From the NCBI RefSeq assembly GCF_001543325.1, contig NZ_CP013355.1, positions 2,200,001 through 2,264,000 of the forward strand: 64,000 nt of DNA. Reading direction: 5' to 3'. A program made the translations under genes and the position numbers. This stretch comes from Lutibacter profundi. Lineage in GTDB: Bacteria; Bacteroidota; Bacteroidia; Flavobacteriales; Flavobacteriaceae. This document shows positions 1 to 64,000 of the stretch, one piece after another. Each line of letters starts with the position of its first letter. Position 1 is the first letter of the stretch. The notes beneath the pieces were generated by a model. The model had not been told where the DNA came from, ran no database searches, and was given only the letters and a program-made list of their open reading frames with translations.

Positions 1-133
1 AGACAAGGTTCAATTTTATCTTTTAAAGAATAAAAATAAAATTAAAGAAATAGTTATTAAAATTAAAAGTGATGGTTCTTTAACATTATTGGGGTTAAAA
101 ACTAATTACTCGCAACTTAAACAATATTATTGA
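1..133 (+). CDS. C-terminal end of an unidentified protein (partial)
   Basis: An open frame enters from the left edge and stops at TGA 131-133, giving about 43 residues that are lysine- and isoleucine-rich and end in KQYY. There is too little sequence to name a family. The gene converges with the ArsC-like gene, and its last codons form one arm of a strong inverted repeat. Confidence 0.5.
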   Translation, partial: DKVQFYLLKNKNKIKEIVIKIKSDGSLTLLGLKTNYSQLKQYY

Positions 134-167
134 AAGATCAATTGTTAAAGTTGCGAGTAATTAGTGT
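97..167. terminator. Inverted repeat spanning two convergent stop codons, likely bidirectional terminator
   Basis: Bases 101-118 and 148-165 are perfect 18-base reverse complements, and the arms extend to about 28 bases with two mismatches. The loop holds the TGA stop of the left-hand gene, and the right arm contains the TAA stop of the ArsC-like gene. A T-run follows at 176-183 on the plus strand. Both genes therefore end inside the hairpin. Confidence 0.65.
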
Positions 168-493
168 TTGTCAACCCTTTTTTTTGTATTTCCAACATAA
201 ACTTCATTGTTATTAACAATAACAGGACGTTTTAAAAAGGTATATTCTTCAAGTATTAACTGGCGGAAATCTTTTTCAGTTAATTCTTGATTTTTTAAAT
301 CCATTTGTTTGTATTTTTTTGCTCTTCTGCTAAATAAAACCTCATAGTTATTGGTAAGCGAATGTATTTCATCTAATTGTTTTACTGTAATTGGTTCAGT
401 TTTTATTTCCTGTAAAATATAGTCTGAAGTGTCCATATCTTTTAAAATTCTTCTACAAGTATCACAGGTTTTTAAGTAGTATATTTTTTTCAT
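161..493 (-). CDS. ArsC/Spx-family thioredoxin-fold protein
   Basis: This 110-residue protein has the size and layout of the ArsC/Spx/YffB family. It opens with a beta strand running into a C10-x-x-C13 redox pair and has the conserved RPVIV segment near residue 90, where family members carry the cis-proline strand before a helix. The CxxC resembles Spx-like or flavobacterial ArsC-family members rather than classical arsenate reductase, so true arsenate reduction is not established. It could be a thiol reductase or a redox regulator. No ars operon genes are nearby. Confidence 0.8.
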   Translation of the reverse strand: MKKIYYLKTCDTCRRILKDMDTSDYILQEIKTEPITVKQLDEIHSLTNNYEVLFSRRAKKYKQMDLKNQELTEKDFRQLILEEYTFLKRPVIVNNNEVYVGNTKKRVDKH

Positions 494-538
494 TTGTAAT
501 AAATTAGTTGTTAAAGTAAATTTAAGTTGTTTTATCTT

Positions 539-546
539 TAAATTTG
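539..546 (+). promoter_or_regulatory. Possible -7 element TAAATTTG
   Basis: The sequence fits the Bacteroidota -7 consensus TAnnTTTG. No well-placed TTG -33 element is present, so the call is weak. If real, transcription would start near 552, which supports ATG 574 over the upstream TTG 544 as the start of the DinB-like gene. Confidence 0.35.
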
Positions 547-573
547 AATACTTTTAATAAAAAAATAAAGACA

Positions 574-1029
574 ATGCAACAGCAGTTAGAAACATTGATA
601 GAAACAAGAAAATTCACATTAAAAGTTATTGAACATTGTACCATTGAGCAATTAAATAAAATTCCGAAAGGATTTAAAAATAACATTGCTTGGAATTTGG
701 CACATTTGGTAGTAACACAGCAACTGTTGTGCTATAAGCTTTCTGGGTTAACCTGCTTAATTTCAGAAGAAATGATTGAAAATTTTCAAAAAGGAACAGC
801 ACCAACCTATATAATTTCTGAAGCTGAATTTGAATTGATAAAAAAACAATTCATAGCACTTCCAAATCAATTAAAAGAAGATTATTTTAAAGGTATTTTT
901 AAAAATTATTACGAATATGAAACTAGCGTTAACATTACTTTAAAAAACATTGAGGATGGCATTTTTTTTAACAGTTTTCACGAAGGAATACATCTTGGAG
1001 TGATACTTCAATTATTAAAGTTTATATAA
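574..1029 (+). CDS. DinB-like four-helix-bundle protein
   Basis: The start is placed at ATG 574 (151 residues). An in-frame TTG at 544 would add ten residues but overlaps a possible -7 promoter element. The protein is helical with histidines in NLAHLV and in a C-terminal HEGIHLG (HxxxH), the pattern of the DinB/YfiT metal-binding superfamily. Members include thiol-dependent transferases and stress proteins, and the substrate here is unknown. Only one base separates its stop from the antiporter gene, so the two are probably co-transcribed. Confidence 0.75.
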   Translation: MQQQLETLIETRKFTLKVIEHCTIEQLNKIPKGFKNNIAWNLAHLVVTQQLLCYKLSGLTCLISEEMIENFQKGTAPTYIISEAEFELIKKQFIALPNQLKEDYFKGIFKNYYEYETSVNITLKNIEDGIFFNSFHEGIHLGVILQLLKFI

Positions 1030-1030
1030 A

Positions 1031-2269
1031 ATGGATTTATTTGCAATTGCAACTATATTAATAGTACTTTCTGCACTTTTTGGATATCTAAATGTGCGTT
1101 TTTTAAAGTTGCCAACTACCATTGGGTTAATGGTAATTACTATTGTTTTTACGTTATTAGTTTTAGCAACAAGTTTAATTGATGATACTCTATTGGAACA
1201 TGAAAAGTTATTAATTTCACAAATAGATTTTGAAACTGTTTTATTAGATATTATGTTGAGTTTTTTATTGTTTGCAGGTGCATTACATACTAATTTTCAA
1301 CAATTAAAAGTTCAGCGTAAACCAGTTTTAATATTTGCTACATTTAGTACACTAATATCTACGTTATTAGTAGGGATATTTTCTTATTATTTACTAAAAC
1401 TCATAAATTTAGAGGTCGATTTTATTTATTGTTTATTATTTGGAGCATTAATTTCACCTACCGATCCAATTGCGGTTTTAGGAATTTTAAAACAAGTTGG
1501 AGCTCCAAAAAAACTGGAAACAAAAATTGTAGGAGAATCATTGTTTAATGATGGAGTTGGGGTAGTTGTATTTTTAACTATCTATCAAATAGCAAAAGGA
1601 GGAAGAGATATAACTTTCGGACACGTTGCAGAAATGTTTTTGGTAGAAATAGTTGGGGGAATTGCGCTTGGTTTTTTGTTGGGTTGGATTACGTATCGAT
1701 TTTTAAAATCTATTGATGATTATGATGTTGAGGTTATAATTACCATTGCAGCAGTTATGGGAGGTACTGTTTTAGCACAATATTTTCATTTGTCAGCACC
1801 ATTAGCAATGGTAACAACAGGATTAATTGTAGGTCATGATACTGTGAGAGAATCGTCAATGAGTAAAATTACAGAACAATATGTAGATAAGTTTTGGGAA
1901 TTAGTAGATATATTACTAAATACGGTATTGTTTGTAATGATAGGAATGGAAATTTTGGTGCTAACATATAATAGTCAATTTATATTAGCGGGTTTATTAT
2001 GTGTACCAACCTTATTAATAGCTCGTTTTTTATCGCTTATGTTGCCTATTAAATTATATGCTAAAAAATTAGAATTTGTTCCAAATACAAATTTAATAAT
2101 GACTTGGGGAGGATTACGAGGAGGAATCTCAATAGCTTTAGCACTTAGTTTAACACAAAATATGCACCGTGATTTATTTTTAGTAATTACATATATTATA
2201 GTTGTTTTCTCAATTATTGGACAAGGATTAACCGTAGGAAAATTAATTAAAAAATTAAGTAAAGAATAA
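1031..2269 (+). CDS. CPA1 (NhaP-type) Na+/H+ antiporter
   Basis: This 412-residue membrane protein has about twelve hydrophobic segments. It carries SPTDPIAV and the ESLFNDG motif with the N173-D174 pair expected at the ion-binding site of NhaP/NHE-type CPA1 antiporters, plus the late GGLRGGISIALAL signature. It has no C-terminal RCK or CBS domain, unlike the second antiporter at 45.0 kb. Exchange of Na+ (or K+) for protons at the inner membrane is the likely role; ion specificity cannot be read from sequence. Confidence 0.88.
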   Translation: MDLFAIATILIVLSALFGYLNVRFLKLPTTIGLMVITIVFTLLVLATSLIDDTLLEHEKLLISQIDFETVLLDIMLSFLLFAGALHTNFQQLKVQRKPVLIFATFSTLISTLLVGIFSYYLLKLINLEVDFIYCLLFGALISPTDPIAVLGILKQVGAPKKLETKIVGESLFNDGVGVVVFLTIYQIAKGGRDITFGHVAEMFLVEIVGGIALGFLLGWITYRFLKSIDDYDVEVIITIAAVMGGTVLAQYFHLSAPLAMVTTGLIVGHDTVRESSMSKITEQYVDKFWELVDILLNTVLFVMIGMEILVLTYNSQFILAGLLCVPTLLIARFLSLMLPIKLYAKKLEFVPNTNLIMTWGGLRGGISIALALSLTQNMHRDLFLVITYIIVVFSIIGQGLTVGKLIKKLSKE

Positions 2270-2270
2270 G

Positions 2271-2278
2271 TACATTTG
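2271..2278 (+). promoter_or_regulatory. Possible -7 element TACATTTG upstream of the PLP-enzyme gene
   Basis: TACATTTG matches TAnnTTTG and sits 36 bases before ATG 2314. It lies in a small palindrome immediately after the antiporter stop. No good TTG is found 17-23 bases upstream. Confidence 0.35.
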
Positions 2279-2313
2279 TACTTAAATAATACATTGAATT
2301 AACACCATATAAA

Positions 2314-3459
2314 ATGAAGTTTAACACCAAAACAATTCACGGAAATCAACAACATGACCCATCAACTGGAGCGGTGATGCCTCCTATTTATCAAACATCT
2401 ACGTATGCACAAACTTCACCGGGGAATCATAAAGGATATGAATATTCAAGGACTGGAAACCCTACACGTACAGCTTTAGAAAATGCGTTTGCAAGTATTG
2501 AAAATGGAAAATTTGGATTGGCTTTTGGCTCAGGATTAGCAGCCATTGATTGTGTATTGAAATTATTAAACCCTGGAGATGAAGTAATCTCAACCAATGA
2601 TTTGTATGGTGGTTCTTATAGAATATTCACAAAAATATTTGAAAATTTTGGTGTGAAATTTAAGTTTATTGGAATGGAGAATGCAGGAAATATTGAGAAT
2701 TATATTTCTAAAAAAACGAAACTAATTTGGGTTGAAACACCAACAAACCCAATGATGAATATTATTGACATTGAAGCAGTATCTAAAGTCGCAAAAAAGC
2801 ATCAAGTTTTATTAGCAGTTGATAATACGTTTGCAACCCCTTATTTGCAAACACCATTAGATTTAGGAGCCGATATTGTTATGCACTCTGCAACTAAATA
2901 CCTAGGAGGACATTCAGATGTTGTTATGGGAGCATTAATAGTAGACAATAAAGAATTAGCAGATAAATTATATTTTATTCAAAATTCTTGTGGTGCAGTT
3001 TGCGGACCTATGGATAGCTTTTTAGTGTTAAGAGGCATAAAAACATTGCATGTACGCATGCAACGACATTGTGAAAATGGTAAAGCAGTTGCTATGTTTT
3101 TAGTGAATCATCCAAAAATTGAAAAAGTATACTGGCCTGGATTTGAAAATCATCCAAATTATGAAATTGCTAAAAAGCAGATGAGAGATTTTGGAGGTAT
3201 GGTTTCATTTGTAACAAAAGGGAATAATATTAAAGACGCATTTAAAATAGTTGAAAATTTAAAAATATTCACTTTAGCTGAATCTTTAGGTGGCGTTGAA
3301 TCACTATCGGGGCATCCTGCAAGTATGACCCATGCTTCTATCCCAAAAGAAGAACGAGAAAAAACAGGTGTTGTAGATTCTTTAATTAGATTAAGTGTTG
3401 GAATTGAAGATATAGATGATTTAATTGCTGATTTAAATCAAGCGTTGAATTTAATTTAG
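2314..3459 (+). CDS. Trans-sulfuration PLP enzyme (cystathionine gamma-synthase/lyase type)
   Basis: The 381-residue protein is a full-length Cys/Met metabolism PLP enzyme. The PLP lysine is K195 in HSATKYLGGHSD, D170 in AVDNTFATP pairs with the pyridine nitrogen, and YSRTGNPTR near residue 45 is the family signature. MetB, MetC-like and cystathionine gamma-lyase activities share these features, so the exact reaction in methionine or cysteine metabolism is not fixed; MetB or gamma-lyase is most likely. Its 3' end overlaps the convergent downstream gene by 9 bases. Confidence 0.85.
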   Translation: MKFNTKTIHGNQQHDPSTGAVMPPIYQTSTYAQTSPGNHKGYEYSRTGNPTRTALENAFASIENGKFGLAFGSGLAAIDCVLKLLNPGDEVISTNDLYGGSYRIFTKIFENFGVKFKFIGMENAGNIENYISKKTKLIWVETPTNPMMNIIDIEAVSKVAKKHQVLLAVDNTFATPYLQTPLDLGADIVMHSATKYLGGHSDVVMGALIVDNKELADKLYFIQNSCGAVCGPMDSFLVLRGIKTLHVRMQRHCENGKAVAMFLVNHPKIEKVYWPGFENHPNYEIAKKQMRDFGGMVSFVTKGNNIKDAFKIVENLKIFTLAESLGGVESLSGHPASMTHASIPKEEREKTGVVDSLIRLSVGIEDIDDLIADLNQALNLI

Positions 3460-4248
3460 GTAATAAATATACCCAATGTGAACCCAAAGTAGCCAATCGT
3501 TATATTTATTGGCAGGATCGTCTTTTGCATTTAACCCGTCAACATAATTAGAGAAAAAATACTGCCAACGAGATTCAATTAGAATATCTGAATATTCTCC
3601 TAGTTTGCGTCTTGTTCCAATACCAAATGTTGCAGATCCGGTAATATTAGATTTCATTTTTGCAGCTCCAGGCACAGCCCATTTAGAGAATAGCAAGTTT
3701 GGATTTTGTTCCCAATCTCCTAAATCAGATTTTAATTCAGGATCATAATAATCTAGCATAAAACCAGCACTTACATAAGGTGACCATTTTAAATCTGGAA
3801 TTCGTCTAGAACCAAAATCTACAATATCAACAATATGAAACTCAAGTTGTGCTCCAAAATTTATGAGTTTAGTTTTTCCATGCATTGCACGTAATTGATC
3901 TGCTTCATATGTTTGCCTATAATCTTGAACCCATTCTCCATAATGATCTAATTCGGCAGACATATAAGATAATTCTACTCTAACTCTAAAATGTTCTGCA
4001 AAATAATTTGTTCTTTGATTCCAGCGATATCTATAATCTGTAAAGTTTAAATAATAAATCAATCCAAACCCCATGCCAATATTTCCGCCAACGTTACTTG
4101 AAAAGTTGTTGCGTTGCCCATAGTCTGTAGTAAATGATGCTGAACCGGTAATAAACCCAATTTCATGGCTATTGTAATCTTGAGCTTGAATATTTATTGT
4201 TAAAAAGCAAAAAATAAGGAGGGGTAATATTTTAATGTTTTTTTTCAA
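3451..4248 (-). CDS. Secreted outer-membrane beta-barrel-like protein, unknown function
   Basis: This 265-residue protein begins with a signal peptide ending at QAQD. It is rich in alternating aromatic/polar strands (for example GFGLIYYLNF, VRVELSYMSA) and closes with WVHIGYIYYLN, a typical barrel end. The pattern resembles a conserved flavobacterial family (THC0290_0291-like, from memory), some members of which may be mislabelled glutamate dehydrogenase in databases; nothing here is dehydrogenase-like. Its function is unknown. It overlaps the PLP-enzyme gene tail to tail by 9 bases. Confidence 0.7.
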   Translation of the reverse strand: MKKNIKILPLLIFCFLTINIQAQDYNSHEIGFITGSASFTTDYGQRNNFSSNVGGNIGMGFGLIYYLNFTDYRYRWNQRTNYFAEHFRVRVELSYMSAELDHYGEWVQDYRQTYEADQLRAMHGKTKLINFGAQLEFHIVDIVDFGSRRIPDLKWSPYVSAGFMLDYYDPELKSDLGDWEQNPNLLFSKWAVPGAAKMKSNITGSATFGIGTRRKLGEYSDILIESRWQYFFSNYVDGLNAKDDPANKYNDWLLWVHIGYIYYLN

Positions 4249-4305
4249 AGTAAGGGTTTAATATGTCAAATGTAATAAAAACTTCATAAATCATTAATTG
4301 ATACT

Positions 4306-5904
4306 TCATAAATCTAAATTAAACACTTCATTTTCTTCCCAATTTGCCATTATTGTAATCACGGTTTCAAAATATTTAACTACTTCAGGTTGCTTTTTAT
4401 TTAAAAAATCACCAGTATCCCAAATACCATTATTGTTTTTATCTAGTGTTACTTTTATTAGGTATTTATTAGGAACTAGCAAATGAAAACTTACTTTTTT
4501 TGGTTTGTTCAATTTTTTCAATCTAACTAATTCTCCTTTTTCAGTTAATAATTCAACAATTAAAGGTGTATTTTTAGAACTCAATAATTCAAGATTTAAA
4601 ATCCCATAATTTTCAGGTAACTTTGTTTTTAGTTTAAAAAACAATGAATCATTTGAAACACCAAAAATATCTGTAATTGTTTTAGGTAATAACTTGAAAT
4701 TATAATTAGTATTGTGTTTTTTTTCAAAATTTAGGTAAATTTTGGTTTTTAATACGGTTGCTTTAAAGTCAACATTTATAGAGTCTTCTTCTAAAATTTG
4801 AATTGAAGATTTATTAAAATTAACTATAGGAATATTTGTAGAAATAGAAAAGGTGTCTAATAAATGTAATGTACTACTTGTACTTTTTGTAATTTCTAAA
4901 GAATCCATTTTTGAGCTTCTGGGTTTTATTACAAATTTTTCAGAATATTCTCCTTTCGAAACTAAAAAATTTAAAGAATCAACTTCAAAAGGAGTGTACC
5001 AATAGTTAATGGTGTCTTTATTTTTTTCGAAAACAATTTTAGAATTAAAATCGCTAGGCGTTTGTGTTAGTAGATCTATGTTTAAATTTTTCGCATTGCC
5101 TTCAAACCCAAAAATAAGATGACCTTTTGATACCTCTTTAGGTTTTATTATTTTTAATGCAGGAATTTCTTTAAAAATGGTAAAATTATATTTTTTATCG
5201 GTAGGTATTATAATGGTGTCTTTTACAAATCCAATTTCATCAATTTTAGGATTGTAAATTTTATTACCATTGGCATCTTTTAAAGCAATAAGTAAATATT
5301 TCCCAGCCCGTAAATTTGTAAGTTCAAATAAAGTGCTATCCAAAGTGTTAGCAATATAGCGTGGTTTCTCTTTAAAAATAATTGAATCATTAAAAGAGTC
5401 ACTATACGGATAAAGCATTACGCTAATATTTTTTTCTGTCTCTTTTTTAAGAGGGTTGGTAACTTCTCCTGTTAAATTTAAGGAGTCAATAAAACTTCCT
5501 GTTGAAAAAACATATTTAAAATTACCCAATTTATTTTCTTCATTATTATCAACTATACTATTCCCAAAGTTAAATACATAGGTAGTATTTTTGTCTAAAG
5601 TGTCTAAAATTTTTATGGTAATGAATTTACTTGCAGTTCCAAGAGGTGTAATAATGGGATTGTTATTTTGAGGAGGAGAAATAACCAATTGCTTATTTAC
5701 ATCTTTTAATTTAATGTATTCATCAAAATAAATTTTTATTTTTTTAGCTGTAAAATTAATACTGTTATAATTAGGAGAAGCGCTAACCAGTATTGGAGCA
5801 ATGCTATCTTTTAAACCTCCTGTTGGTCTTCCTCTTTTTGCACAATTACTAATAGATAAGCCAAGCGCAATAAAAAAAATAATTTTAAAAACTTTATAAT
5901 TCAT
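4306..5904 (-). CDS. Lipoprotein with N-terminal bacterial Ig-like (Big_5) domain
   Basis: The 532-residue protein has a lipoprotein signal with the lipid cysteine at C21 (SNCAKRG). The segment at about residues 35-135 (DSIAPILVSASP, IYFDEYIKLKD, TTYVFNFGNSI) is typical of the SbsA/Big_5 Ig-like domain found in Bacteroidota lipoproteins. The rest is beta-rich, and near the C-terminus DKNNNGIWDTGDF has a calcium-binding look. It is probably a periplasmic or surface lipoprotein. Its function is not known. comF lies 89 bases upstream on the same strand. Confidence 0.78.
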   Translation of the reverse strand: MNYKVFKIIFFIALGLSISNCAKRGRPTGGLKDSIAPILVSASPNYNSINFTAKKIKIYFDEYIKLKDVNKQLVISPPQNNNPIITPLGTASKFITIKILDTLDKNTTYVFNFGNSIVDNNEENKLGNFKYVFSTGSFIDSLNLTGEVTNPLKKETEKNISVMLYPYSDSFNDSIIFKEKPRYIANTLDSTLFELTNLRAGKYLLIALKDANGNKIYNPKIDEIGFVKDTIIIPTDKKYNFTIFKEIPALKIIKPKEVSKGHLIFGFEGNAKNLNIDLLTQTPSDFNSKIVFEKNKDTINYWYTPFEVDSLNFLVSKGEYSEKFVIKPRSSKMDSLEITKSTSSTLHLLDTFSISTNIPIVNFNKSSIQILEEDSINVDFKATVLKTKIYLNFEKKHNTNYNFKLLPKTITDIFGVSNDSLFFKLKTKLPENYGILNLELLSSKNTPLIVELLTEKGELVRLKKLNKPKKVSFHLLVPNKYLIKVTLDKNNNGIWDTGDFLNKKQPEVVKYFETVITIMANWEENEVFNLDL

Positions 5905-5993
5905 ATATTCAAATTACTTTGCTGCAAAATAACAATTTATTTATTTAAAAACGTATTTGATTGTTTTAGATTCTATCATATTATTAACATAAT

Positions 5994-6680
5994 TTATTTG
6001 GTATAAGCCATACAAGCAATGCTTATTTTTAAGTTTTTGATATTTTCAAAAGCATTGCAACAAGATTCAAGAGTTGCTCCAGTTGTAATAATATCATCAA
6101 TTAATAAAATATGTTTATTCTCTAGCGAAATTTTGTGTTGTACAACAAATAATTCTTGTACATTTTTCCATCTCTCTAAACGTAATTTATTCGTTTGTGT
6201 TTTTGTTGAAGATATTTTAACCAGAAAAGTTTCATTATAAGGAATTTGTAATTTTTTTTCCAAACTTTTCCCAAAATTGGTAACTTGATTGTAGCCTCTT
6301 AATTTTAATTTTTGAAGATGAAGAGGTACAGGTATAATATAATCTATGTTTTTAAACCGATTGCTTTCAGCTATTTCTTCTCCTAACCAATTTCCTATAA
6401 AATTACCTACTTGCTGTTGTTTATTATATTTAAGTTCGTGAATTAATTGTTGTACTTTTCCTTTTTTAGAAAAATAAAATAAAGAGGTTGCAGCAATAAT
6501 TCGTACTCTTCCATAAAAAGATTTTTCAACTAAATTATTTTTTTCAAAGCTAAAGTGTGTTAAAGGTAAATCATGTCTGCACTTTAAACAGATGGTTGAT
6601 TCATTATATGACAAAGCTTTATAACAACATAAACAAACTTCAGGAAAAAAAACATTAAAAATATCTTTTAAAAAATTCAT
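5994..6680 (-). CDS. ComF-family phosphoribosyltransferase-like protein
   Basis: The 228-residue protein starts with a zinc-ribbon-like CLCC and CLKC region (residues 17-36) and ends with a type I phosphoribosyltransferase PRPP loop, ILLIDDIITTGATLESC, near residue 190. The VPLHLQKLKLRGYNQ segment is typical of ComF. In naturally transformable bacteria ComF helps take up DNA at the inner membrane; in many others its role is undefined. No other competence gene is visible nearby. Confidence 0.88.
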   Translation of the reverse strand: MNFLKDIFNVFFPEVCLCCYKALSYNESTICLKCRHDLPLTHFSFEKNNLVEKSFYGRVRIIAATSLFYFSKKGKVQQLIHELKYNKQQQVGNFIGNWLGEEIAESNRFKNIDYIIPVPLHLQKLKLRGYNQVTNFGKSLEKKLQIPYNETFLVKISSTKTQTNKLRLERWKNVQELFVVQHKISLENKHILLIDDIITTGATLESCCNAFENIKNLKISIACMAYTK

Positions 6681-6802
6681 AGCATTATTTTTTATTAAAA
6701 GTACATGATTTAATCAAAAAAGTAACCTTTTTCAACTAAATAATTATCAAATAATTATGAATTATAGTTTTTATGATGTAACTTTATGGCTCCTCAAAAA
6801 AC

Positions 6803-6846
6803 ACCTCAAAATTATTTATTGAATACCTCAAAGTTATTTATTGAAT
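6803..6846. repeat. Two-copy 22-bp tandem repeat
   Basis: Bases 6803-6824 and 6825-6846 are adjacent copies of a 22-base unit beginning ACCTCAAA and ending TTATTGAAT, with one A/G difference. They lie just upstream of the putative promoter of the gene at 6912. Confidence 0.85.
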
Positions 6847-6852
6847 TTGTTA

Positions 6853-6860
6853 TAATTTTG
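6853..6860 (+). promoter_or_regulatory. Possible -7 element TAATTTTG
   Basis: TAATTTTG fits TAnnTTTG and stands 52 bases before the ATG at 6912, directly after the tandem repeat. No clear TTG -33 box is at the usual spacing. Confidence 0.4.
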
Positions 6861-6911
6861 TTGCGCATTTTGCGTTAAGTAAATTAAATAAACAAATTAA
6901 GAAATTAAAGA

Positions 6912-7796
6912 ATGATGGAAGAAAATAAAAAATCCAATACTAAAATAATAGTTATTGTTTTAGCGGTATTATTACTTGTTGCTTTGGCATACACTTTTTA
7001 TAACAATAAAGAACATAAAAAGTTAACAGACGCCATAGAAGAGGAAAAACTTGAAATAGAAGGAAATTTAGACAGTATGATTGTTAAATATGAAGAAGCA
7101 ATAGGTCAAAACACTTCAATGTCTAACGAGTTATCTTTAGAAAGAGATAGAATAATTGCATTAAGAGATTCAATTAAAGGTTTAAAAGCTACAAATTACA
7201 GTTTAATACGTCGTTATAGAAAACAAATAGCAAAACTGGAAGAAACAAATAGGCGTTTATTTTTTATGACAGATTCATTAACAGGTGTAAATGAATTATT
7301 AACAATTGATTTGGATAGTGCAAATGTTAAAATTTCAAAACAATTAGCTAAAAACGATACGTTATCATTACAAAATTTACAATTGTCAGAAAAAGTAGCA
7401 ATTGGATCAGTTTTAAAGGTGAGTAACGCAAAAATATTGGCTATGAGAGAACGTAAAAATGGTAAATTAGTTGAAACTTCTAGAGCTAGAAATACAGATG
7501 CTTTTAGAATTAATTTCACCATTGCAAAAAATGAAATAGCTGGAAAAGGAGAACGTCAAGTTTATATACAAATTGTTGATGCAAAGGGGCTTACCGTTGC
7601 GGGGAAAGGAGAATTAACTTTTAATGATGTACAAATTAATTATAGTGACCAAACAATTGTAAATTATTTAAATGATGCTGTAGATATTATTTCTTTAGTT
7701 GAAGTAGATAGAGGTACAATTAAAAGAGGAGTTTATACGGTTAATATATATATTGAAAATAAATTTGTAGGAGCAACTCAAATTACTTTAAAGTAA
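6912..7796 (+). CDS. Membrane-anchored coiled-coil protein, unknown function
   Basis: This 294-residue protein has one transmembrane segment (about residues 11-29, IIVIVLAVLLLVALAYTF), a long charged coiled coil (about 35-165) and a compact beta-rich C-terminal domain. Similar flavobacterial proteins are sometimes labelled chromosome partitioning proteins because of the coiled coil, but there is no ATPase motif here, so that label is not supported. The start may be ATG 6912 or the next ATG at 6915. A clear terminator follows. Confidence 0.7.
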   Translation: MMEENKKSNTKIIVIVLAVLLLVALAYTFYNNKEHKKLTDAIEEEKLEIEGNLDSMIVKYEEAIGQNTSMSNELSLERDRIIALRDSIKGLKATNYSLIRRYRKQIAKLEETNRRLFFMTDSLTGVNELLTIDLDSANVKISKQLAKNDTLSLQNLQLSEKVAIGSVLKVSNAKILAMRERKNGKLVETSRARNTDAFRINFTIAKNEIAGKGERQVYIQIVDAKGLTVAGKGELTFNDVQINYSDQTIVNYLNDAVDIISLVEVDRGTIKRGVYTVNIYIENKFVGATQITLK

Positions 7797-7836
7797 AGAA
7801 AAGTAACTCCAGATTAATATTATTTAATGTTGATTG

Positions 7837-7876
7837 AGTGGAAATAGTTTAGGCTATTTCCACTTTTTATTTTTTA
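7837..7876 (+). terminator. Rho-independent terminator
   Basis: An 11-base stem (7837-7847 with 7854-7864) around a 6-base loop is followed by a T-rich tail. It lies 40 bases after the coiled-coil gene stop and before glyS. Confidence 0.85.
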
Positions 7877-7892
7877 GTATTAAAACCTTTCC

Positions 7893-7900
7893 TATTTTTG
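7893..7900 (+). promoter_or_regulatory. Probable -7 element TATTTTTG of glyS
   Basis: TATTTTTG matches TAnnTTTG and ends only 4 bases before the glyS ATG at 7905. A start site about 6 bases downstream would put the transcript start at or very near the start codon, suggesting a leaderless or nearly leaderless mRNA. The -33 region is weak. Confidence 0.5.
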
Positions 7901-7904
7901 CAAA

Positions 7905-9446
7905 ATGGCAAATCAAGAAGATAAATTTAAAAAAGTAGTTTCACACGCTAAAGAATATGGTTTTGTATTTCAATCAAGTGAAATATACGATGGTTTAAGT
8001 GCAGTTTATGACTATGCCCAAAACGGTGTTGAACTCAAAAAAAACATTAGAGAATATTGGTGGAAAGCTATGGTGCAAACACATGAGAATATTGTAGGTC
8101 TTGATGCTGCAATTTTTATGCATCCAACAACTTGGAAAGCATCTGGTCATATTGATGCATTTAACGATCCTCTTATAGATAATAAAGATTCTAAAAAAAG
8201 ATATAGAGCGGATGTTTTAATTGAAGATTATGTTGGAAAATTAGACACCAAAATTGAAAAAGAAGTAAAAAAAGCAGCAAAACGTTTTGGAGATGCTTTT
8301 AATAAAGAAGAGTTTTTAGCAACCAATGCAAGAGTTATAGGCTACAAAGAAAAAGGAGAAGCTATATTAAAACGAATGGGGAAATCTTTAGAAAACGAAG
8401 ATTTGGCTGATGTAAAAGCGCTAATTGAAGAATTAGAAATAGCTTGTCCACTCTCAGGTTCTAAAAACTGGACAGATGTTAAGCAATTTAATTTAATGTT
8501 TGGCACAAAGTTAGGAGCCTCAGCTGATACAGCAATGGATTTATATTTGCGTCCGGAAACAGCTCAAGGAATTTTTGTAAACTTTTCAAATGTGCAAAAA
8601 ACTGGAAGAATGAAAATTCCTTTTGGAATTGCACAAACAGGGAAAGCTTTTAGGAATGAAATAGTTGCACGTCAATTCATTTTTAGAATGCGTGAATTTG
8701 AGCAAATGGAAATGCAATTTTTTGTGCGTCCAGGAACTCAAAAAGAATGGTATGAAAAATGGAAAGAAACACGGTTAAAATGGCACCTATCATTAGGAAT
8801 GGGGAAAGATAATTACCGTTTTCATGACCATGAAAAACTAGCACACTATGCTGATGCAGCGGCAGATATAGAATTTAAATTTCCTTTTGGATTTAAAGAA
8901 TTAGAAGGAATTCATTCACGTACAGATTTTGATTTGTCGAGCCATGAAAAATATTCAGGTAAAAAATTACAATATTTTGACCCTGAAATTAATAAACATT
9001 ATATACCTTATGTAGTTGAAACTTCAATTGGATTGGATAGAATGTTTTTAGCTGTTTTCTCTAATTCATTACAAGAAGAAGAATTAGAAAACGGAACCAC
9101 ACGTACTGTATTAAAATTACCATCAGTATTAGCACCAACCAAAGCAGCCATTTTGCCATTGGTTAAAAAAGATGGTTTACCAGAAATTGCACGAAAAATT
9201 GTAGAAGATTTAAAATGGGATTTTAATGTTGCTTATGATGAAAAAGATGCTGTTGGAAGACGTTACAGAAGGCAAGATGCTGTAGGAACGCCATTTTGTA
9301 TAACTGTAGACCATGATACTTTAAACGATGATTCAGTAACAATTCGTTATAGAGATACAATGGAACAAAAAAGAGTAAAAATTAAAAACCTTCGTTCAAT
9401 TATTAAAGAAGAGATTGAAATTAAAAATTGGTTAATGAAAATGTAA
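7905..9446 (+). CDS. glyS: Glycyl-tRNA synthetase, homodimeric type
   Basis: This 513-residue class II synthetase charges tRNA-Gly. Motif 2 appears as AFRNE and FRMREFEQMEMQFF, motif 3 as GLDRMFLAVF, and RPETAQGIF is the glycine enzyme signature. A C-terminal anticodon-binding domain starts near residue 415 (AAILPLVKKDGLPE). It belongs to the single-chain alpha2 type, not the bacterial alpha2beta2 GlyQ/GlyS type. The gene is flanked by a terminator upstream and a hairpin repeat downstream, so it is probably monocistronic. Confidence 0.95.
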   Translation: MANQEDKFKKVVSHAKEYGFVFQSSEIYDGLSAVYDYAQNGVELKKNIREYWWKAMVQTHENIVGLDAAIFMHPTTWKASGHIDAFNDPLIDNKDSKKRYRADVLIEDYVGKLDTKIEKEVKKAAKRFGDAFNKEEFLATNARVIGYKEKGEAILKRMGKSLENEDLADVKALIEELEIACPLSGSKNWTDVKQFNLMFGTKLGASADTAMDLYLRPETAQGIFVNFSNVQKTGRMKIPFGIAQTGKAFRNEIVARQFIFRMREFEQMEMQFFVRPGTQKEWYEKWKETRLKWHLSLGMGKDNYRFHDHEKLAHYADAAADIEFKFPFGFKELEGIHSRTDFDLSSHEKYSGKKLQYFDPEINKHYIPYVVETSIGLDRMFLAVFSNSLQEEELENGTTRTVLKLPSVLAPTKAAILPLVKKDGLPEIARKIVEDLKWDFNVAYDEKDAVGRRYRRQDAVGTPFCITVDHDTLNDDSVTIRYRDTMEQKRVKIKNLRSIIKEEIEIKNWLMKM

Positions 9447-9465
9447 TTCCTATTAAATAAAAGAT

Positions 9466-9606
9466 AAAAAGAGGCTGTCTAAAAAGTGTCATTCTGAATG
9501 TAAATGAAGAATCTCCTTGAAATTAAACACTTATATATCAAGGTATTGAGATTTTTCACTTTGTTCAAAATGACAAGTATAATTGCTTTTTAGACAGCCT
9601 CTTTTT
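9466..9606. repeat. 141-bp hairpin-forming interspersed repeat between convergent genes
   Basis: The outer arms 9466-9486 and 9586-9606 are perfect 21-base reverse complements. Pairing continues inward imperfectly (a GTCATTCTGAA-like arm against TTCAAAATGAC; GAATCTC against GAGATT) down to CCTTGA 9515-9520 with TCAAGG 9538-9543. Nearly the whole element folds into one hairpin with A/T tails. The GTCATTCTGA...GAATCTC ends are typical of repeats scattered in Bacteroidota genomes. It may also terminate glyS and the facing gene. Confidence 0.8.
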
Positions 9607-9622
9607 TTATAAAATTCAATTT

Positions 9623-10174
9623 CTATTTAAACCGGTAACCTATAGAAACACCTCCACGCCCAACAACTTCAATAGCACTATTGTTTAATAAATCTCTACC
9701 AATTCCAGCATATATTTCAGCAATAAAGCCTCTTTTTGTTACAAATTTAGCTCCAACAGATATTCCTACGGCTAAATCTGTATATTTATCTTCAGTAATA
9801 ATAGTTTCATAAGGCGGAAAATCTGTATAAATATAATTTTCAGTTTTTCCTGAATGAATCATTCCAAATGCTTCAATAAAAAAGCCTTGAGCATATTTAT
9901 TTGAAAAAAAATGTCTGTAGTAAGGTGTTATTGAAAAAGTTCTATATTCATCTATTCCGTTTATACTAGAATCAAGGCTAAAAAGAGTTCCAACGCCAAA
10001 GGTAGATTCTTCATTAAGAATTCTTTCATAACTTATATCTACCCACTTAAAGGCAATTAAATTAGACATGTTAATTTTCAGTTCATTTTTTTGGAAAGTT
10101 TCCTGATTTTCTTCTTGAGCAAAAATAGATGAGCTTAAGATCAATAAAATACCAGTAATTATAATTTTTTTCAT
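9623..10174 (-). CDS. Secreted outer-membrane beta-barrel protein (DUF3575-like)
   Basis: The 183-residue protein has a signal peptide ending IFAQE, then repeated amphipathic strands (FSITPYYRHFF, FFIEAFGMIHSG, LAVGISVGAKF) and a terminal GVSIGYRFK. Size and strands suit a small 8-stranded barrel of the DUF3575/OprF-like group. The DUF assignment is from memory of the pattern. Its role is unknown. Confidence 0.7.
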   Translation of the reverse strand: MKKIIITGILLILSSSIFAQEENQETFQKNELKINMSNLIAFKWVDISYERILNEESTFGVGTLFSLDSSINGIDEYRTFSITPYYRHFFSNKYAQGFFIEAFGMIHSGKTENYIYTDFPPYETIITEDKYTDLAVGISVGAKFVTKRGFIAEIYAGIGRDLLNNSAIEVVGRGGVSIGYRFK

Positions 10175-10234
10175 AGTTGAAGTTTAAAATGGAAACAAAA
10201 GTAGCATCAATAATTAAACCAAACTATTTTTTGG

Positions 10235-13200
10235 TTAAAAAATAGCTTTTAATTGTATTGCCCCTGTGTGAACTGTTCTTGAAGTTTCACTTTTTCGTCC
10301 TAAATAATTGATATTCAAATTTAAAAATGAATTTAATTTATGTTGAAATAGAAAACTCCAAGTATAGTTTTTTCCAGGTTGGAAACCTTCTAACATTTGA
10401 TAAGCTACCGGTGAATTATTAGCTCCTTTAAAAGTATTTTTTAAAAAATTTATTTCAATTTTTAAGATACTTTTTAAGCTCTTCACATAATTTAATAAAA
10501 ATCCTATTTTTTGTAATTTCAAAGTCTCTAAGCCTCCCAATTTATTTTCTTTATTTTTATTTTCATAAAAAGCAGAAAAAAAACTTTTTTTACTATAGTA
10601 GTAAGATAATTTTGGAAATAAGGTGTTGTTTTTTAAAAAATAATTTCTATTTGTAAAATTAGCTGAATTTGTTTTGTTTTCAGAAGAGCTGATATTGAAG
10701 TTAAATAGCCAAAAATCATCAAATTTATGCTCAAATTGAAGTTTGTGTATTTGTGTTTTATTCTCAGTATTATCAATGGTAGTAGTTAGTTTATTTTGAG
10801 ATTTGATAAAACGATAGGTGGTTGAAAATTTCTTTTTACCCTTATTGAAATAAACACTATTGTTTAAATTAAAATTTAGGCCCAATAAATTTTTATTATG
10901 AATATCAAAAGGATTTAGATTAAATTTTTTAGCTAATTTTTGTTGTTCACCATCAATTAAAATAAAAGTATGATTATAAAAATGTGATATTAATTTTTTT
11001 AAACCTTTTTTTGAATTCCATTGCTGAGGGTTAATAGCAATAGTTTGTGTAAATTTATTTTGATGTGTTGCAATGTAATTTACTGTTGGTAAAATAATTC
11101 GTAAATATTGAGCTTGATCTGTGAATTGTGCAATTTCAAATTCATCTAGCTCTTTTATACCATTTTCATTATAGTCTATCCAAGTATAAAAACCTTGCCC
11201 TTGTTCTGTTTTAATATATGTAAAATCCTGTTGTGGTAATGTTCCTGAAAGTGTTTGGTAAATGGTATTAAAAGTTAAAAATTGATTAAATAATTGTTGC
11301 TTATAAGCAATTTTAGAGTTTAAAGATTCTTCGTTTTTAAAGTTTGTATTTTTAACACTTCTATAGTTTATGTATGTGGTTAAGTTAGCTGATATTGAGT
11401 TGATTAAATTTGATTTTAAATAATAAGTTTCAGAGGTATTTACTTGTGCAAATTTGTTATTTTGAATACTATCTGTAGTTCTAAAATTAGCTCCTATTTG
11501 TACAAATACTTTTGTAGAATCTCCAACACCCATAAATGTTTTAAACTCTTGATATTTATGACTTAAGTTTTGTATAGTATTATCTAAAATATTGGTGCGT
11601 TTATTATTTTCAGAATTAAAATTTACACCAAACCAACTTTTAGTTAAGTTGTATCTTGCATTCAAATAATATCGTAAAAAAGAAGCTTTTTCAGTAATTG
11701 TTTCATTGTTTAATAAACTACTATTAAAGTCTAAATTAAAATTTTTAGTAGTAAAATTCCCATTCAAATTATGTTTATTACCTTTAAAATAATCACTGAG
11801 TTCAAGGTTTTCAAATTTATAATTTATAATCTTATTTTTTTTATTTGAAAGCTCTAAAGTGGTGCTAAGTAATTTTTGACTTCCCGTATTAGTTTCAATA
11901 TTCCAATCTCTATTAAATTCAATTTTCTGAATTCGTTCAATACTTTTAAATTGTTTATCAATAAATTCAAATTTAAAGTTACTTTTTAAATTCCATTTTT
12001 TTTCAAAAATTAGTTGTTTCCAACCAAGTTTAGTTGCAATCCCTTTATTTGTTGCATTGTCTAAGGTTGAAAATAAATTTATGTCATTATTACTAAAAGC
12101 AGTTTCTGCATTAATGGTGGTTTTTTTATAAGGATTGTAAGAAGCTTTAAAAACAGTAAGTTGTAATTTATTGGGTGCAGTTAATCGTATAATAGGATTG
12201 TAATTACCCAAATTTTCTCCAACATATTCAAATATTTTGCCAATAGCAATGAAATCTTTTAAAATATAGTTCCCTAAATTTTCTCCAACATAAGTAAAGG
12301 TTACTTGATATAATTCTTCAGTCTCATCAGTAGAAAACTCAAAAATTTCAGAAGCACCTATACTAATTTTTTTATACAGTATTTTATCTTCTGAAAAAGG
12401 GGTAATAAAGGCTGAAGGAGTAACCATTTGATTTGTGTTGCTTCCTGCATTGGCTAATAGTTGTTTTTGTTCGTTACTTAAATCTTGTTCTAAAGATTGA
12501 TTTTTTAAATCGTTTTCATTGTAAAAGTATCCGTTAACTGTCAGTTTTTTTGTTTTGTAAGCAACGTTGTTGTAAGTTGTAAATCTAGTGTAAGCTCTAT
12601 CTGAAAATTGATATTCGGCGGTAATTCTAACATCAGCACTCATTGGGAAAGTAGTACTAAAAGTAACTTCGGCGGTATTATAATCAATAGTATAGTCTTT
12701 ATTTTCACCTCGTTTTAGTAATTTTCCGTTTGCATAAATTTTCTCAGTACCTATTAAAATTAATATATAGCTGTTATTATTTAAATCTGATAACCTATAT
12801 GGACCTTGGTTTCCTTCTCGTCCATTAAATTGTACTTTTTTATATTTACCTCTAACAATAGCTCCTGTAGTTTGGATGTTTATTTCAGAATTATTATTTT
12901 TTATATTGGTATTTATGGCTAATCCTGAAACTTGTTTATTAAACCTTAAATAAGAAGTTTCATTATTATTTAGATAAATATCTCCTGCATCAATACTCCA
13001 TGTATCACTAAATAACTTGATAAAAACGCGATCAAATTCGTTTAATTTGTAGGTGTTTCCATTTTCTTGGATGGGTAAATTAGTATCAATTATTTTGGCT
13101 TTTAACGTAACTTTATCAGATAATTTTCCAGCTATTTGTAAATCCAATGTAGAGTTAACAACGGCATTCTGGTTATTGCCAATAGTAACACCTCTTGTGA

Positions 13201-13627
13201 TATTTCCCATTGTATTTAGCCCTTCAAACGGTTTAACAACTATTTTTTGTTGATTGGTTGTTAAGCTATAAAGTTGTGCCTGACTTGTTGCCTTTGGAAC
13301 AATTATTTTTTTATTAAATTTAAAATAATTCTTAGTTAAAAACTTAGGGAAAGAAGTGTATTGAACTATTACTTCTGAAAACTTTTTAAAACGTTCTTTT
13401 TTGAAAATTAATAACGATTTTGAAAAATTAACACTATAATTTTTAGGATCAATTTCAATATTTTGATTTGTAAATACTTTAAAATTAGCAGAGCTAATAC
13501 TAATTGTATCTATTTTTATAGTGTCATTTTTAACAATAAAAGATTTTAAATGAATATTTTCTGATTGAACTTGAGCATTGATAACAACACTGATTAAAAG
13601 AACCAATAAGAAAAAACTTTTTTTCAT
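10235..13627 (-). CDS. Large outer-membrane barrel protein of unknown function
   Basis: This 1130-residue protein has a signal peptide (MKKSFFLL... ending NAQ). The region at about 135-350 (VTRGVTIGNNQN-like start, DAGDIYLNN, DYTIDYNTAEVTFS, RITAEYQFSD) recalls domains of SprA and other large Bacteroidota outer-membrane proteins. The C-terminal half consists of amphipathic strands and ends in AIQLKAIF. The motif YVGENLGNY occurs twice around residue 460. It is shorter than SprA (over 2000 residues) and not SprA itself. Its role is unknown, possibly transport or surface export. Confidence 0.65.
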   Translation of the reverse strand: MKKSFFLLVLLISVVINAQVQSENIHLKSFIVKNDTIKIDTISISSANFKVFTNQNIEIDPKNYSVNFSKSLLIFKKERFKKFSEVIVQYTSFPKFLTKNYFKFNKKIIVPKATSQAQLYSLTTNQQKIVVKPFEGLNTMGNITRGVTIGNNQNAVVNSTLDLQIAGKLSDKVTLKAKIIDTNLPIQENGNTYKLNEFDRVFIKLFSDTWSIDAGDIYLNNNETSYLRFNKQVSGLAINTNIKNNNSEINIQTTGAIVRGKYKKVQFNGREGNQGPYRLSDLNNNSYILILIGTEKIYANGKLLKRGENKDYTIDYNTAEVTFSTTFPMSADVRITAEYQFSDRAYTRFTTYNNVAYKTKKLTVNGYFYNENDLKNQSLEQDLSNEQKQLLANAGSNTNQMVTPSAFITPFSEDKILYKKISIGASEIFEFSTDETEELYQVTFTYVGENLGNYILKDFIAIGKIFEYVGENLGNYNPIIRLTAPNKLQLTVFKASYNPYKKTTINAETAFSNNDINLFSTLDNATNKGIATKLGWKQLIFEKKWNLKSNFKFEFIDKQFKSIERIQKIEFNRDWNIETNTGSQKLLSTTLELSNKKNKIINYKFENLELSDYFKGNKHNLNGNFTTKNFNLDFNSSLLNNETITEKASFLRYYLNARYNLTKSWFGVNFNSENNKRTNILDNTIQNLSHKYQEFKTFMGVGDSTKVFVQIGANFRTTDSIQNNKFAQVNTSETYYLKSNLINSISANLTTYINYRSVKNTNFKNEESLNSKIAYKQQLFNQFLTFNTIYQTLSGTLPQQDFTYIKTEQGQGFYTWIDYNENGIKELDEFEIAQFTDQAQYLRIILPTVNYIATHQNKFTQTIAINPQQWNSKKGLKKLISHFYNHTFILIDGEQQKLAKKFNLNPFDIHNKNLLGLNFNLNNSVYFNKGKKKFSTTYRFIKSQNKLTTTIDNTENKTQIHKLQFEHKFDDFWLFNFNISSSENKTNSANFTNRNYFLKNNTLFPKLSYYYSKKSFFSAFYENKNKENKLGGLETLKLQKIGFLLNYVKSLKSILKIEINFLKNTFKGANNSPVAYQMLEGFQPGKNYTWSFLFQHKLNSFLNLNINYLGRKSETSRTVHTGAIQLKAIF

Positions 13628-13660
13628 TTTTTAAACGAACGTTGTAAAGTTAAATATAGT

Positions 13661-14143
13661 TTAAAATAATAACTGTTGGGGAGAAGGACTTTCATGTGCC
13701 AAAAGCCATTTTTTTCTCCATAAACCACCCGCATAACCTGTTAACGAACCATTGCTACCAATAATTCTATGACAAGGAATTATGATCCAAATAGGATTTT
13801 TACCATTGGCAGATGCTACTGCTCTAATAGCTTTTGCATCTCCTAATTTTTTAGATTGTTCTAAATAACTACGTGTTTTTCCAAAGGGTACGTTTAACAA
13901 TTCATTCCAAACTCGTTTTTGAAAATTGGTTCCTTGTGGGTTTAGTTTTAAGTCAAATACGGTTCTTGTTCCATTAAAATATTCATCTAATTGTTGTACG
14001 CAACTTTGAAGGTAGTTTGGAATATTGAATGGAGTTTCAATTTTTTCATCAATAATAGTGATTGATTGAATTCCATTTTTGTTACCTTCAATTTTAGCAG
14101 TTCCAATAGGTGTTTTGTAATATGTAACTTGGTTAGACTCCAA
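13661..14143 (-). CDS. ogt: Methylated-DNA--[protein]-cysteine S-methyltransferase
   Basis: The 160-residue protein transfers the methyl group of O6-methylguanine in DNA to its own cysteine. The active-site motif is IPCHRI with C124, followed by the typical GSLTGYAGGLWRKKWLLAHE. The helix-turn-helix region with the arginine finger (KAIRAVASANGKNP) precedes it. The gene overlaps the upstream tatD end by 11 bases, implying translational coupling. Confidence 0.93.
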   Translation of the reverse strand: MESNQVTYYKTPIGTAKIEGNKNGIQSITIIDEKIETPFNIPNYLQSCVQQLDEYFNGTRTVFDLKLNPQGTNFQKRVWNELLNVPFGKTRSYLEQSKKLGDAKAIRAVASANGKNPIWIIIPCHRIIGSNGSLTGYAGGLWRKKWLLAHESPSPQQLLF

Positions 14144-14900
14144 AAATTTCTTTTGAGTTTTGGGTTGTTATAGTGGCAATTTCTTCAGAATTTAAATTAT
14201 AAATACTGGTTAATTTATCTAATACTTTAGTTATATAACTACTTTCATTTCTTTTTCCTCTGTATGGGGTAGGAGCCAAATATGGAGCATCAGTTTCTAA
14301 AACAATATGTTTTAAAGGAATTTGATTTAAAAATTGATCTATTTTTCCATTTTTAAAAGTGACTACGCCTCCAATTCCTAACTTCATATTGTATGAAATA
14401 GCTTTTTTTGCTTGTTCTAAATTTCCTGTGAAGCAGTGAAAAATACCGAAAAGTTTACCGTCATTAACTTCTTCAAGAATTTCAAAAATTTCATCAAAAG
14501 CATCTCTACAATGTATAACAATAGGCACGTTTTTTTCTTTGGCCCATTTAATTTGTATTTTAAAAGCAAGTTGTTGTTGTTTTAAAAATGTTTTATCCCA
14601 ATACAAGTCAATACCAATTTCACCAACGGCATAAAAATTACGTTTGTCTAACCATTTTTTCACAAAAGCCAATTCTTCTTCAACATTTTCTTTAACATGA
14701 GTAGGGTGTAACCCCATCATTAAAAAAGTATTGTTTGGAAATGCTTTTTCCAAATCTAACATGGCATTAAAGTAAGTTGAATCTATAGCAGGGACAAAAA
14801 AACGTGAAACACCTGCATCAATAGCACGTTGTACCATTTCGTTTCTGTCTTCGTCAAATTGTTCACTGTATAAATGTGTGTGAGTATCGGTAATTATCAT
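14133..14900 (-). CDS. TatD-family metal-dependent hydrolase/DNase
   Basis: The 255-residue protein is a TIM-barrel amidohydrolase-like nuclease. Metal ligands are seen as D5-T-H7-T-H9, GEIGIDLYWD, VIHCRDA, HCFTG and ETDAPYLAPTPYRGKRNE, all TatD signatures. Relatives act as DNases or in quality control. It forms a two-gene operon with ogt, which suggests a nucleic-acid repair context, though TatD genes are widespread housekeeping genes. Confidence 0.92.
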   Translation of the reverse strand: MIITDTHTHLYSEQFDEDRNEMVQRAIDAGVSRFFVPAIDSTYFNAMLDLEKAFPNNTFLMMGLHPTHVKENVEEELAFVKKWLDKRNFYAVGEIGIDLYWDKTFLKQQQLAFKIQIKWAKEKNVPIVIHCRDAFDEIFEILEEVNDGKLFGIFHCFTGNLEQAKKAISYNMKLGIGGVVTFKNGKIDQFLNQIPLKHIVLETDAPYLAPTPYRGKRNESSYITKVLDKLTSIYNLNSEEIATITTQNSKEIFGV

Positions 14901-14940
14901 AGGGCAAAAGTAACTAAAAAAGTAAGATAAACGTTGTTAC

Positions 14941-15236
14941 GGGACAGAGCGTAAAAAAATGTTTAGTGAATATTTTTAGCGAATGAGCCAGCTGGTGTAA
15001 GGCAGAACGACTGCAGCAATCTGTTACTTTGTAGTTCCAATCATAAGATTGCCGCGCTTCGCTCGCAATGACACGTCATTACGAAGGAGGCACGACTGAA
15101 GTAATCTACTACTATTATTTCATCATTACGAGTAGCAGTAGCGACGAAGCAATCTCATAATAAAACGAAGCAATCTATTACTTTGTAGTTCCAATCATAA
15201 GATTGCTGCGCTTCGCTCGCAATGACGTTTCTGAAT
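14941..15236. repeat. Cluster of Bacteroidota-type interspersed repeats with a 56-bp direct repeat
   Basis: The 358-base gap between tatD and the TPR gene holds no gene. It carries several copies of the common Bacteroidota repeat family (CGTCATTACGA, CGACGAAGCAATCT, GATTGCCGCGCTTCGC, CGCTCGCAATGAC). Bases 15017-15072 and 15171-15226 are direct copies, 54 of 56 identical. The segment is visibly more GC-rich than its surroundings. Confidence 0.85.
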
Positions 15237-15258
15237 TAAATTTCGATACTGCTGAATT

Positions 15259-15999
15259 TTACAACTTCCTTAATAATTTTTTAGCTTGTTTATATTCTTC
15301 AGCAGTTTCAGGTATTGTTTTTAATACTTTTTTACATTCATCAAGTTTTCCTTGTTTTAAAAATCCAAGAGCTTTATACCATTTGGCAGTGTTTGAAAAA
15401 GAAGAATTCCCACTACTTATTTTATTAAAAATAGTTTCAGCTTTCTTATATTTATTAAGTTCTAACAAAGAAATTCCTTTGTACAATTGAATTTCAATAT
15501 CGTTAGGGTTTTTAGAAGCTAAAATGCTTAACTGTTTAAAAGCTTCTTCATAATTTTTTGAGTTAAAAGCTTCTTCTGCTTTTATAGATGCAGTATTATT
15601 CTCACCTCTAACAACTAATTCTAAGGGATTATGATTTGAAAAATCACGATATACAGGGTTTCCATCTTTAAAAATAAATAAGCCAATTAATAAAGCTATA
15701 CTAGCCGCCACCATTAATTGTTTATAGTTAAATAGAGAGATTATTTTTCCTTTGTTTTTGACTAATTTTTCTTTCTTAATATATTTTAATCCTAAATTTG
15801 ATAAGGTATTTCGTAACTTCTGTTCTTCCTCTTCATTCTCAAATTTCGAAGATAATGAGGTGTTAAGGGTTTTATAAATTTCAAATTCTTGTTTAAAATT
15901 GGTGTCAGATTCTAGTTTTTCCTCAAAAGAAATTATTTCAGAAGCGGAGAGTTCTTTATTTAGGTAGTTATCAAACAATATGTAGTTGTCTTCTTTCAT
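15259..15999 (-). CDS. Membrane-anchored TPR protein, putative anti-sigma factor
   Basis: The 246-residue protein has a cytoplasmic N-terminal part resembling Bacteroidota anti-sigma N-termini (FDNYLNKELSASEIISFEEKLESD), one transmembrane helix (about 93-110, LMVAASIALLIGLFIF) and a C-terminal set of TPR-like repeats (about 137-245) predicted to lie in the periplasm. It starts 1 base after the sigma gene stop, which fits a sigma/anti-sigma pair. The anti-sigma role is inferred from position and topology, not from a recognised zinc motif. Confidence 0.7.
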   Translation of the reverse strand: MKEDNYILFDNYLNKELSASEIISFEEKLESDTNFKQEFEIYKTLNTSLSSKFENEEEEQKLRNTLSNLGLKYIKKEKLVKNKGKIISLFNYKQLMVAASIALLIGLFIFKDGNPVYRDFSNHNPLELVVRGENNTASIKAEEAFNSKNYEEAFKQLSILASKNPNDIEIQLYKGISLLELNKYKKAETIFNKISSGNSSFSNTAKWYKALGFLKQGKLDECKKVLKTIPETAEEYKQAKKLLRKL

Positions 16000-16000
16000 T

Positions 16001-16582
16001 TTAGTTGGTTTTTAGTTGATGAAACTCATTTGAATTTTTCACAAGCTGAGTTAATTTTCCCATACATTGTGATTTCTTTTTGCGAGCATAACCATAAGTA
16101 ACACCTAAAATTTCAGCAACTTTCTCCATCGATTTAATTTTAAAGCAGGTTTTTAATAGTTCTTGGCATTTTGCACCTAATTCTTTAAATTTTGATTCAA
16201 AAAGGTGATATTGTTTTTCGAAAATTTCAGTTTCTTCAACTTGTTGTTCTTGCTCTACAGTTATAGATGTATCATCTTCTAAAATTGTTACCCTATTATT
16301 TCCTCTTTTTTTAAGTTCATTTAACCATCTTCTTTTACACAATAAATAAAAGTAGGCATCAAAAGGACAAGTAAGTATAAAATTTTTCTCTTTTGCTTGA
16401 TGAAATATAGTAACTAATGTCTCTTGAATAATATCCTGTGCATCATCAGAATTTCCATTGTTGTTTTTTACATACGAAACAATTTTATGAGAAAAATTCT
16501 TATAAATATCAGAAAGTACTTTGCTGTCGTTTTTTAGCAAAGCCTCAATATATATATGATCTGCGTGTGGTTTTTTATTCAT
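16001..16582 (-). CDS. Sigma-70 family (ECF-type) RNA polymerase sigma factor
   Basis: This 193-residue protein has region 2 (DAQDIIQETLVTIFHQAKE, then PFDAYFYLLCKRRWLNELKKR) and a region 4 helix-turn-helix (KVAEILGVTYGYARKKKSQCMGKL). It lacks regions 1 and 3, as in ECF factors, and is paired with the TPR/transmembrane gene. It is divergent from the lipoprotein-PKD-CHAT-retropepsin genes, which are its most likely local targets. Confidence 0.88.
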   Translation of the reverse strand: MNKKPHADHIYIEALLKNDSKVLSDIYKNFSHKIVSYVKNNNGNSDDAQDIIQETLVTIFHQAKEKNFILTCPFDAYFYLLCKRRWLNELKKRGNNRVTILEDDTSITVEQEQQVEETEIFEKQYHLFESKFKELGAKCQELLKTCFKIKSMEKVAEILGVTYGYARKKKSQCMGKLTQLVKNSNEFHQLKTN

Positions 16583-16701
16583 TTACCATTATTATAAATA
16601 GCTAATTTAATTTTTTTTTTAGAAAGAAGGGGTAACAAAAAAGAAAACCTATTGATATGTTAGTGTAAATACAAATTTAAAAAAAAGAAAATTCAATAAT
16701 T

Positions 16702-17736
16702 ATGAAAATACAAAAACAAAATTTCACACACTTAAATAAAAGTAAAGTTGTGAGTAGAATTTTAAAAAATCTAGTGGGGCTGTCAATACTTGTATTATTT
16801 GCAAGTTGTATTACCAATGATAATGATTCAGAAGTTTTAGAACCTCAACCAGATGGCGAAGCATTAGCCGCTAGATTTGAGGAGAATAGAGCAAATGCTA
16901 CTCAAGAGTTTACTTTAGATGCCTCAGTAGGAGGAACTATTACAGGAACACAAGGAACACAAGTAACTTTTCAACCAAACTCTTTTGGATTAAATGGTAC
17001 TCCAGTAACAGGGAATGTAACTGTACAATTGATAGAAATTTATGATAAAGCTTCCATGCTTTTAAAAGATAAATCTACTTTAGGGATACGAGATAATGGC
17101 GATAAAGAAGCCTTAAAATCGGCAGGTGAATTCTATATAGATGCTGTGCAAGGAACAAATAGTTTAGAATTATTAGAAATGGCAGGAGTTCAAAGCAAGC
17201 CTATAGATTTCGCCGACTTAGAAGGTGGAATGCAAATTTTTAGAGGTGATGATGATACAGATGGAGATTGGATTGAAGCAGATGAAGATGGTGATGGAGA
17301 AAAAGATAATGCACAAATTAGAGATGGCGGAGGCCCTAATGGTGAGTATGCAACATATAATTATGATATTGGTGATTTTGGATGGACAAACTTAGACAAA
17401 TGGTATAACTATACTGGGTCTAAAACACAACTTTATATTGATGTTCCAGATGGGTTTAACCAAGATAATTGTGCAGTATATTTATCATACGATGGTGAGC
17501 CAACAGCATTGGCGAGAATGGATACTTGGGATACATCACTTCAAATGTTTACAGAGCATTACGGGTTAATTCCAATAGGATTAGAAGTACATATTATTAT
17601 GGTTGCTGAAATTGACGGACAATTAAATTATGCGATACAAGGAACAACAATTGTAGATGGACATATTGAAGTGATAACAAGTTTATCTCCAATTACTCAA
17701 CCAGCTTTAGAAACATTAATTAACGGATTACCTTAA
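16702..17736 (+). CDS. Lipoprotein with beta-sandwich domain, unknown function
   Basis: The 344-residue protein has an extended N-terminus then a lipobox LFASC with the cysteine at C36. The segment at about 60-115 (SVGGTITGTQGTQVTFQPNSF, GNVTVQLIEIYDKASMLLKDKSTLGI) looks like a ZU5-type or carboxypeptidase-regulatory-like beta domain. A central Asp-rich stretch (GDDDTDGDWIEADEDGDGEKD) may bind calcium. It is the first plus-strand gene of the sigma/CHAT cassette, followed by its own terminator. Its function is unknown. Confidence 0.65.
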   Translation: MKIQKQNFTHLNKSKVVSRILKNLVGLSILVLFASCITNDNDSEVLEPQPDGEALAARFEENRANATQEFTLDASVGGTITGTQGTQVTFQPNSFGLNGTPVTGNVTVQLIEIYDKASMLLKDKSTLGIRDNGDKEALKSAGEFYIDAVQGTNSLELLEMAGVQSKPIDFADLEGGMQIFRGDDDTDGDWIEADEDGDGEKDNAQIRDGGGPNGEYATYNYDIGDFGWTNLDKWYNYTGSKTQLYIDVPDGFNQDNCAVYLSYDGEPTALARMDTWDTSLQMFTEHYGLIPIGLEVHIIMVAEIDGQLNYAIQGTTIVDGHIEVITSLSPITQPALETLINGLP

Positions 17737-17780
17737 ATATTGCAATTAGAGAACAGTTAGAAATAGGTTAATTGCTAGGT

Positions 17781-17816
17781 AAAAGAGCTATCCAAATTTA
17801 GGTAGCTCTTTTTTAT
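17781..17816 (+). terminator. Rho-independent terminator
   Basis: A stem of at least 10 bases (AAAAGAGCTA 17781-17790 with TAGCTCTTTT 17803-17812) is followed by T residues, 45 bases after the lipoprotein stop. Confidence 0.8.
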
Positions 17817-17885
17817 CTACTAGATTTAAGTGTTAAATAAAATAGTACAGATTTATAGAAGCAAAACAATATAAAATGCTTTTTC

Positions 17886-17893
17886 TATATTTG
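17886..17893 (+). promoter_or_regulatory. Probable -7 element TATATTTG of the PKD-CHAT operon
   Basis: TATATTTG matches TAnnTTTG exactly and lies 16 bases before the ATG at 17910, just after a terminator. It probably drives the PKD, CHAT and retropepsin genes. The -33 TTG is not obvious. Confidence 0.5.
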
Positions 17894-17909
17894 TGAAAAT
17901 GCAAATGTT

Positions 17910-19904
17910 ATGTTAAAACAATTTATTTTTATTTTTATTATAGGCTTTAGTCAGCTCTTTTTAGCGCAAACAATTGAAAAGGATACAGTTACTAGAAATG
18001 CTACAATTGTTTATTCCGTTGATGAGAATAAAGTTTCTTTCAACCCCAAAACACCAGAATTAAACCAAATTGCAGGAGCTCCAAAAGCATTTTACACGTA
18101 TTTTTGGGAGTTTGGCGATGGGAATTATAGTTTTGAAAAACAGCCAATTCATACCTATAAAAATAAAGGAATATATAAAACAAGTCTTTCTGTTACTAAC
18201 AATTATGATGATGGAAAACCACCGGCAACTAGGCCAAAAGAGGTTGCAATAAATTCAATAAGTTTTGATACTTCTAAAAATGAAAATCATCATTTATTAA
18301 CAGCTTATAATGGTTTTAGGCTACAAATAAATAGAGATCCAGTTCCAGAAGAAGAAATGCAATTTATTTTAAGTTATGGAAATACAAAAGAATACACTAC
18401 TAACGGAAAAATATATATTTTTTATAATGAAAAAAAATACAAGGCTAAAAATTTTGAACTTGTTGATGATAGGCTGTATTACGGTGAAAAAGAAATATCA
18501 AATGAAATAATTGTAACTACTAGTAAAAAGATTTCTAAAGATGAATTTTTAAGAACAACAGGAGTTTCAAGTTTTATTAATGAAAAATTAATAGTAAATG
18601 ACACCCTCAAACAAAACCTTCCACTTACATTGGAAGATGCAAAATCCTATTATCAAGATTTTAAAATTTATGAGATAGACAACATAGAAAAAAACGAAGA
18701 ACGCAATATGTTTTTCACCTTTAAAACAACACCTGAAATGTTGAAAGACACGAGTGCAGTAATTTCTATTAGAAGTATTTATGTTCCAGATCGAGGGAAT
18801 GATGCTCACAAAGTACTAACAAAAGAAATGGAAATTGTGACTTCACACGATCCAAACAAAATGGCTGTTTATGATACCCGGTTAAATTATAGGTTGGTTC
18901 GTTTTAAAAGATTAAAATATAAAGTTCGTTTTCAAAACAATGGAGAAGGGCCGGCGAGATTGATAAAACTTAATGTTGATATTCCTGAAATGCTAGATAA
19001 ATCAACATTAAAGGTATTAGATATGTATCCTAAATGTCCAATTTGTCCTGATGAAGAAGTTAGCTATAGCTGTTTAGATACCATTATTTTAAAAGACCAA
19101 ATATCGTTCCAATTTAAAAACATATACTTACCAGGAACTGCTCAAAAAGGAGTTCATGAGAAAGATTCTACGAAAGGGTTTGTGAAATATTCTTTAAAAT
19201 TTGGAAAAGATTTTCACAAGCAAAAATCTAAAAGTAAAACCGAAATAATTTTTGACAAAAATGAACCAATAATTACAAATACATCAACATCTCGTTTTTC
19301 TCCAGGAATATCAATAGGTATAAAATCGGGTTATAATAGCTATTTAGATGTTAGAGATTCTAAAAGTTATTTTGTTGGAGCTACTATTTCACCCTATAAA
19401 TCATATAAAAAATATTTACAGGCTGAAATTATGATTTCAACACACGAATTTGGGGATTTCAAAAGTACAAGCGAGCAACTTGGCCCAATTGATTTGGAAC
19501 AAGGAGCTATAATAGATAGTGCCATACGGTTTGATGAAGTAAATTCAGAAATAACAAAATTAAATATTGATATTGTGCCAATTTCGTTTCGTTATAATTT
19601 AAATGGAATTATTGGAGTTGGGGTTGGTTCTCAAATTTCGTTTGATTTATCTAACAAAATTAATACCACGGTAAATTCTAAATATTTCACATATTATAAA
19701 AATATTGTAGGAGATCCAATTGATGTATTGTCTAGTACAAGCACAACAACAAAAACATCTTCGTTTAGTGATATTAGGTATGGTGTTTTTGGAGATATTA
19801 CCATTGGGGCGTCACGCATTGGGCCAAGTTTAGGTTTTCGTTATATTTATAATTTTAATAAACCAAATACACAATTTCATTTTTATGCAATTTGGAAAAT
19901 TTAA
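17910..19904 (+). CDS. Secreted PKD-domain protein with C-terminal barrel-like region
   Basis: This 664-residue protein has a signal peptide ending LFLAQ and a PKD domain at about 35-110 (YFWEFGDGNYS, HTYKNKGIYKTSLSV). A beta-sandwich segment at about 310-445 contains a CPICPDEEVSYSC cysteine cluster and resembles repeat domains found before surface anchors. The final 200 residues form amphipathic strands (GISIGIKSGYNS, GVFGDITIGAS, LGFRYIYNF) ending FHFYAIWKI, like a small outer-membrane barrel. It starts the operon and is followed after 6 bases by the CHAT gene. Confidence 0.72.
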   Translation: MLKQFIFIFIIGFSQLFLAQTIEKDTVTRNATIVYSVDENKVSFNPKTPELNQIAGAPKAFYTYFWEFGDGNYSFEKQPIHTYKNKGIYKTSLSVTNNYDDGKPPATRPKEVAINSISFDTSKNENHHLLTAYNGFRLQINRDPVPEEEMQFILSYGNTKEYTTNGKIYIFYNEKKYKAKNFELVDDRLYYGEKEISNEIIVTTSKKISKDEFLRTTGVSSFINEKLIVNDTLKQNLPLTLEDAKSYYQDFKIYEIDNIEKNEERNMFFTFKTTPEMLKDTSAVISIRSIYVPDRGNDAHKVLTKEMEIVTSHDPNKMAVYDTRLNYRLVRFKRLKYKVRFQNNGEGPARLIKLNVDIPEMLDKSTLKVLDMYPKCPICPDEEVSYSCLDTIILKDQISFQFKNIYLPGTAQKGVHEKDSTKGFVKYSLKFGKDFHKQKSKSKTEIIFDKNEPIITNTSTSRFSPGISIGIKSGYNSYLDVRDSKSYFVGATISPYKSYKKYLQAEIMISTHEFGDFKSTSEQLGPIDLEQGAIIDSAIRFDEVNSEITKLNIDIVPISFRYNLNGIIGVGVGSQISFDLSNKINTTVNSKYFTYYKNIVGDPIDVLSSTSTTTKTSSFSDIRYGVFGDITIGASRIGPSLGFRYIYNFNKPNTQFHFYAIWKI

Positions 19905-19910
19905 GATACA

Positions 19911-22607
19911 ATGCTAAAAAATGTTGTCTTCCTATTTTTAGTGCTTTTTAGTTTTAATATAGCGGCTCAACATGCGAAATCTAATTTCAAAACTACTTTA
20001 GACTCATTAAAGAAACAAGATAACTTTTCGGAATATATTTATACACATTTAGATAAATTTTCAGAAAACCCATCAGTTGAAAATTTATCATTTTTTACAA
20101 ATACACTATCAAGGTTATGGAGAAATCCAACTACTAAAAGTGAGTATATAGCATTACTTTATTTGCATGTTAATTATGGGTACTATTTAAAACAATATGG
20201 ATTTATTGATTTATCGATAAATCAATACGAAAAAGCCTATAATATTTACAAAAACAACAGAATAATAAATTACAATATTATTGAATTTTGTTTAAAACCA
20301 TTGGCTAATAACTATACGAGATTAGGGGAATTAGACAGGGCTGAAGATATTTTAAAAATAACAATTGAAAAAGCTCAAAAAGAAAACAATAATAAACAAC
20401 TAATTGCTGGGTATTCAAATTTATCAGCAGTTATTAGAACGAGAGGAAATTATAAGGAGGCAGTAAACTATTTAAATATTGCATTAAATTTAGCAAGAGA
20501 TAAACAACTTAAATCTAGGATTTATTCAGATTTGGCAATTAATTTTTTGTTTTTGCATGAACCCCAAAGAATAATTGAAAACATAGAGATATCAAACCAA
20601 TTAAATACCAAAAAGAACAAAGCTATTTTAACAAGAAATTCTATTACTTTAGGAAGTTATTATAAACAACAACAACAATTTAAATTAGCCTTGCTTGCAT
20701 TTAAAAAATCTTTAGTAACAGCTAAAAGTGTGTTTGGTAAAAATGACAGAGAAGTAGCTAAAATATATAACCAAATAGCTGAAGTTTATCAAGCGCAAAA
20801 TAAATTTAAAAAATCGTTAAATTCATATCAAAAGTCATTACAAACATTACTGCCAAAGTATAAGCCCAAAACAATATATGAGAATCCTTTAACTACTTAT
20901 TTTTATCCTGAAAACACATTAAAAGATGCTTTAGACGGAAGGGCAAGCGTATTTATTGAAATAAAGAATTACAAAGATGCACTTAAAAATTTTGATTTGG
21001 CTTTTAAGGTTGAAGCACAATTAAGAGCATCATACTTAAATCAAAGCGCAAAATTAATACAACAACAGGAGAGTAAAAACAGAAGTGAAAGTAGTATAGA
21101 TTTATGTTATGAGTTATTTAAACAAACAAGTAATTTTAACTGGATTGAAAGAGCTTTTCAATACGCAGAACAATCAAAATCAGTTATTTTACTTGAAGCA
21201 AAAAAAGCTGCTTTTTTAAAATCATCTTTAAAAAAGGATAGTTTATTTAGTAAAGAAAAAATGTTGCTTTCTAAAAAAGCACAACTTAATAAAAGTATTG
21301 TAATTGAAGAATTAAAAGGGAGCAAGGCTGTTGTAAATTTAATAGCTAAATTAACGAAAGAGAGAAATGAAATTTCAAATAAACTTCAACTATTAAAACA
21401 GCAAATAGAATTAAAATACCCTAATTTAAAAATACAAAGTAATCGTTTAATCTCAGTAAAAAGAATACAAGAAGAATTATTATCAAACTATAAATCATTC
21501 ATTGAGTTTTTCGAGGGAACACGTACTGTTTATGTTTTTTCAATTTCAAAAAATAATCAAATTAAACTTCATAAAATAGCTAAAACAGTTGCTTTTAAAT
21601 CCAAAATTTCAAAATTCTTAAAATTATTTTCAGATGACAGGGGTACTATTTTACAAAATAACGTAAAAGAATACACCTCATTAGGCTATCAACTATATAG
21701 AGAACTGTTTAATATTGAGTTAAATGAACACACAATTATAATACCAGATGGTGTGTTCTCATTTATTCCGTTTGATGCTCTAATTACTAAAGAAACAGCT
21801 ATTACAAACTTTAAAACATTACCATATTTACTTCATAAAACGGTAATTAGTTATGCCTATTCAGCTGCCATATTAATTTATAAAAAGAAATTGGTTCAAC
21901 CAGTTAAAAAAGAATTTATTGGTTTTTTCCCAGTATTTGAAAATAACCATAGAGGGTTGTTAACGTTAAATTATACGTTACAAGAAGCAAAAAGCATTGA
22001 AAAAGAGCAAAAGGGAGAATTTTTATTAGGAAAGAATGCTTCTAAAAGGATGTTTAATCAACTAAGCGATAAGTATTCAATTATACATTTATCAACACAT
22101 GCAACTGCTGGAGATTTTTATACGCCACCAGCAATTGAATTTTATGATGAAACAATGTATTTGCCTGAAATATACGGCTATAATTTACAAACCGACTTGT
22201 TGGTTTTAAGCGCATGCGAAACAGGAATTGGCACAATAAGAAAAGGGGAAGGAGTTATGAGTTTAGCAAGAGGATTTTCTTATGCAGGAGTACAAAATTT
22301 AGTAGTTTCTTTATGGAAAGTGAACGATAGATCTACTGAGAAATTAATGTCAGAGTTTTATAAAAATTATCAAAAAACAGGAAATAAAGCTATTGCACTA
22401 CACAATTCGAAACAGGCATATTTAAAAAATAAGTCTATTTCTTCAACTAAAAAATCGCCTTACTATTGGGCAAGTTTTGTGTATATTGGAGAAACAACTT
22501 CCAAAAATAATACCAGTTATAATTATTTATGGATTTTACTATTGGGATTCATTTTAATAGGAGGTTATTTTCTGTTAAAAAATGGTAGATTTGGCAAAAA
22601 TAATTGA
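19911..22607 (+). CDS. TPR-CHAT protein, caspase-like peptidase, membrane-anchored
   Basis: The 898-residue protein has a signal peptide (1-20), TPR-like repeats (about 80-390), a coiled region (about 425-510) and a CHAT domain (about 545-865). The catalytic pair of this caspase/HetF-like clan is visible as H730 in IHLSTHATAGD and C769 in LSACETGIG, followed by GEGVMSLARGF and VVSLWKVND. A hydrophobic helix at about 872-889 precedes a basic tail. Topology therefore puts TPR and peptidase domains outside the cytoplasm, anchored by the C-terminus. CHAT proteins act in proteolytic signalling and defence; the target here is unknown. Confidence 0.88.
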   Translation: MLKNVVFLFLVLFSFNIAAQHAKSNFKTTLDSLKKQDNFSEYIYTHLDKFSENPSVENLSFFTNTLSRLWRNPTTKSEYIALLYLHVNYGYYLKQYGFIDLSINQYEKAYNIYKNNRIINYNIIEFCLKPLANNYTRLGELDRAEDILKITIEKAQKENNNKQLIAGYSNLSAVIRTRGNYKEAVNYLNIALNLARDKQLKSRIYSDLAINFLFLHEPQRIIENIEISNQLNTKKNKAILTRNSITLGSYYKQQQQFKLALLAFKKSLVTAKSVFGKNDREVAKIYNQIAEVYQAQNKFKKSLNSYQKSLQTLLPKYKPKTIYENPLTTYFYPENTLKDALDGRASVFIEIKNYKDALKNFDLAFKVEAQLRASYLNQSAKLIQQQESKNRSESSIDLCYELFKQTSNFNWIERAFQYAEQSKSVILLEAKKAAFLKSSLKKDSLFSKEKMLLSKKAQLNKSIVIEELKGSKAVVNLIAKLTKERNEISNKLQLLKQQIELKYPNLKIQSNRLISVKRIQEELLSNYKSFIEFFEGTRTVYVFSISKNNQIKLHKIAKTVAFKSKISKFLKLFSDDRGTILQNNVKEYTSLGYQLYRELFNIELNEHTIIIPDGVFSFIPFDALITKETAITNFKTLPYLLHKTVISYAYSAAILIYKKKLVQPVKKEFIGFFPVFENNHRGLLTLNYTLQEAKSIEKEQKGEFLLGKNASKRMFNQLSDKYSIIHLSTHATAGDFYTPPAIEFYDETMYLPEIYGYNLQTDLLVLSACETGIGTIRKGEGVMSLARGFSYAGVQNLVVSLWKVNDRSTEKLMSEFYKNYQKTGNKAIALHNSKQAYLKNKSISSTKKSPYYWASFVYIGETTSKNNTSYNYLWILLLGFILIGGYFLLKNGRFGKNN

Positions 22608-22610
22608 TGC

Positions 22611-23063
22611 ATGAATTTAAATAAAATTCTTTTAAGAAAAGGCTATACTAGAATAAAACTAAAAAAAATAAATACAAATCATTTTGAATTAAAAGCAACA
22701 TTAAATGGTGTTAAAGGACGGTTTATTTTAGATACCGGAGCCTCAAATTCTTGTGTTGATATTAAATTAGCTGAAAAATTTAAATTGAAAGTAGAAGATT
22801 CAGAAACTAAAGCTGCTGGTGCTGGGGCTACAGGAATGGATACTAAAGTTTCCAATAAAAATGATTTAAAAATCAAAAAATGGGAATTTCACAATTTTAC
22901 AATTGTATTACTAGATTTAGCACACGTAAATAATGCTTTAACTGAACATAAGGCAAAACCAGTTGATGGGATTATTGGTGCAGATATATTGGAAAAAGGA
23001 AAAGCAATTATTGATTATAAAAAGCATCGACTGTATTTAAAAAAGAAGGTGTATAAATTTTAG
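22611..23063 (+). CDS. Retropepsin-like (clan AA) aspartic peptidase
   Basis: This 150-residue protein carries the D41-T-G-A active-site motif in FILDTGASNSCVD and a second hydrophobic-hydrophobic-Gly segment, DGIIGADIL, near residue 122. That is the layout of single-domain retroviral-type aspartic peptidases, which work as dimers. No signal peptide is visible. It starts 3 bases after the CHAT stop and so is probably co-translated with it. The gene meets the next gene tail to tail with a 2-base gap. Confidence 0.85.
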   Translation: MNLNKILLRKGYTRIKLKKINTNHFELKATLNGVKGRFILDTGASNSCVDIKLAEKFKLKVEDSETKAAGAGATGMDTKVSNKNDLKIKKWEFHNFTIVLLDLAHVNNALTEHKAKPVDGIIGADILEKGKAIIDYKKHRLYLKKKVYKF

Positions 23064-23065
23064 TT

Positions 23066-23803
23066 TTATTTAGTGTTGATTATCCAAGTTGCTCTTGCAC
23101 CTGTATAAAATAAACTATGATTTAAACCCTTTGCTATTGAAAAATCTAGAGTTAATGACTCTTCTATATTATAACTTAAACCAGTAGTAATGTTTTGTAA
23201 AAAATTATGAGTTTTTGTATTATTTCCAGAAAACTCTAAAAATATTAGGCCTTTTAAAAACAGTTTATATGTTAAATTGGTAATAATAAAACTTGATAAT
23301 TGGGTGTTTTTTTCAAATGCATAACCAATATTGTAATTTAAATTTAATTTTTTAGTAAGTGTATTTGATAAATTTAAGGAAAAAGTTTGTCCAACGTAAT
23401 TAAAATTGAGATTTGATAAGTAATGAAGATAAATTCGTGTCATAAAAGCTGCTTCAGGCAGCCATTTTTTTTGATTCCATAGATTTACAGAAAATCCAAG
23501 TTGAGTGTCATCAAATTTATGTGTAGCATATACAAGTTCATTTTCTTCATAATATTTTTCCTTTATAATTGGTATTGCTATTTGTAATTCTATATTTTTT
23601 AAAAAACCATACCTGAATAAAAAATTTGGTGTGCTTATTGATTTAGACAAGCCATTATTTTCTTTTTTATCAATAGAGTATATAGATTCTAGTTCTATTT
23701 GAAACTTGTTTTTATCAATACCTTTTGACGGTTCTACCGTTTGAGCATTTAAAGTGTGTTTGTAAAAAAGAAGTATAAATAAAAGATAGTTAATATTTTG
23801 CAT
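23066..23803 (-). CDS. Secreted transporter-like outer-membrane protein
   Basis: The start is set at ATG 23803 (245 residues). The frame also runs to a TTG at 23824, but the ATG gives a standard signal peptide ending TLNAQT. Repeated amphipathic strands (IELQIAIPII, FKLQ-type turns, NYNIGYAFEKN, LTLDFSIAKGLNHSLFYTGARATW) match the phenol-degradation MetA-like transporter family that is common in Flavobacteria. The substrate is unknown, and the call rests on overall pattern only. Confidence 0.65.
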   Translation of the reverse strand: MQNINYLLFILLFYKHTLNAQTVEPSKGIDKNKFQIELESIYSIDKKENNGLSKSISTPNFLFRYGFLKNIELQIAIPIIKEKYYEENELVYATHKFDDTQLGFSVNLWNQKKWLPEAAFMTRIYLHYLSNLNFNYVGQTFSLNLSNTLTKKLNLNYNIGYAFEKNTQLSSFIITNLTYKLFLKGLIFLEFSGNNTKTHNFLQNITTGLSYNIEESLTLDFSIAKGLNHSLFYTGARATWIINTK

Positions 23804-23871
23804 TATTTTTTTAATTTGATACAAAATTATTCTTATTTAGACTAAATAAAAATGATTTTTATCAACTTTAT

Positions 23872-23902
23872 AAAAAAAGCCAAGCAATTTTGCTTGGCTT
23901 TT
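23872..23902 (-). terminator. Rho-independent terminator of odhAB
   Basis: A 13-base stem (23875-23887 with 23890-23902, tight loop) has a run of T on the minus strand after it. It lies just downstream of odhB. Confidence 0.85.
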
Positions 23903-23929
23903 AAGAGATATTATAAAAATTAATAGCGG

Positions 23930-25144
23930 CTATAATTCTAATGCTTTTTTAATATTATTATCCATTAATATTTCAATAGGATTTTCTAAGGCTTCTTTTA
24001 CAGCAACCAAAAACCCAACGGATTCTCTTCCGTCAATAACTCGGTGATCATAAGAAAGTGCAACATACATAATTGGTCTTATAACAACTTCCCCATTTAC
24101 AGCTACAGGTCGCTCAACAATATTGTGCATTCCTAAAATACCACTTTGTGGAGGGTTAATAATAGGAGTAGATAGCATAGAACCAAACACGCCTCCGTTT
24201 GTAATGGTAAAAGTACCTCCAGTCATTTCATCAACTGTAATTTGTCCGTCACGTGCTCTTAAAGCCAAACGTTTAACTTCGCTTTCTACACCTCTAAATG
24301 TTAAGTTTTCAGCGTTTCTAATTACAGGAACCATCAATCCTTTTGGTCCAGAAACTGCAATTGAAATATCTTGAAAATCATGCATTATTTTATAATCTCC
24401 GTCAATCATTGAATTTACATCAGGATATAATTTTAAAGCTCTAACAACAGCTAAAGTAAAGAAACTCATAAATCCTAAACCAACTCCATGCTTTGTTTTA
24501 AAGAGTTCTTTATATGCTGTTCTTAAATCAAAAATAGGTTTCATATCTACTTCATTAAAAGTAGTAAGCATAGCAGTTTCATTTTTTACAGCTACTAAAC
24601 GTTGCGCTACTTTTCTGCGAAGCATAGACATTTTTTTACGTTCTGAACTACGTGTTCCGCCTCTAGGAGTACCCATACTTGGTATTGCATTTACAGCATC
24701 ATCTTTTGTAATTCTGCCATCGCGTCCTGTTCCTTTAACTTCTGAAGGAGTTATCCCTTTTTCATCAAGAATTTTTTTGGCAGCAGGAGAAGCTGTTCCA
24801 CTAGCATAAGTATTTTCTACGGAGCTTGAAGTGACAACTTTTTCTTTATTCTTTTCAATTGACTTTTCATTGCTTACGGAAGATTGTTCACTAGCAGCAG
24901 GTTTTTTGCCGTCTAAATCTATTAAACATACTACTGCGCCAACTTCAACCGCATCACCTTCTTCAGCTTTTAAAGTAATAATACCACTTTCTTCAGCAGG
25001 TAATTCTAAGGTTGCTTTGTCTGAATCAACTTCGGCAATTGGTTGATCTTTTTCAACATAATCTCCATCCTCAACTAGCCAAGTTGCAATTTCTACTTCT
25101 GTAATAGACTCTCCCGGTGAGGGAACTTTCATTTCTAAAATCAT
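23930..25144 (-). CDS. odhB: 2-oxoglutarate dehydrogenase E2, dihydrolipoyl succinyltransferase
   Basis: This 404-residue enzyme transfers the succinyl group to CoA in the TCA cycle. An N-terminal lipoyl domain carries K43 in [11 protein letters not shown], and a peripheral subunit-binding domain lies at about 117-152 ([22 protein letters not shown]). The C-terminal catalytic domain ends with the [11 protein letters not shown] active site, containing the catalytic histidine. It follows odhA by 35 bases on the same strand and ends in a terminator, forming an odhAB operon without an adjacent lpd. Confidence 0.95.
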
Positions 25145-25179
25145 CTTATTAATTTTTTGTCCTATTAGACGAATTTTTA

Positions 25180-27912
25180 TTAGTTAGTTTTAAATACTTT
25201 ATCAATAATACGTTGGTGTCTTCTTTTAAACCTTGCCGCTGAACCTGCAGCAGGTACAGCATAAAATGGTTGCGAAGCTACCTCAAGGGGTACTAACCTA
25301 AAGCGTTGTAACATAAAACTCCAAGCGCCCATATTTTCAGGTTCTTCTTGTGCCCAAACATAATTTTTAACGTTTGTATATTTATCAATTATTTTTTGTA
25401 ATTTATCTAAATGTAACGGAAATAATTGTTCAATTCTTATGAATGCAACATCATTTCGTTCTAATTTGTTACGCTCTGCTAACAAATCGTAATAAAATTT
25501 CCCAGTACAAAATACTAGTTTGGTAATGTTTTTTGCTTCAATTGTATCATCAATTACTTCTTGAAAATTTCCTTCTGAAAATTCATTTAGTGAGGATACG
25601 GCCAACGGATGGCGCAACAAACTTTTAGGTGTAAATACAATTAAAGGTTTTCTGTAATCACGTTTCATTTGGCGACGTAACAGGTGATAAAAGTTAGCAG
25701 GTGTGGTACAGTCTGCCACAATCATATTATCAATAGCGCATAATTGTAAAAATCGTTCCATACGTGCTGATGAATGTTCAGAACCTTGCCCTTCATAACC
25801 GTGAGGAAGCAACACCACAATACCATTTTGTAGTTTCCACTTATCTTCGGCAGCCGATAAATACTGATCAAAAATAATTTGGGCACCATTACTAAAATCG
25901 CCAAATTGAGCTTCCCAAATGGTTAGTGTATTTGGATTTGCCATTGCATAGCCATAATCAAAACCAAGTACGCCGTATTCTGATAATAAGGAATTGTAAA
26001 TATTCATTTCCCCTTGTTTATCATCTAATTTATTTAATAAGTTAATGCGTTCTTCAGAAATTTCATCTCGTAATATGGCGTGACGATGACTAAATGTGCC
26101 ACGTTCAACATCTTGACCAGAAATACGAACATCAAAACCTTCTTTAAGCAAACTACCATAAGCTAAAGTTTCCCCCATTCCCCAGTCAATTTTATTGATT
26201 TCAAAAACCATTTTATTTCTGTCACGTAAAATCTTTTCAGCTTTTCGTAAAAATTTAACACCTGTTGGAATTGTAGATACTTTCTTTGCAATGTCTTTTA
26301 ATTTTGATTCAGGATAGGTTGTATCTACTGAAACTAGCATAGCATTTAAATCTCTTCGGGTAAAACCTTTCCAAGTATCTTGCATAAATTCACGAACTTT
26401 TGAAGTTTTAACTTTTTTAGAATGTTGATATTCTTCTTCTAATAAGTTTTTGAATTCAGCAATAGAATTATTTAAATAAGCAGTATCAATAATCCCCTCT
26501 TTTATTAACCTTTGAGCATAAATATCTCTTGGGTTAGAATGTTTTGAAATTGCTTTATATAAGTTTGGTTGTGTAAATCGGGGTTCATCACCTTCATTAT
26601 GCCCGTACTTTCTATAACCTAATAAGTCTATAAAAATATCACGCTTAAATTTCATTCTAAAATCTAAAGCCATTTCCATAGCATGAACAACGGCTTCAAC
26701 ATCATCTGCATTTACGTGTAAAACTGGAGATAAAGTAACCTTAGCAACATCAGTACAATAAGTACTTGAACGCGCATCTAAATAGTTGGTAGTAAAACCA
26801 ATTTGATTGTTAATTACAATATGAATAGTACCACCAGTAGAATACCCATTTAGTTTACTCATTTGAGTAACTTCATAAACAAGACCTTGCCCTGCTATTG
26901 CGGCATCTCCATGTACAATTATTGGTAATAATTTTGAATTATCACCATTGTATACTTTGTCAATTTTGGCACGTGATATACCTTCGGCTACTGCAGCTAC
27001 AGTTTCTAAATGAGAGGGATTTGGAACTAAATTCATTTTAAGTTCCTTATTGTTTTTTAATATTTTAGTTGTTGTTAAACCTAAGTGATATTTTACATCA
27101 CCATCAAAATCTTTCTCTTCAAAATCTTTGCCTTCAAATTCACTAAAAACATCACGTATTGGTTTTCTAAAAATATTGGTAAGTGTATTTAAACGGCCTC
27201 TGTGCGCCATTCCTAATACAAATTCATCGGCATCATAAATTTCTGCAGCATTTCTTATAACAGCACTTATTGCAGGGATTAAAGTTTCTCCACCTTCTAA
27301 AGAGAAGCGTTTTTGACCAACGTATTTTGTTTGTAAAAAATTCTCAAATGTTACTGCTTGCGTTAACTTTTTTAATATATATTTTTTAGATTCATTAGAA
27401 TAGTTAGGAAGGTTAGAATTTTTATTTAGTTGTTTTTGAATCCATTTAATTTCTTCAGGATTCCGAATATACATATACTCAACACCTATAGAATCACAAT
27501 AAACAGTTTCAAGATGTTTAATAATTTCACGTAAAGTAGCTTTACCTGTTCCAATGCTGCTTCCTGCGTCAAAAACAATATCTAAATCTTCTTTAGATAA
27601 TCCAAAATTTTCAATTGCGAGTGTTGGTTCGTATTTACGCCGTTCACGAACAGGATTTGTTTTGGTGAATAAGTGCCCTCTTGTTCTATACCCATTAATT
27701 AAGTCGAGGACTTTAAATTCCTTCAACACATTTTTAGGAACCTTAAAATTAGTTTCTTCATTGGTTGATGAATATTTTTCATTGGCAAAATCATAGCCTT
27801 GAAAAAAACTTTTCCAACTAGGTTCTAAGGTGTCAGGGTTTATTAAATACGTATCATATAAATCGGAAATATATCCTGTATGTATGGTATTTAAGAATGA
27901 AAACTTGTCCAT
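25180..27912 (-). CDS. odhA: 2-oxoglutarate dehydrogenase E1, thiamine-diphosphate dependent
   Basis: The 910-residue protein is full length for the SucA/OdhA family. It has the N-terminal E2-binding type motif ([24 protein letters not shown]), the [10 protein letters not shown] segment, the ThDP-binding GDAAIAGQG region and the C-terminal [22 protein letters not shown] signature. It decarboxylates 2-oxoglutarate and passes the succinyl group to the OdhB lipoyl arm. NADH made by this route contrasts with the ferredoxin made by KorAB at 59-62 kb. Confidence 0.96.
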
Positions 27913-28148
27913 GTTTTTATTAGATGTCTGTGATTTATTTAGTTGTGGCTAAAATACAATTTTTACAATAACTATTGTTTTTATTAAAAGCTTTATTGTA
28001 GATATTATTTTTTTAATACGAATTAACGAATTTTGTTAAAAATGTAGTTTTTTTAATGCTTTTTTAAGCAAATATTGAAAACTCAACAATAAAAGATGAT
28101 TCTTAATAGAAGTTTTTAATGTTTCGTACTTAGTGAGTTAGCTAAATC

Positions 28149-28182
28149 AAAAAAAAAATAGCATAAAAGAATGCTTTTTTTT
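28149..28182. terminator. Small hairpin with A- and T-runs, possible terminator
   Basis: AGCAT 28160-28164 pairs with ATGCT 28171-28175, flanked by an A-run on the left and eight T on the right. It has terminator form, but no gene obviously ends here. Confidence 0.4.
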
Positions 28183-28192
28183 CATAAAAATC

Positions 28193-28222
28193 TTGCAAAA
28201 AGTTTAAAACCTTGTATATTTG
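28193..28222 (+). promoter_or_regulatory. Promoter of tRNA-Asn (TTG-N19-TATATTTG)
   Basis: TTG at 28193-28195 and TATATTTG at 28215-28222 are separated by 19 bases, an exact match to the Bacteroidota housekeeping promoter. The predicted start lies about 15 bases before the tRNA. Confidence 0.8.
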
Positions 28223-28243
28223 CACTCGCAAAAGAGAATAAAT

Positions 28244-28317
28244 TCCTCCTTAGCTCAGTTGGTTAGAGCATCTGACTGTTAATCAGAGGGTCCTTGGTTC
28301 GAGTCCAAGAGGGGGAG
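28244..28317 (+). tRNA. tRNA-Asn (anticodon GTT)
   Basis: A 74-base cloverleaf has a 7-bp acceptor stem (TCCTCCT with AGGGGGA, one G-T pair), a D arm with AGCTCAGTTGG, anticodon loop CTGTTAA giving GTT, and a T arm with GGTTCGAGTCC. The discriminator base is G, and the 3' CCA is not encoded. Its own promoter and terminator flank it. Confidence 0.96.
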
Positions 28318-28323
28318 CAAAAG

Positions 28324-28354
28324 AAAAAGACTTACAGTAACGTAAGTCTTTTTT
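28324..28354 (+). terminator. Terminator of tRNA-Asn
   Basis: GACTTAC 28329-28335 pairs with GTAAGTC 28342-28348, extended by A5/T5 pairs, with a 6-base loop and T-run. Confidence 0.85.
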
Positions 28355-28400
28355 GCCCTTTGTATAATTTTCCCAAACCCCATATTTTAAATCATTGAAT

Positions 28401-28805
28401 ATGACACGAATTTTAATTTTTATGTTTCTACTTTCTCTGTCTAGTTATGGTCAAGAAATAGGGAGTGTTAAAAGTAAAAATCATTCAATAAAACTTCTAA
28501 AATCAAATAATCAATTTTTGTTAGTTTATTCAGATTTGAATTCAGAAAGTTTTAATAACAAGTCGTTTCATTTTCCTAATAAAAATACTATTTATAATAT
28601 TATTGTTGATGGTTTTGATGCTGTAAATGACCATCAAGTAATAGTTAAAACTAACAATGATACTATTATAAAGTTTGAATTTAAAAGGATTAAGGGAAAA
28701 AAAATGCTTAAAATTAAACAGAATAATTTAATAAGTAAAACATTTAGTGCAAGTGCTTTTTTTACTAAAAATGAGATTTTAAATATTTTTAGAGAAAAAA
28801 CATAA
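28401..28805 (+). CDS. Small secreted protein, unknown function
   Basis: ATG 28401 is chosen (134 residues) over an in-frame TTG two codons upstream. The protein has a clear signal peptide (MTRILIFMFLLSLSSYGQ) and a beta-rich mature part (IKLLKSNNQFLLVYSDLNSE, DTIIKFEFKRIKGKKMLKIKQ). No family is recognised. Codon use is like its neighbours. Confidence 0.6.
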   Translation: MTRILIFMFLLSLSSYGQEIGSVKSKNHSIKLLKSNNQFLLVYSDLNSESFNNKSFHFPNKNTIYNIIVDGFDAVNDHQVIVKTNNDTIIKFEFKRIKGKKMLKIKQNNLISKTFSASAFFTKNEILNIFREKT

Positions 28806-28943
28806 ATTGAGAATTACAAATTATTTACTATTAGAATGATAAATGTCATTAATTTAATCAAAAATTCATACTACTTTTACAGCACTTATTCATTACTTAA
28901 TAGATTTTTAAGTGGTGAGTTTTTGATTTTTTTAGTTAGTAGT

Positions 28944-28974
28944 AAAAAAGGGAGCCTCCAAGGCTCCCTTTTTT
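28944..28974 (+). terminator. Strong rho-independent terminator
   Basis: A 14-base perfect stem (28944-28957 with 28961-28974) with GGGAGCC core ends in six T. It stands 139 bases after the secreted-protein stop and 17 bases before tRNA-Arg. It probably ends that gene's transcript. Confidence 0.85.
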
Positions 28975-28991
28975 AAATTTTGTTTTATTTT

Positions 28992-29063
28992 GGCTCCATA
29001 GTTCAAGGGATAGAATAGAAGTTTCCTAAACTTTAGATCCAGGTTCGAGTCCTGGTGGAGCTA
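28992..29063 (+). tRNA. tRNA-Arg (anticodon CCT)
   Basis: The 72-base cloverleaf has an acceptor stem GGCTCCA with TGGAGCT, a four-pair D stem, anticodon stem GAAGT with ACTTT around TTCCTAA giving anticodon CCT, and a T arm GGTTCGAGTCC. The discriminator is A and CCA is not encoded. It reads AGG codons. The G1-T72 pair is a wobble. Confidence 0.93.
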
Positions 29064-29081
29064 CTAAAAATTATTAGTTAG

Positions 29082-31631
29082 TTAAAATGAAATTCTAAAG
29101 GTGAAATTTGGAGTTAAACCTATTGAGTTATTATTAACAGCACTTATACTGTTTTCAGCATTTATTTTGTAATATCTGTTTAAGATATTTTTATTGTTGA
29201 GTATATTAAGAATTGAAACTCCAGTCATACCATTTATAGTTTTACTCAATTTGAACTTATAGGTAGATGAAAAATCTACTCGAAAATAATTTGGAAGCCG
29301 ATTGCTATTAGGCTTATTATAATTAATATAATTGCTAACTCCATCAAAAGAAATTGAGTTATCACTAAGCGGTGTTGTAAGTGGTTTTCCTGTTCTCCAA
29401 AGTAAGCCAATTGCTATATCTAATTTTTTATAAGTATATGTATTACCCATAGAAATACTGTGTTTTATATCTAAATTATTTGGGAAGTTTGCAGGGGTGA
29501 GTTCGCTAAAATTATAATTATTATTGTTAAAAGTATAGCCTAGCCAAGTGCTAAAGGCCTCTGTTTTTTTATTTATTAAAAACTCTATTCCGTTAACGGT
29601 GTAACTACCCGAAGTTTTGATAAATTGATTTTGATTTTGAAAACCTTGGTTAGCAGTTGTTATACCGTTAACGTATTTGTAAAACCCTTCTATATCAATA
29701 AAAAAACTATTTTTTTTATAATTAATGCCTATAGATGCTTGTTTACTTTTTATAATTGGTATTGATTCATTATCGGCCAATATCCATCTGTTTTTTTCAA
29801 CGCCTAAAAAATCTTCTTGTAAATCAATTACTTGAGTGGCATTTTGACTTTTAAATTCACCCGCAAATTTTAATGATAAATTTGAATTTACTTTGTGTAA
29901 TGCCTGAATTCTTGGTTCAGGAATGAAAACTCCAAATTTTTCAATATAATTAAGTCTAAAACCACTATTAATAAAAGTTTTATTATTGGTTGAAATATAG
30001 TTTAGCTCACTATATAAAGAATGATTTCTAATAACAGATTTTAGGATTCTTATGTATAAGGGAAGGTTTACATCTTCAGCATTTGAAATACCTAATTCAT
30101 AAAAATGATAGCCAGTTAAAATTTTAATATTTTTAGTTGGTTGGTAATAAGTGTTTAATTTAACACCTGTTTCTAATACTTCATTATTTTGTAGTAAACG
30201 TTGTTCAGTTAATAAGGTGTAATTAGATGCTTTTATATTATATTTTGTGTAATATATATTTAGAAGTGTTTTAAACTTTTTGCCCCATTTGCTAGAAAGT
30301 TTAGCACCAAAGGCTAAGTTTTTTTGCTGTAGAGTACTTGTTTTAGATTCATTTAATGTTTCATTTTTTAACGTTTCATTGTAATCTAAATTGTTTTCAA
30401 CCTTTAATAAGTTAAACCTAAATTTGTGTTGTTTGTTAATATTGTACAAGAACTTTAAATTATAATCATAAAAATTAAAATTAGAAGCCGTTTTAACATC
30501 GGTATTATTAATATTAAGTTGGGTAGAAATTTTAGAATCTTGAAATATACGATTAAAGTATTGTTCAAAAGTAGGAGTGCTAAATAAATCGGTTACAGAG
30601 CGTCTTCCTGAGAATTGTATGGCTACTTTTTTTGAAATAGGAACTTGTCCGTAAGCATCAACACTTAAAAGATTAAACCCAGCTCCACCAAACGGTTTTT
30701 CTTTAATATCATTTATAGATTTCATATCTACTGTGCCAGAAACACCATCGTTATATTGTGAGCTAGTACCATTTTTAATAATTGTAACATCCTCTATTAA
30801 ATAGGGGTTGAAAGCTGAAATTAAACCAAAAAAATGACCTGAATGATACATTTTAATACCATCCCAAATAAGTAAATTTTGATCATTTGTACCACCTCTA
30901 ATGTTGATAGTTGAAATAGTTTCATTAACACTGCTAATCCCTGGAATTGATTGAATTTTATGTAGTACATCAGGTTCAATAAGGCCAGGTAAAATACCAA
31001 ATTTTTCAGTATTTAGGTTAATTGTGTTATTTGTTTTTACAGTTATACCAGAGGTTAAATAATTTGTTAAAATTACTTCATTGAGTTGTTCAACCTTTTG
31101 AGTTAAAGGGATAATTAAGCATTTATTTTTTTTAATAAAATCAGTTGAATTTAAATAAACGGTAGCGTATGAAATATGACTTATTTCTACAATGTCGTTT
31201 CCATCAATTTCAGGTAATTCAAAATAACCTTTAGCATTAGAAACGGTACTAACATTTGTGTTTAAAACAGCAACATGTGCATTGTCAATGAAAATTTGAG
31301 AATTAACATCAAATAAGTTTCCACAAATTTTAATTCCTGCAGTTTTGCTATTAATTAAAATATTATTTGAGGTTAAAAAAGTGAAGTTTAATTTTGTAGC
31401 ATTTTTCAAATAAGAAATAGCTTCCTTTAAGTTTAGAGCTGTACTGTACGGGATTATTTCAAAATTTTCAACCGTTTTATCTGCGTAAGTAAAGGTAATG
31501 TTATACTGTTTTTCAGCAACAATTAGAACATCCAAAAGAGGATGAGCTTTTTTATTAGGGGTTTGAGAGTAATTGCAAACGGTATAAAAAAAGCATAAAG
31601 TAATTAAAAAAAATTGTTTTAAAAATTTCAT
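29082..31631 (-). CDS. TonB-dependent receptor with STN-like and carboxypeptidase-like N-terminal domains
   Basis: This 849-residue outer-membrane receptor has a signal peptide, an STN-like secretin/TonB N-terminal domain (about 28-105), a carboxypeptidase-regulatory-like domain (about 110-185), a plug (about 200-310; INIRGGTNDQNLLIWDGIKMYH) and a 22-strand barrel ending FTFRISF. The STN domain and the upstream fecR and sigma genes mean it probably signals ligand binding to the anti-sigma FecR. No SusD partner is adjacent. The ligand is unknown. Confidence 0.9.
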   Translation of the reverse strand: MKFLKQFFLITLCFFYTVCNYSQTPNKKAHPLLDVLIVAEKQYNITFTYADKTVENFEIIPYSTALNLKEAISYLKNATKLNFTFLTSNNILINSKTAGIKICGNLFDVNSQIFIDNAHVAVLNTNVSTVSNAKGYFELPEIDGNDIVEISHISYATVYLNSTDFIKKNKCLIIPLTQKVEQLNEVILTNYLTSGITVKTNNTINLNTEKFGILPGLIEPDVLHKIQSIPGISSVNETISTINIRGGTNDQNLLIWDGIKMYHSGHFFGLISAFNPYLIEDVTIIKNGTSSQYNDGVSGTVDMKSINDIKEKPFGGAGFNLLSVDAYGQVPISKKVAIQFSGRRSVTDLFSTPTFEQYFNRIFQDSKISTQLNINNTDVKTASNFNFYDYNLKFLYNINKQHKFRFNLLKVENNLDYNETLKNETLNESKTSTLQQKNLAFGAKLSSKWGKKFKTLLNIYYTKYNIKASNYTLLTEQRLLQNNEVLETGVKLNTYYQPTKNIKILTGYHFYELGISNAEDVNLPLYIRILKSVIRNHSLYSELNYISTNNKTFINSGFRLNYIEKFGVFIPEPRIQALHKVNSNLSLKFAGEFKSQNATQVIDLQEDFLGVEKNRWILADNESIPIIKSKQASIGINYKKNSFFIDIEGFYKYVNGITTANQGFQNQNQFIKTSGSYTVNGIEFLINKKTEAFSTWLGYTFNNNNYNFSELTPANFPNNLDIKHSISMGNTYTYKKLDIAIGLLWRTGKPLTTPLSDNSISFDGVSNYINYNKPNSNRLPNYFRVDFSSTYKFKLSKTINGMTGVSILNILNNKNILNRYYKINAENSISAVNNNSIGLTPNFTFRISF

Positions 31632-31633
31632 TA

Positions 31634-32527
31634 TTAATTTAAACGAACCTTATTATTTGTTACAAAGGTATAATTTAAATTAAAAGGAATGGTAATAGCT
31701 TTTAAAGCATTTTTTAAATTGTTATGTGTAAAGTTACCTGTAAATAAGTTTTTTGAAAGTGTATTGTCAAACTCAATAGATATATTGTATTGTCTTTCAA
31801 GTTCATTAACTACATACCAGTAAGGCATACTTTTAAATGAGCTATTGTTTTGAATCCACGATGGGCTTAAGTCTGTAATGGTTTTTTCAAACTTAGTTTT
31901 AGAATTTATGACTTTAAAAGAGCTTCCAGCAGGAATCTTAATGGTGTTATTTTTATAAGTAGCACTAACTAAACCTTCATAGCAAATAACTTCGAAATAA
32001 TTATTTCTAGCTACAACATTAAATTGTGTTCCAAGTACGGTTACATTTCCGAGTGCCGTTTTTACAGTAAATTTAGAGCCTTTTGCAACTTTAAAATAAG
32101 CTTCACCTTTTAAAGATAAATTTCTATTATTTTTCCAGTTGCGTATTTTATATTTTATCTCTGAATCGGCATTTAAATTTACAATGGACTTATCTGGTAA
32201 ATTAAAAGTGATTTTCTGAGCAAAAGAGGTTGTATAGTTTTGTGAGCGATTACCAATAAAATAGTAAGAAGAAACAACAACAATAATAATTGCTGCTACT
32301 TTGTATATAAATTTCGGAAAGTTTAATCTTCTTACCTTTGTTTTAGAATTCTTTAAATTTAATTTTTTTAGCGCTTCTTCAGCATTAAAAACAGGTGCTT
32401 CAAGTTTATTTGAATGGGAAACAATTTTTTTGTAGGTACGTACCTCGTCTTCACTTAAATATTTTTTAAGTTCAGTTTCTGAAATTTCGTTTGCAAGCCA
32501 TTTGGCTAAAAAATTATTTTCTTTCAT
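31634..32527 (-). CDS. FecR-family anti-sigma factor
   Basis: The start is placed at ATG 32527 (297 residues); the frame extends to TTG 32554, but the predicted ECF-type promoter covers that part. The N-terminal cytoplasmic segment is followed by a transmembrane helix (YKVAAIIIVVVSSYYFIG), a FecR domain (SIVNLNADSEIKYK, GEAYFKVAKG, TVLGTQFNV) and a C-terminal DUF4974-like domain (VNELERQYNISIEFDN). It would hold the sigma factor at the membrane until the TonB receptor signals. The receptor gene follows after 2 bases. Confidence 0.9.
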   Translation of the reverse strand: MKENNFLAKWLANEISETELKKYLSEDEVRTYKKIVSHSNKLEAPVFNAEEALKKLNLKNSKTKVRRLNFPKFIYKVAAIIIVVVSSYYFIGNRSQNYTTSFAQKITFNLPDKSIVNLNADSEIKYKIRNWKNNRNLSLKGEAYFKVAKGSKFTVKTALGNVTVLGTQFNVVARNNYFEVICYEGLVSATYKNNTIKIPAGSSFKVINSKTKFEKTITDLSPSWIQNNSSFKSMPYWYVVNELERQYNISIEFDNTLSKNLFTGNFTHNNLKNALKAITIPFNLNYTFVTNNKVRLN

Positions 32528-32543
32528 ACCTTTCATTATACGT

Positions 32544-32574
32544 ATAACAGTCAATTTTAAAAATACCCTACCTT
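32544..32574 (-). promoter_or_regulatory. Putative ECF promoter, site 1 (fecR-receptor)
   Basis: On the minus strand AAGGTAGGGTA (32574-32564), a 14-base spacer and TGTTAT (32549-32544) lie between the sigma gene stop and the fecR ATG. The same motif and spacing occur at 33150 and 33783. Confidence 0.75.
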
Positions 32575-32578
32575 AATT

Positions 32579-33094
32579 TTATAAATTTTCTATTTCACTC
32601 CTTAAATTTAACAGTGCATTGTGAATTCTTTTCTCTACTGCTTTTACTGAAATCTCTAAAATTTCAGCAATTTCTTTGTATTTTTTACCGTCAATTCTAT
32701 TCATTAAGAAGGCTATTCGTTGAGCTTCAGATAAATTTGATATTGCACGTTGTAACTTTATGCCAAACTCTTTTTCTTCTAATAAAAACTCAGGAGATTC
32801 ATTGGTGTAATTTTTTGTTTGAGAGTTTTTAAAGGTAAGTACAACGTTGCTTTTAGAATATTCATTTAAAAATAAATTATTGGCAATAGTATATAGAAAA
32901 GATTTGGCTTTTCCCGGAATTACTTTTTTACAATTACTCCAAAACTTAAGAAAAGCATCTTGAACAATGTCACTTGCTAAATTAGAATTACCACATTTAT
33001 AGAATATATAATTGTTTAATAATTTAGAGTGATTTATAAAAAAATCACTAAATATTTTTTCATCACAATAATTATTATTCTTGTTAATATCCAT
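32579..33094 (-). CDS. ECF sigma factor (FecI-like)
   Basis: The start is set at ATG 33094 (171 residues). The frame reaches TTG 33130, but that codon lies inside a TAnnTTTG promoter element. Region 2 appears as SDIVQDAFLKFW with AKSFLYTIANNLFLNEY, and region 4 as LSEAQRIAFLMNRIDGKKYKEIAEILEISVKAVEKRIHNAL. Paired with FecR and the receptor, it should direct RNA polymerase to the bipartite motif found three times locally. No copy of that motif faces the sigma gene itself. Confidence 0.9.
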   Translation of the reverse strand: MDINKNNNYCDEKIFSDFFINHSKLLNNYIFYKCGNSNLASDIVQDAFLKFWSNCKKVIPGKAKSFLYTIANNLFLNEYSKSNVVLTFKNSQTKNYTNESPEFLLEEKEFGIKLQRAISNLSEAQRIAFLMNRIDGKKYKEIAEILEISVKAVEKRIHNALLNLRSEIENL

Positions 33095-33127
33095 TAATAT
33101 TAATTGGAGATTTATTAAAATTAAACG

Positions 33128-33135
33128 CAAAGATA
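33128..33135 (-). promoter_or_regulatory. Probable -7 element TATCTTTG of the sigma gene
   Basis: On the minus strand TATCTTTG (33135-33128) matches TAnnTTTG. A start near 33122 leaves a leader of about 28 bases before ATG 33094. It suggests the sigma gene uses the housekeeping sigma factor. Confidence 0.5.
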
Positions 33136-33149
33136 AAATTTTTAAAAAT

Positions 33150-33180
33150 AAGGTAGGGTATTTTTAAAGTAGATTGTTAC
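33150..33180 (+). promoter_or_regulatory. Putative ECF promoter, site 2 (first lipoprotein)
   Basis: AAGGTAGGGTA 33150-33160, 14 bases, TGTTAC 33175-33180; the ATG follows 33 bases later at 33214. Identical layout to the other two sites. Confidence 0.78.
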
Positions 33181-33213
33181 AAGAGTATTAATAACACACA
33201 AATTATATAAATT

Positions 33214-33726
33214 ATGAAAATTATAAGCAAATTACTTTATCTAAATTTCTTTTTATTACTATTTATTTCTTGTGATAAGAATGATGATTTAAGTTTTAAT
33301 GATGTTGCAGGAATCTACGAAGGAACTCTTTCAACAAACGTAGCAGGAAAATCTAATACCAAATCTGTTACAGAAACAACAAGCCAAGCAACTGTAGAAA
33401 TAACAATGAATGGTAATGAAATTCAAGTGCATTGCTACAATGACAATTTTGACACAACCCAAACGTTAGATTTATTTAGAGATAATGAAGATATTAAGGT
33501 GTGTTTAACAGGAAGCGATTTTGAAGGAATGTACGGACATATGGAAGGGGATAGGGAGATGAATGGAGGAATGATGGGAAGTGAAAATGAATGGATGCAA
33601 CATTTAAACGATGAACACAAACAAGGTGATGAACATTTTGGAGGATTTGATATGAGCCAAAACTCATTTGATTATACCTTTAAAGTAAATGGCATGGATT
33701 ACCATTTTGAGGGGTATAAACAATAA
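33214..33726 (+). CDS. Small lipoprotein rich in Met, His and acidic residues
   Basis: The 170-residue protein has a lipobox FISC with lipid cysteine C20. Residues about 25-95 look like a small beta domain (AGIYEGTLSTN, ATVEITMNGNEIQVHCY). Residues 105-155 are packed with Met, His, Glu and Asp (GMYGHMEGD, MNGGMMGS, HLNDEHKQGDEHFGGFDM), suggestive of metal binding, followed by FTFKVNGMDYHFEGYKQ. It is probably exported under control of the adjacent ECF factor. Its function is unknown. Confidence 0.7.
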   Translation: MKIISKLLYLNFFLLLFISCDKNDDLSFNDVAGIYEGTLSTNVAGKSNTKSVTETTSQATVEITMNGNEIQVHCYNDNFDTTQTLDLFRDNEDIKVCLTGSDFEGMYGHMEGDREMNGGMMGSENEWMQHLNDEHKQGDEHFGGFDMSQNSFDYTFKVNGMDYHFEGYKQ

Positions 33727-33741
33727 TTATTTTGAATTAAT

Positions 33742-33776
33742 AATCTTCCAGTACAAATGTATTGGAAGATTTTTTT
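33742..33776 (+). terminator. Rho-independent terminator
   Basis: A 13- to 14-base stem (33742-33755 with 33758-33771, one G-T pair) is followed by a T-run. It separates the two lipoprotein genes into independent transcripts. Confidence 0.85.
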
Positions 33777-33782
33777 AATTTT

Positions 33783-33813
33783 AAGGTAGGGTAACTTAAG
33801 TTTAAAATGTTAC
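33783..33813 (+). promoter_or_regulatory. Putative ECF promoter, site 3 (second lipoprotein)
   Basis: AAGGTAGGGTA 33783-33793, 14 bases, TGTTAC 33808-33813; the ATG is at 33838. It lies directly after the terminator of the first lipoprotein gene. Confidence 0.78.
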
Positions 33814-33837
33814 ATATATAAACACAAACATTTAATT

Positions 33838-35289
33838 ATGAAAACAATCAGCAAATTTTTACTATTAAGCTTAAGTATTATTGTTTTTATTTCTTGTCAA
33901 ACCGAAATTAACAGTATAGAACAATCTTCTGAAAGTGAAACCTTAAATGCTGCATCTGAAGTAGCCACTCTAGTACAGCGTACCGTTTCTCAAGATGGTT
34001 CAAAAGATAATATCATTGATAAAGCAAGTTGTATAACCGTAAGTTTACCGGTAACAGTTTTAGCAAATGGCGTAGAAATTGCTATTGAAAATGAATCAGA
34101 TTTTGAACTTATTGAGCAAATTTTTGATGAATTTGAAGATGATGATGATATTTTACAAATAGTATTTCCAATTGTAATTACTTTAAGTGATTATACAGAA
34201 ATTACAGTCAATACTATTGAAGAATTACAAAATTTAGCCAGTGAATGTGGTAATGAAAACGAAATAGATGATGATATTGAATGTTTAGATTTTGTATACC
34301 CCATTACATTATCAAAATATGACGCTAACAGTCAACTAATTGAAACAGTTGTAGTTACTAATGACATGCAGTTTTACGCTCTTGTAAATCATTTAGGTGA
34401 TGGTAACATAATTTCAATCAATTTTCCAATTACAATGAAACTTTATGATGGTACTGAAGAAATAGTCAACAATATGGAAGAAATGGGTAGCTTAATGGAA
34501 GATGCTGAATTTATGTGCGATGAAGATGATGATAATGATTATGATGATGATGATTGTATGCATTGCACAGAAAATCAAATTTCTGAATTATTGCAAACCT
34601 GTAGCTGGAATATTCACAAAATAATTATAGACGATATTGATATAACAGCGCAGTACACAGATTTTATATTTACATTTTTAGAAGATGGAACTGTTGTAAC
34701 TATTATTGCAGGAGATTATATATATGGAACATGGGAACTTATAACATCGCAAGACGGTATGGGTATGGGAAATAATTCTCAAGCAGGGAAATACATCAAT
34801 ATTTATTTTGAAGACTACCCAGATTTTTCATTCAATTGGATGGTTTACGAAATGAATGATGATAATGAAATAGATTTGCGATCAAACCAAAATAGACTAA
34901 CATTGGAGATAGTATGTGATGATAATGATAACGAGGAAAATGATAGTAAAACCGAATTAATAAATATATTAAGTGAAGGAACTTGGTTGGTTGCTAATTT
35001 TAATTATGAAGGACAAAATGAAATCACAAATTATAATGATTTTGTTATAGATTTTAAAAATAATTCTTTAGTAACTGCAACTAAAGGAGATAATACAATA
35101 GAAGGGAGTTGGTCTGTTTTTTATGAAGATGAAAAGCTAAAACTAGAATTAAACTTTGGCGAAAACATGCCCTTTAATAAATTTAATAAAAATTGGTTAG
35201 CGGTTGATATTAAAAATACTAGAGTTGAGGTAAATAATTTAGACGACTCAGGAAATGAAGAGAGTAATTTAGTGTTTGAACGTATTTAG
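33838..35289 (+). CDS. Asp-rich lipoprotein with two duplicated domain pairs
   Basis: The 483-residue protein has lipid cysteine C20 (FISC), the same signal style as its neighbour. Residues about 60-140 and 143-225 are two related repeats, each starting Cys-x-x-V/F-x-x-P and containing FPI-(V/T)-(I/M)-x-L and a closing Cys. After an Asp run near 227-240, two lipocalin-like segments follow (about 250-360 with CSWNIHKIIIDD and GTWEL; about 378-483 with GTWLVANFNYEG and EGSWSVFYE). It is probably surface or periplasmic. Its function is unknown. Confidence 0.7.
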   Translation: MKTISKFLLLSLSIIVFISCQTEINSIEQSSESETLNAASEVATLVQRTVSQDGSKDNIIDKASCITVSLPVTVLANGVEIAIENESDFELIEQIFDEFEDDDDILQIVFPIVITLSDYTEITVNTIEELQNLASECGNENEIDDDIECLDFVYPITLSKYDANSQLIETVVVTNDMQFYALVNHLGDGNIISINFPITMKLYDGTEEIVNNMEEMGSLMEDAEFMCDEDDDNDYDDDDCMHCTENQISELLQTCSWNIHKIIIDDIDITAQYTDFIFTFLEDGTVVTIIAGDYIYGTWELITSQDGMGMGNNSQAGKYINIYFEDYPDFSFNWMVYEMNDDNEIDLRSNQNRLTLEIVCDDNDNEENDSKTELINILSEGTWLVANFNYEGQNEITNYNDFVIDFKNNSLVTATKGDNTIEGSWSVFYEDEKLKLELNFGENMPFNKFNKNWLAVDIKNTRVEVNNLDDSGNEESNLVFERI

Positions 35290-35320
35290 AGACCCCTCTT
35301 TAGTTTAATTTAATTTCATT

Positions 35321-35349
35321 AAAAGCCACTTTTTTAAGTGGCTTTTTCT
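35321..35349 (+). terminator. Rho-independent terminator
   Basis: An 11-base stem AAAAGCCACTT 35321-35331 pairs with 35336-35346 around TTTT. It ends the second lipoprotein transcript. The following 230 bases up to the kinase gene are A/T-rich and show no gene. Confidence 0.85.
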
Positions 35350-35576
35350 AGTTATAAACTTTTGTGAAATAAAACTTTATAACTTGAATTAATAATTACT
35401 TAAAAACTCAAATAAATTATTATATTTATAATGATAGAATTTAAATTTATATCAAAATTAGTTCAGTTATTTTAATTCTAAATGTTTTACTAAAAATAAA
35501 AACAGTAGATGAATGAAAATTTAATCTACATTGTAAAAATAAAGAATAAAAAAGTATCTTTAAATAAAGTGAAATA

Positions 35577-37907
35577 GTGAAAATAAAAAACAAAGAAATA
35601 GAAAATTCAACAATTTCTAATTTGCTATTAAATGAAGCTGATATATTAGTGATTTCATATAATAGAAAAGGTGAAGTAACCTATATTTCCCCAACAACAG
35701 AAAAACTTATTGGTTATAAATCTAAGAAACTATTAGGTAAACAGTGGTGGAGTTTAACTTTTTTTTCAAAAGAAAAAAGCAAATTATTTAGAGATAAAAT
35801 AAAAGAAACTATATCTGGAAAAAGAGAATTTAATCCAACGCCATATCGAAGAAAATTAAAATGTGAAAACGGGAATGTAAAATGGATTGAGTGGAGAGAC
35901 TCTTTAAGTGATAATGAAATAGTTTCTGTAGGAACAGATATTACTTATTGGAAAAAGAAAGAAGCATCAAAAATACAATCAGATAAAATTTTAGAGAATA
36001 TTAATTCTCTTGTTATGGTTAGTAATAATAAAGATGAAATTATTTACTCATCACCCTCAGTAAAAAAAATGTTAGGATATGAAGTTGAAGAAATTATGGG
36101 AGATAAATGGTGGGATGTTACTTACGATAATAAACAAGAAGCAATCAAAACTAAAGAAGCAATTAATAATTATGTCAATTTCAGTATAAAAAATTTTGTT
36201 GATATATCTAAACGAAAAATTAAAGCACGTAACGGAGAATATAAATGGATAGAATGGCACATATCAAAAGGCGTAAACGATACTTATATTTCTGTTGGAA
36301 CGGATATTACAGATAGGATATTAACAGATATTGAATTAAAAAAAGCTAAAGAATCTGCTGAAGAGTCATTAAAAGTTAAAAATGAATTTTTAGCAAATAT
36401 GAGTCATGAAATTAGAACCCCACTTAATGCAATTATTGGATTCACAGATTTATTACTTGAAACAAAACTAACCACAGAACAAAAGTTACATTTAGAAACA
36501 ATGCAAAACTCAGGAGAAATTTTACTTTCTCTAATTAATGATGTTTTAGACCTTTCAAAATTAGAATCAGGAAAATTAGAAATTGAAGTAATTCCATTTA
36601 ATTTACATAAACAATTAAATGAAGTTGTTAGACTTATGAAAATAAAAGCTCGTGAGAAAAATATTTCTTTAAACTTGGAGATTGATTCAAACACACCAAA
36701 AGAAGTTGTTGGAGACCCTACCAGATTAGGGCAAATACTTCTAAACTTAATTGGAAATGCTATTAAATTCACAAATAAAGGATCAGTAACTGTTTCGGTT
36801 AAACAACTAAAAGAGTCAACAAAGAGTACAACAGTTTTTTTTGAAATTCAAGATACAGGTATTGGCATAGTTTCGAATAAAATAAATACGGTATTTGGAG
36901 CATTCACACAGGCAAAAAGTGATACTTCTAGAATTTATGGAGGTACAGGTTTGGGACTTACAATTGTAAAAAAATTAGTTAGCTTATTAAGTGGGCAAAT
37001 TACAGTTGAAAGTAAATTTGGAAAAGGAAGTGTTTTTAAATTTACATTACCACTGCAAAAAAGCTCTAGTAAAACAAAAGTTGAAGAGCATGAAGAAGAT
37101 TTAGCTATGGATAAACCATTGAACTTAAATATTTTATTGGTAGATGATAATAAAACAAATCAACTGCTTGGTAAAACTAGGCTAAAAAGATGGGGATGCA
37201 ATGTTGATCTTGCAAATAACGGGATAGAAGGTGTGAAAAAAACCCAACAAAAATTATACGATGTTATTTTAATGGATATTCAAATGCCTATTATGGATGG
37301 TTATGAAGCAACAAAAATTATTAAAAATGATATTTCTGAACAAGTATCTAAAATACCAGTAATTGCCATGACTGCTTATACCTCTAAAAATGACATTAAA
37401 AGAGCCATAAATGCGGGTATGGATGATTATATTTTTAAACCTTTTAAACCTGCTGAAGTTTACAAGTTGTTAAAAAAATATGGGAAAATTACTGAAGAAA
37501 ATAATGATAAAAATCCTGAAAACATTGAAAAACAAATTAAACCTAAATCTAAAAAGTATATAGACTTAAAATTTATTAGAGAAGAAACAATGAACGAAAG
37601 CTCTATTTTAGCATTATTAATAGAGTCTTTTATAAATGATATTGATGAGTTTTTAGAAATATTAGATAAAGGATTTAGAAGTAAAAACTGGAAACTTTTG
37701 CATGAAGCTACACATAAAATTAAACCAAGCATAAGGATGTTTGGAATTTCAAAGTTAGATCAAGTAATTCATGACCTTGTAAATAGATTTAGAGAAAAAC
37801 AACAATTGAATAATGTTGATGAGCGTATTAACTTATGTAATGAAATACTTAAAGATGTTAAAACTGAATTATTAACAGAACTAAAATTATTAAAAGATGA
37901 ACAATAA
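35577..37907 (+). CDS. Hybrid histidine kinase (PAS-PAS-HisKA-HATPase-REC-HPt)
   Basis: A GTG start gives 776 residues without a transmembrane helix, so it is a cytoplasmic sensor. Two PAS domains (about 15-125 and 135-245) precede HisKA with H277 in NMSHEIRTPLNAIIGF, an HATPase with NLIGNAIKF, DTGIGI and GGTGLGL, a receiver with D567 in ILMDIQMPIMDGYEA, and an HPt with H713 in THKIKPSIRMFG. This is a complete intramolecular phosphorelay. It overlaps the next response regulator gene by 11 bases, which is its likely output. Confidence 0.93.
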   Translation: MKIKNKEIENSTISNLLLNEADILVISYNRKGEVTYISPTTEKLIGYKSKKLLGKQWWSLTFFSKEKSKLFRDKIKETISGKREFNPTPYRRKLKCENGNVKWIEWRDSLSDNEIVSVGTDITYWKKKEASKIQSDKILENINSLVMVSNNKDEIIYSSPSVKKMLGYEVEEIMGDKWWDVTYDNKQEAIKTKEAINNYVNFSIKNFVDISKRKIKARNGEYKWIEWHISKGVNDTYISVGTDITDRILTDIELKKAKESAEESLKVKNEFLANMSHEIRTPLNAIIGFTDLLLETKLTTEQKLHLETMQNSGEILLSLINDVLDLSKLESGKLEIEVIPFNLHKQLNEVVRLMKIKAREKNISLNLEIDSNTPKEVVGDPTRLGQILLNLIGNAIKFTNKGSVTVSVKQLKESTKSTTVFFEIQDTGIGIVSNKINTVFGAFTQAKSDTSRIYGGTGLGLTIVKKLVSLLSGQITVESKFGKGSVFKFTLPLQKSSSKTKVEEHEEDLAMDKPLNLNILLVDDNKTNQLLGKTRLKRWGCNVDLANNGIEGVKKTQQKLYDVILMDIQMPIMDGYEATKIIKNDISEQVSKIPVIAMTAYTSKNDIKRAINAGMDDYIFKPFKPAEVYKLLKKYGKITEENNDKNPENIEKQIKPKSKKYIDLKFIREETMNESSILALLIESFINDIDEFLEILDKGFRSKNWKLLHEATHKIKPSIRMFGISKLDQVIHDLVNRFREKQQLNNVDERINLCNEILKDVKTELLTELKLLKDEQ

Positions 37908-38265
37908 AAAAAAGATTGTTTTAGCAGAAGATAATTCTACACTTTCATTGCTGTTAAAGTTTAAGTTAGAAAAAGAAGGATATGAAGTTTTAGTAGCTGA
38001 AGACGGGAAGAAAGCCATAGAGCTTATAGAAAAACACAACCCAAATTTAATTTTAACAGATATAATGATGCCTTTTGTAAGTGGATTAGAAGTGATAAGC
38101 CATGTTAGAAATAAATTAAATTTAGAAACCAAAATTATTGTTTTTTCTGCAGCAGGACAAGAGGAAATGGTGTTAAAAGCATTTAATTTAGGAGCCAGTG
38201 ATTTTATGGCAAAACCTTTTAGTCCCAATGAGTTAACAATTAGAATTAAACGTTTGTTGTTGTAA
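37897..38265 (+). CDS. Single-domain response regulator
   Basis: The 122-residue protein is a receiver domain only, with acidic pocket E11-D12, phospho-acceptor D55 in LILTDIMMP and K106-P107 in MAKPFSP. It has no DNA-binding domain, so it probably acts by protein contact, perhaps on the HEAT protein or the glycosyltransferase encoded next. It overlaps the kinase gene, implying translational coupling. Confidence 0.9.
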   Translation: MNNKKKIVLAEDNSTLSLLLKFKLEKEGYEVLVAEDGKKAIELIEKHNPNLILTDIMMPFVSGLEVISHVRNKLNLETKIIVFSAAGQEEMVLKAFNLGASDFMAKPFSPNELTIRIKRLLL

Positions 38266-38283
38266 CCTAATAATAAAATTAAC

Positions 38284-39387
38284 TTGGAAACATTTAAAAT
38301 TATTCAAAACTATTTTCAGCAATTACCATTCTTATTGCAATTAGTATGGATAGTGAGTAGCTTTTTGAGCTTTCTTGTAGTTATTTTTGTAATTTATTTG
38401 AAAATTTTAAGGAACTCGTTAAGAAAAAAAGAAGTTTTAAAGGAAGAGTATAAAAAAAAATACGAAACCTTACTATTATCCTTTTTGTTTAATGAACCTG
38501 ATGGAGATAATGCTAGTTACCAAGAGGATGAATTCATAAATATAATTAACACTGAAATTAATGTTGATTTTAATAGAAAAATTATTATTGAAACTTTACT
38601 AAAGTTAAAAAATGAAATTTCAGGTGAAATTGAAAAAAACATTCAACATATTTATTTACAATCAAATCTAAAAGAGTTTGCCTATCAACAATTAAAAAGT
38701 AAAAATTGGTACGAAATAGCCAAGGGAATAAAAGAACTAACTCAGTTTAAGGTAAAAGCAGCATATTCAGAGATTAAAAAATTAATGAATCATCCTAAAA
38801 AAGAGGTACAAAAAGAAGTACAACTATATTTGGTTAGTTTATTCCATTTTGGAGGACTTAAATTTTTGTCTAGTTTAGAATCATATTTATCTGAATGGGA
38901 TCAAATTGAATTGCTAGAAGAACTAAAACATCTTGAAAATCAGGAAATTCCGGAAATTACAGATTGGTTAATATCTAAAAATGATTCGGTGGTTATGTTT
39001 GCCTTAAAATTAGCTAAAATGTATAATAAATATGAAAATGTTGACACATTAATGCAATTAATGAACCATGAAAATCAGAAAATAAGATTACAAGTTATTT
39101 TGGTTTTAACTCATTTACAAGTGACAGATGTTAAACCTATTTTAAAAACCAATTTCAAAAGTTATAGTGAAGAGGAGCAAATTGCTATTTTTAAAATGTT
39201 AGAAAATATTTTTGAACCATCAGATGAAAAATTTATAACAGAAAATATTTATAACAACAATTTTGAAATTCAACTAGCAGCCTTAAAAATGTTAAAATCT
39301 ATAAATAAAAATACTTTTTCTCAACTGTTTACCAGCAAAACGGCATTTAAAAATACAAAGGTGTTAAATTTCGTCCAAAAAAATTAA
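38284..39387 (+). CDS. Membrane-anchored HEAT-repeat-like protein
   Basis: A TTG start at 38284 gives 367 residues; no ATG fits near the N-terminus. One transmembrane helix (about 18-42, LVWIVSSFLSFLVVIFVIYL) is followed by a charged helix and alpha-helical repeats (about 125-350) of HEAT type (YSEIKKLMNHPKKEVQKEVQLYLVSL-like units). It is likely a scaffold in the cytoplasm. Its place between the response regulator and the glycosyltransferase suggests it links phosphorelay to glycan synthesis. This is inference. Confidence 0.72.
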   Translation: METFKIIQNYFQQLPFLLQLVWIVSSFLSFLVVIFVIYLKILRNSLRKKEVLKEEYKKKYETLLLSFLFNEPDGDNASYQEDEFINIINTEINVDFNRKIIIETLLKLKNEISGEIEKNIQHIYLQSNLKEFAYQQLKSKNWYEIAKGIKELTQFKVKAAYSEIKKLMNHPKKEVQKEVQLYLVSLFHFGGLKFLSSLESYLSEWDQIELLEELKHLENQEIPEITDWLISKNDSVVMFALKLAKMYNKYENVDTLMQLMNHENQKIRLQVILVLTHLQVTDVKPILKTNFKSYSEEEQIAIFKMLENIFEPSDEKFITENIYNNNFEIQLAALKMLKSINKNTFSQLFTSKTAFKNTKVLNFVQKN

Positions 39388-39390
39388 TAT

Positions 39391-40827
39391 ATGAATACAA
39401 CCACATTAAATGGTATTATACAGGTAATTCATTATTTGTTTTTTGGCTATGCTTTTTTAGCTATTTCGTCTTATATAATTTTATCAATAATATCGGCTTT
39501 TGAAACTATTGAATATTTTAAAAAAAATAGTTTTGTTAACTATAAAAAAATACTTTCATCTGATGCAGCTCCTTCAATTTCAATAATAGCACCAGCATTC
39601 AATGAAAGTTTAAATATTGTTGAAAATGTTAGATCGTTACTATCTAATCACTATGTTAATTATGATGTAATTATTGTAAATGATGGTAGTAAAGACAACA
39701 GTTTAGAAAAACTTATAGAGGCGTATGACTTGGTTAATGTTAATTATTTAATAAATCAACAAATAAGTACGCAACCACTTCGCAAAGGAGTTTTTAAATC
39801 AACCAATCCAGCATTTGAAAAACTAATTGTGGTTGATAAGGAGAATGGAGGAAAAGCAGACGCGCTAAATATGGGCTTAAATATTAGTAATAGTAGGTAT
39901 GTTGCCTGTATTGATGTGGATTGTCTATTATTAGAAGATGCTTTACAAAAAATGGTAAAACCTTTTTTAGAAGCAACAGAAAAAAGAGTTGTAGCTACAG
40001 GAGGAGTTATTAGAATTGCAAATAGCAGTATTATCAAAGATGGTAAATTAATGGATGTAAATTTACCAACAAAGCTTATTGAAAAAGCGCAAATACTAGA
40101 ATATTTAAGATCATTTTTATTGGGAAGAATGGCTTGGAGTAGGTTAAATGGATTGCTTGTTATTTCGGGGGCATTTGGTATGTTCGATAAAAAAATTGCT
40201 ATTGAAGTTGGAGGGTATGATACCTCAACAGTGGGTGAAGACATGGAAATAATTGTACGAATACGAAGATATTTAGAAGAAGAAAAAGTAAACTATAAGG
40301 TTGCTTATATTCCAGACCCACTATGTTGGACTGAAGCTCCTGATAATTATAAAATATTTATTTCACAACGTAATAGATGGACTAGAGGAACTATTGAAGT
40401 TTTAAGAAAACACCGTAAAATTGGCTTTAATCCTAATTATAGAAACTTAGGGTTGTTAAGTTATCCTTATTGGCTAATTTTTGAACGTTTTGCACCAGTT
40501 ATTGAAGTTATAGGGATTATTTATTTTGGAATTTTAATTGCACTAAATGAAGTGAAATGGGATTATGCATTGGCATTTTTTATTTTGGCCTACTTATTTA
40601 CAATACTGTTATCATTGGGAGCTATTTTTTCAGAAGAGTTAACTTACCATCAATACAAAAAGAAAAAAACAGGCTTAAAATTAATAATTATAAGTTTGTT
40701 AGAACCTTTTGTTTTACACCCTTTTATTTTATACGCAGCTGTGAGAGGAAACTTAGATTATTTTTTTAATAAAAAGAAAAAATGGGGAGAAATGACAAGA
40801 AAAGGCTTGGGAAATATTAATAAATAA
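39391..40827 (+). CDS. Processive family 2 glycosyltransferase, membrane-bound
   Basis: The 478-residue protein has an N-terminal helix pair, a GT2 catalytic domain (VNDGS near 97, DVDC near 176, GEDMEI near 283 and the Q326-R-N-R-W330 motif of processive synthases) and several C-terminal membrane helices. This is the layout of BcsA/PgaC-like polysaccharide synthases that polymerise and export a beta-linked glycan. Sugar specificity cannot be read. A YaiO-like outer-membrane partner is two genes downstream. Confidence 0.9.
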   Translation: MNTTTLNGIIQVIHYLFFGYAFLAISSYIILSIISAFETIEYFKKNSFVNYKKILSSDAAPSISIIAPAFNESLNIVENVRSLLSNHYVNYDVIIVNDGSKDNSLEKLIEAYDLVNVNYLINQQISTQPLRKGVFKSTNPAFEKLIVVDKENGGKADALNMGLNISNSRYVACIDVDCLLLEDALQKMVKPFLEATEKRVVATGGVIRIANSSIIKDGKLMDVNLPTKLIEKAQILEYLRSFLLGRMAWSRLNGLLVISGAFGMFDKKIAIEVGGYDTSTVGEDMEIIVRIRRYLEEEKVNYKVAYIPDPLCWTEAPDNYKIFISQRNRWTRGTIEVLRKHRKIGFNPNYRNLGLLSYPYWLIFERFAPVIEVIGIIYFGILIALNEVKWDYALAFFILAYLFTILLSLGAIFSEELTYHQYKKKKTGLKLIIISLLEPFVLHPFILYAAVRGNLDYFFNKKKKWGEMTRKGLGNINK

Positions 40828-40846
40828 ATACAATTAATAAGTAAAT

Positions 40847-43264
40847 ATGAAGCTAAAGATTTCAAAATTATTGACTAGTTACTTCCAGCTGGTATTCACG
40901 CTATTGATTCTATTATGGATTGGTAGTTTTGTTGAATGGCTTTTAACAGATTATGATAAAAATTTATCGGCATTAAATATTATTGTATATAAGCTTTTAA
41001 ATGATTTTTGGGCAGTTACATTCTTAGGAATAGTTTTTTTCCCACTATTTTGGCTATTTGGCCTTATTTTAAAAAAATATACGACTTCAGTTTTTCAAGT
41101 ATTATTTTTAATTATTTTATTAATACAAGCATCTTTAATAAAATATAGTTTAACAACCCATATTAATTTAGGAGCAGATTTGTTAGGGTATTCATATAAT
41201 GATATGTACACTACAGTAACATCGTCGGTTTCTTTATCACTGTATACATTTCTACCATTTTTATTACTAATAGGTTTGTTTTATGGAGTTTACTGGTTCC
41301 TAAAAAAATGGTTGAATGGTTCTAGAGTACTTATTATTTCTATATTGTTAATATTAATTTTTGGAAGTTTAAAACTGGTATTTGCAGATGCATCAAATGA
41401 ATTATTTCAAAATAAAACACAGTATTTAGTTACTGAAATTATAAACTTCCATACTGAAAAATACAAATCAAATGCAAATTTATATGGGAGAGATGATTAC
41501 CCTCTACTTAAATCATCTTCAAAAATAAATGACGTACTAAAACCTTTTTTTAACATTTCAAAAAGTAAGCCAAACATTGTAATTATAATGGTTGAAGGTT
41601 TGGGAGGTGAATTTGTTGGAAATCATACCTATGCAGGTTTTACACCATATTTAGATTCATTAATATCAAAATCATTGTATTGGGAAAATTTTGTAAGTAA
41701 CACTGGAAGAACTTTCGGAATATTACCATCTTTAACAGCTTCTTTACCATTTGGAGATACAGGATTTTTAGAAATTCATAACACACCTTCTCATATTTCT
41801 CTAATTAGTATTTTAAAGGCAAATGGCTATACAACGTCTTATTATTCAGGAGATCCTTCAAGTTTTGACAGGAAAATCAACTTTTTAGAATACAATCAAA
41901 TTGATGATGTAATTGATGAAAGTAAATATGGCCCAAAGTATCAAAAAACAGCAGCTAATGAAGGTGGATTTTCTTGGGGGTATCCTGACGAGGAAATATT
42001 TAAAAAAATGTTGGAGTCAATTCAAAATAAAAAGTTACCAAGATTAGATATAGTGATGACGCTTACAAACCATGAGCCATTTTCATTTCCCAACAAAGAA
42101 AAATATTTAAAGAGAGTTGACAGTATTTTAAATTCAGAAAAAATTTTAAAAATTGACAGAGATAAAGTAGTAGAGAACAAAGCTATTTTTGCAAGCCTAT
42201 TGTACACAGATACGTCTATTAAAAATTTCATGGAAGCGTATGTAAAAAGACCAGAATATGAAAACACCATTTTTATCATTACTGGTGATCATCGGTTAAT
42301 TCCTATTACACAAAAAGATAAATTATGCCGTTTTCATGTGCCTTTATATATTACAAGTCCATTATTAAAAAAAGCAGTTACATTTAAATCGGTTTCTTCG
42401 CATTGGGATATTACCCCAAGTTTAGTATCTTTTTTAATGAATAATTATAACTTAAACCCAATAGAAGAGGTGTCTTGGATAAGTGAAGGCCTAGATACAG
42501 CCAAACAATTTAGGAATATACACCAAATAGCTTTTATGCGTTATAAAGGAAAGATTAATGATTTTATGTATAAAGATTATTTGTATTCAGCAGGTGATCT
42601 GTACAAAATTAACAGTCATTTTGGAATTTATAAAGTGAAAGAAGACGAGCTTCTAAAAACAATTAAAGACTCATTAGAGAAATTTAAAAATATAAATGCC
42701 TACCTAACCAAACGAAATAAAATTTATCCAGATTCATTAAATATTTACAGAAAGCCTAATTTTAAATTTACGGATACCGAAAAAGCTACTATTAAAAAAT
42801 TAACTAAAGAGTTAAATTATGATCAAATATTTTTTCTTGCCCGAGAAAAAGCATTTAATAAAGAGTATAAAACAGCACAGTTATTATGTAATTATATTTT
42901 AAATGAATTGCCAAACCATGCTGATGCGAGAACGTTAAAAGGAAGAACTTTTGCTTGGAATGGGCAATATAAAAAGGCAGAAGCAGCATTTTTAAACGTA
43001 TTAAAAAGAAATCCTTATTATTCAGATGGATATGTTGCTTTACTCGACTTGTATTGGTGGTCAGACCAAGATAAAAAATCTGTTGCCATTTATAAAAAAG
43101 CATTAAAAAATGAAATAACCAATCCATCAGTTAGTTTTAAAATGGCAAAAGCACTTAAAAGAATGGAAGACATACAACAATCGAATTTTATTATTGATAG
43201 TTTGTTGCTAAAATATTCCGAAAATAAAGAATATAAATCGTTTAAAAATACACTCCAAAACTAA
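40847..43264 (+). CDS. LTA-synthase-like sulfatase-fold membrane enzyme with C-terminal TPRs
   Basis: The 805-residue protein has about five N-terminal transmembrane helices (1-180), an extracytoplasmic alkaline-phosphatase/sulfatase domain (about 240-560; PNIVIIMVEGLGGE, putative nucleophile T289 in NTGRTFGIL, TLTNHEPF, ITGDHR) and a TPR-like tail (about 680-800). Relatives move phosphoglycerol or phosphoethanolamine from lipids to glycans. In a Gram-negative host it probably decorates a periplasmic or surface glycan. The next gene starts at its last base, and both carry TPRs. Confidence 0.87.
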   Translation: MKLKISKLLTSYFQLVFTLLILLWIGSFVEWLLTDYDKNLSALNIIVYKLLNDFWAVTFLGIVFFPLFWLFGLILKKYTTSVFQVLFLIILLIQASLIKYSLTTHINLGADLLGYSYNDMYTTVTSSVSLSLYTFLPFLLLIGLFYGVYWFLKKWLNGSRVLIISILLILIFGSLKLVFADASNELFQNKTQYLVTEIINFHTEKYKSNANLYGRDDYPLLKSSSKINDVLKPFFNISKSKPNIVIIMVEGLGGEFVGNHTYAGFTPYLDSLISKSLYWENFVSNTGRTFGILPSLTASLPFGDTGFLEIHNTPSHISLISILKANGYTTSYYSGDPSSFDRKINFLEYNQIDDVIDESKYGPKYQKTAANEGGFSWGYPDEEIFKKMLESIQNKKLPRLDIVMTLTNHEPFSFPNKEKYLKRVDSILNSEKILKIDRDKVVENKAIFASLLYTDTSIKNFMEAYVKRPEYENTIFIITGDHRLIPITQKDKLCRFHVPLYITSPLLKKAVTFKSVSSHWDITPSLVSFLMNNYNLNPIEEVSWISEGLDTAKQFRNIHQIAFMRYKGKINDFMYKDYLYSAGDLYKINSHFGIYKVKEDELLKTIKDSLEKFKNINAYLTKRNKIYPDSLNIYRKPNFKFTDTEKATIKKLTKELNYDQIFFLAREKAFNKEYKTAQLLCNYILNELPNHADARTLKGRTFAWNGQYKKAEAAFLNVLKRNPYYSDGYVALLDLYWWSDQDKKSVAIYKKALKNEITNPSVSFKMAKALKRMEDIQQSNFIIDSLLLKYSENKEYKSFKNTLQN

Positions 43265-44523
43265 TGTCAAAATCAATCCTAATTTTTTATATCGTCGTTA
43301 TTTTTAGTTCAATACATGTATTTGGTCAACAAAAAGTTTTTGATGGAAACCCCGATTCTGCTTTTGAAGTAGCTAGAGAGTTAGCATTTAATAAGCATAG
43401 AAAACAAGCACAAGACTCTTTGTTGTTTATTTTAACAAAGTACCCTAATTATCATGATATTAGAGCCTTTTTAGCTAGTACATACTCTTGGGATAGCAAT
43501 TATAAAAAAGCAAGAAAAGAATTTATGTATGTATTAAATAAAGATCCTCAAAGACAAACAACTTGGATTGCAGCTATCAACAATGAGTTGTGGAGTGAAT
43601 CTCCTTTTAAAGCATTAGAATTAACAACTACAGCTTTAAAATATTTTCCAAACAATGAAGAAATTTTATTGTTGAAAGCAAAAGCACAACAAAATGGAAA
43701 GAATCCTGAAGATGCATTGGCAACAGTTGAGCAAGTTATTCTATTAAACCCCAGTAATCAAAAAGCACTAGATTATAAAAATAGTTTAATAAATGCATTG
43801 AGTTTTAATACTATTGGTTTAAGAGCTGCAGTTGATTTGTATTCTGAAGTGTTTGACCCAATGCAATTACACACATTAAAATACAGTAGACAAACTAAAT
43901 ACGGAAGTTTAATCGCCAAAGTAAATTTTAGCAGAAGATTCCAAGAAAATGGAATGCAATTTGAAGTTGATTTATACCCTAAAATTGTAGAAGGCTTATA
44001 CGCTTACTTAAATGTTGGATTTGCAAATACATTTTTATTTCCAGATTATAGATATGGAGCAGAACTGTATAAATCTTTACCTAAGAGTTTTGAAATTTCA
44101 GCAGGATTCAGAGCTTTAAAATATACTTCTACAACCACTATTTATACTGGCTCTATTGGTTGGTATACAGGTAATAGTTATTGGGCTTTTAGAACATACA
44201 TAACTCCAAATGATAATGGAATTAGTAAATCGGGAACTTTAAACTATAGAAAATACAGAAAAGATGCAGATAATTATTTTTCAGTTGCATTTGGAATGGG
44301 ATATTCTCCTGAAATAGATAGATTTAATTTTGGAGGAAATGAAAATTTAATTATTAATTTACAATCTCAAAATTTAAATTCAGGATATTATTTTTCTTCT
44401 AAAAACAATAAAAATTTATGGGGCTCAAGGTTTGAGATTATTCATCAAGAAATCACTTTTGATCCAGGAAATTACTTTTGGATATATTCTTTTGTGTTTT
44501 CTTGGGAAGTAAAATTTAGATAA
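43264..44523 (+). CDS. YaiO-family outer-membrane beta-barrel protein with TPRs
   Basis: This 419-residue protein has a signal peptide ending VFGQQ, TPR-like repeats (about 30-175) and a C-terminal barrel (about 185-419; LIAKVNFSRRF, YGAELYKSLPKSFEISAGFR, WSWEVKFR-like end) of YaiO type. A periplasmic TPR domain plus an outer-membrane barrel is also how PgaA-type exporters are built, so a role in exporting or modifying the glycan made by the GT2 protein is plausible. Its start overlaps the previous stop. Confidence 0.85.
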   Translation: MSKSILIFYIVVIFSSIHVFGQQKVFDGNPDSAFEVARELAFNKHRKQAQDSLLFILTKYPNYHDIRAFLASTYSWDSNYKKARKEFMYVLNKDPQRQTTWIAAINNELWSESPFKALELTTTALKYFPNNEEILLLKAKAQQNGKNPEDALATVEQVILLNPSNQKALDYKNSLINALSFNTIGLRAAVDLYSEVFDPMQLHTLKYSRQTKYGSLIAKVNFSRRFQENGMQFEVDLYPKIVEGLYAYLNVGFANTFLFPDYRYGAELYKSLPKSFEISAGFRALKYTSTTTIYTGSIGWYTGNSYWAFRTYITPNDNGISKSGTLNYRKYRKDADNYFSVAFGMGYSPEIDRFNFGGNENLIINLQSQNLNSGYYFSSKNNKNLWGSRFEIIHQEITFDPGNYFWIYSFVFSWEVKFR

Positions 44524-44541
44524 ACATTATAAAGAGTTAAT

Positions 44542-45012
44542 ATGGCTGTTGAAATAGAACGAAAATTTTTAGTTAAAGGTGATTTTAAAAATTTAGCTAT
44601 TAAGAAATATAGCATAGCTCAAGGGTTTTTATCAACAGTACCTGAACGAACTGTTCGCATTAGAATTAGAGAAAATAAAGGGTTTATTACCGTTAAGGGA
44701 ATTAGTGATAATAAAGGGATTTCTCGATTTGAATGGGAAAAAGAAATTTCTAAAACTGATGCAGAAAGTTTATTAGCTCTTTGTGAAAATACAATAATAG
44801 AAAAAGTAAGATACATTATTCCGGCTAGCAATAACCTTTTTTTTGAGGTAGATGAATTTTTAGGTGAAAATAAAGGGCTTATTGTAGCTGAAATTGAACT
44901 GCCAAATGTAAATACAACTTTTAAAAAACCTGATTGGTTAGGAGATGAAGTTACGGGGCAAGTAAAATATTACAACGCTATGTTGGCCCAAAAATCATTT
45001 AATAAATGGTAA
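44542..45012 (+). CDS. CYTH-domain protein (inorganic triphosphatase type)
   Basis: The 156-residue protein opens with VEIERKFLV, the ExExK signature of the CYTH superfamily, followed by charged strand motifs (TVRIRIRENKGFITVKG, FEWEKEI, EVDEFLGENKGLIVAEIELP). Bacterial members hydrolyse tripolyphosphate or organic triphosphates in the cytoplasm. Its link to the surrounding glycan genes is unclear. Confidence 0.92.
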   Translation: MAVEIERKFLVKGDFKNLAIKKYSIAQGFLSTVPERTVRIRIRENKGFITVKGISDNKGISRFEWEKEISKTDAESLLALCENTIIEKVRYIIPASNNLFFEVDEFLGENKGLIVAEIELPNVNTTFKKPDWLGDEVTGQVKYYNAMLAQKSFNKW

Positions 45013-45046
45013 ATTATAATTATATTGCTACATAAATTGAAAAAAT

Positions 45047-46864
45047 ATGTTAGAATTAGCAGGAATTATAGTTTTAGGAATCATTGCTCAATGGGTAGCG
45101 TGGAAATTTAAAATTCCAGCTATTTTACCTCTAATTATAATTGGCTTACTAGTAGGCCCAATATCAACACTATATACAGTAGACGGAACCAAATTATTAG
45201 AGCCTGTTTGGAATGGAAAAGAAGGTTTGTTTCCAGGTGAACGTTTGTTTAATTTTGTTTCATTAGCCATTAGTATAATTTTATTTGAAGGAGGTTTAAC
45301 ACTTAAAAAAGAAGAGGTTTTAAATGTAGGATCTTCTATTTTAAAGCTAATAACAGTTGGTTCTCTAATTACTTTTATTGGTGCAGGAATAGCAGCACAC
45401 TTTATATTTAATTTAAGTTGGCAAATTTCCTTTTTGTTTTCTGCCTTAATTATTGTTACAGGGCCAACTGTAATAGCTCCAATCTTACGAAATATACCAC
45501 TTAAAAAAGATGTGTCGGCGGTTTTAAAATGGGAAGGTATTTTAATAGATCCAATAGGAGCCTTGGTATCTGTATTAGTTTTTGAATTTATAATTGTTGG
45601 AGAAGGTTATGAATATACAAAAGAAGCTCTTATAGAATTTGGTAAAATTATAATTATTGGGACTTCAATTGGGTTTACATCAGCATATGCACTCTTTTAT
45701 GCTATTAAATTTAAAGTAATTCCTCATTATTTATTAAATGTAATTGTTCTCTCTAGTGTCCTTGCTGTATTTGTTTTATCAGATTTGTTTGCTCATGAAT
45801 CAGGATTATTAGCTGTTGTTATTATGGGAATGGTACTTGGAAATATGAAAATAAATGAATTGAAAGAAATCTTATACTTTAAAGAATCTTTAAGTATTTT
45901 GTTAATATCAATTTTGTTTATTCTTTTGGCAGCCAACATGAATATTAAAGATATGTTGTTGTTGTATAGATGGGAAACAGCGTTATTATTTGCAATTATT
46001 ATTTTGATACTTAGACCTTTATCTGTTTTTTTTAGTACAATAAATTCAGGATTAAAATTAAATGAAAAATTATTTATAAGTTGGGTAGGCCCAAGAGGTA
46101 TAGTTGCTGCAGGTATTGCTTCTTTATTTGGATTGAAGTTATCAATGGAAGGTGAACCAGATGCTGAATATATTACACCTTTAGTGTTTATGGTTGTATT
46201 GGGAACAGTTTTATTAAATGCTACAACGGCTAGGTTATTTGCTAAAATTTCAGGAGTATTCTTAAAATCATCTAATGGAATTATTATTATTGGTGCGTCA
46301 AATTTTGCACGCTTAATAGCTTTGTATTTGCAAAAAAATAACAGAAGAGTTGTTTTAATAGATAGTAACATAAATCATATAAATAAGGCGAAATCACTTG
46401 GGTTAGAAGCCATAGAAGGAAATGTTTATTCAGATGATTTGATTGAAAATATAGAATTAAATGATATAGGGTTTTTATTAGCACTCACCGGAAGTGCTTC
46501 TGTAAATGAATTTGCAATTGAGAAATTCACTAAAATATTTGGAGAGAAAGGAGCTTACAGACTTATTTCAAGTGATGAAATGAAAGCAGACAACACAGTA
46601 CCTGTTCAAAATTTATTTATAGATAATGACGATTATATTAACTTAAGTGAAATTGTTCGAGATTTCCCACTAATAAATGAAGTTACTATAAATTCAAACG
46701 AGCACTACATAGCTTTACTAAAGGAAATTGATAAAGAACCACAGGCTGTACCTTTATTTTTAAAAGATAACAATAATGAAATACACATAATTTCCTCATT
46801 AAAAGACTCTTCTAAAATTGAGAAAGGAAATATATTAATTTATCTTGGAAAAAAAATTATTTAG
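45047..46864 (+). CDS. CPA1-type cation/H+ antiporter with C-terminal RCK (TrkA-N) domain
   Basis: The 605-residue protein has about twelve membrane helices (1-400) and a nucleotide-binding RCK domain (about 410-530; IIIIGASNFARLIALYLQ, VVLIDSN) plus a TrkA-C-like end. The ion-site helix reads WEGILIDPIGA, with Ile-Asp where the short antiporter at 1.0 kb has Asn-Asp, as in RCK-linked NhaP2/KefB-like exchangers. NAD(H) or adenine nucleotides may regulate it. Confidence 0.88.
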   Translation: MLELAGIIVLGIIAQWVAWKFKIPAILPLIIIGLLVGPISTLYTVDGTKLLEPVWNGKEGLFPGERLFNFVSLAISIILFEGGLTLKKEEVLNVGSSILKLITVGSLITFIGAGIAAHFIFNLSWQISFLFSALIIVTGPTVIAPILRNIPLKKDVSAVLKWEGILIDPIGALVSVLVFEFIIVGEGYEYTKEALIEFGKIIIIGTSIGFTSAYALFYAIKFKVIPHYLLNVIVLSSVLAVFVLSDLFAHESGLLAVVIMGMVLGNMKINELKEILYFKESLSILLISILFILLAANMNIKDMLLLYRWETALLFAIIILILRPLSVFFSTINSGLKLNEKLFISWVGPRGIVAAGIASLFGLKLSMEGEPDAEYITPLVFMVVLGTVLLNATTARLFAKISGVFLKSSNGIIIIGASNFARLIALYLQKNNRRVVLIDSNINHINKAKSLGLEAIEGNVYSDDLIENIELNDIGFLLALTGSASVNEFAIEKFTKIFGEKGAYRLISSDEMKADNTVPVQNLFIDNDDYINLSEIVRDFPLINEVTINSNEHYIALLKEIDKEPQAVPLFLKDNNNEIHIISSLKDSSKIEKGNILIYLGKKII

Positions 46865-46970
46865 TTTTTTAACTTATTAATAATAATTACTAAACATTAA
46901 AATTACAATAATACCTTTAATTGCACCCCAAATAAGTTCAATAAATAGTTTTGAATGTAAATTTTGATGT

Positions 46971-47834
46971 GTGAATTCAAATAAGAAGAAAAGAAAACTT
47001 GATGTTGTTGTAATTTCAGATGTTCACTTAGGTACTTATGGGTGTCATGCAAAAGAATTGTTACGCTACCTCAAAAGTATCAATCCTACAACCATAATTC
47101 TTAATGGAGATATAATTGACATTTGGCAGTTTAAGAAAAGCTATTGGCCAAAAGCACATATGAAAGTGATAAAATATATAATTGGCTGGATTTCTGAAGG
47201 TAAAGAAATTTATTATATCACGGGGAATCATGATGAAATGCTTCGAAAATTCATTGATTTTAAAATCAGTTCTTTCTCAATAAAAAACAAAGTAGTACTT
47301 GAATTGGATGGTAAAAAAGCTTGGTTTTTTCACGGAGATGTTTTTGATGTTACTATGGAGCATTCAAAATGGTTAGCAAAACTAGGCGCAAAAGGATATG
47401 ATTTGTTAATACTTATAAATAAACTGGTAAACAATATTAGTGAGTTTTTTGGAAAAGGGAAGATTTCATTATCAAAAAAAATTAAAGACAGTGTAAAATC
47501 TGCTGTAAAATTTGTAAATAATTTTGAAAAAACGGCTACGAATATTGCAATCCAAAACAAGTTTGATTATGTTGTTTGTGGGCATATACACCAACCTGTT
47601 ATTAAAAATATTGTTACAAATGAAGGAGAGGTAATGTATTTGAACTCTGGTGATTGGATAGAGAATTTAACAGCGTTAGAATATAATAATAAAAAGTGGT
47701 CTTTGTATAAATACAATGATGCTCATTACAAAAAAGAAGATTTTAAAGTAATAAATAATGAAATAGATGTTATAGATAAAACTGCTAAAGAAATTTTTGG
47801 AGAATTGGTTGAAGACTTTAATTTTAAAAATTAA
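46971..47834 (+). CDS. LpxH-like metallophosphoesterase (UDP-2,3-diacylglucosamine diphosphatase family)
   Basis: A GTG start gives 287 residues. All calcineurin-like metal motifs are present: DVHLG, NGDIIDIW, GNHDE, FHGDVFD and CGHIHQP. This is the long LpxH-like type common in Bacteroidota and often found beside glycosyltransferases. It may not be the main lipid A enzyme. It follows the antiporter by 106 bases and is next to the TIGR00661-type glycosyltransferase, so it may act on a glycolipid intermediate. Confidence 0.85.
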   Translation: MNSNKKKRKLDVVVISDVHLGTYGCHAKELLRYLKSINPTTIILNGDIIDIWQFKKSYWPKAHMKVIKYIIGWISEGKEIYYITGNHDEMLRKFIDFKISSFSIKNKVVLELDGKKAWFFHGDVFDVTMEHSKWLAKLGAKGYDLLILINKLVNNISEFFGKGKISLSKKIKDSVKSAVKFVNNFEKTATNIAIQNKFDYVVCGHIHQPVIKNIVTNEGEVMYLNSGDWIENLTALEYNNKKWSLYKYNDAHYKKEDFKVINNEIDVIDKTAKEIFGELVEDFNFKN

Positions 47835-47838
47835 AAGC

Positions 47839-48858
47839 ATGAAAATATTATACGCAATACAAGGTACAGGTAACGGGCATTTAAGCAGAGCGAAAGAAGT
47901 AATACCAGCGTTATTAAATAGAGCTCAAGTAGATATTTTAATAAGTGGTACTCAGGCAGAAGTAGTTTTAGATTACACTATAAATTATAGGTATAAAGGG
48001 CTTAGTTTTTACTTTGGTAAAAACGGAGGAATTGATTTTGTAAAAACACTAAAAAACAATAATATTTTTAGAATATTTTCAGAAATTAGAAAGTGTCCAG
48101 TAAAAAATTATGATTTAATAATTAATGATTTTGAGCCAATATCAGCTTGGGCGTGTAGGTTGAGAGGTGTAAAAAGTATATCTCTTAGTCACCAAAGTAT
48201 ATTATATACTAAAAATGTACCTAAACCTTTCCATAGGGATTTACTAGGTAGCTTCATTATTAAAAATTATGCAAAATGTGCATACAATTATGGTTTTCAT
48301 TTTAAAAAATATAACAACAAAGTATATACTCCAATTATTAGAAATAACATTAGGTTGCTTAAACGTACTGAGAAAGATCATTTTACAGTGTACTTACCCG
48401 CATATTCTGACAAAAGAATAATAGACGTACTATCTAGAATTAAAGGTGTAAAATGGAAAGTTTTTTCTAAAGAAGCAAAAAAATATTACCAAAAGAAGAA
48501 TGTATTTGTAAAGCCAATTGATAGTGAAAAATTTGAAAAAAGTTTAGCTTCTTGTCAAGGAATTTTATGCGGAGCAGGTTTTGAAAGTCCGGCAGAAGCC
48601 ATTTTTTTAAAAAAGAAATTATTGGTAATACCTATGAAAAATCAATACGAACAGCACTTTAATGCAAAAGCATTGGAAGAATTAGGTGTGCCAACGTTAA
48701 AATCTTTAAAAAAGAAGCACATTTCAAAAATTAAAACTTGGATTGAAAGTAATGAAAAAGTTGAGTTAGATTTTCCAAATGAAACCCAACAGATAGTAGA
48801 TTATATTTTATACGAATTTATTGAAAAGGCAACTATTTCTGAATTAGAAACTATTTAG
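47839..48858 (+). CDS. Glycosyltransferase-like protein (MJ1255/VC2487 type)
   Basis: ATG 47839, 4 bases after the previous stop, is chosen (339 residues); the open frame runs 14 codons farther up but overlaps the upstream gene. The N-terminal YAIQGTGNGHLSRAKEV is the GT-B loop of the TIGR00661 group, and the C-terminal CGAGFESPAEAIFLKKKLLVIP with QYEQHFNAKALEELG is the donor-binding half. The group resembles MurG and UDP-glycosyltransferases. Acceptor unknown. Confidence 0.85.
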   Translation: MKILYAIQGTGNGHLSRAKEVIPALLNRAQVDILISGTQAEVVLDYTINYRYKGLSFYFGKNGGIDFVKTLKNNNIFRIFSEIRKCPVKNYDLIINDFEPISAWACRLRGVKSISLSHQSILYTKNVPKPFHRDLLGSFIIKNYAKCAYNYGFHFKKYNNKVYTPIIRNNIRLLKRTEKDHFTVYLPAYSDKRIIDVLSRIKGVKWKVFSKEAKKYYQKKNVFVKPIDSEKFEKSLASCQGILCGAGFESPAEAIFLKKKLLVIPMKNQYEQHFNAKALEELGVPTLKSLKKKHISKIKTWIESNEKVELDFPNETQQIVDYILYEFIEKATISELETI

Positions 48859-49177
48859 AATTTTTCCAATATTGAGGTTTGGTTTCTTCAGTTTTTTGAT
48901 TCCAATACTCGTGCGTTACTTTTCTACCATCTAAGGTTTTTAATTTACGTTCAAACACCCATATAGTTGGGTTAAAAACCATATCAGTTACAGCAACGGT
49001 ATACAATTGAGGTTCTTCTTCAGATTTTCTTTTTTCTTCTTGAATAACTACTTCAAAACCATTGTGTTCTAATAATTTTTTTAAAAAATCTTTACGGTTT
49101 TCATCTGTCTTTTTTTCAACAAAAGTAACTCGTTGATCTTCAATACTCCCAAACAAATGTTTGCCTCCTAGTGCCAT
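48851..49177 (-). CDS. Conserved small protein at the end of the nuo operon, unknown function
   Basis: The 108-residue basic/acidic protein (MALGGKHLFGSIEDQRVTFVEKK) has no signal peptide or membrane helix and contains strands around LYTVAVTDMVFNPTIWVFERKLKTLDG. It starts 11 bases after nuoN and overlaps the end of the convergent glycosyltransferase gene by 8 bases. It may be a complex I accessory or just a linked gene. Confidence 0.7.
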   Translation of the reverse strand: MALGGKHLFGSIEDQRVTFVEKKTDENRKDFLKKLLEHNGFEVVIQEEKRKSEEEPQLYTVAVTDMVFNPTIWVFERKLKTLDGRKVTHEYWNQKTEETKPQYWKNSK

Positions 49178-49188
49178 ACTAAATTAAT

Positions 49189-50613
49189 TTAAAAACTATT
49201 ACTAATTGAGAAAATATACTCATATAATGGGCTGTATAAACCTGCAACTAAAATACCTACAGCTGCCATAATTAAGCCTAATTTCATGTAAGGTTTACTT
49301 TTAAAATATGGGATAGCGTCAGGGTTTTTTCGTAAAAACATAGCTCTAATCACCAATAAATAATAATACAATGAAATTGTAGCGTTTACAACTCCAATAA
49401 ATACTAAAATATAATAACCTTTACTTGCAGCAGCCACATATAAAAAGAATTTACCAAAAAAACCTGCTAATGGAGGTATTCCTGCTAATGAAAATAAAGA
49501 TAGCATCATAACCATACTTAACCTTGGATTGGTTCTGTAAAACCCTTCATAATCATCAATATTTTCTTTATTTGATGCGGCTGATATTGCTTGTACAACA
49601 CCAAAAGCTCCCAAATTTGAGAAAATATAAACAGCTACAAAATAAACAACAGTTGTAGCACCCAATTGATCAACAGATAATAAACCTAATAAGATAAAAC
49701 CAGCCTGTGCAATTGAAGAATACGCTAAAAAACGTTTCATGTTTTGTTGTCTTAAAGCAAAAAGATTTCCAACAAACATAGTGGCTATTGCAATGATGTA
49801 TATAATTTTACTCCAAATAGGAATTAAGGGCTTAAAAACAGTAAATAAAACGATCATTAAAATAACTACAGCTGCACCTTTTGATATAACAGATAAATAA
49901 GAGGCTACATTTATAGGCGCACCTTCATAAACGTCAGCAGTCCAAAAATGAAATGGAGCTAGTGAAATTTTAAATGCCAAACCGGAAAAGAAAAATATAA
50001 ATCCTAAGATAGAAAGATTTGAAATTGTTAAAATTTCAGCCATAGCATCAAAATAGATGGTTCCTGTAGTTGCATATAATAGAGAAACACCAAATATTGT
50101 AGAACCCGAAGCTAAAGCAGAAGACAAAATATATTTTACACCTGCTTCAGCAGATTTTCTTTTAAAGGTTTCATAAGCTACTAAAGCGGCAACAGGAAGT
50201 GTTGTTAATTCAAGGCCAATATAGAACATTAAAAAATCTCCAGCAGAAATCATGTAATATGTACCTAGTAAAGAAGATAAAATAAGAATTAAAAATTCTG
50301 TTGATTTGTTTTCAGTAATTACCTTTTCTTTAAGCCAATCAGCAGATTGTAACAATAAAATTAAAACACCAATACTTAGTGTAGTTTTAAATAAATGTAA
50401 TAGGGCATTTGTTCTAAACATTCCGCCAAATATTTCACCGGTATTTAAAGGTAAAAAACCTATCACTGTATTTATTGTTAATAAAATAAGTGCAAATGGA
50501 ATTATACTTGCTTTTTGTTTCTTGTTAGAAAATATTTCGAAAATTACTAACAATAATATAATTGCCAATAACCCTATTTCTGAACGCATTAATAGTAAAC
50601 TTTCCCAGTTCAT
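49189..50613 (-). CDS. nuoN: Complex I subunit N, proton-pumping membrane subunit
   Basis: The 474-residue, roughly 14-helix antiporter-like subunit contains the half-channel helices with LAFKISLAPFHFWTADVYEGAP (proton-path lysine and histidines) and LAYSSIAQAGFILLGL. Its family position and place at the end of nuoKLMN identify NuoN. It sits at the middle of the membrane arm. Confidence 0.95.
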   Translation of the reverse strand: MNWESLLLMRSEIGLLAIILLLVIFEIFSNKKQKASIIPFALILLTINTVIGFLPLNTGEIFGGMFRTNALLHLFKTTLSIGVLILLLQSADWLKEKVITENKSTEFLILILSSLLGTYYMISAGDFLMFYIGLELTTLPVAALVAYETFKRKSAEAGVKYILSSALASGSTIFGVSLLYATTGTIYFDAMAEILTISNLSILGFIFFFSGLAFKISLAPFHFWTADVYEGAPINVASYLSVISKGAAVVILMIVLFTVFKPLIPIWSKIIYIIAIATMFVGNLFALRQQNMKRFLAYSSIAQAGFILLGLLSVDQLGATTVVYFVAVYIFSNLGAFGVVQAISAASNKENIDDYEGFYRTNPRLSMVMMLSLFSLAGIPPLAGFFGKFFLYVAAASKGYYILVFIGVVNATISLYYYLLVIRAMFLRKNPDAIPYFKSKPYMKLGLIMAAVGILVAGLYSPLYEYIFSISNSF

Positions 50614-50625
50614 ATTTTTAATTTT

Positions 50626-52113
50626 TTAGAGTAACCGTTCTAAAAACGGTTGAATACTTGCTTTAATCATTTCACTTAATCCAAGAGGCATTACACCAAT
50701 AATAACAACAGGAATCATTAGTAATACCAACCCTACTTTTTCATACCAGGTTGCTTTCGGTAATTTTCTATATTCATCATTTGTAATAGGCCCCATCATA
50801 ATTTTACCTACCATTCTTAAAATATAAACAGCTGTAACAACAATAGATGAAACTACAATTATTGTTAGAATTCTATGAAACATATCAGGATGCTCAAAAG
50901 CACCAACAAAAATATTCATTTCAGCCACAAAACCACTAAAACCAGGTAATCCTAAATAGGCTAAACCAGTAATTACATAAATAGCGCCTATAAAAGGTAA
51001 AATTTTCATTAAACCACTTAATTTAGATATTTCACGTGTATGTGTTCTTCCATACACCATTCCAATTAGAGCAAAGAATAATGCGGTTAACAATCCATGA
51101 GATAAAGATTGAATAATAGCTCCATTCCAAGCCGTTTTATTTAACATTAGTAAAGCAAATAAAACGAGACCTAAGTGGCTAACAGAAGCATAAGCATTTA
51201 CATATTTTAAATCTTTTTGCATAATAGCTCCAAAAGCTCCATAAATAACACCAGTAGCAGATAAAACTAAGAAGAAATTAGACCAACTTAAAGCACCTAG
51301 TGGTAATAAATACATGGCGATTCTAAACACACCATAACCTCCCAATTTCATAAGTACTCCTGCATGTAACATAGATACTGCAGTTGGTGCAGAAGCATGA
51401 CCTGATGGTGACCAAGTATGGAAAGGAAACAGAGCCCCAATTACAGCAAAGCCAACAAAAACCAAAGGGAAAAATATATTTTGAGCAGCAAGAGGAATAT
51501 TAACTTTTGCAATTTCTAAAATATTAAATGTTAACGCTCCTCCATCAGCATTAGAATTAAAATATATTCCAAAGATACCTACCGATAATACAGCTGAAGC
51601 ACCCATTAACATCAAGGTTAATTTCATTGCAGAATTTTCCTTAGGGCCAGAACCCCAAATACCAATTAGTAGATACATTGGAATTACAGCAATTTCGTAG
51701 AAAACAAATAGTGTAAATAAGTCGGTTGAAATGAAAAACCCAAAAACTCCCGATGATAAAACAATCAACGAAATAAAGAATTCTTTAGGTAAATCATCTA
51801 TTTTCCAAGAAATAAATACACCAGCTAAAACAATAATAGATGTTAACGCAATCATAACTACTGAAATTGCATCAACTCCAATACTGTAATGAATGTTCAA
51901 GCTTTCAAACCAAACAGCATCTTTGGTGAAAACCATAATGTCATTATTTACAGCTCGCTCTTTTATATAAGCAAATATTAAATTTATTGACATTGCAAAT
52001 TGAATTGCCATTCCTATTAGTGATATTATTCTTGCTTGTTTTAAATTTTTAGCAAAAGCTAAAATTAAAACAGTTAAAACAGGTACTATTACAAAAAGTG
52101 ATAAAATATCCAT
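50626..52113 (-). CDS. nuoM: Complex I subunit M, proton-pumping membrane subunit
   Basis: The 495-residue antiporter-like subunit has FPFHTWSPSGHASAPTAVSMLHAGVLMKLGGYG, with glutamate and lysine pump residues in adjacent helices (FYEIAVIPMYLLIGIWG, KDLKYVNAYASVSHLG). Length and motifs match NuoM. It is 9 bases downstream of nuoL. Confidence 0.95.
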   Translation of the reverse strand: MDILSLFVIVPVLTVLILAFAKNLKQARIISLIGMAIQFAMSINLIFAYIKERAVNNDIMVFTKDAVWFESLNIHYSIGVDAISVVMIALTSIIVLAGVFISWKIDDLPKEFFISLIVLSSGVFGFFISTDLFTLFVFYEIAVIPMYLLIGIWGSGPKENSAMKLTLMLMGASAVLSVGIFGIYFNSNADGGALTFNILEIAKVNIPLAAQNIFFPLVFVGFAVIGALFPFHTWSPSGHASAPTAVSMLHAGVLMKLGGYGVFRIAMYLLPLGALSWSNFFLVLSATGVIYGAFGAIMQKDLKYVNAYASVSHLGLVLFALLMLNKTAWNGAIIQSLSHGLLTALFFALIGMVYGRTHTREISKLSGLMKILPFIGAIYVITGLAYLGLPGFSGFVAEMNIFVGAFEHPDMFHRILTIIVVSSIVVTAVYILRMVGKIMMGPITNDEYRKLPKATWYEKVGLVLLMIPVVIIGVMPLGLSEMIKASIQPFLERLL

Positions 52114-52122
52114 TACATTAAA

Positions 52123-54039
52123 TTAATTTATCCATATATAAAAAACAACCATTGCGAGTATAACACCTCCACCTACAAATGCCATTGCATAATCTTGAAA
52201 CTTTCCAGATTGCATTCCTTTTATTTTATTCGAAAAAGATACAGTTACATTCCCAATGCCTATCATTGAAGAATCAACAACATATTTATCAAACCAAGCA
52301 ACAGTTGATGCTACAACACCAAATATTATTTTCTTAGTTACAAATAAATAGATTTCATCAAAATAAAATTTATGGAAGGTCCACTTATAAAATATTCCAA
52401 AAGCATGTGAAAATTTATCAGCTAAATTATTCTCTTTTTTGTAGAAAATGTAAGCAAGTAAAATACCTATTAGTCCAACGGTTGTTGCAATTGCGGCTAA
52501 AGAGTAATTTAAGTGTGCTGCAAAAGGTTTGCGATCTGCAGTAATATAATCACTAAAATGAATGTACCCAGCAGCAATACTCATAAAGGCTAAAAACATT
52601 AAAGGTATTTTCATTGACATTGGAGATTCATGAGGAGTGTGTTCATATTGTTTTTCTTTTCCCCAAAAGATTCCGAAATACAAACGAAACATATAAAAAG
52701 CTGTTAAACCAGCAACAAACACACTACTAATATAAATAAGCATATTGTGTTCATAAGCTGCAGCTAAAATTTCATCTTTACTAAAGAACCCAGCAAAAAA
52801 TGGAACTCCTGAAATTGACAATGCAGCAATTAAAAATGTAATATGAGTTACAGGCATATATTTGCGTAAGCCACCCATATCTTTTAAATAATTACTATGA
52901 ACTGCATGAATAACAGAACCAGCACCTAAGAATAGTAAGGCTTTAAACATAGCGTGTGTAAACAAATGAAACATTGAAGCCATATAACCTAACCCTTCAT
53001 GCCCTTCATATTTTGACACACCTAAAGCTAACATCATATAGCCAATTTGAGACATTGTTGAGAAAGCTAAAACTCTTTTAATATCATTTTGTGTTAAAGC
53101 AATTATTGCTGCAACCAAAGAAGAAATAGCTCCTACATAGGCTACAACTTCCAAAGCAAATCCGTTTTCAACAAAAGAAAATGCAGGGAATAGCCTTGCT
53201 ACTAAATATACACCAGCAACAACCATGGTGGCAGCGTGTATTAAAGCCGAAACAGGAGTAGGGCCTTCCATTGCATCAGGCAGCCAAATATGAAATGGTA
53301 ACATAGCCGATTTTCCTGCTCCTCCCATAAATATTAAAATTAATCCCCAAGTCATTACGGATAAGCCCATAAATGAGGTAGAAGCCCAACTGGTAATAAC
53401 ATAACCTTCAGGGTTATTTATTTCACTAAAATCAAAAGTTCCACTGTAATAGCTAATAAGTAATATTCCAATTAAAAAACCTAAATCGGCAAAACGAGTA
53501 ACAATAAACGCTTTTTTTGCTGCAGCAACAGCAGAAGGTTTCGTATAATAATAACCAATTAATAAAAATGAAGAAGCCCCTACCAATTCCCAAAAAATAT
53601 ACATTTGGAACAAATTGGTTGCTAAAACCAGTCCAAACATAGAAAAGCTAAACAGAGCTAAGTAGGCAAAAAAGCGAGTATAACCATCATCTCCTTTCAT
53701 ATATCCTCTACTATATAGGTGAACCATAAAAGAAATTGTTGAAACAACCACCAACATCATTACTGATATAGGGTCAATTAAAACACCCATATCTATGTGT
53801 AATTTATCAGAGAATATTAGCCAAGTACTTTTATAGGTAAAGGTTTGATAAACACCATTTAGCTTTCCTCCCAAGTAGTAGTGGTAAGCTGTATAAAGTG
53901 ATAATGCAAATGAAGTTGCTAAACCTAAAGAACCTAACCATCCTGAAATAGAAGGGGGTATTTTTTTGCTAAATATTCCTAATATTAAGAATAAGGCCAA
54001 GGGAATCAACGGAATAAATATAGTATAACTAAAATCCAT
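52123..54039 (-). CDS. nuoL: Complex I subunit L, distal proton-pumping subunit
   Basis: The 638-residue protein has the antiporter core (FWELVGASSFLLIGYYY, LPFHIWLPDAMEGPTPVSALIHAATMV, KRVLAFSTMSQIGYMMLALG) and the extra C-terminal part that forms the long lateral helix and final anchor of NuoL. It is the largest membrane subunit of the set and normal in size. Confidence 0.96.
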   Translation of the reverse strand: MDFSYTIFIPLIPLALFLILGIFSKKIPPSISGWLGSLGLATSFALSLYTAYHYYLGGKLNGVYQTFTYKSTWLIFSDKLHIDMGVLIDPISVMMLVVVSTISFMVHLYSRGYMKGDDGYTRFFAYLALFSFSMFGLVLATNLFQMYIFWELVGASSFLLIGYYYTKPSAVAAAKKAFIVTRFADLGFLIGILLISYYSGTFDFSEINNPEGYVITSWASTSFMGLSVMTWGLILIFMGGAGKSAMLPFHIWLPDAMEGPTPVSALIHAATMVVAGVYLVARLFPAFSFVENGFALEVVAYVGAISSLVAAIIALTQNDIKRVLAFSTMSQIGYMMLALGVSKYEGHEGLGYMASMFHLFTHAMFKALLFLGAGSVIHAVHSNYLKDMGGLRKYMPVTHITFLIAALSISGVPFFAGFFSKDEILAAAYEHNMLIYISSVFVAGLTAFYMFRLYFGIFWGKEKQYEHTPHESPMSMKIPLMFLAFMSIAAGYIHFSDYITADRKPFAAHLNYSLAAIATTVGLIGILLAYIFYKKENNLADKFSHAFGIFYKWTFHKFYFDEIYLFVTKKIIFGVVASTVAWFDKYVVDSSMIGIGNVTVSFSNKIKGMQSGKFQDYAMAFVGGGVILAMVVFYIWIN

Positions 54040-54093
54040 TTTTTATGATTTAAATTTTTGTCTTAATTATTAATTTGTTTAAACTATAATTTA

Positions 54094-54411
54094 TTAATAT
54101 TTCATAGTTTCTGTATCTTTCACTTCTACAGAGTAAACCAGTTTATATAAATTGATAATAATTGCTATGGCTAATGCGGTTTCAGCTGCAGCCAATGCAA
54201 TTATAAAAATTGAAAATACAGCTCCTTGTAAAAAATCGGGATATAAATAGGTGTTAATAACTACAAAATTAACAGCCGAAGCATTCAAAATTAATTCGAT
54301 AGACATTAATACTGTAATTAAGTTTTCTCTTGTAAAAAACCCATAAGTTCCAATAAAAAACAAGATACTTGTTAGGGTTAAAATTTCGTAAATACTAATA
54401 CCTTCAATCAT
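54094..54411 (-). CDS. nuoK: Complex I subunit K
   Basis: The 105-residue, three-helix protein has the conserved glutamates in SIELILNASAVNFV and ALAAAETALAIAIIIN, the E-channel residues of NuoK. It is 6 bases downstream of nuoJ. Confidence 0.95.
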   Translation of the reverse strand: MIEGISIYEILTLTSILFFIGTYGFFTRENLITVLMSIELILNASAVNFVVINTYLYPDFLQGAVFSIFIIALAAAETALAIAIIINLYKLVYSVEVKDTETMKY

Positions 54412-54417
54412 TTTTGA

Positions 54418-54927
54418 CTAATTTTCTTTTAATTTTTTTCCTTTGGCTATAATAATAGCTCCTATCATAACGGCAACTAATAACACACTAATTACTTCAA
54501 ATGGTAAAATAAATCCACCGTCTCCATAACCTAATAATTTATAACCTATATCAGCTACTTCAATAGATTTGTAGGTGTTTGCAGTTTGAAAATGGTAGGT
54601 AAAAATTGCCCAAAGCGTAATTCCTAAACCAACAATACTAAGTAAACCAGCTATAATTTTTCTCTTAATAGGTGTTTTTTCCAATTCTAGTTCAACATGA
54701 TGAACTAGTAAAACAGAAAATATAAATAGCACTATTACACCACCGCCATAAACGGTTAATTGTATGGCTGCTAAAAGGTTGTAGTTTATCATAAAATACA
54801 GTCCTGAAATACTAATTAAAACAAATAATAAATATATTACTGCTCTTAAAATTTTACGGCTTGTAACTGATGCAATGGCAAAAATTACTATAAATGCCGC
54901 TAGTATATAAAATATTGTTGCTTCCAT
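54418..54927 (-). CDS. nuoJ: Complex I subunit J
   Basis: The 169-residue, five-helix protein carries the AAIQLTVYGGGVIVLFIFSVLLV helix typical of NuoJ, including the conserved tyrosine and glycine kink. It lies between nuoI and nuoK. Confidence 0.94.
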   Translation of the reverse strand: MEATIFYILAAFIVIFAIASVTSRKILRAVIYLLFVLISISGLYFMINYNLLAAIQLTVYGGGVIVLFIFSVLLVHHVELELEKTPIKRKIIAGLLSIVGLGITLWAIFTYHFQTANTYKSIEVADIGYKLLGYGDGGFILPFEVISVLLVAVMIGAIIIAKGKKLKEN

Positions 54928-54931
54928 AATA

Positions 54932-55408
54932 TTAATCTTCTATTCCGGCTTTTACTACGGATCCTGGTTGGTTTAATACTTTTGTTAATGCAGCTCTGTC
55001 ATAAACAGAATTTTCATAATTCTGAGCCCAAACAATGGCGTCAGTAGGGCAAGCTTCTATACACAAACCACACATAGTACACATAGACAGATGATAAATG
55101 TGTTTATCTATCTTTTTTTTCTTTTTCCCAGTTTCAGGATCAACAGCTCTGTCCCAAATAATTTCAATAGAACCATTTGGACAAGCAATTTCACATGATT
55201 GACAGCCTGTACAGTAATGTTCATTATTTTTATCATGTGGCATTACAACTTCCCCTCGAAACCGATCAAACATTTTTAAAGTTTCTCTATTATCGGGATA
55301 TTGTTGTGTTAAACTTCCTTTACGAGCTCGAATAAAATAACCTCCTGTAACACTCATTCCGGTGAGTAAGGTTTTTATTCCGTTATATATATCTGAAAAA
55401 TAACTCAT
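54932..55408 (-). CDS. nuoI: Complex I subunit I, two [4Fe-4S] ferredoxin-like subunit
   Basis: The 158-residue protein has two full cluster motifs, CTGCQSCEIACP and CTMCGLCIEACP (C-x2-C-x2-C-x3-C-P), which carry clusters N6a and N6b. The N-terminus has the usual amphipathic segment. In a complex without NuoEFG this subunit, with NuoB, would be a likely docking area for reduced ferredoxin. Confidence 0.95.
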   Translation of the reverse strand: MSYFSDIYNGIKTLLTGMSVTGGYFIRARKGSLTQQYPDNRETLKMFDRFRGEVVMPHDKNNEHYCTGCQSCEIACPNGSIEIIWDRAVDPETGKKKKKIDKHIYHLSMCTMCGLCIEACPTDAIVWAQNYENSVYDRAALTKVLNQPGSVVKAGIED

Positions 55409-55429
55409 TATATAGTATTATATCATTTA

Positions 55430-56509
55430 TTAAATTGTCCAGTTTAACCAAATTACAATTGCCATTATTAGTAAATTAACCAAATTTAGTGGCAATAAAT
55501 ATTTCCACTCTAAGGTTAATAATTGATCCACTCTTAAACGAGGGAATGTCCAACGAAACCACATCATTAAAAATATGATTATTAGCACTTTAATTAAAAA
55601 CCAGATTACTTCAGGAAACCAAGTGATACCTTCCGTAATTCCGAAAGGAGATAACCAAGCGCCAAAAAATAACACAACAGCAATTGAAGCTATAATAAAC
55701 ATGTTGATAAATTCTGCTAAAAAGAAATAGGCAAATTTCATTCCTGAATATTCCGTATGAAAACCAGCTCCTAATTCAGATTCAGCTTCAACTAAATCAA
55801 AAGGAGCTCTATTTGTTTCTGCCGTACCAGCAATCATAAAAATCATAAATGCAATAATAGCTGGAATATGACCTTGTAAAATTAACCAACCTCCTGTACG
55901 TTGAATTTCTACAATTTCTGATAATTGTAATGTGCCCGTGAGTAAAACCATTGTTAAAATTGATAGGCCAACTGATAATTCGTAACTAATAGTTTGTAAG
56001 CCACTACGCATTGCTCCAATTAAAGAGAATTTATTGTTGCTAGACCATCCTGCAACTAAAATTCCAATAACGCCAATTGAAGAAATAGCAAATAAGAAGA
56101 AGATACCAATATTGATATCAAAACCTTGAAATTGTTTTGAGTATGGAAAAACAGCCATTGCCATTAACGATGTTACAATAACAAAGTAAGGGGCCAGATT
56201 GTATAAAAATTTATCAATTCTATCATTACTGGTTAATTCTTTTGAAACTAATTTTAAGGCATCAGCCATTGTTTGGAATAATCCCCAAGGACCAACTCTA
56301 TTAGGGCCAAGTCTTAATTGAAACCAAGCAGCAACTTTACGTTCTAGTAATACTAAATATAAACCAGCTACGGCAAATAATGCTAGGTATACAATAGCAA
56401 TTAAAACCCATTCTGTGATATTTGCGGCCATTTCTGGCATTATTGAAAATATCCAATCATGGATAGTTTTGGTAATGTTTAACGGTATGTTCATCATTAA
56501 AAAATTCAT
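55430..56509 (-). CDS. nuoH: Complex I subunit H, quinone-site membrane subunit
   Basis: The 359-residue, eight-helix protein has LLERKVAAWFQLRLGPNRVGPWG and AETNRAPFDLVEAESELGAGFHTEYSG, the conserved loop charges near the quinone channel. It follows nuoD by only 9 bases, exactly where nuoEFG would lie in a 14-gene operon. Confidence 0.96.
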   Translation of the reverse strand: MNFLMMNIPLNITKTIHDWIFSIMPEMAANITEWVLIAIVYLALFAVAGLYLVLLERKVAAWFQLRLGPNRVGPWGLFQTMADALKLVSKELTSNDRIDKFLYNLAPYFVIVTSLMAMAVFPYSKQFQGFDINIGIFFLFAISSIGVIGILVAGWSSNNKFSLIGAMRSGLQTISYELSVGLSILTMVLLTGTLQLSEIVEIQRTGGWLILQGHIPAIIAFMIFMIAGTAETNRAPFDLVEAESELGAGFHTEYSGMKFAYFFLAEFINMFIIASIAVVLFFGAWLSPFGITEGITWFPEVIWFLIKVLIIIFLMMWFRWTFPRLRVDQLLTLEWKYLLPLNLVNLLIMAIVIWLNWTI

Positions 56510-56518
56510 AATCTATAA

Positions 56519-57640
56519 TTAACGATCTATATCTGGAATTACAAAGTCAAATGAAGCCATAGTAGCAACTAAATCTGCAATTTTAACACCTTTAGTAATG
56601 TGGTTTAGTACTGATAAATTTGAAAACCCTGGTGAGCGAAATTTAACTCTATAAGGGTTTTTAGTTCCCGTACTATTTATATAAACGCCCAATTCACCTC
56701 TTGCAGTTTCTACACGTTGGTAAAACTCTCCTTTCGGTAATTTTATTACAGCTTTTGTGGTCTCTTTAATATTTCCTTCAGGGATGTTGTCAATTAATTG
56801 TTCAATGATGGACATAGATTCCCACATTTCAGCTATTCTAACTTTATATCTTGAATATGTATCTCCTTCAGTAAAAAGAATTTCTTTAAAATCAACTCTA
56901 TCATATGCACTGTACGGATGGTGTTTACGTACATCACTGGCAAATCCAGAGCCTCTAGCAACTGGACCAGAAACACCGTAAGAAATAGCATCTTCTTTTG
57001 TTAATATGCCAACTCCTTTTGTGCGTTTTTCAAAAATTACATTCCCCGTTAGCAATCTGTCATATTCAGGTAATTTAGTTTTAAAATGCTTAATAAATTC
57101 TTTGGTTCGTTTTACAAAATTAGGATGAATATCAAACATCAATCCTCCAGGTACGTTATAATTCATTGTTAAACGAGCACCACAAGTTTCTTCAAAAATA
57201 TCATTAATCATTTCACGATCTCTAAAGGCATAAAAATAAGTAGTTAATGCCCCTAAATCCATTCCCATAACACCCCACCATAATTGATGAGAAGCTAAGC
57301 GGGTTAATTCAGAAATGATAGTTCTTATAACTTTAACTCTATCACTTACCTCAAGTTCTAATGCTTTTTCAACGGTTAAACAAACAGCTTCATTATTAAT
57401 ATGTGAAGATAAATAATCCATTCTATCAGTTAAATGAACTATTTGTTGATAGCTATCTCGTTCACACATTTTTTCAATAGAACGGTGTATGTAACCTAAA
57501 TCTGGCTCTACATTTTTTATTATTTCACCATCAATGGTTAATAATAAACGTAACACTCCGTGTGCGGCAGGGTGTTGAGGCCCCATATTAACGAAATACT
57601 CTTCTGTTTTTATTTTATTTTTTACTTCTTGATTGGTCAT
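56519..57640 (-). CDS. nuoD: Complex I subunit D, 49-kDa quinone-site subunit
   Basis: The 373-residue hydrogenase-large-subunit-like protein has MGPQHPAAHGVLRLLLTIDGE (quinone-site histidine loop), the LGYIHRSIEKM segment and the C-terminal DFVIPDIDR. It is separate from nuoC, not fused. Confidence 0.95.
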   Translation of the reverse strand: MTNQEVKNKIKTEEYFVNMGPQHPAAHGVLRLLLTIDGEIIKNVEPDLGYIHRSIEKMCERDSYQQIVHLTDRMDYLSSHINNEAVCLTVEKALELEVSDRVKVIRTIISELTRLASHQLWWGVMGMDLGALTTYFYAFRDREMINDIFEETCGARLTMNYNVPGGLMFDIHPNFVKRTKEFIKHFKTKLPEYDRLLTGNVIFEKRTKGVGILTKEDAISYGVSGPVARGSGFASDVRKHHPYSAYDRVDFKEILFTEGDTYSRYKVRIAEMWESMSIIEQLIDNIPEGNIKETTKAVIKLPKGEFYQRVETARGELGVYINSTGTKNPYRVKFRSPGFSNLSVLNHITKGVKIADLVATMASFDFVIPDIDR

Positions 57641-57648
57641 AGAAAAAA

Positions 57649-58110
57649 TTATTTAACAATCATATTAGCTTCATCTACATAATCCTTTCTCAAGGGAAAA
57701 CCATCCCAATCTGGCGTTAAAAAAAGACGTCTTAATTTTGGGTGCTTATTGAATTTTATACCAAAGAAATCATACACTTCTAATTCATGAAATTCTGCTG
57801 TTTGCCAAATGTCATGAACAGAGTCTAATACAGGATTTTCTCTGTCATCAACCATCACTTTCACAACAATCTGATGTTTTAATTCCGTAGATTCTAAATG
57901 ATAAATTACACCTAAATCTTTTCCCCAATCCATTCCAGTAATACAAAAAGCATAATCAAATTTCAAACTGGAATTTGATTTCAATTGATTACAAATATTG
58001 TGAAGTTGTTCTTTAGGTACAACAACATTTAAAAATTCAGATGCCTCAGTAGAGAACTCTAAATTATCACTAAAACCATTTATAATACTTTGTAAATCTT
58101 CGTTTTTCAT
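57649..58110 (-). CDS. nuoC: Complex I subunit C, 30-kDa subunit
   Basis: The 153-residue protein has the family motif HDIWQTAEFHELEVYDFFGIKFNKHPKLRRLFLTPDWDGFPLRKDY near the C-terminus. It sits between nuoB and nuoD and forms part of the peripheral arm. Confidence 0.94.
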   Translation of the reverse strand: MKNEDLQSIINGFSDNLEFSTEASEFLNVVVPKEQLHNICNQLKSNSSLKFDYAFCITGMDWGKDLGVIYHLESTELKHQIVVKVMVDDRENPVLDSVHDIWQTAEFHELEVYDFFGIKFNKHPKLRRLFLTPDWDGFPLRKDYVDEANMIVK

Positions 58111-58128
58111 TTTATCAATTGCTTAAAT

Positions 58129-58728
58129 TCAAACTTTACCTTCGTCAAAACCATCAATAGGATTAACTTTATGCTTCATATTTTCAGTTTTTATTTTTTG
58201 CTGTAGCATAATCATTCCCTCTAATAATGCTTCTGGGCGTGGAGGGCAACCAGGGACATACACATCAACAGGTATTACATGGTCAGCTCCTTTTATTACA
58301 GAATATGAATTGTAATAAAAAGGGCCTCCAGAAATAGCACAGGCTCCCATGGCAATTACGTATTTTGGTTCAGCCATTTGGTCATATAACCTTCTTAAAA
58401 CAGGTCCCATTTTATTTACAATGGTTCCTGCAATAATAATTAAGTCTGCTTGTCGTGCCGATGGTCTTGCAACTTCAAATCCAAAACGAGAAAAATCATG
58501 TTTTGGAGCTCCAGTTTGCATCATTTCTATAGCACAGCAACTGGTACCGAAATAAAGAGGCCACAAAGAATTTGATCGCCCCCAATTTATAACACTATCT
58601 AAAGTTGTTACCACAATATTTCCTCCATTACCACCTGGAATAACTTTTCCTGGAAAATCGTCTGGAACAACTTGTTTTAACCCTTCAGCTTCTAATTGAT
58701 TTAAAAATCGTTTTTTTTCTACTCCCAT
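58129..58728 (-). CDS. nuoB: Complex I subunit B, cluster N2 subunit
   Basis: The 199-residue protein carries the N2 cluster ligands: adjacent Cys in [11 protein letters not shown], Cys in [10 protein letters not shown], and [14 protein letters not shown]. It hands electrons to quinone with NuoD. Its start codon lies inside the end of nuoA (10-base overlap), showing translational coupling. Confidence 0.96.
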
Positions 58729-59069
58729 TGTAAAGCTCTTTTTTTGTAGGCATATGCCAATCCTAATCCAAGTATAACAAGAAACACTATAATTTCAACC
58801 AAAGCAACTGTTCCAACTTCCTTATAAACTACAGCCCAAGGGATTAAGAAAGCTACTTCAACATCAAAAATTAAAAATAGAATTGCAAAAAGATAATAAC
58901 CCACTTTGAATTGAATCCAAGTTGGTCCTATTGTTTCTATTCCACATTCATAAGGTTCTCTTTTTTGTGGATTATCTGATTTGTGTGAGATTAAATTTGA
59001 TAAAAAATTTGCACCAGCAACTAAAACAACGCCTGATAGTAAAAATACAATAATGGCTTCTGATCCCAT
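58719..59069 (-). CDS. nuoA: Complex I subunit A
   Basis: The 116-residue, three-helix protein has [44 protein letters not shown], the signature loop of NuoA. It is the first nuo gene and starts 88 bases after korB; a short ACTGAT/ATCAGT hairpin lies in that gap, too weak to call a terminator. Confidence 0.95.
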
Positions 59070-59157
59070 TTAATAAATGCTTTTTTATTAGTGTGTAAAA
59101 TTATTAGAATTCTATAACTTTTTAACTGATATTAATCAGTAAAAGATGTAAAAAATG

Positions 59158-60168
59158 TTACTTAACTTCGTACGTTTCTCCAGAGAAAAATAAATCGTCA
59201 GTTTTAGTGAATTTTGAATTTGCTTTTACTTCTTCGGTTAAAGCATTTTCTCTCTCTTCTAAGGTAACATCATCAAAACTTCTAATAATTCCTGTTGCTA
59301 TAGGGTATTCTAACCTAACAAGCATTTGATGTAATGTTGGATCTTTTACTTTTGCGTTGTGTACCAATAAATCTTCTTGTGTAATTCCATTTTCTCCAAT
59401 GGTTACAACTTCTAATTTAAGACCGTTAAGTATTAAACCTTTGTTACGTTCTTTACCAAAAATCATTGGTTTTCCGTGTTCAAGGAAAATCTGTTTATCT
59501 GCTTTTACAGTCTTATCGGTAAATTTAGAAAAACATCCATCGTTAAAAATAACACAGTTTTGTAAAACTTCAACTAGTGAAGTCCCTTTAAATTTGTGAG
59601 CTTCGATAAAAATTTGTGACATTTCTTTTGGAACATTACCACCAATTCTTGCAAAAAAGCGTGCGTTAGCACCCAGTGCTAATTCACCTGGGGAGAAAGG
59701 AGGTTGTGTATTTCCGTAAGGAGATGATTTTGTTTTTTGACCAACTAATGAAGTAGGAGAGAACTGTCCTTTAGTTAAACCATATATTTCATTGTTGAAC
59801 AGGATAATATTTAAATCTATGTTTCTTCTTAACACATGAATAAAATGGTTACCACCAATAGCCATTGCATCACCGTCACCTGTCATTACCCAAACGCTTA
59901 GGTTTGGATTGGCCAATTTTACACCAGAAGCTATTCCTGGAGCCCTACCATGAATACTATGCATTCCATAGGTGTTCATATAATATGGAAAACGAGAAGA
60001 GCAACCAATACCTGATATAAATACAACGTCTTCTCTTTTAACGCCCATTTCAGGTAGTGCTTTTTGCATGGAACGTAAAATAACATAGTCATCACATCCG
60101 GGACACCATCTTACTTCTTGATCACTTGTAAAATCTTTAAATGTATATTTTTGAACTGCTGTTTCCAT
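59158..60168 (-). CDS. korB: 2-oxoacid:ferredoxin oxidoreductase beta subunit (2-oxoglutarate type likely)
   Basis: The 336-residue ThDP subunit has cluster ligands C22-P-G-C25 and C56 (GIGCSS) plus a later Cys in LQNCVIFND, and the ThDP motif GDGDAMAIGG...NNEIYGLTKGQ. With KorA it oxidatively decarboxylates a 2-oxoacid to the CoA ester and reduces ferredoxin. The fused-alpha/beta two-gene layout is that of Bacteroidota KorAB. It lies 2 bases after the restored end of korA and directly upstream of nuoA. Confidence 0.93.
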   Translation of the reverse strand: METAVQKYTFKDFTSDQEVRWCPGCDDYVILRSMQKALPEMGVKREDVVFISGIGCSSRFPYYMNTYGMHSIHGRAPGIASGVKLANPNLSVWVMTGDGDAMAIGGNHFIHVLRRNIDLNIILFNNEIYGLTKGQFSPTSLVGQKTKSSPYGNTQPPFSPGELALGANARFFARIGGNVPKEMSQIFIEAHKFKGTSLVEVLQNCVIFNDGCFSKFTDKTVKADKQIFLEHGKPMIFGKERNKGLILNGLKLEVVTIGENGITQEDLLVHNAKVKDPTLHQMLVRLEYPIATGIIRSFDDVTLEERENALTEEVKANSKFTKTDDLFFSGETYEVK

Positions 60169-60170
60169 AA

Positions 60171-60319
60171 TTATTTTACTAATTTTTTAAATTCATCTGT
60201 TAGTTCCGTATTTCCAAAAGGCAATCCTTGTATCTTGTTTTGTTGTAAAAATTCAAATCCACTAAAATTATTTCTTAAAATTTTAACAAATTGTCCGTTG
60301 TTTAATTCACAAACAATAA
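60171..60319 (-). pseudogene. korA: Out-of-frame C-terminal remainder of korA
   Basis: In the frame one base back, translation continues from the A-run for 49 codons to TAA 60171-60173, with conserved-looking text (IIVCELNNGQFVKILR, QGLPFGNTELTDEFKKL) that resembles the normal KorA C-terminus. It then abuts korB by 2 bases. The coding frame shows no stop. It is separated from the main korA frame by one missing A in a run of six (bases 60320-60325 on the plus strand, as T). Confidence 0.8.
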
Positions 60320-62026
60320 TTTTTTAAATTTAGACAAAATTTCTTTGGTATTTCTTGGAAGAGGGTTTATATAATTGAAATGGGCATAACCAATATTTTT
60401 GTAGCCATTATCACTTAGTTGTTTTACGGCAGAATGTAAAGAGCCATAAGTTCCACCCCAACCTATTACTAATAAATCTCCACTATCAGCAAATTCTGTT
60501 TTAAGTTTTGGTATAACATTTTTAACTCTTTCAACTTTTTCGGCTCTTATTTTGGTCATTTTTTCATGGTTCTCAGGTTCGTATGAGATATTACCTGTGA
60601 TACTATCTTTTTCTAAGCCACCAATTCGGTGTTCAAAACCTTTAGTACCAGGAATTGCCCAGTTTCTGGCAAGTGTTTCTTCATCTCTATTATAAGGGTG
60701 CCAATTTTCAGTTATTTGGTTAACTAAATTGTTTTTAATTTCAGGCATTTCGCTAATAGATTTAATTTTCCATGGTGCTGAACCGTTTGCAATATATCCG
60801 TCAGTTAATAAAACAACAGGAGTCATGTGTTCCAAAGCAAGTTTGGCTGCTTCAAAAGCAAAGTCAAAACAATTAGCAGGAGTACTTGCTGCAATAACAA
60901 TTACAGGGCTTTCTCCATTTCTCCCATACATTGCTTGTAACAAATCAGATTGTTCAGTTTTTGTTGGTAAACCAGTTGAAGGGCCTCCACGTTGTACATC
61001 AACAACTACCAATGGTAATTCAATCATCATTGCTAAACCTAAAGCCTCTCCTTTTAAGGCTAAACCAGGACCTGAAGTAGTTGTAATTGCTAAATCTCCA
61101 GCAAATGAAGCTCCAATGGCAGAGGTGATTCCTGCTATTTCATCTTCTGCCTGAAAAGCTTTTACGCCAAAATGTTTGTGTTTCACCAATTCATGTAAAA
61201 TATCAGTAGCAGGAGTTATAGGGTAGGATCCTAAAAATAATTCTAATCCAGATTTTTCTGCAGCAGCTAAAAGACCCCAAGCTGTAGCTGTATTTCCCAT
61301 AATAATTCTATAAGTTCCAGCTTCCATTTTAGCAGGTGAAATAGTATAGGAATTTGGAATAAGTTCTAATGTTTCTGCATAAAAATAACCAGCGTTCAAT
61401 ACTTTGGTATTCGCCTCAATTATTTGAGGCTTCTTTTTAAATTTTTTATTAAAAAATTCTATAGTATGTTCTATTGAACGGTCATACATCCAATAAACCA
61501 TTCCTAGAGAAAACATATTTTTACTTCGTGTAATGGATTTATTATCTAAACCTTCTACATTTTTTAAAGCTTCTTTCGTTAGTCTAGTCATTGATACTTC
61601 AATAACTCTATAATTATCTAAACTTCCATCTTCTAATGGGTTGGTTTTGTATTGTGCTTTTTCTAAATTTTTCTTTGTAAAAGCATCAGAGTCTACAATA
61701 ATAGTATGTCCTGATTTTACAGCATATAAGTTAGTTTTTAAACCGGCAGGATTCATTGCAACCAATAAATCTAAATTATCACCCGGTGTGCTAACTTCAA
61801 CACTACCAATATGTACTTGAAAACCAGAAACTCCATATAAGCTTCCTTGTGGTGCTCTAATTTCTGAAGGGTAGTTTGGGAATGTTGCAATATCATTACC
61901 AAACATTGCGGAAGTGTCAGAAAATTGCGTTCCTGTTAATTGCATTCCGTCTCCTGAATCACCAACAAAACGAATAACTACTGCTTCTAGTACTTCGGGT
62001 TGTTGTTTTGTTTTAGCTGTATTCAT
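60302..62026 (-). CDS. korA: 2-oxoacid:ferredoxin oxidoreductase alpha subunit, fused gamma-alpha, apparently frameshifted
   Basis: The open frame gives 574 residues. The N-terminal gamma domain (about 1-200; RFVGDSGDGMQLTG, TFPNYPSEIRAPQGS) is fused to the pyrimidine-binding alpha domain (about 225-570; GSYPITPATDILHEL, AEDEIAGITSAIGASFAGDLAITTTSGPGLALKGE). The frame ends early at TAA 60302-60304 in KKLLFVN. One additional A in the preceding A-run would restore 49 more residues. The gene may be intact with a sequencing error, frameshifted in the strain, or expressed by -1 slippage. Confidence 0.88.
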   Translation of the reverse strand: MNTAKTKQQPEVLEAVVIRFVGDSGDGMQLTGTQFSDTSAMFGNDIATFPNYPSEIRAPQGSLYGVSGFQVHIGSVEVSTPGDNLDLLVAMNPAGLKTNLYAVKSGHTIIVDSDAFTKKNLEKAQYKTNPLEDGSLDNYRVIEVSMTRLTKEALKNVEGLDNKSITRSKNMFSLGMVYWMYDRSIEHTIEFFNKKFKKKPQIIEANTKVLNAGYFYAETLELIPNSYTISPAKMEAGTYRIIMGNTATAWGLLAAAEKSGLELFLGSYPITPATDILHELVKHKHFGVKAFQAEDEIAGITSAIGASFAGDLAITTTSGPGLALKGEALGLAMMIELPLVVVDVQRGGPSTGLPTKTEQSDLLQAMYGRNGESPVIVIAASTPANCFDFAFEAAKLALEHMTPVVLLTDGYIANGSAPWKIKSISEMPEIKNNLVNQITENWHPYNRDEETLARNWAIPGTKGFEHRIGGLEKDSITGNISYEPENHEKMTKIRAEKVERVKNVIPKLKTEFADSGDLLVIGWGGTYGSLHSAVKQLSDNGYKNIGYAHFNYINPLPRNTKEILSKFKKLLFVN

Positions 62027-62160
62027 AATTTTTATGCTAATTAGAAAATTTTGTTTAAATTTATTGAAATTATTTTATATAATAAAAACAAGTTCCAAAG
62101 GTATATTTAGTTTCTAAAACAGTAAATGACTTTTGTCACATTTTTTCGTAAAAAAAATAA

Positions 62161-62168
62161 TAATTTTG
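62161..62168 (+). promoter_or_regulatory. Possible -7 element TAATTTTG of the ferredoxin gene
   Basis: TAATTTTG matches TAnnTTTG, 31 bases before ATG 62200. A TTG occurs at 62133-62135, slightly farther away (25 bases) than usual. A minus-strand TACCTTTG at 62103-62096 may serve korA. Confidence 0.45.
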
Positions 62169-62199
62169 TAACTTAATAAATATTTAAAATTAGTAAACA

Positions 62200-62550
62200 A
62201 TGGCTATTAAAATAACAGACGAATGTATTAACTGCGATGCATGTATCTCAGAGTGTCCAAACAATGCAATATACGAACCAGATAGTGAATGGGCGTATGC
62301 AGATGAAACAGCTTTAAGCGGAATGGTAACTACACCTAGCGGTGAAGAGGTTGACGCTGATGCGATGAACGAACCAATATCTGATGAGTTTTATTTTATT
62401 GTAACGGATAAGTGTACTGAATGTAAAGGGTTCCATGATGAGCCTCAATGTGCTTCTGTTTGTCCGGTTGATTGTTGTGTTCCTGATGAGGATCATGAAG
62501 AAACTGAAGAGCAGTTACTAGCTAAAAAAGCTTGGTTGCACGGAGAGTAA
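62200..62550 (+). CDS. Dicluster [4Fe-4S] ferredoxin
   Basis: The 116-residue acidic protein has cluster motif 1 at C9-x2-C12-x2-C15-x3-C19-P and motif 2 at C72-x2-C75-x8-C84-x3-C88-P. The longer spacing in motif 2 is that of Alvin/YfhL-type ferredoxins. About 50 residues lie between the two motifs, more than in short clostridial types. It is divergent from korAB and is a good candidate for the electron carrier between KorAB and complex I. Confidence 0.92.
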   Translation: MAIKITDECINCDACISECPNNAIYEPDSEWAYADETALSGMVTTPSGEEVDADAMNEPISDEFYFIVTDKCTECKGFHDEPQCASVCPVDCCVPDEDHEETEEQLLAKKAWLHGE

Positions 62551-62558
62551 ATTTTCTA

Positions 62559-62601
62559 AACACATAAAAAAAGCATCTATTGGGTGCTTTTTTTATGTGT
62601 T
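62559..62601 (+). terminator. Bidirectional terminator after ferredoxin
   Basis: A perfect 17-base inverted repeat (62559-62575 with 62585-62601) includes A7 and T7 runs and a GCA/TGC core, with a 9-base loop. It can serve the ferredoxin gene and the facing small peptide gene. Confidence 0.88.
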
Positions 62602-62613
62602 AAAATTAAAATA

Positions 62614-62784
62614 CTATTTATCACAATTAGAGTCTTGTCTACCAGCAATGTATGCAATTTCTTCAGCAATATAAACTATTCCCGCTATAGCAGCAAGAGT
62701 TCCTAATATCAAAAACCCACCATTAGTATTTTGAAGTTCTTTGGTGCCCATAACTTGAACACCATAATTTTCTAATTTTTTCAT
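62614..62784 (-). CDS. Small peptide with double-glycine leader, bacteriocin-like
   Basis: A 56-residue frame from ATG 62784 to TAG 62614 is recognisable as a double-glycine peptide precursor. The leader (MKKLENYGVQ... ending KELQNTNGG, 23 residues) has the hydrophobic/acidic pattern and GG cleavage site of class II bacteriocin and ComC-like leaders. The predicted mature part (33 residues) is very hydrophobic (FLILGTLAAIAGIVYIAEEIAYIAG) with a Cys near the end (DSNCDK). No peptidase-containing ABC transporter or immunity gene is adjacent. It might be an antimicrobial or signalling peptide. Confidence 0.75.
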   Translation of the reverse strand: MKKLENYGVQVMGTKELQNTNGGFLILGTLAAIAGIVYIAEEIAYIAGRQDSNCDK

Positions 62785-62866
62785 AAAGTTAAAATTTTTA
62801 ATTAAACATTTGTTTTTATGTATTGAAAATTACCTTTAAATTGACAAGAAATAAATTCATAGAAAT

Positions 62867-62907
62867 GAGATTCCTCGTCGCTCCTAAGGTCGCTCTATCG
62901 GAATGAC
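62867..62907. repeat. Interspersed Bacteroidota repeat (GAGATTCC...GGAATGAC)
   Basis: The 41-base segment begins GAGATTCCTCGTCGC and ends CGGAATGAC, the same family of ends as the hairpin repeat at 9466 and the repeat cluster at 14.9-15.2 kb. It lies between the small peptide gene and lepA. Confidence 0.7.
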
Positions 62908-62978
62908 AGTGCAATTTTTCAAAAAAAAATACTCTAACTGACGAATTTTACTCTAAAGATATAATATATAAAAAGGGT

Positions 62979-64000
62979 TTAATCGTTTAACTTTAAAACA
63001 GCCATAAAAGCTTCTTGTGGAATTTCTACGTTTCCAACTTGGCGCATACGTTTTTTACCTTTCTTTTGTTTTTCTAATAATTTACGCTTACGTGAAATAT
63101 CACCTCCATAACATTTAGCCGTAACATCTTTTCTAAGTGCTTTTACCGTTTCACGAGAAATAACTTTTGCACCAATAGCAGCTTGTATTGGGATATCAAA
63201 TTGTTGGCGAGGTATTAATTGGCGTAATTTTTCACACATTTTTTTACCAATATTATAGGCGTTATCTGCATGAATTAATGCAGAAAGTGCATCAACCGAT
63301 TGTCCATTTAATAAAATATCAACTTTTACTAATTTTGATTCTTTTAATCCAATTGGATGATAATCAAAAGACGCATATCCTTTTGAAACGGTTTTTAAAC
63401 GATCATAAAAATCAAAAACAATTTCAGCTAAGGGCATGTCAAAAGTTAATTCAACACGTTCAGGTGTTAAATAGGTTTGGTTGGTTATTTGTCCACGTTT
63501 TTCAATACACAAGTTCATTACTGGTCCAACAAAATCAGATTTGGTAATTATAGTAGCTTTGATAAAAGGTTCTTCAACTCTATTTAATTTTGAAGGTTCA
63601 GGTAAATCGGAAGGGTTATTAACTAAAAGTACTGTATTAGGGTGCTTATTTGTAAATGCATGATACGATACGTTTGGTACTGTGGTAATTACCGTCATAT
63701 CAAACTCACGTTCTAAACGTTCTTGAATAATTTCTAAATGAAGCATTCCTAAAAAACCACATCTAAATCCAAATCCTAAGGCAGCTGAGCTTTCAGGGAT
63801 AAATACTAAAGAAGCATCATTGAGCTTCAATTTTTCCATAGAGTTTCGAAGTTCTTCATAATCGTCGTTATCTACAGGGTAAATACCAGCAAAAACCATT
63901 GGTTTCACATCTTCAAACCCATCAATACTATTTTGAGTTGGGTTTACAGCATCTGTAATGGTATCTCCAACTTTTATTTCACTTGCAGTTTTAACACCCG
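62979..64000 (-). CDS. lepA: Elongation factor 4 (LepA), C-terminal part
   Basis: The frame is open to the right window edge, so the N-terminal GTPase part is missing; 339 residues are visible. Motifs include [34 protein letters not shown], and the C-terminal [40 protein letters not shown] that defines LepA. LepA back-translocates or rescues stalled ribosomes. The GTG at 63908 is internal, not the start. Confidence 0.97.

Follow-up and report, generated by a model that had tools for sequence, protein, structure and literature searches.

Putative ECF sigma factor promoters at a FecR/TonB locus of Lutibacter profundi and their co-variation with the adjacent sigma factor in Flavobacteriaceae

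The window analyzed here (the whole stretch of 64,000 nucleotides from Lutibacter profundi, contig NZ_CP013355.1) contains a sigma/FecR/TonB locus with three copies of the motif AAGGTAGGGTA-N14-TGTTAY. These copies are very probably promoters, each with a -35 and a -10 box, that the adjacent FecI-like ECF sigma factor recognizes, and together they would form a FecR/TonB-controlled regulon that includes two lipoproteins, named A and B in this study. When related loci were compared, the two boxes were conserved at a fixed spacing, were paired before both the lipoprotein B gene (lipoB) and fecR, and co-varied with the sigma factor.

Candidate promoters and genes of the locus

The features of the locus are as follows (window coordinates):
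29082..31631, minus strand: TonB-dependent receptor with an N-terminal extension (CarboxypepD_reg-like and Plug domains, Pfam)
31634..32536 (homologous start 32527), minus strand: FecR-type sigma regulator (FecR PF04773 and FecR_C PF16344 above the Pfam cut-off)
32544..32574, minus strand: candidate ECF promoter of fecR-tonB (exact AAGGTAGGGTA-N14-TGTTAT; equivalent site in 100/104 family loci)
32579..33094, minus strand: FecI-like ECF sigma factor, 171 aa (Sigma70_r2 and r4_2 above the Pfam cut-off)
32630..32632, minus strand: codon of sigma residue K155 in the predicted -35 recognition helix (K/Y/H sorts 104 sigmas; aligned with SigW T171)
33128..33135, minus strand: TATCTTTG, putative housekeeping-type -7 element of the sigma gene (by sequence)
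33150..33180, plus strand: candidate ECF promoter of the lipoprotein A gene, lipoA (exact match; GTAGGGTA...TGTTTA before the lipoA homologue in L084)
33214..33726, plus strand: lipoprotein A, 170 aa, with a Met/His-rich loop (signal peptide with Cys; Calycin_like below cut-off)
33783..33813, plus strand: candidate ECF promoter of lipoB (exact match; equivalent site in 99/104 family loci)
33838..35289, plus strand: lipoprotein B, 483 aa (two alpha/beta units, acidic linker and two lipocalin-like domains, all predicted)

All three copies of the motif lie exactly where the initial annotation had placed them, and no further site was found in the window when up to 3 mismatches were allowed. Shuffled windows contained a mean of 0.43 matches and none of 100 shuffles reached three. 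The distance to the start codon had been given as 17-33 bases, which holds for lipoA (33 nt) and lipoB (24 nt); for fecR it is instead 7 or 16 nt. The second ATG of fecR, at 32527, corresponds to the start found in relatives (MKENNFLAKWL) by homology, and its 16 nt come near the 17 originally claimed. The short distance from the -10 box to fecR (7-16 nt; window 32525-32544, minus strand) was also seen in relatives, and the fecR transcript would be almost leaderless if transcription begins 5-9 nt after TGTT. A housekeeping-like element had been described before the sigma gene and was found again at 33128-33135; the related pattern TAnnTTTG precedes the sigma gene in 47 of 104 family loci, when 12 were expected from shuffling.

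The sigma factor is a short protein that contains regions 2 and 4 only, as in the ECF (group IV) type, and it scored 112.5 against the Bacteroidetes subfamily TIGR02985 (cut-off 126.4). The fecR gene follows the sigma gene in 97/104 family loci. The N-terminal extension of the receptor is conserved and has a weak FecR_C match below the cut-off (E-value 0.0022), the corresponding match in a paralogous receptor (see below) having an E-value of 9.6e-12. No STN domain was matched in the receptor extensions by profile search.

Motif search in the complete genome

Instead of the many unlinked matches that the initial annotation had named as evidence against its reading, a scan of the complete genome (2,966,978 bases) found only three exact copies, all before genes of the sigma locus. 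When up to 2 mismatches were allowed, four more sites were added, one with a single mismatch (603597-603627, minus strand) and three with two mismatches. The latter three were rejected as targets and considered background, because the reversed-pattern control was equally rich (5 matches at up to 2 mismatches in the same genome). The core pattern GTAGG-N17-TGTTAY matched four times in the genome, at the three locus sites and at the 603.6-kb site.

The 603.6-kb copy (L099:3594-3625; genome minus strand) lies upstream of a PqqD-like/ATP-grasp operon. It was rejected as a fourth target since it is missing before the orthologue in the 8 congeners whose sequence could be read there, and by this comparison it is probably a chance or strain-specific match.

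Conservation of the candidate promoters in the genus and the family

Of 36 congeners, 9 carry the exact motif GGTAGGGTA-N14-TGTTAY, whereas the 23 genomes that represented other families of the order had no match (reversed control, 0). The congener sites lie in the sigma-fecR gap or upstream of one of the lipoprotein genes (lipoA or lipoB); two genomes also have a site before a gene beyond tonB. The local regulon is thus refined by sequence, in that some relatives have a further predicted target beyond tonB. An unchanged motif was sought across the order and not found, as the -35 box differs by clade, and conservation emerged only through locus-by-locus comparison of promoters.

The best matches to lipoB in the family mostly face a sigma-fecR-tonB operon. 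The set used below consists of 104 Flavobacteriaceae loci with a lipoB homologue facing the sigma gene (91 distinct sigma proteins), which were selected as best lipoB matches and in which some genomes are represented twice, having been drawn from two collections. In 95/104 loci the box pair was present before both lipoB and fecR, so that the proposed conservation at orthologous loci was borne out and the suggested link between the lipoproteins and TonB receptor signalling gained support from sequence comparison. The controls for lipoB and fecR gave 0 and 0 on the opposite strand and 1 and 0 with the reversed pattern. The -35 6-mer was identical at both promoters in 91 of these 95 loci (permuted mean 28.5, maximum 45). 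In the pattern GG-N17-TGTT, the spacing was exactly 17 in 93 (lipoB) and 100 (fecR) of the 104 loci and every other spacer length occurred at most 6 times. No earlier report of GTAGG-N17-TGTT was found in the literature; a comparable predicted motif could already be on record in the ECF Hub.

Co-variation of the -35 box with the adjacent sigma factor

The -35 boxes fall into three classes that follow the clade of the sigma factor (GTAGG, TCAGG and TTGGG), and both promoters shift together. On a quick sigma tree of related and hence non-independent sequences, the lipoB-side class needs 6 changes, compared with 48 when shuffled, and the fecR-side class needs 7. These values suggest that both promoters switched together a handful of times, with about five concerted switches and about two for residue 155.

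Residue 155 of the sigma factor is K in 62/62 GTAGG, Y in 31/31 TCAGG and H in 11/11 TTGGG loci, when TCGGG is counted as TCAGG and L142, in which the two promoters differ, is classed by its fecR promoter. No other column separates all 104 sigmas without exception; columns 114, 152 and 161 agree partially with the classes. The neighboring residues E154 and R156 are nearly invariant, and likewise the GG in the DNA. Alignment with SigW places residues 152, 155 and 159 at T168, T171 and R175, and residue 155 also corresponds to S172 of sigma-E. In the crystal structures of SigW and sigma-E, the residues aligned with 152, 155 and 159 contact positions -34 and -35 (PMC6713349), with T171 and S172 at -34, and by this alignment we infer that residue 155 contacts position -34.

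Thirty sigmas were found using the paralogous sigma of L. profundi as the query, and all of them have K at position 155. The motif is present in the sigma-fecR gap of 24 of these (23 GTAGG and one TTAGG). Sixteen of the 30, additional to the set above, have no lipoB nearby; all have K, and the 12 with a motif comprise 11 GTAGG and one TTAGG. In two related congener systems that face a DUF4382 lipoprotein, K155 is paired with GTAGGGTA.

Recognition of the motif by the ECF factor at 32579-33094, which had been offered as inference, is supported by these comparisons. The co-variation is strong evidence that the adjacent sigma, and not another factor, reads the sites. It is plausible, although we would not yet count on it, that residue 155 acts as a specificity switch (K for GTAGG, Y for TCAGG and H for TTGGG) in a large Flavobacteriaceae sigma group, by which both promoters have been recoded in concert and the modules within one cell are kept apart.

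The paralogous module and alternative readings of the motif

A second sigma/FecR/TonB operon is present in the same genome (L223:1408-9853; about 2.4884-2.4969 Mb) and also faces a lipoprotein, which has a similar YPITL segment and Asp-rich repeats. Genes for thioredoxin-like, ApbE, DUF4266 and DUF3570 proteins lie downstream of this lipoprotein, a gene set known as a flavinylation cluster (PMC8238504). The promoter pair of the module, GTAGGGTTT...TGTYTT, gave the sole two genome matches of the pattern GTAGGG-N16-TGTNTT. The original statement that no fourth copy exists thus holds for the strict motif, but not for this related pair at about 2.493 Mb.

Recognition of the sites might be due in whole or in part to another sigma such as this paralogue, and the regulon would then be shared and not local. 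The -35 boxes of the two modules are near-identical (GTAGGGT in common) and the paralogous sigma also has K155, so cross-recognition would be possible. However, the -10 boxes differ (TGTTAY and TGTYTT) and each promoter set is restricted to its own locus. Moreover, in genomes that carry two modules of different classes, as in Muriicola Z0-33 (L172 with GTAGGG, L199 with TCAGGA) and isolate D16 (L200 and L139), the -35 box tracks the adjacent sigma. We therefore regard reading by another sigma as improbable. The presence of two classes inside one genome also indicates that the -35 class is not a product of genome-wide base composition.

It is far less probable still that the boxes are the binding site of a repressor or activator. 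Two conserved half-sites at a fixed distance would also suit a dimeric regulator, but neither box repeats the other, and the pair is always oriented toward the downstream gene with promoter-like spacing. In addition, changes in the upstream box go along with changes in the recognition helix of sigma, and besides sigma and FecR no regulator gene recurs at the loci. Finally, functionless copies that arose by chance or by recent duplication of one DNA segment, as might be suggested by the spacer part common to the fecR and lipoA sites (TATTTTTAAA), are already strongly contradicted, because relatives preserve the boxes and their spacing but vary freely in spacer sequence, and differing clades have matching differences in -35 class at both sites.

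The two lipoproteins

By sequence, lipoproteins A and B both have lipoprotein-type signal peptides with a terminal cysteine, and neither matched a Pfam or NCBIfam family above the cut-off. The Met/His-rich loop of lipoprotein A is kept in the 3 distinct homologues found. An AlphaFold2 model of lipoprotein B (built from 36 sequences; mean pLDDT 80, pTM 0.46) begins with two alpha/beta units, which are followed in the C-terminal part by two domains rich in beta structure. Its best fold matches in the PDB were DUF4822 (6e-8), lipocalin-like (6.5e-6) and DUF4847 (6.8e-4) proteins. The C-terminal half also has a weak profile match to the DUF4847 protein 4zgf (E-value 0.0034), and the Pfam lipocalin matches in relatives of lipoprotein B were all below the cut-off. 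The predicted structure points to no particular ligand.

Homologues of lipoprotein B are present in 178/249 Flavobacteriaceae genomes and rare in other families of the order; plasmid homologues were sought and none was found. As the most likely role, we tentatively suggest that the lipoproteins are outer-membrane accessory partners of the receptor that bind a ligand or metal.

Proposed mechanism and comparison with known systems

TonB-dependent cell-surface signalling of the FecI/FecR/FecA type is known from E. coli Fec and from Pseudomonas Fpv, Fox and Pup (PMC9249621), and by analogy the Lutibacter locus may work in the same manner. As in those systems, the genes for an ECF sigma, FecR and a receptor with an N-terminal extension lie together, and the sigma gene has a separate putative promoter. 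This housekeeping-type promoter would drive expression of the sigma gene, and at the inner membrane FecR would hold back or license the sigma factor. Upon ligand binding, the N-terminal extension of the TonB-dependent receptor would be expected to act on FecR, after which sigma would direct RNA polymerase to the fecR-tonB, lipoA and lipoB promoters. Recognition of the -35 box by the region 4.2 helix around K155 would confer specificity, together with TGTT at -10. FecR and the receptor would thus be autoregulated and the lipoproteins induced, while the sigma itself would not be. Both sequence and co-variation place a predicted sigma-dependent promoter before the target operon.

In E. coli Fec the sigma factor acts on the fecA transport operon, of which fecIR is not a part; the Lutibacter locus differs in that fecR-tonB itself is a predicted target. 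The other conserved targets are lipoproteins (acidic, with predicted lipocalin-like domains), and no iron-transport genes were recognized adjoining the Lutibacter locus. Compared with SigW and sigma-E region 4 on the -35 element (PMC6713349), the contact positions are alike by alignment and the -35 sequence is different. In B. thetaiotaomicron, TGTT was found near -10 in promoters linked to the ECF factors SigW-1 and SigH-1 (PMC12596196), and the Lutibacter sites resemble these non-canonical promoters in having TGTT at about -10 tied to an ECF factor. The SigW-1 motif was non-significant in that study (PMC12596196), whereas the -35 box described here is defined, varies by clade and tracks sigma residues.

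The promoter class can be read from sequence alone across Flavobacteriaceae and comes with a candidate residue-to-base rule. Many ECF sigma factors are encoded in Bacteroidota genomes. Unless start sites have been mapped, it is difficult to predict their promoters (PMC3878776). The motif would also link a lipoprotein family that is present in most genomes of the family, and has no Pfam or NCBIfam model, to TonB-dependent signalling. It offers a way to list the targets of paralogous systems, including the one that faces a flavinylation cluster.

Other observations at related loci

A gene for a PAS/histidine kinase/receiver/Hpt hybrid lies 3' of lipoB (35577-37907, plus strand), as it does in several congeners, and is not preceded by the motif. 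Beyond tonB, two congeners have a further exact motif before genes for a DUF2490 protein and a P-loop protein (L095:4792-5574 and L092:7459-8241). A GTAGGG motif is found beyond tonB in two other congeners (L090:11860-13198 and L093:1-1439), and the gene that follows it in L090 encodes a large lipoprotein with long Asp/His-rich runs. In two genomes of the TCAGG class (L103:8526-9327 and L107:11748-12575), TCAGGA precedes a gene for a DUF4382 lipoprotein (match tested in L103), which may be an added target.
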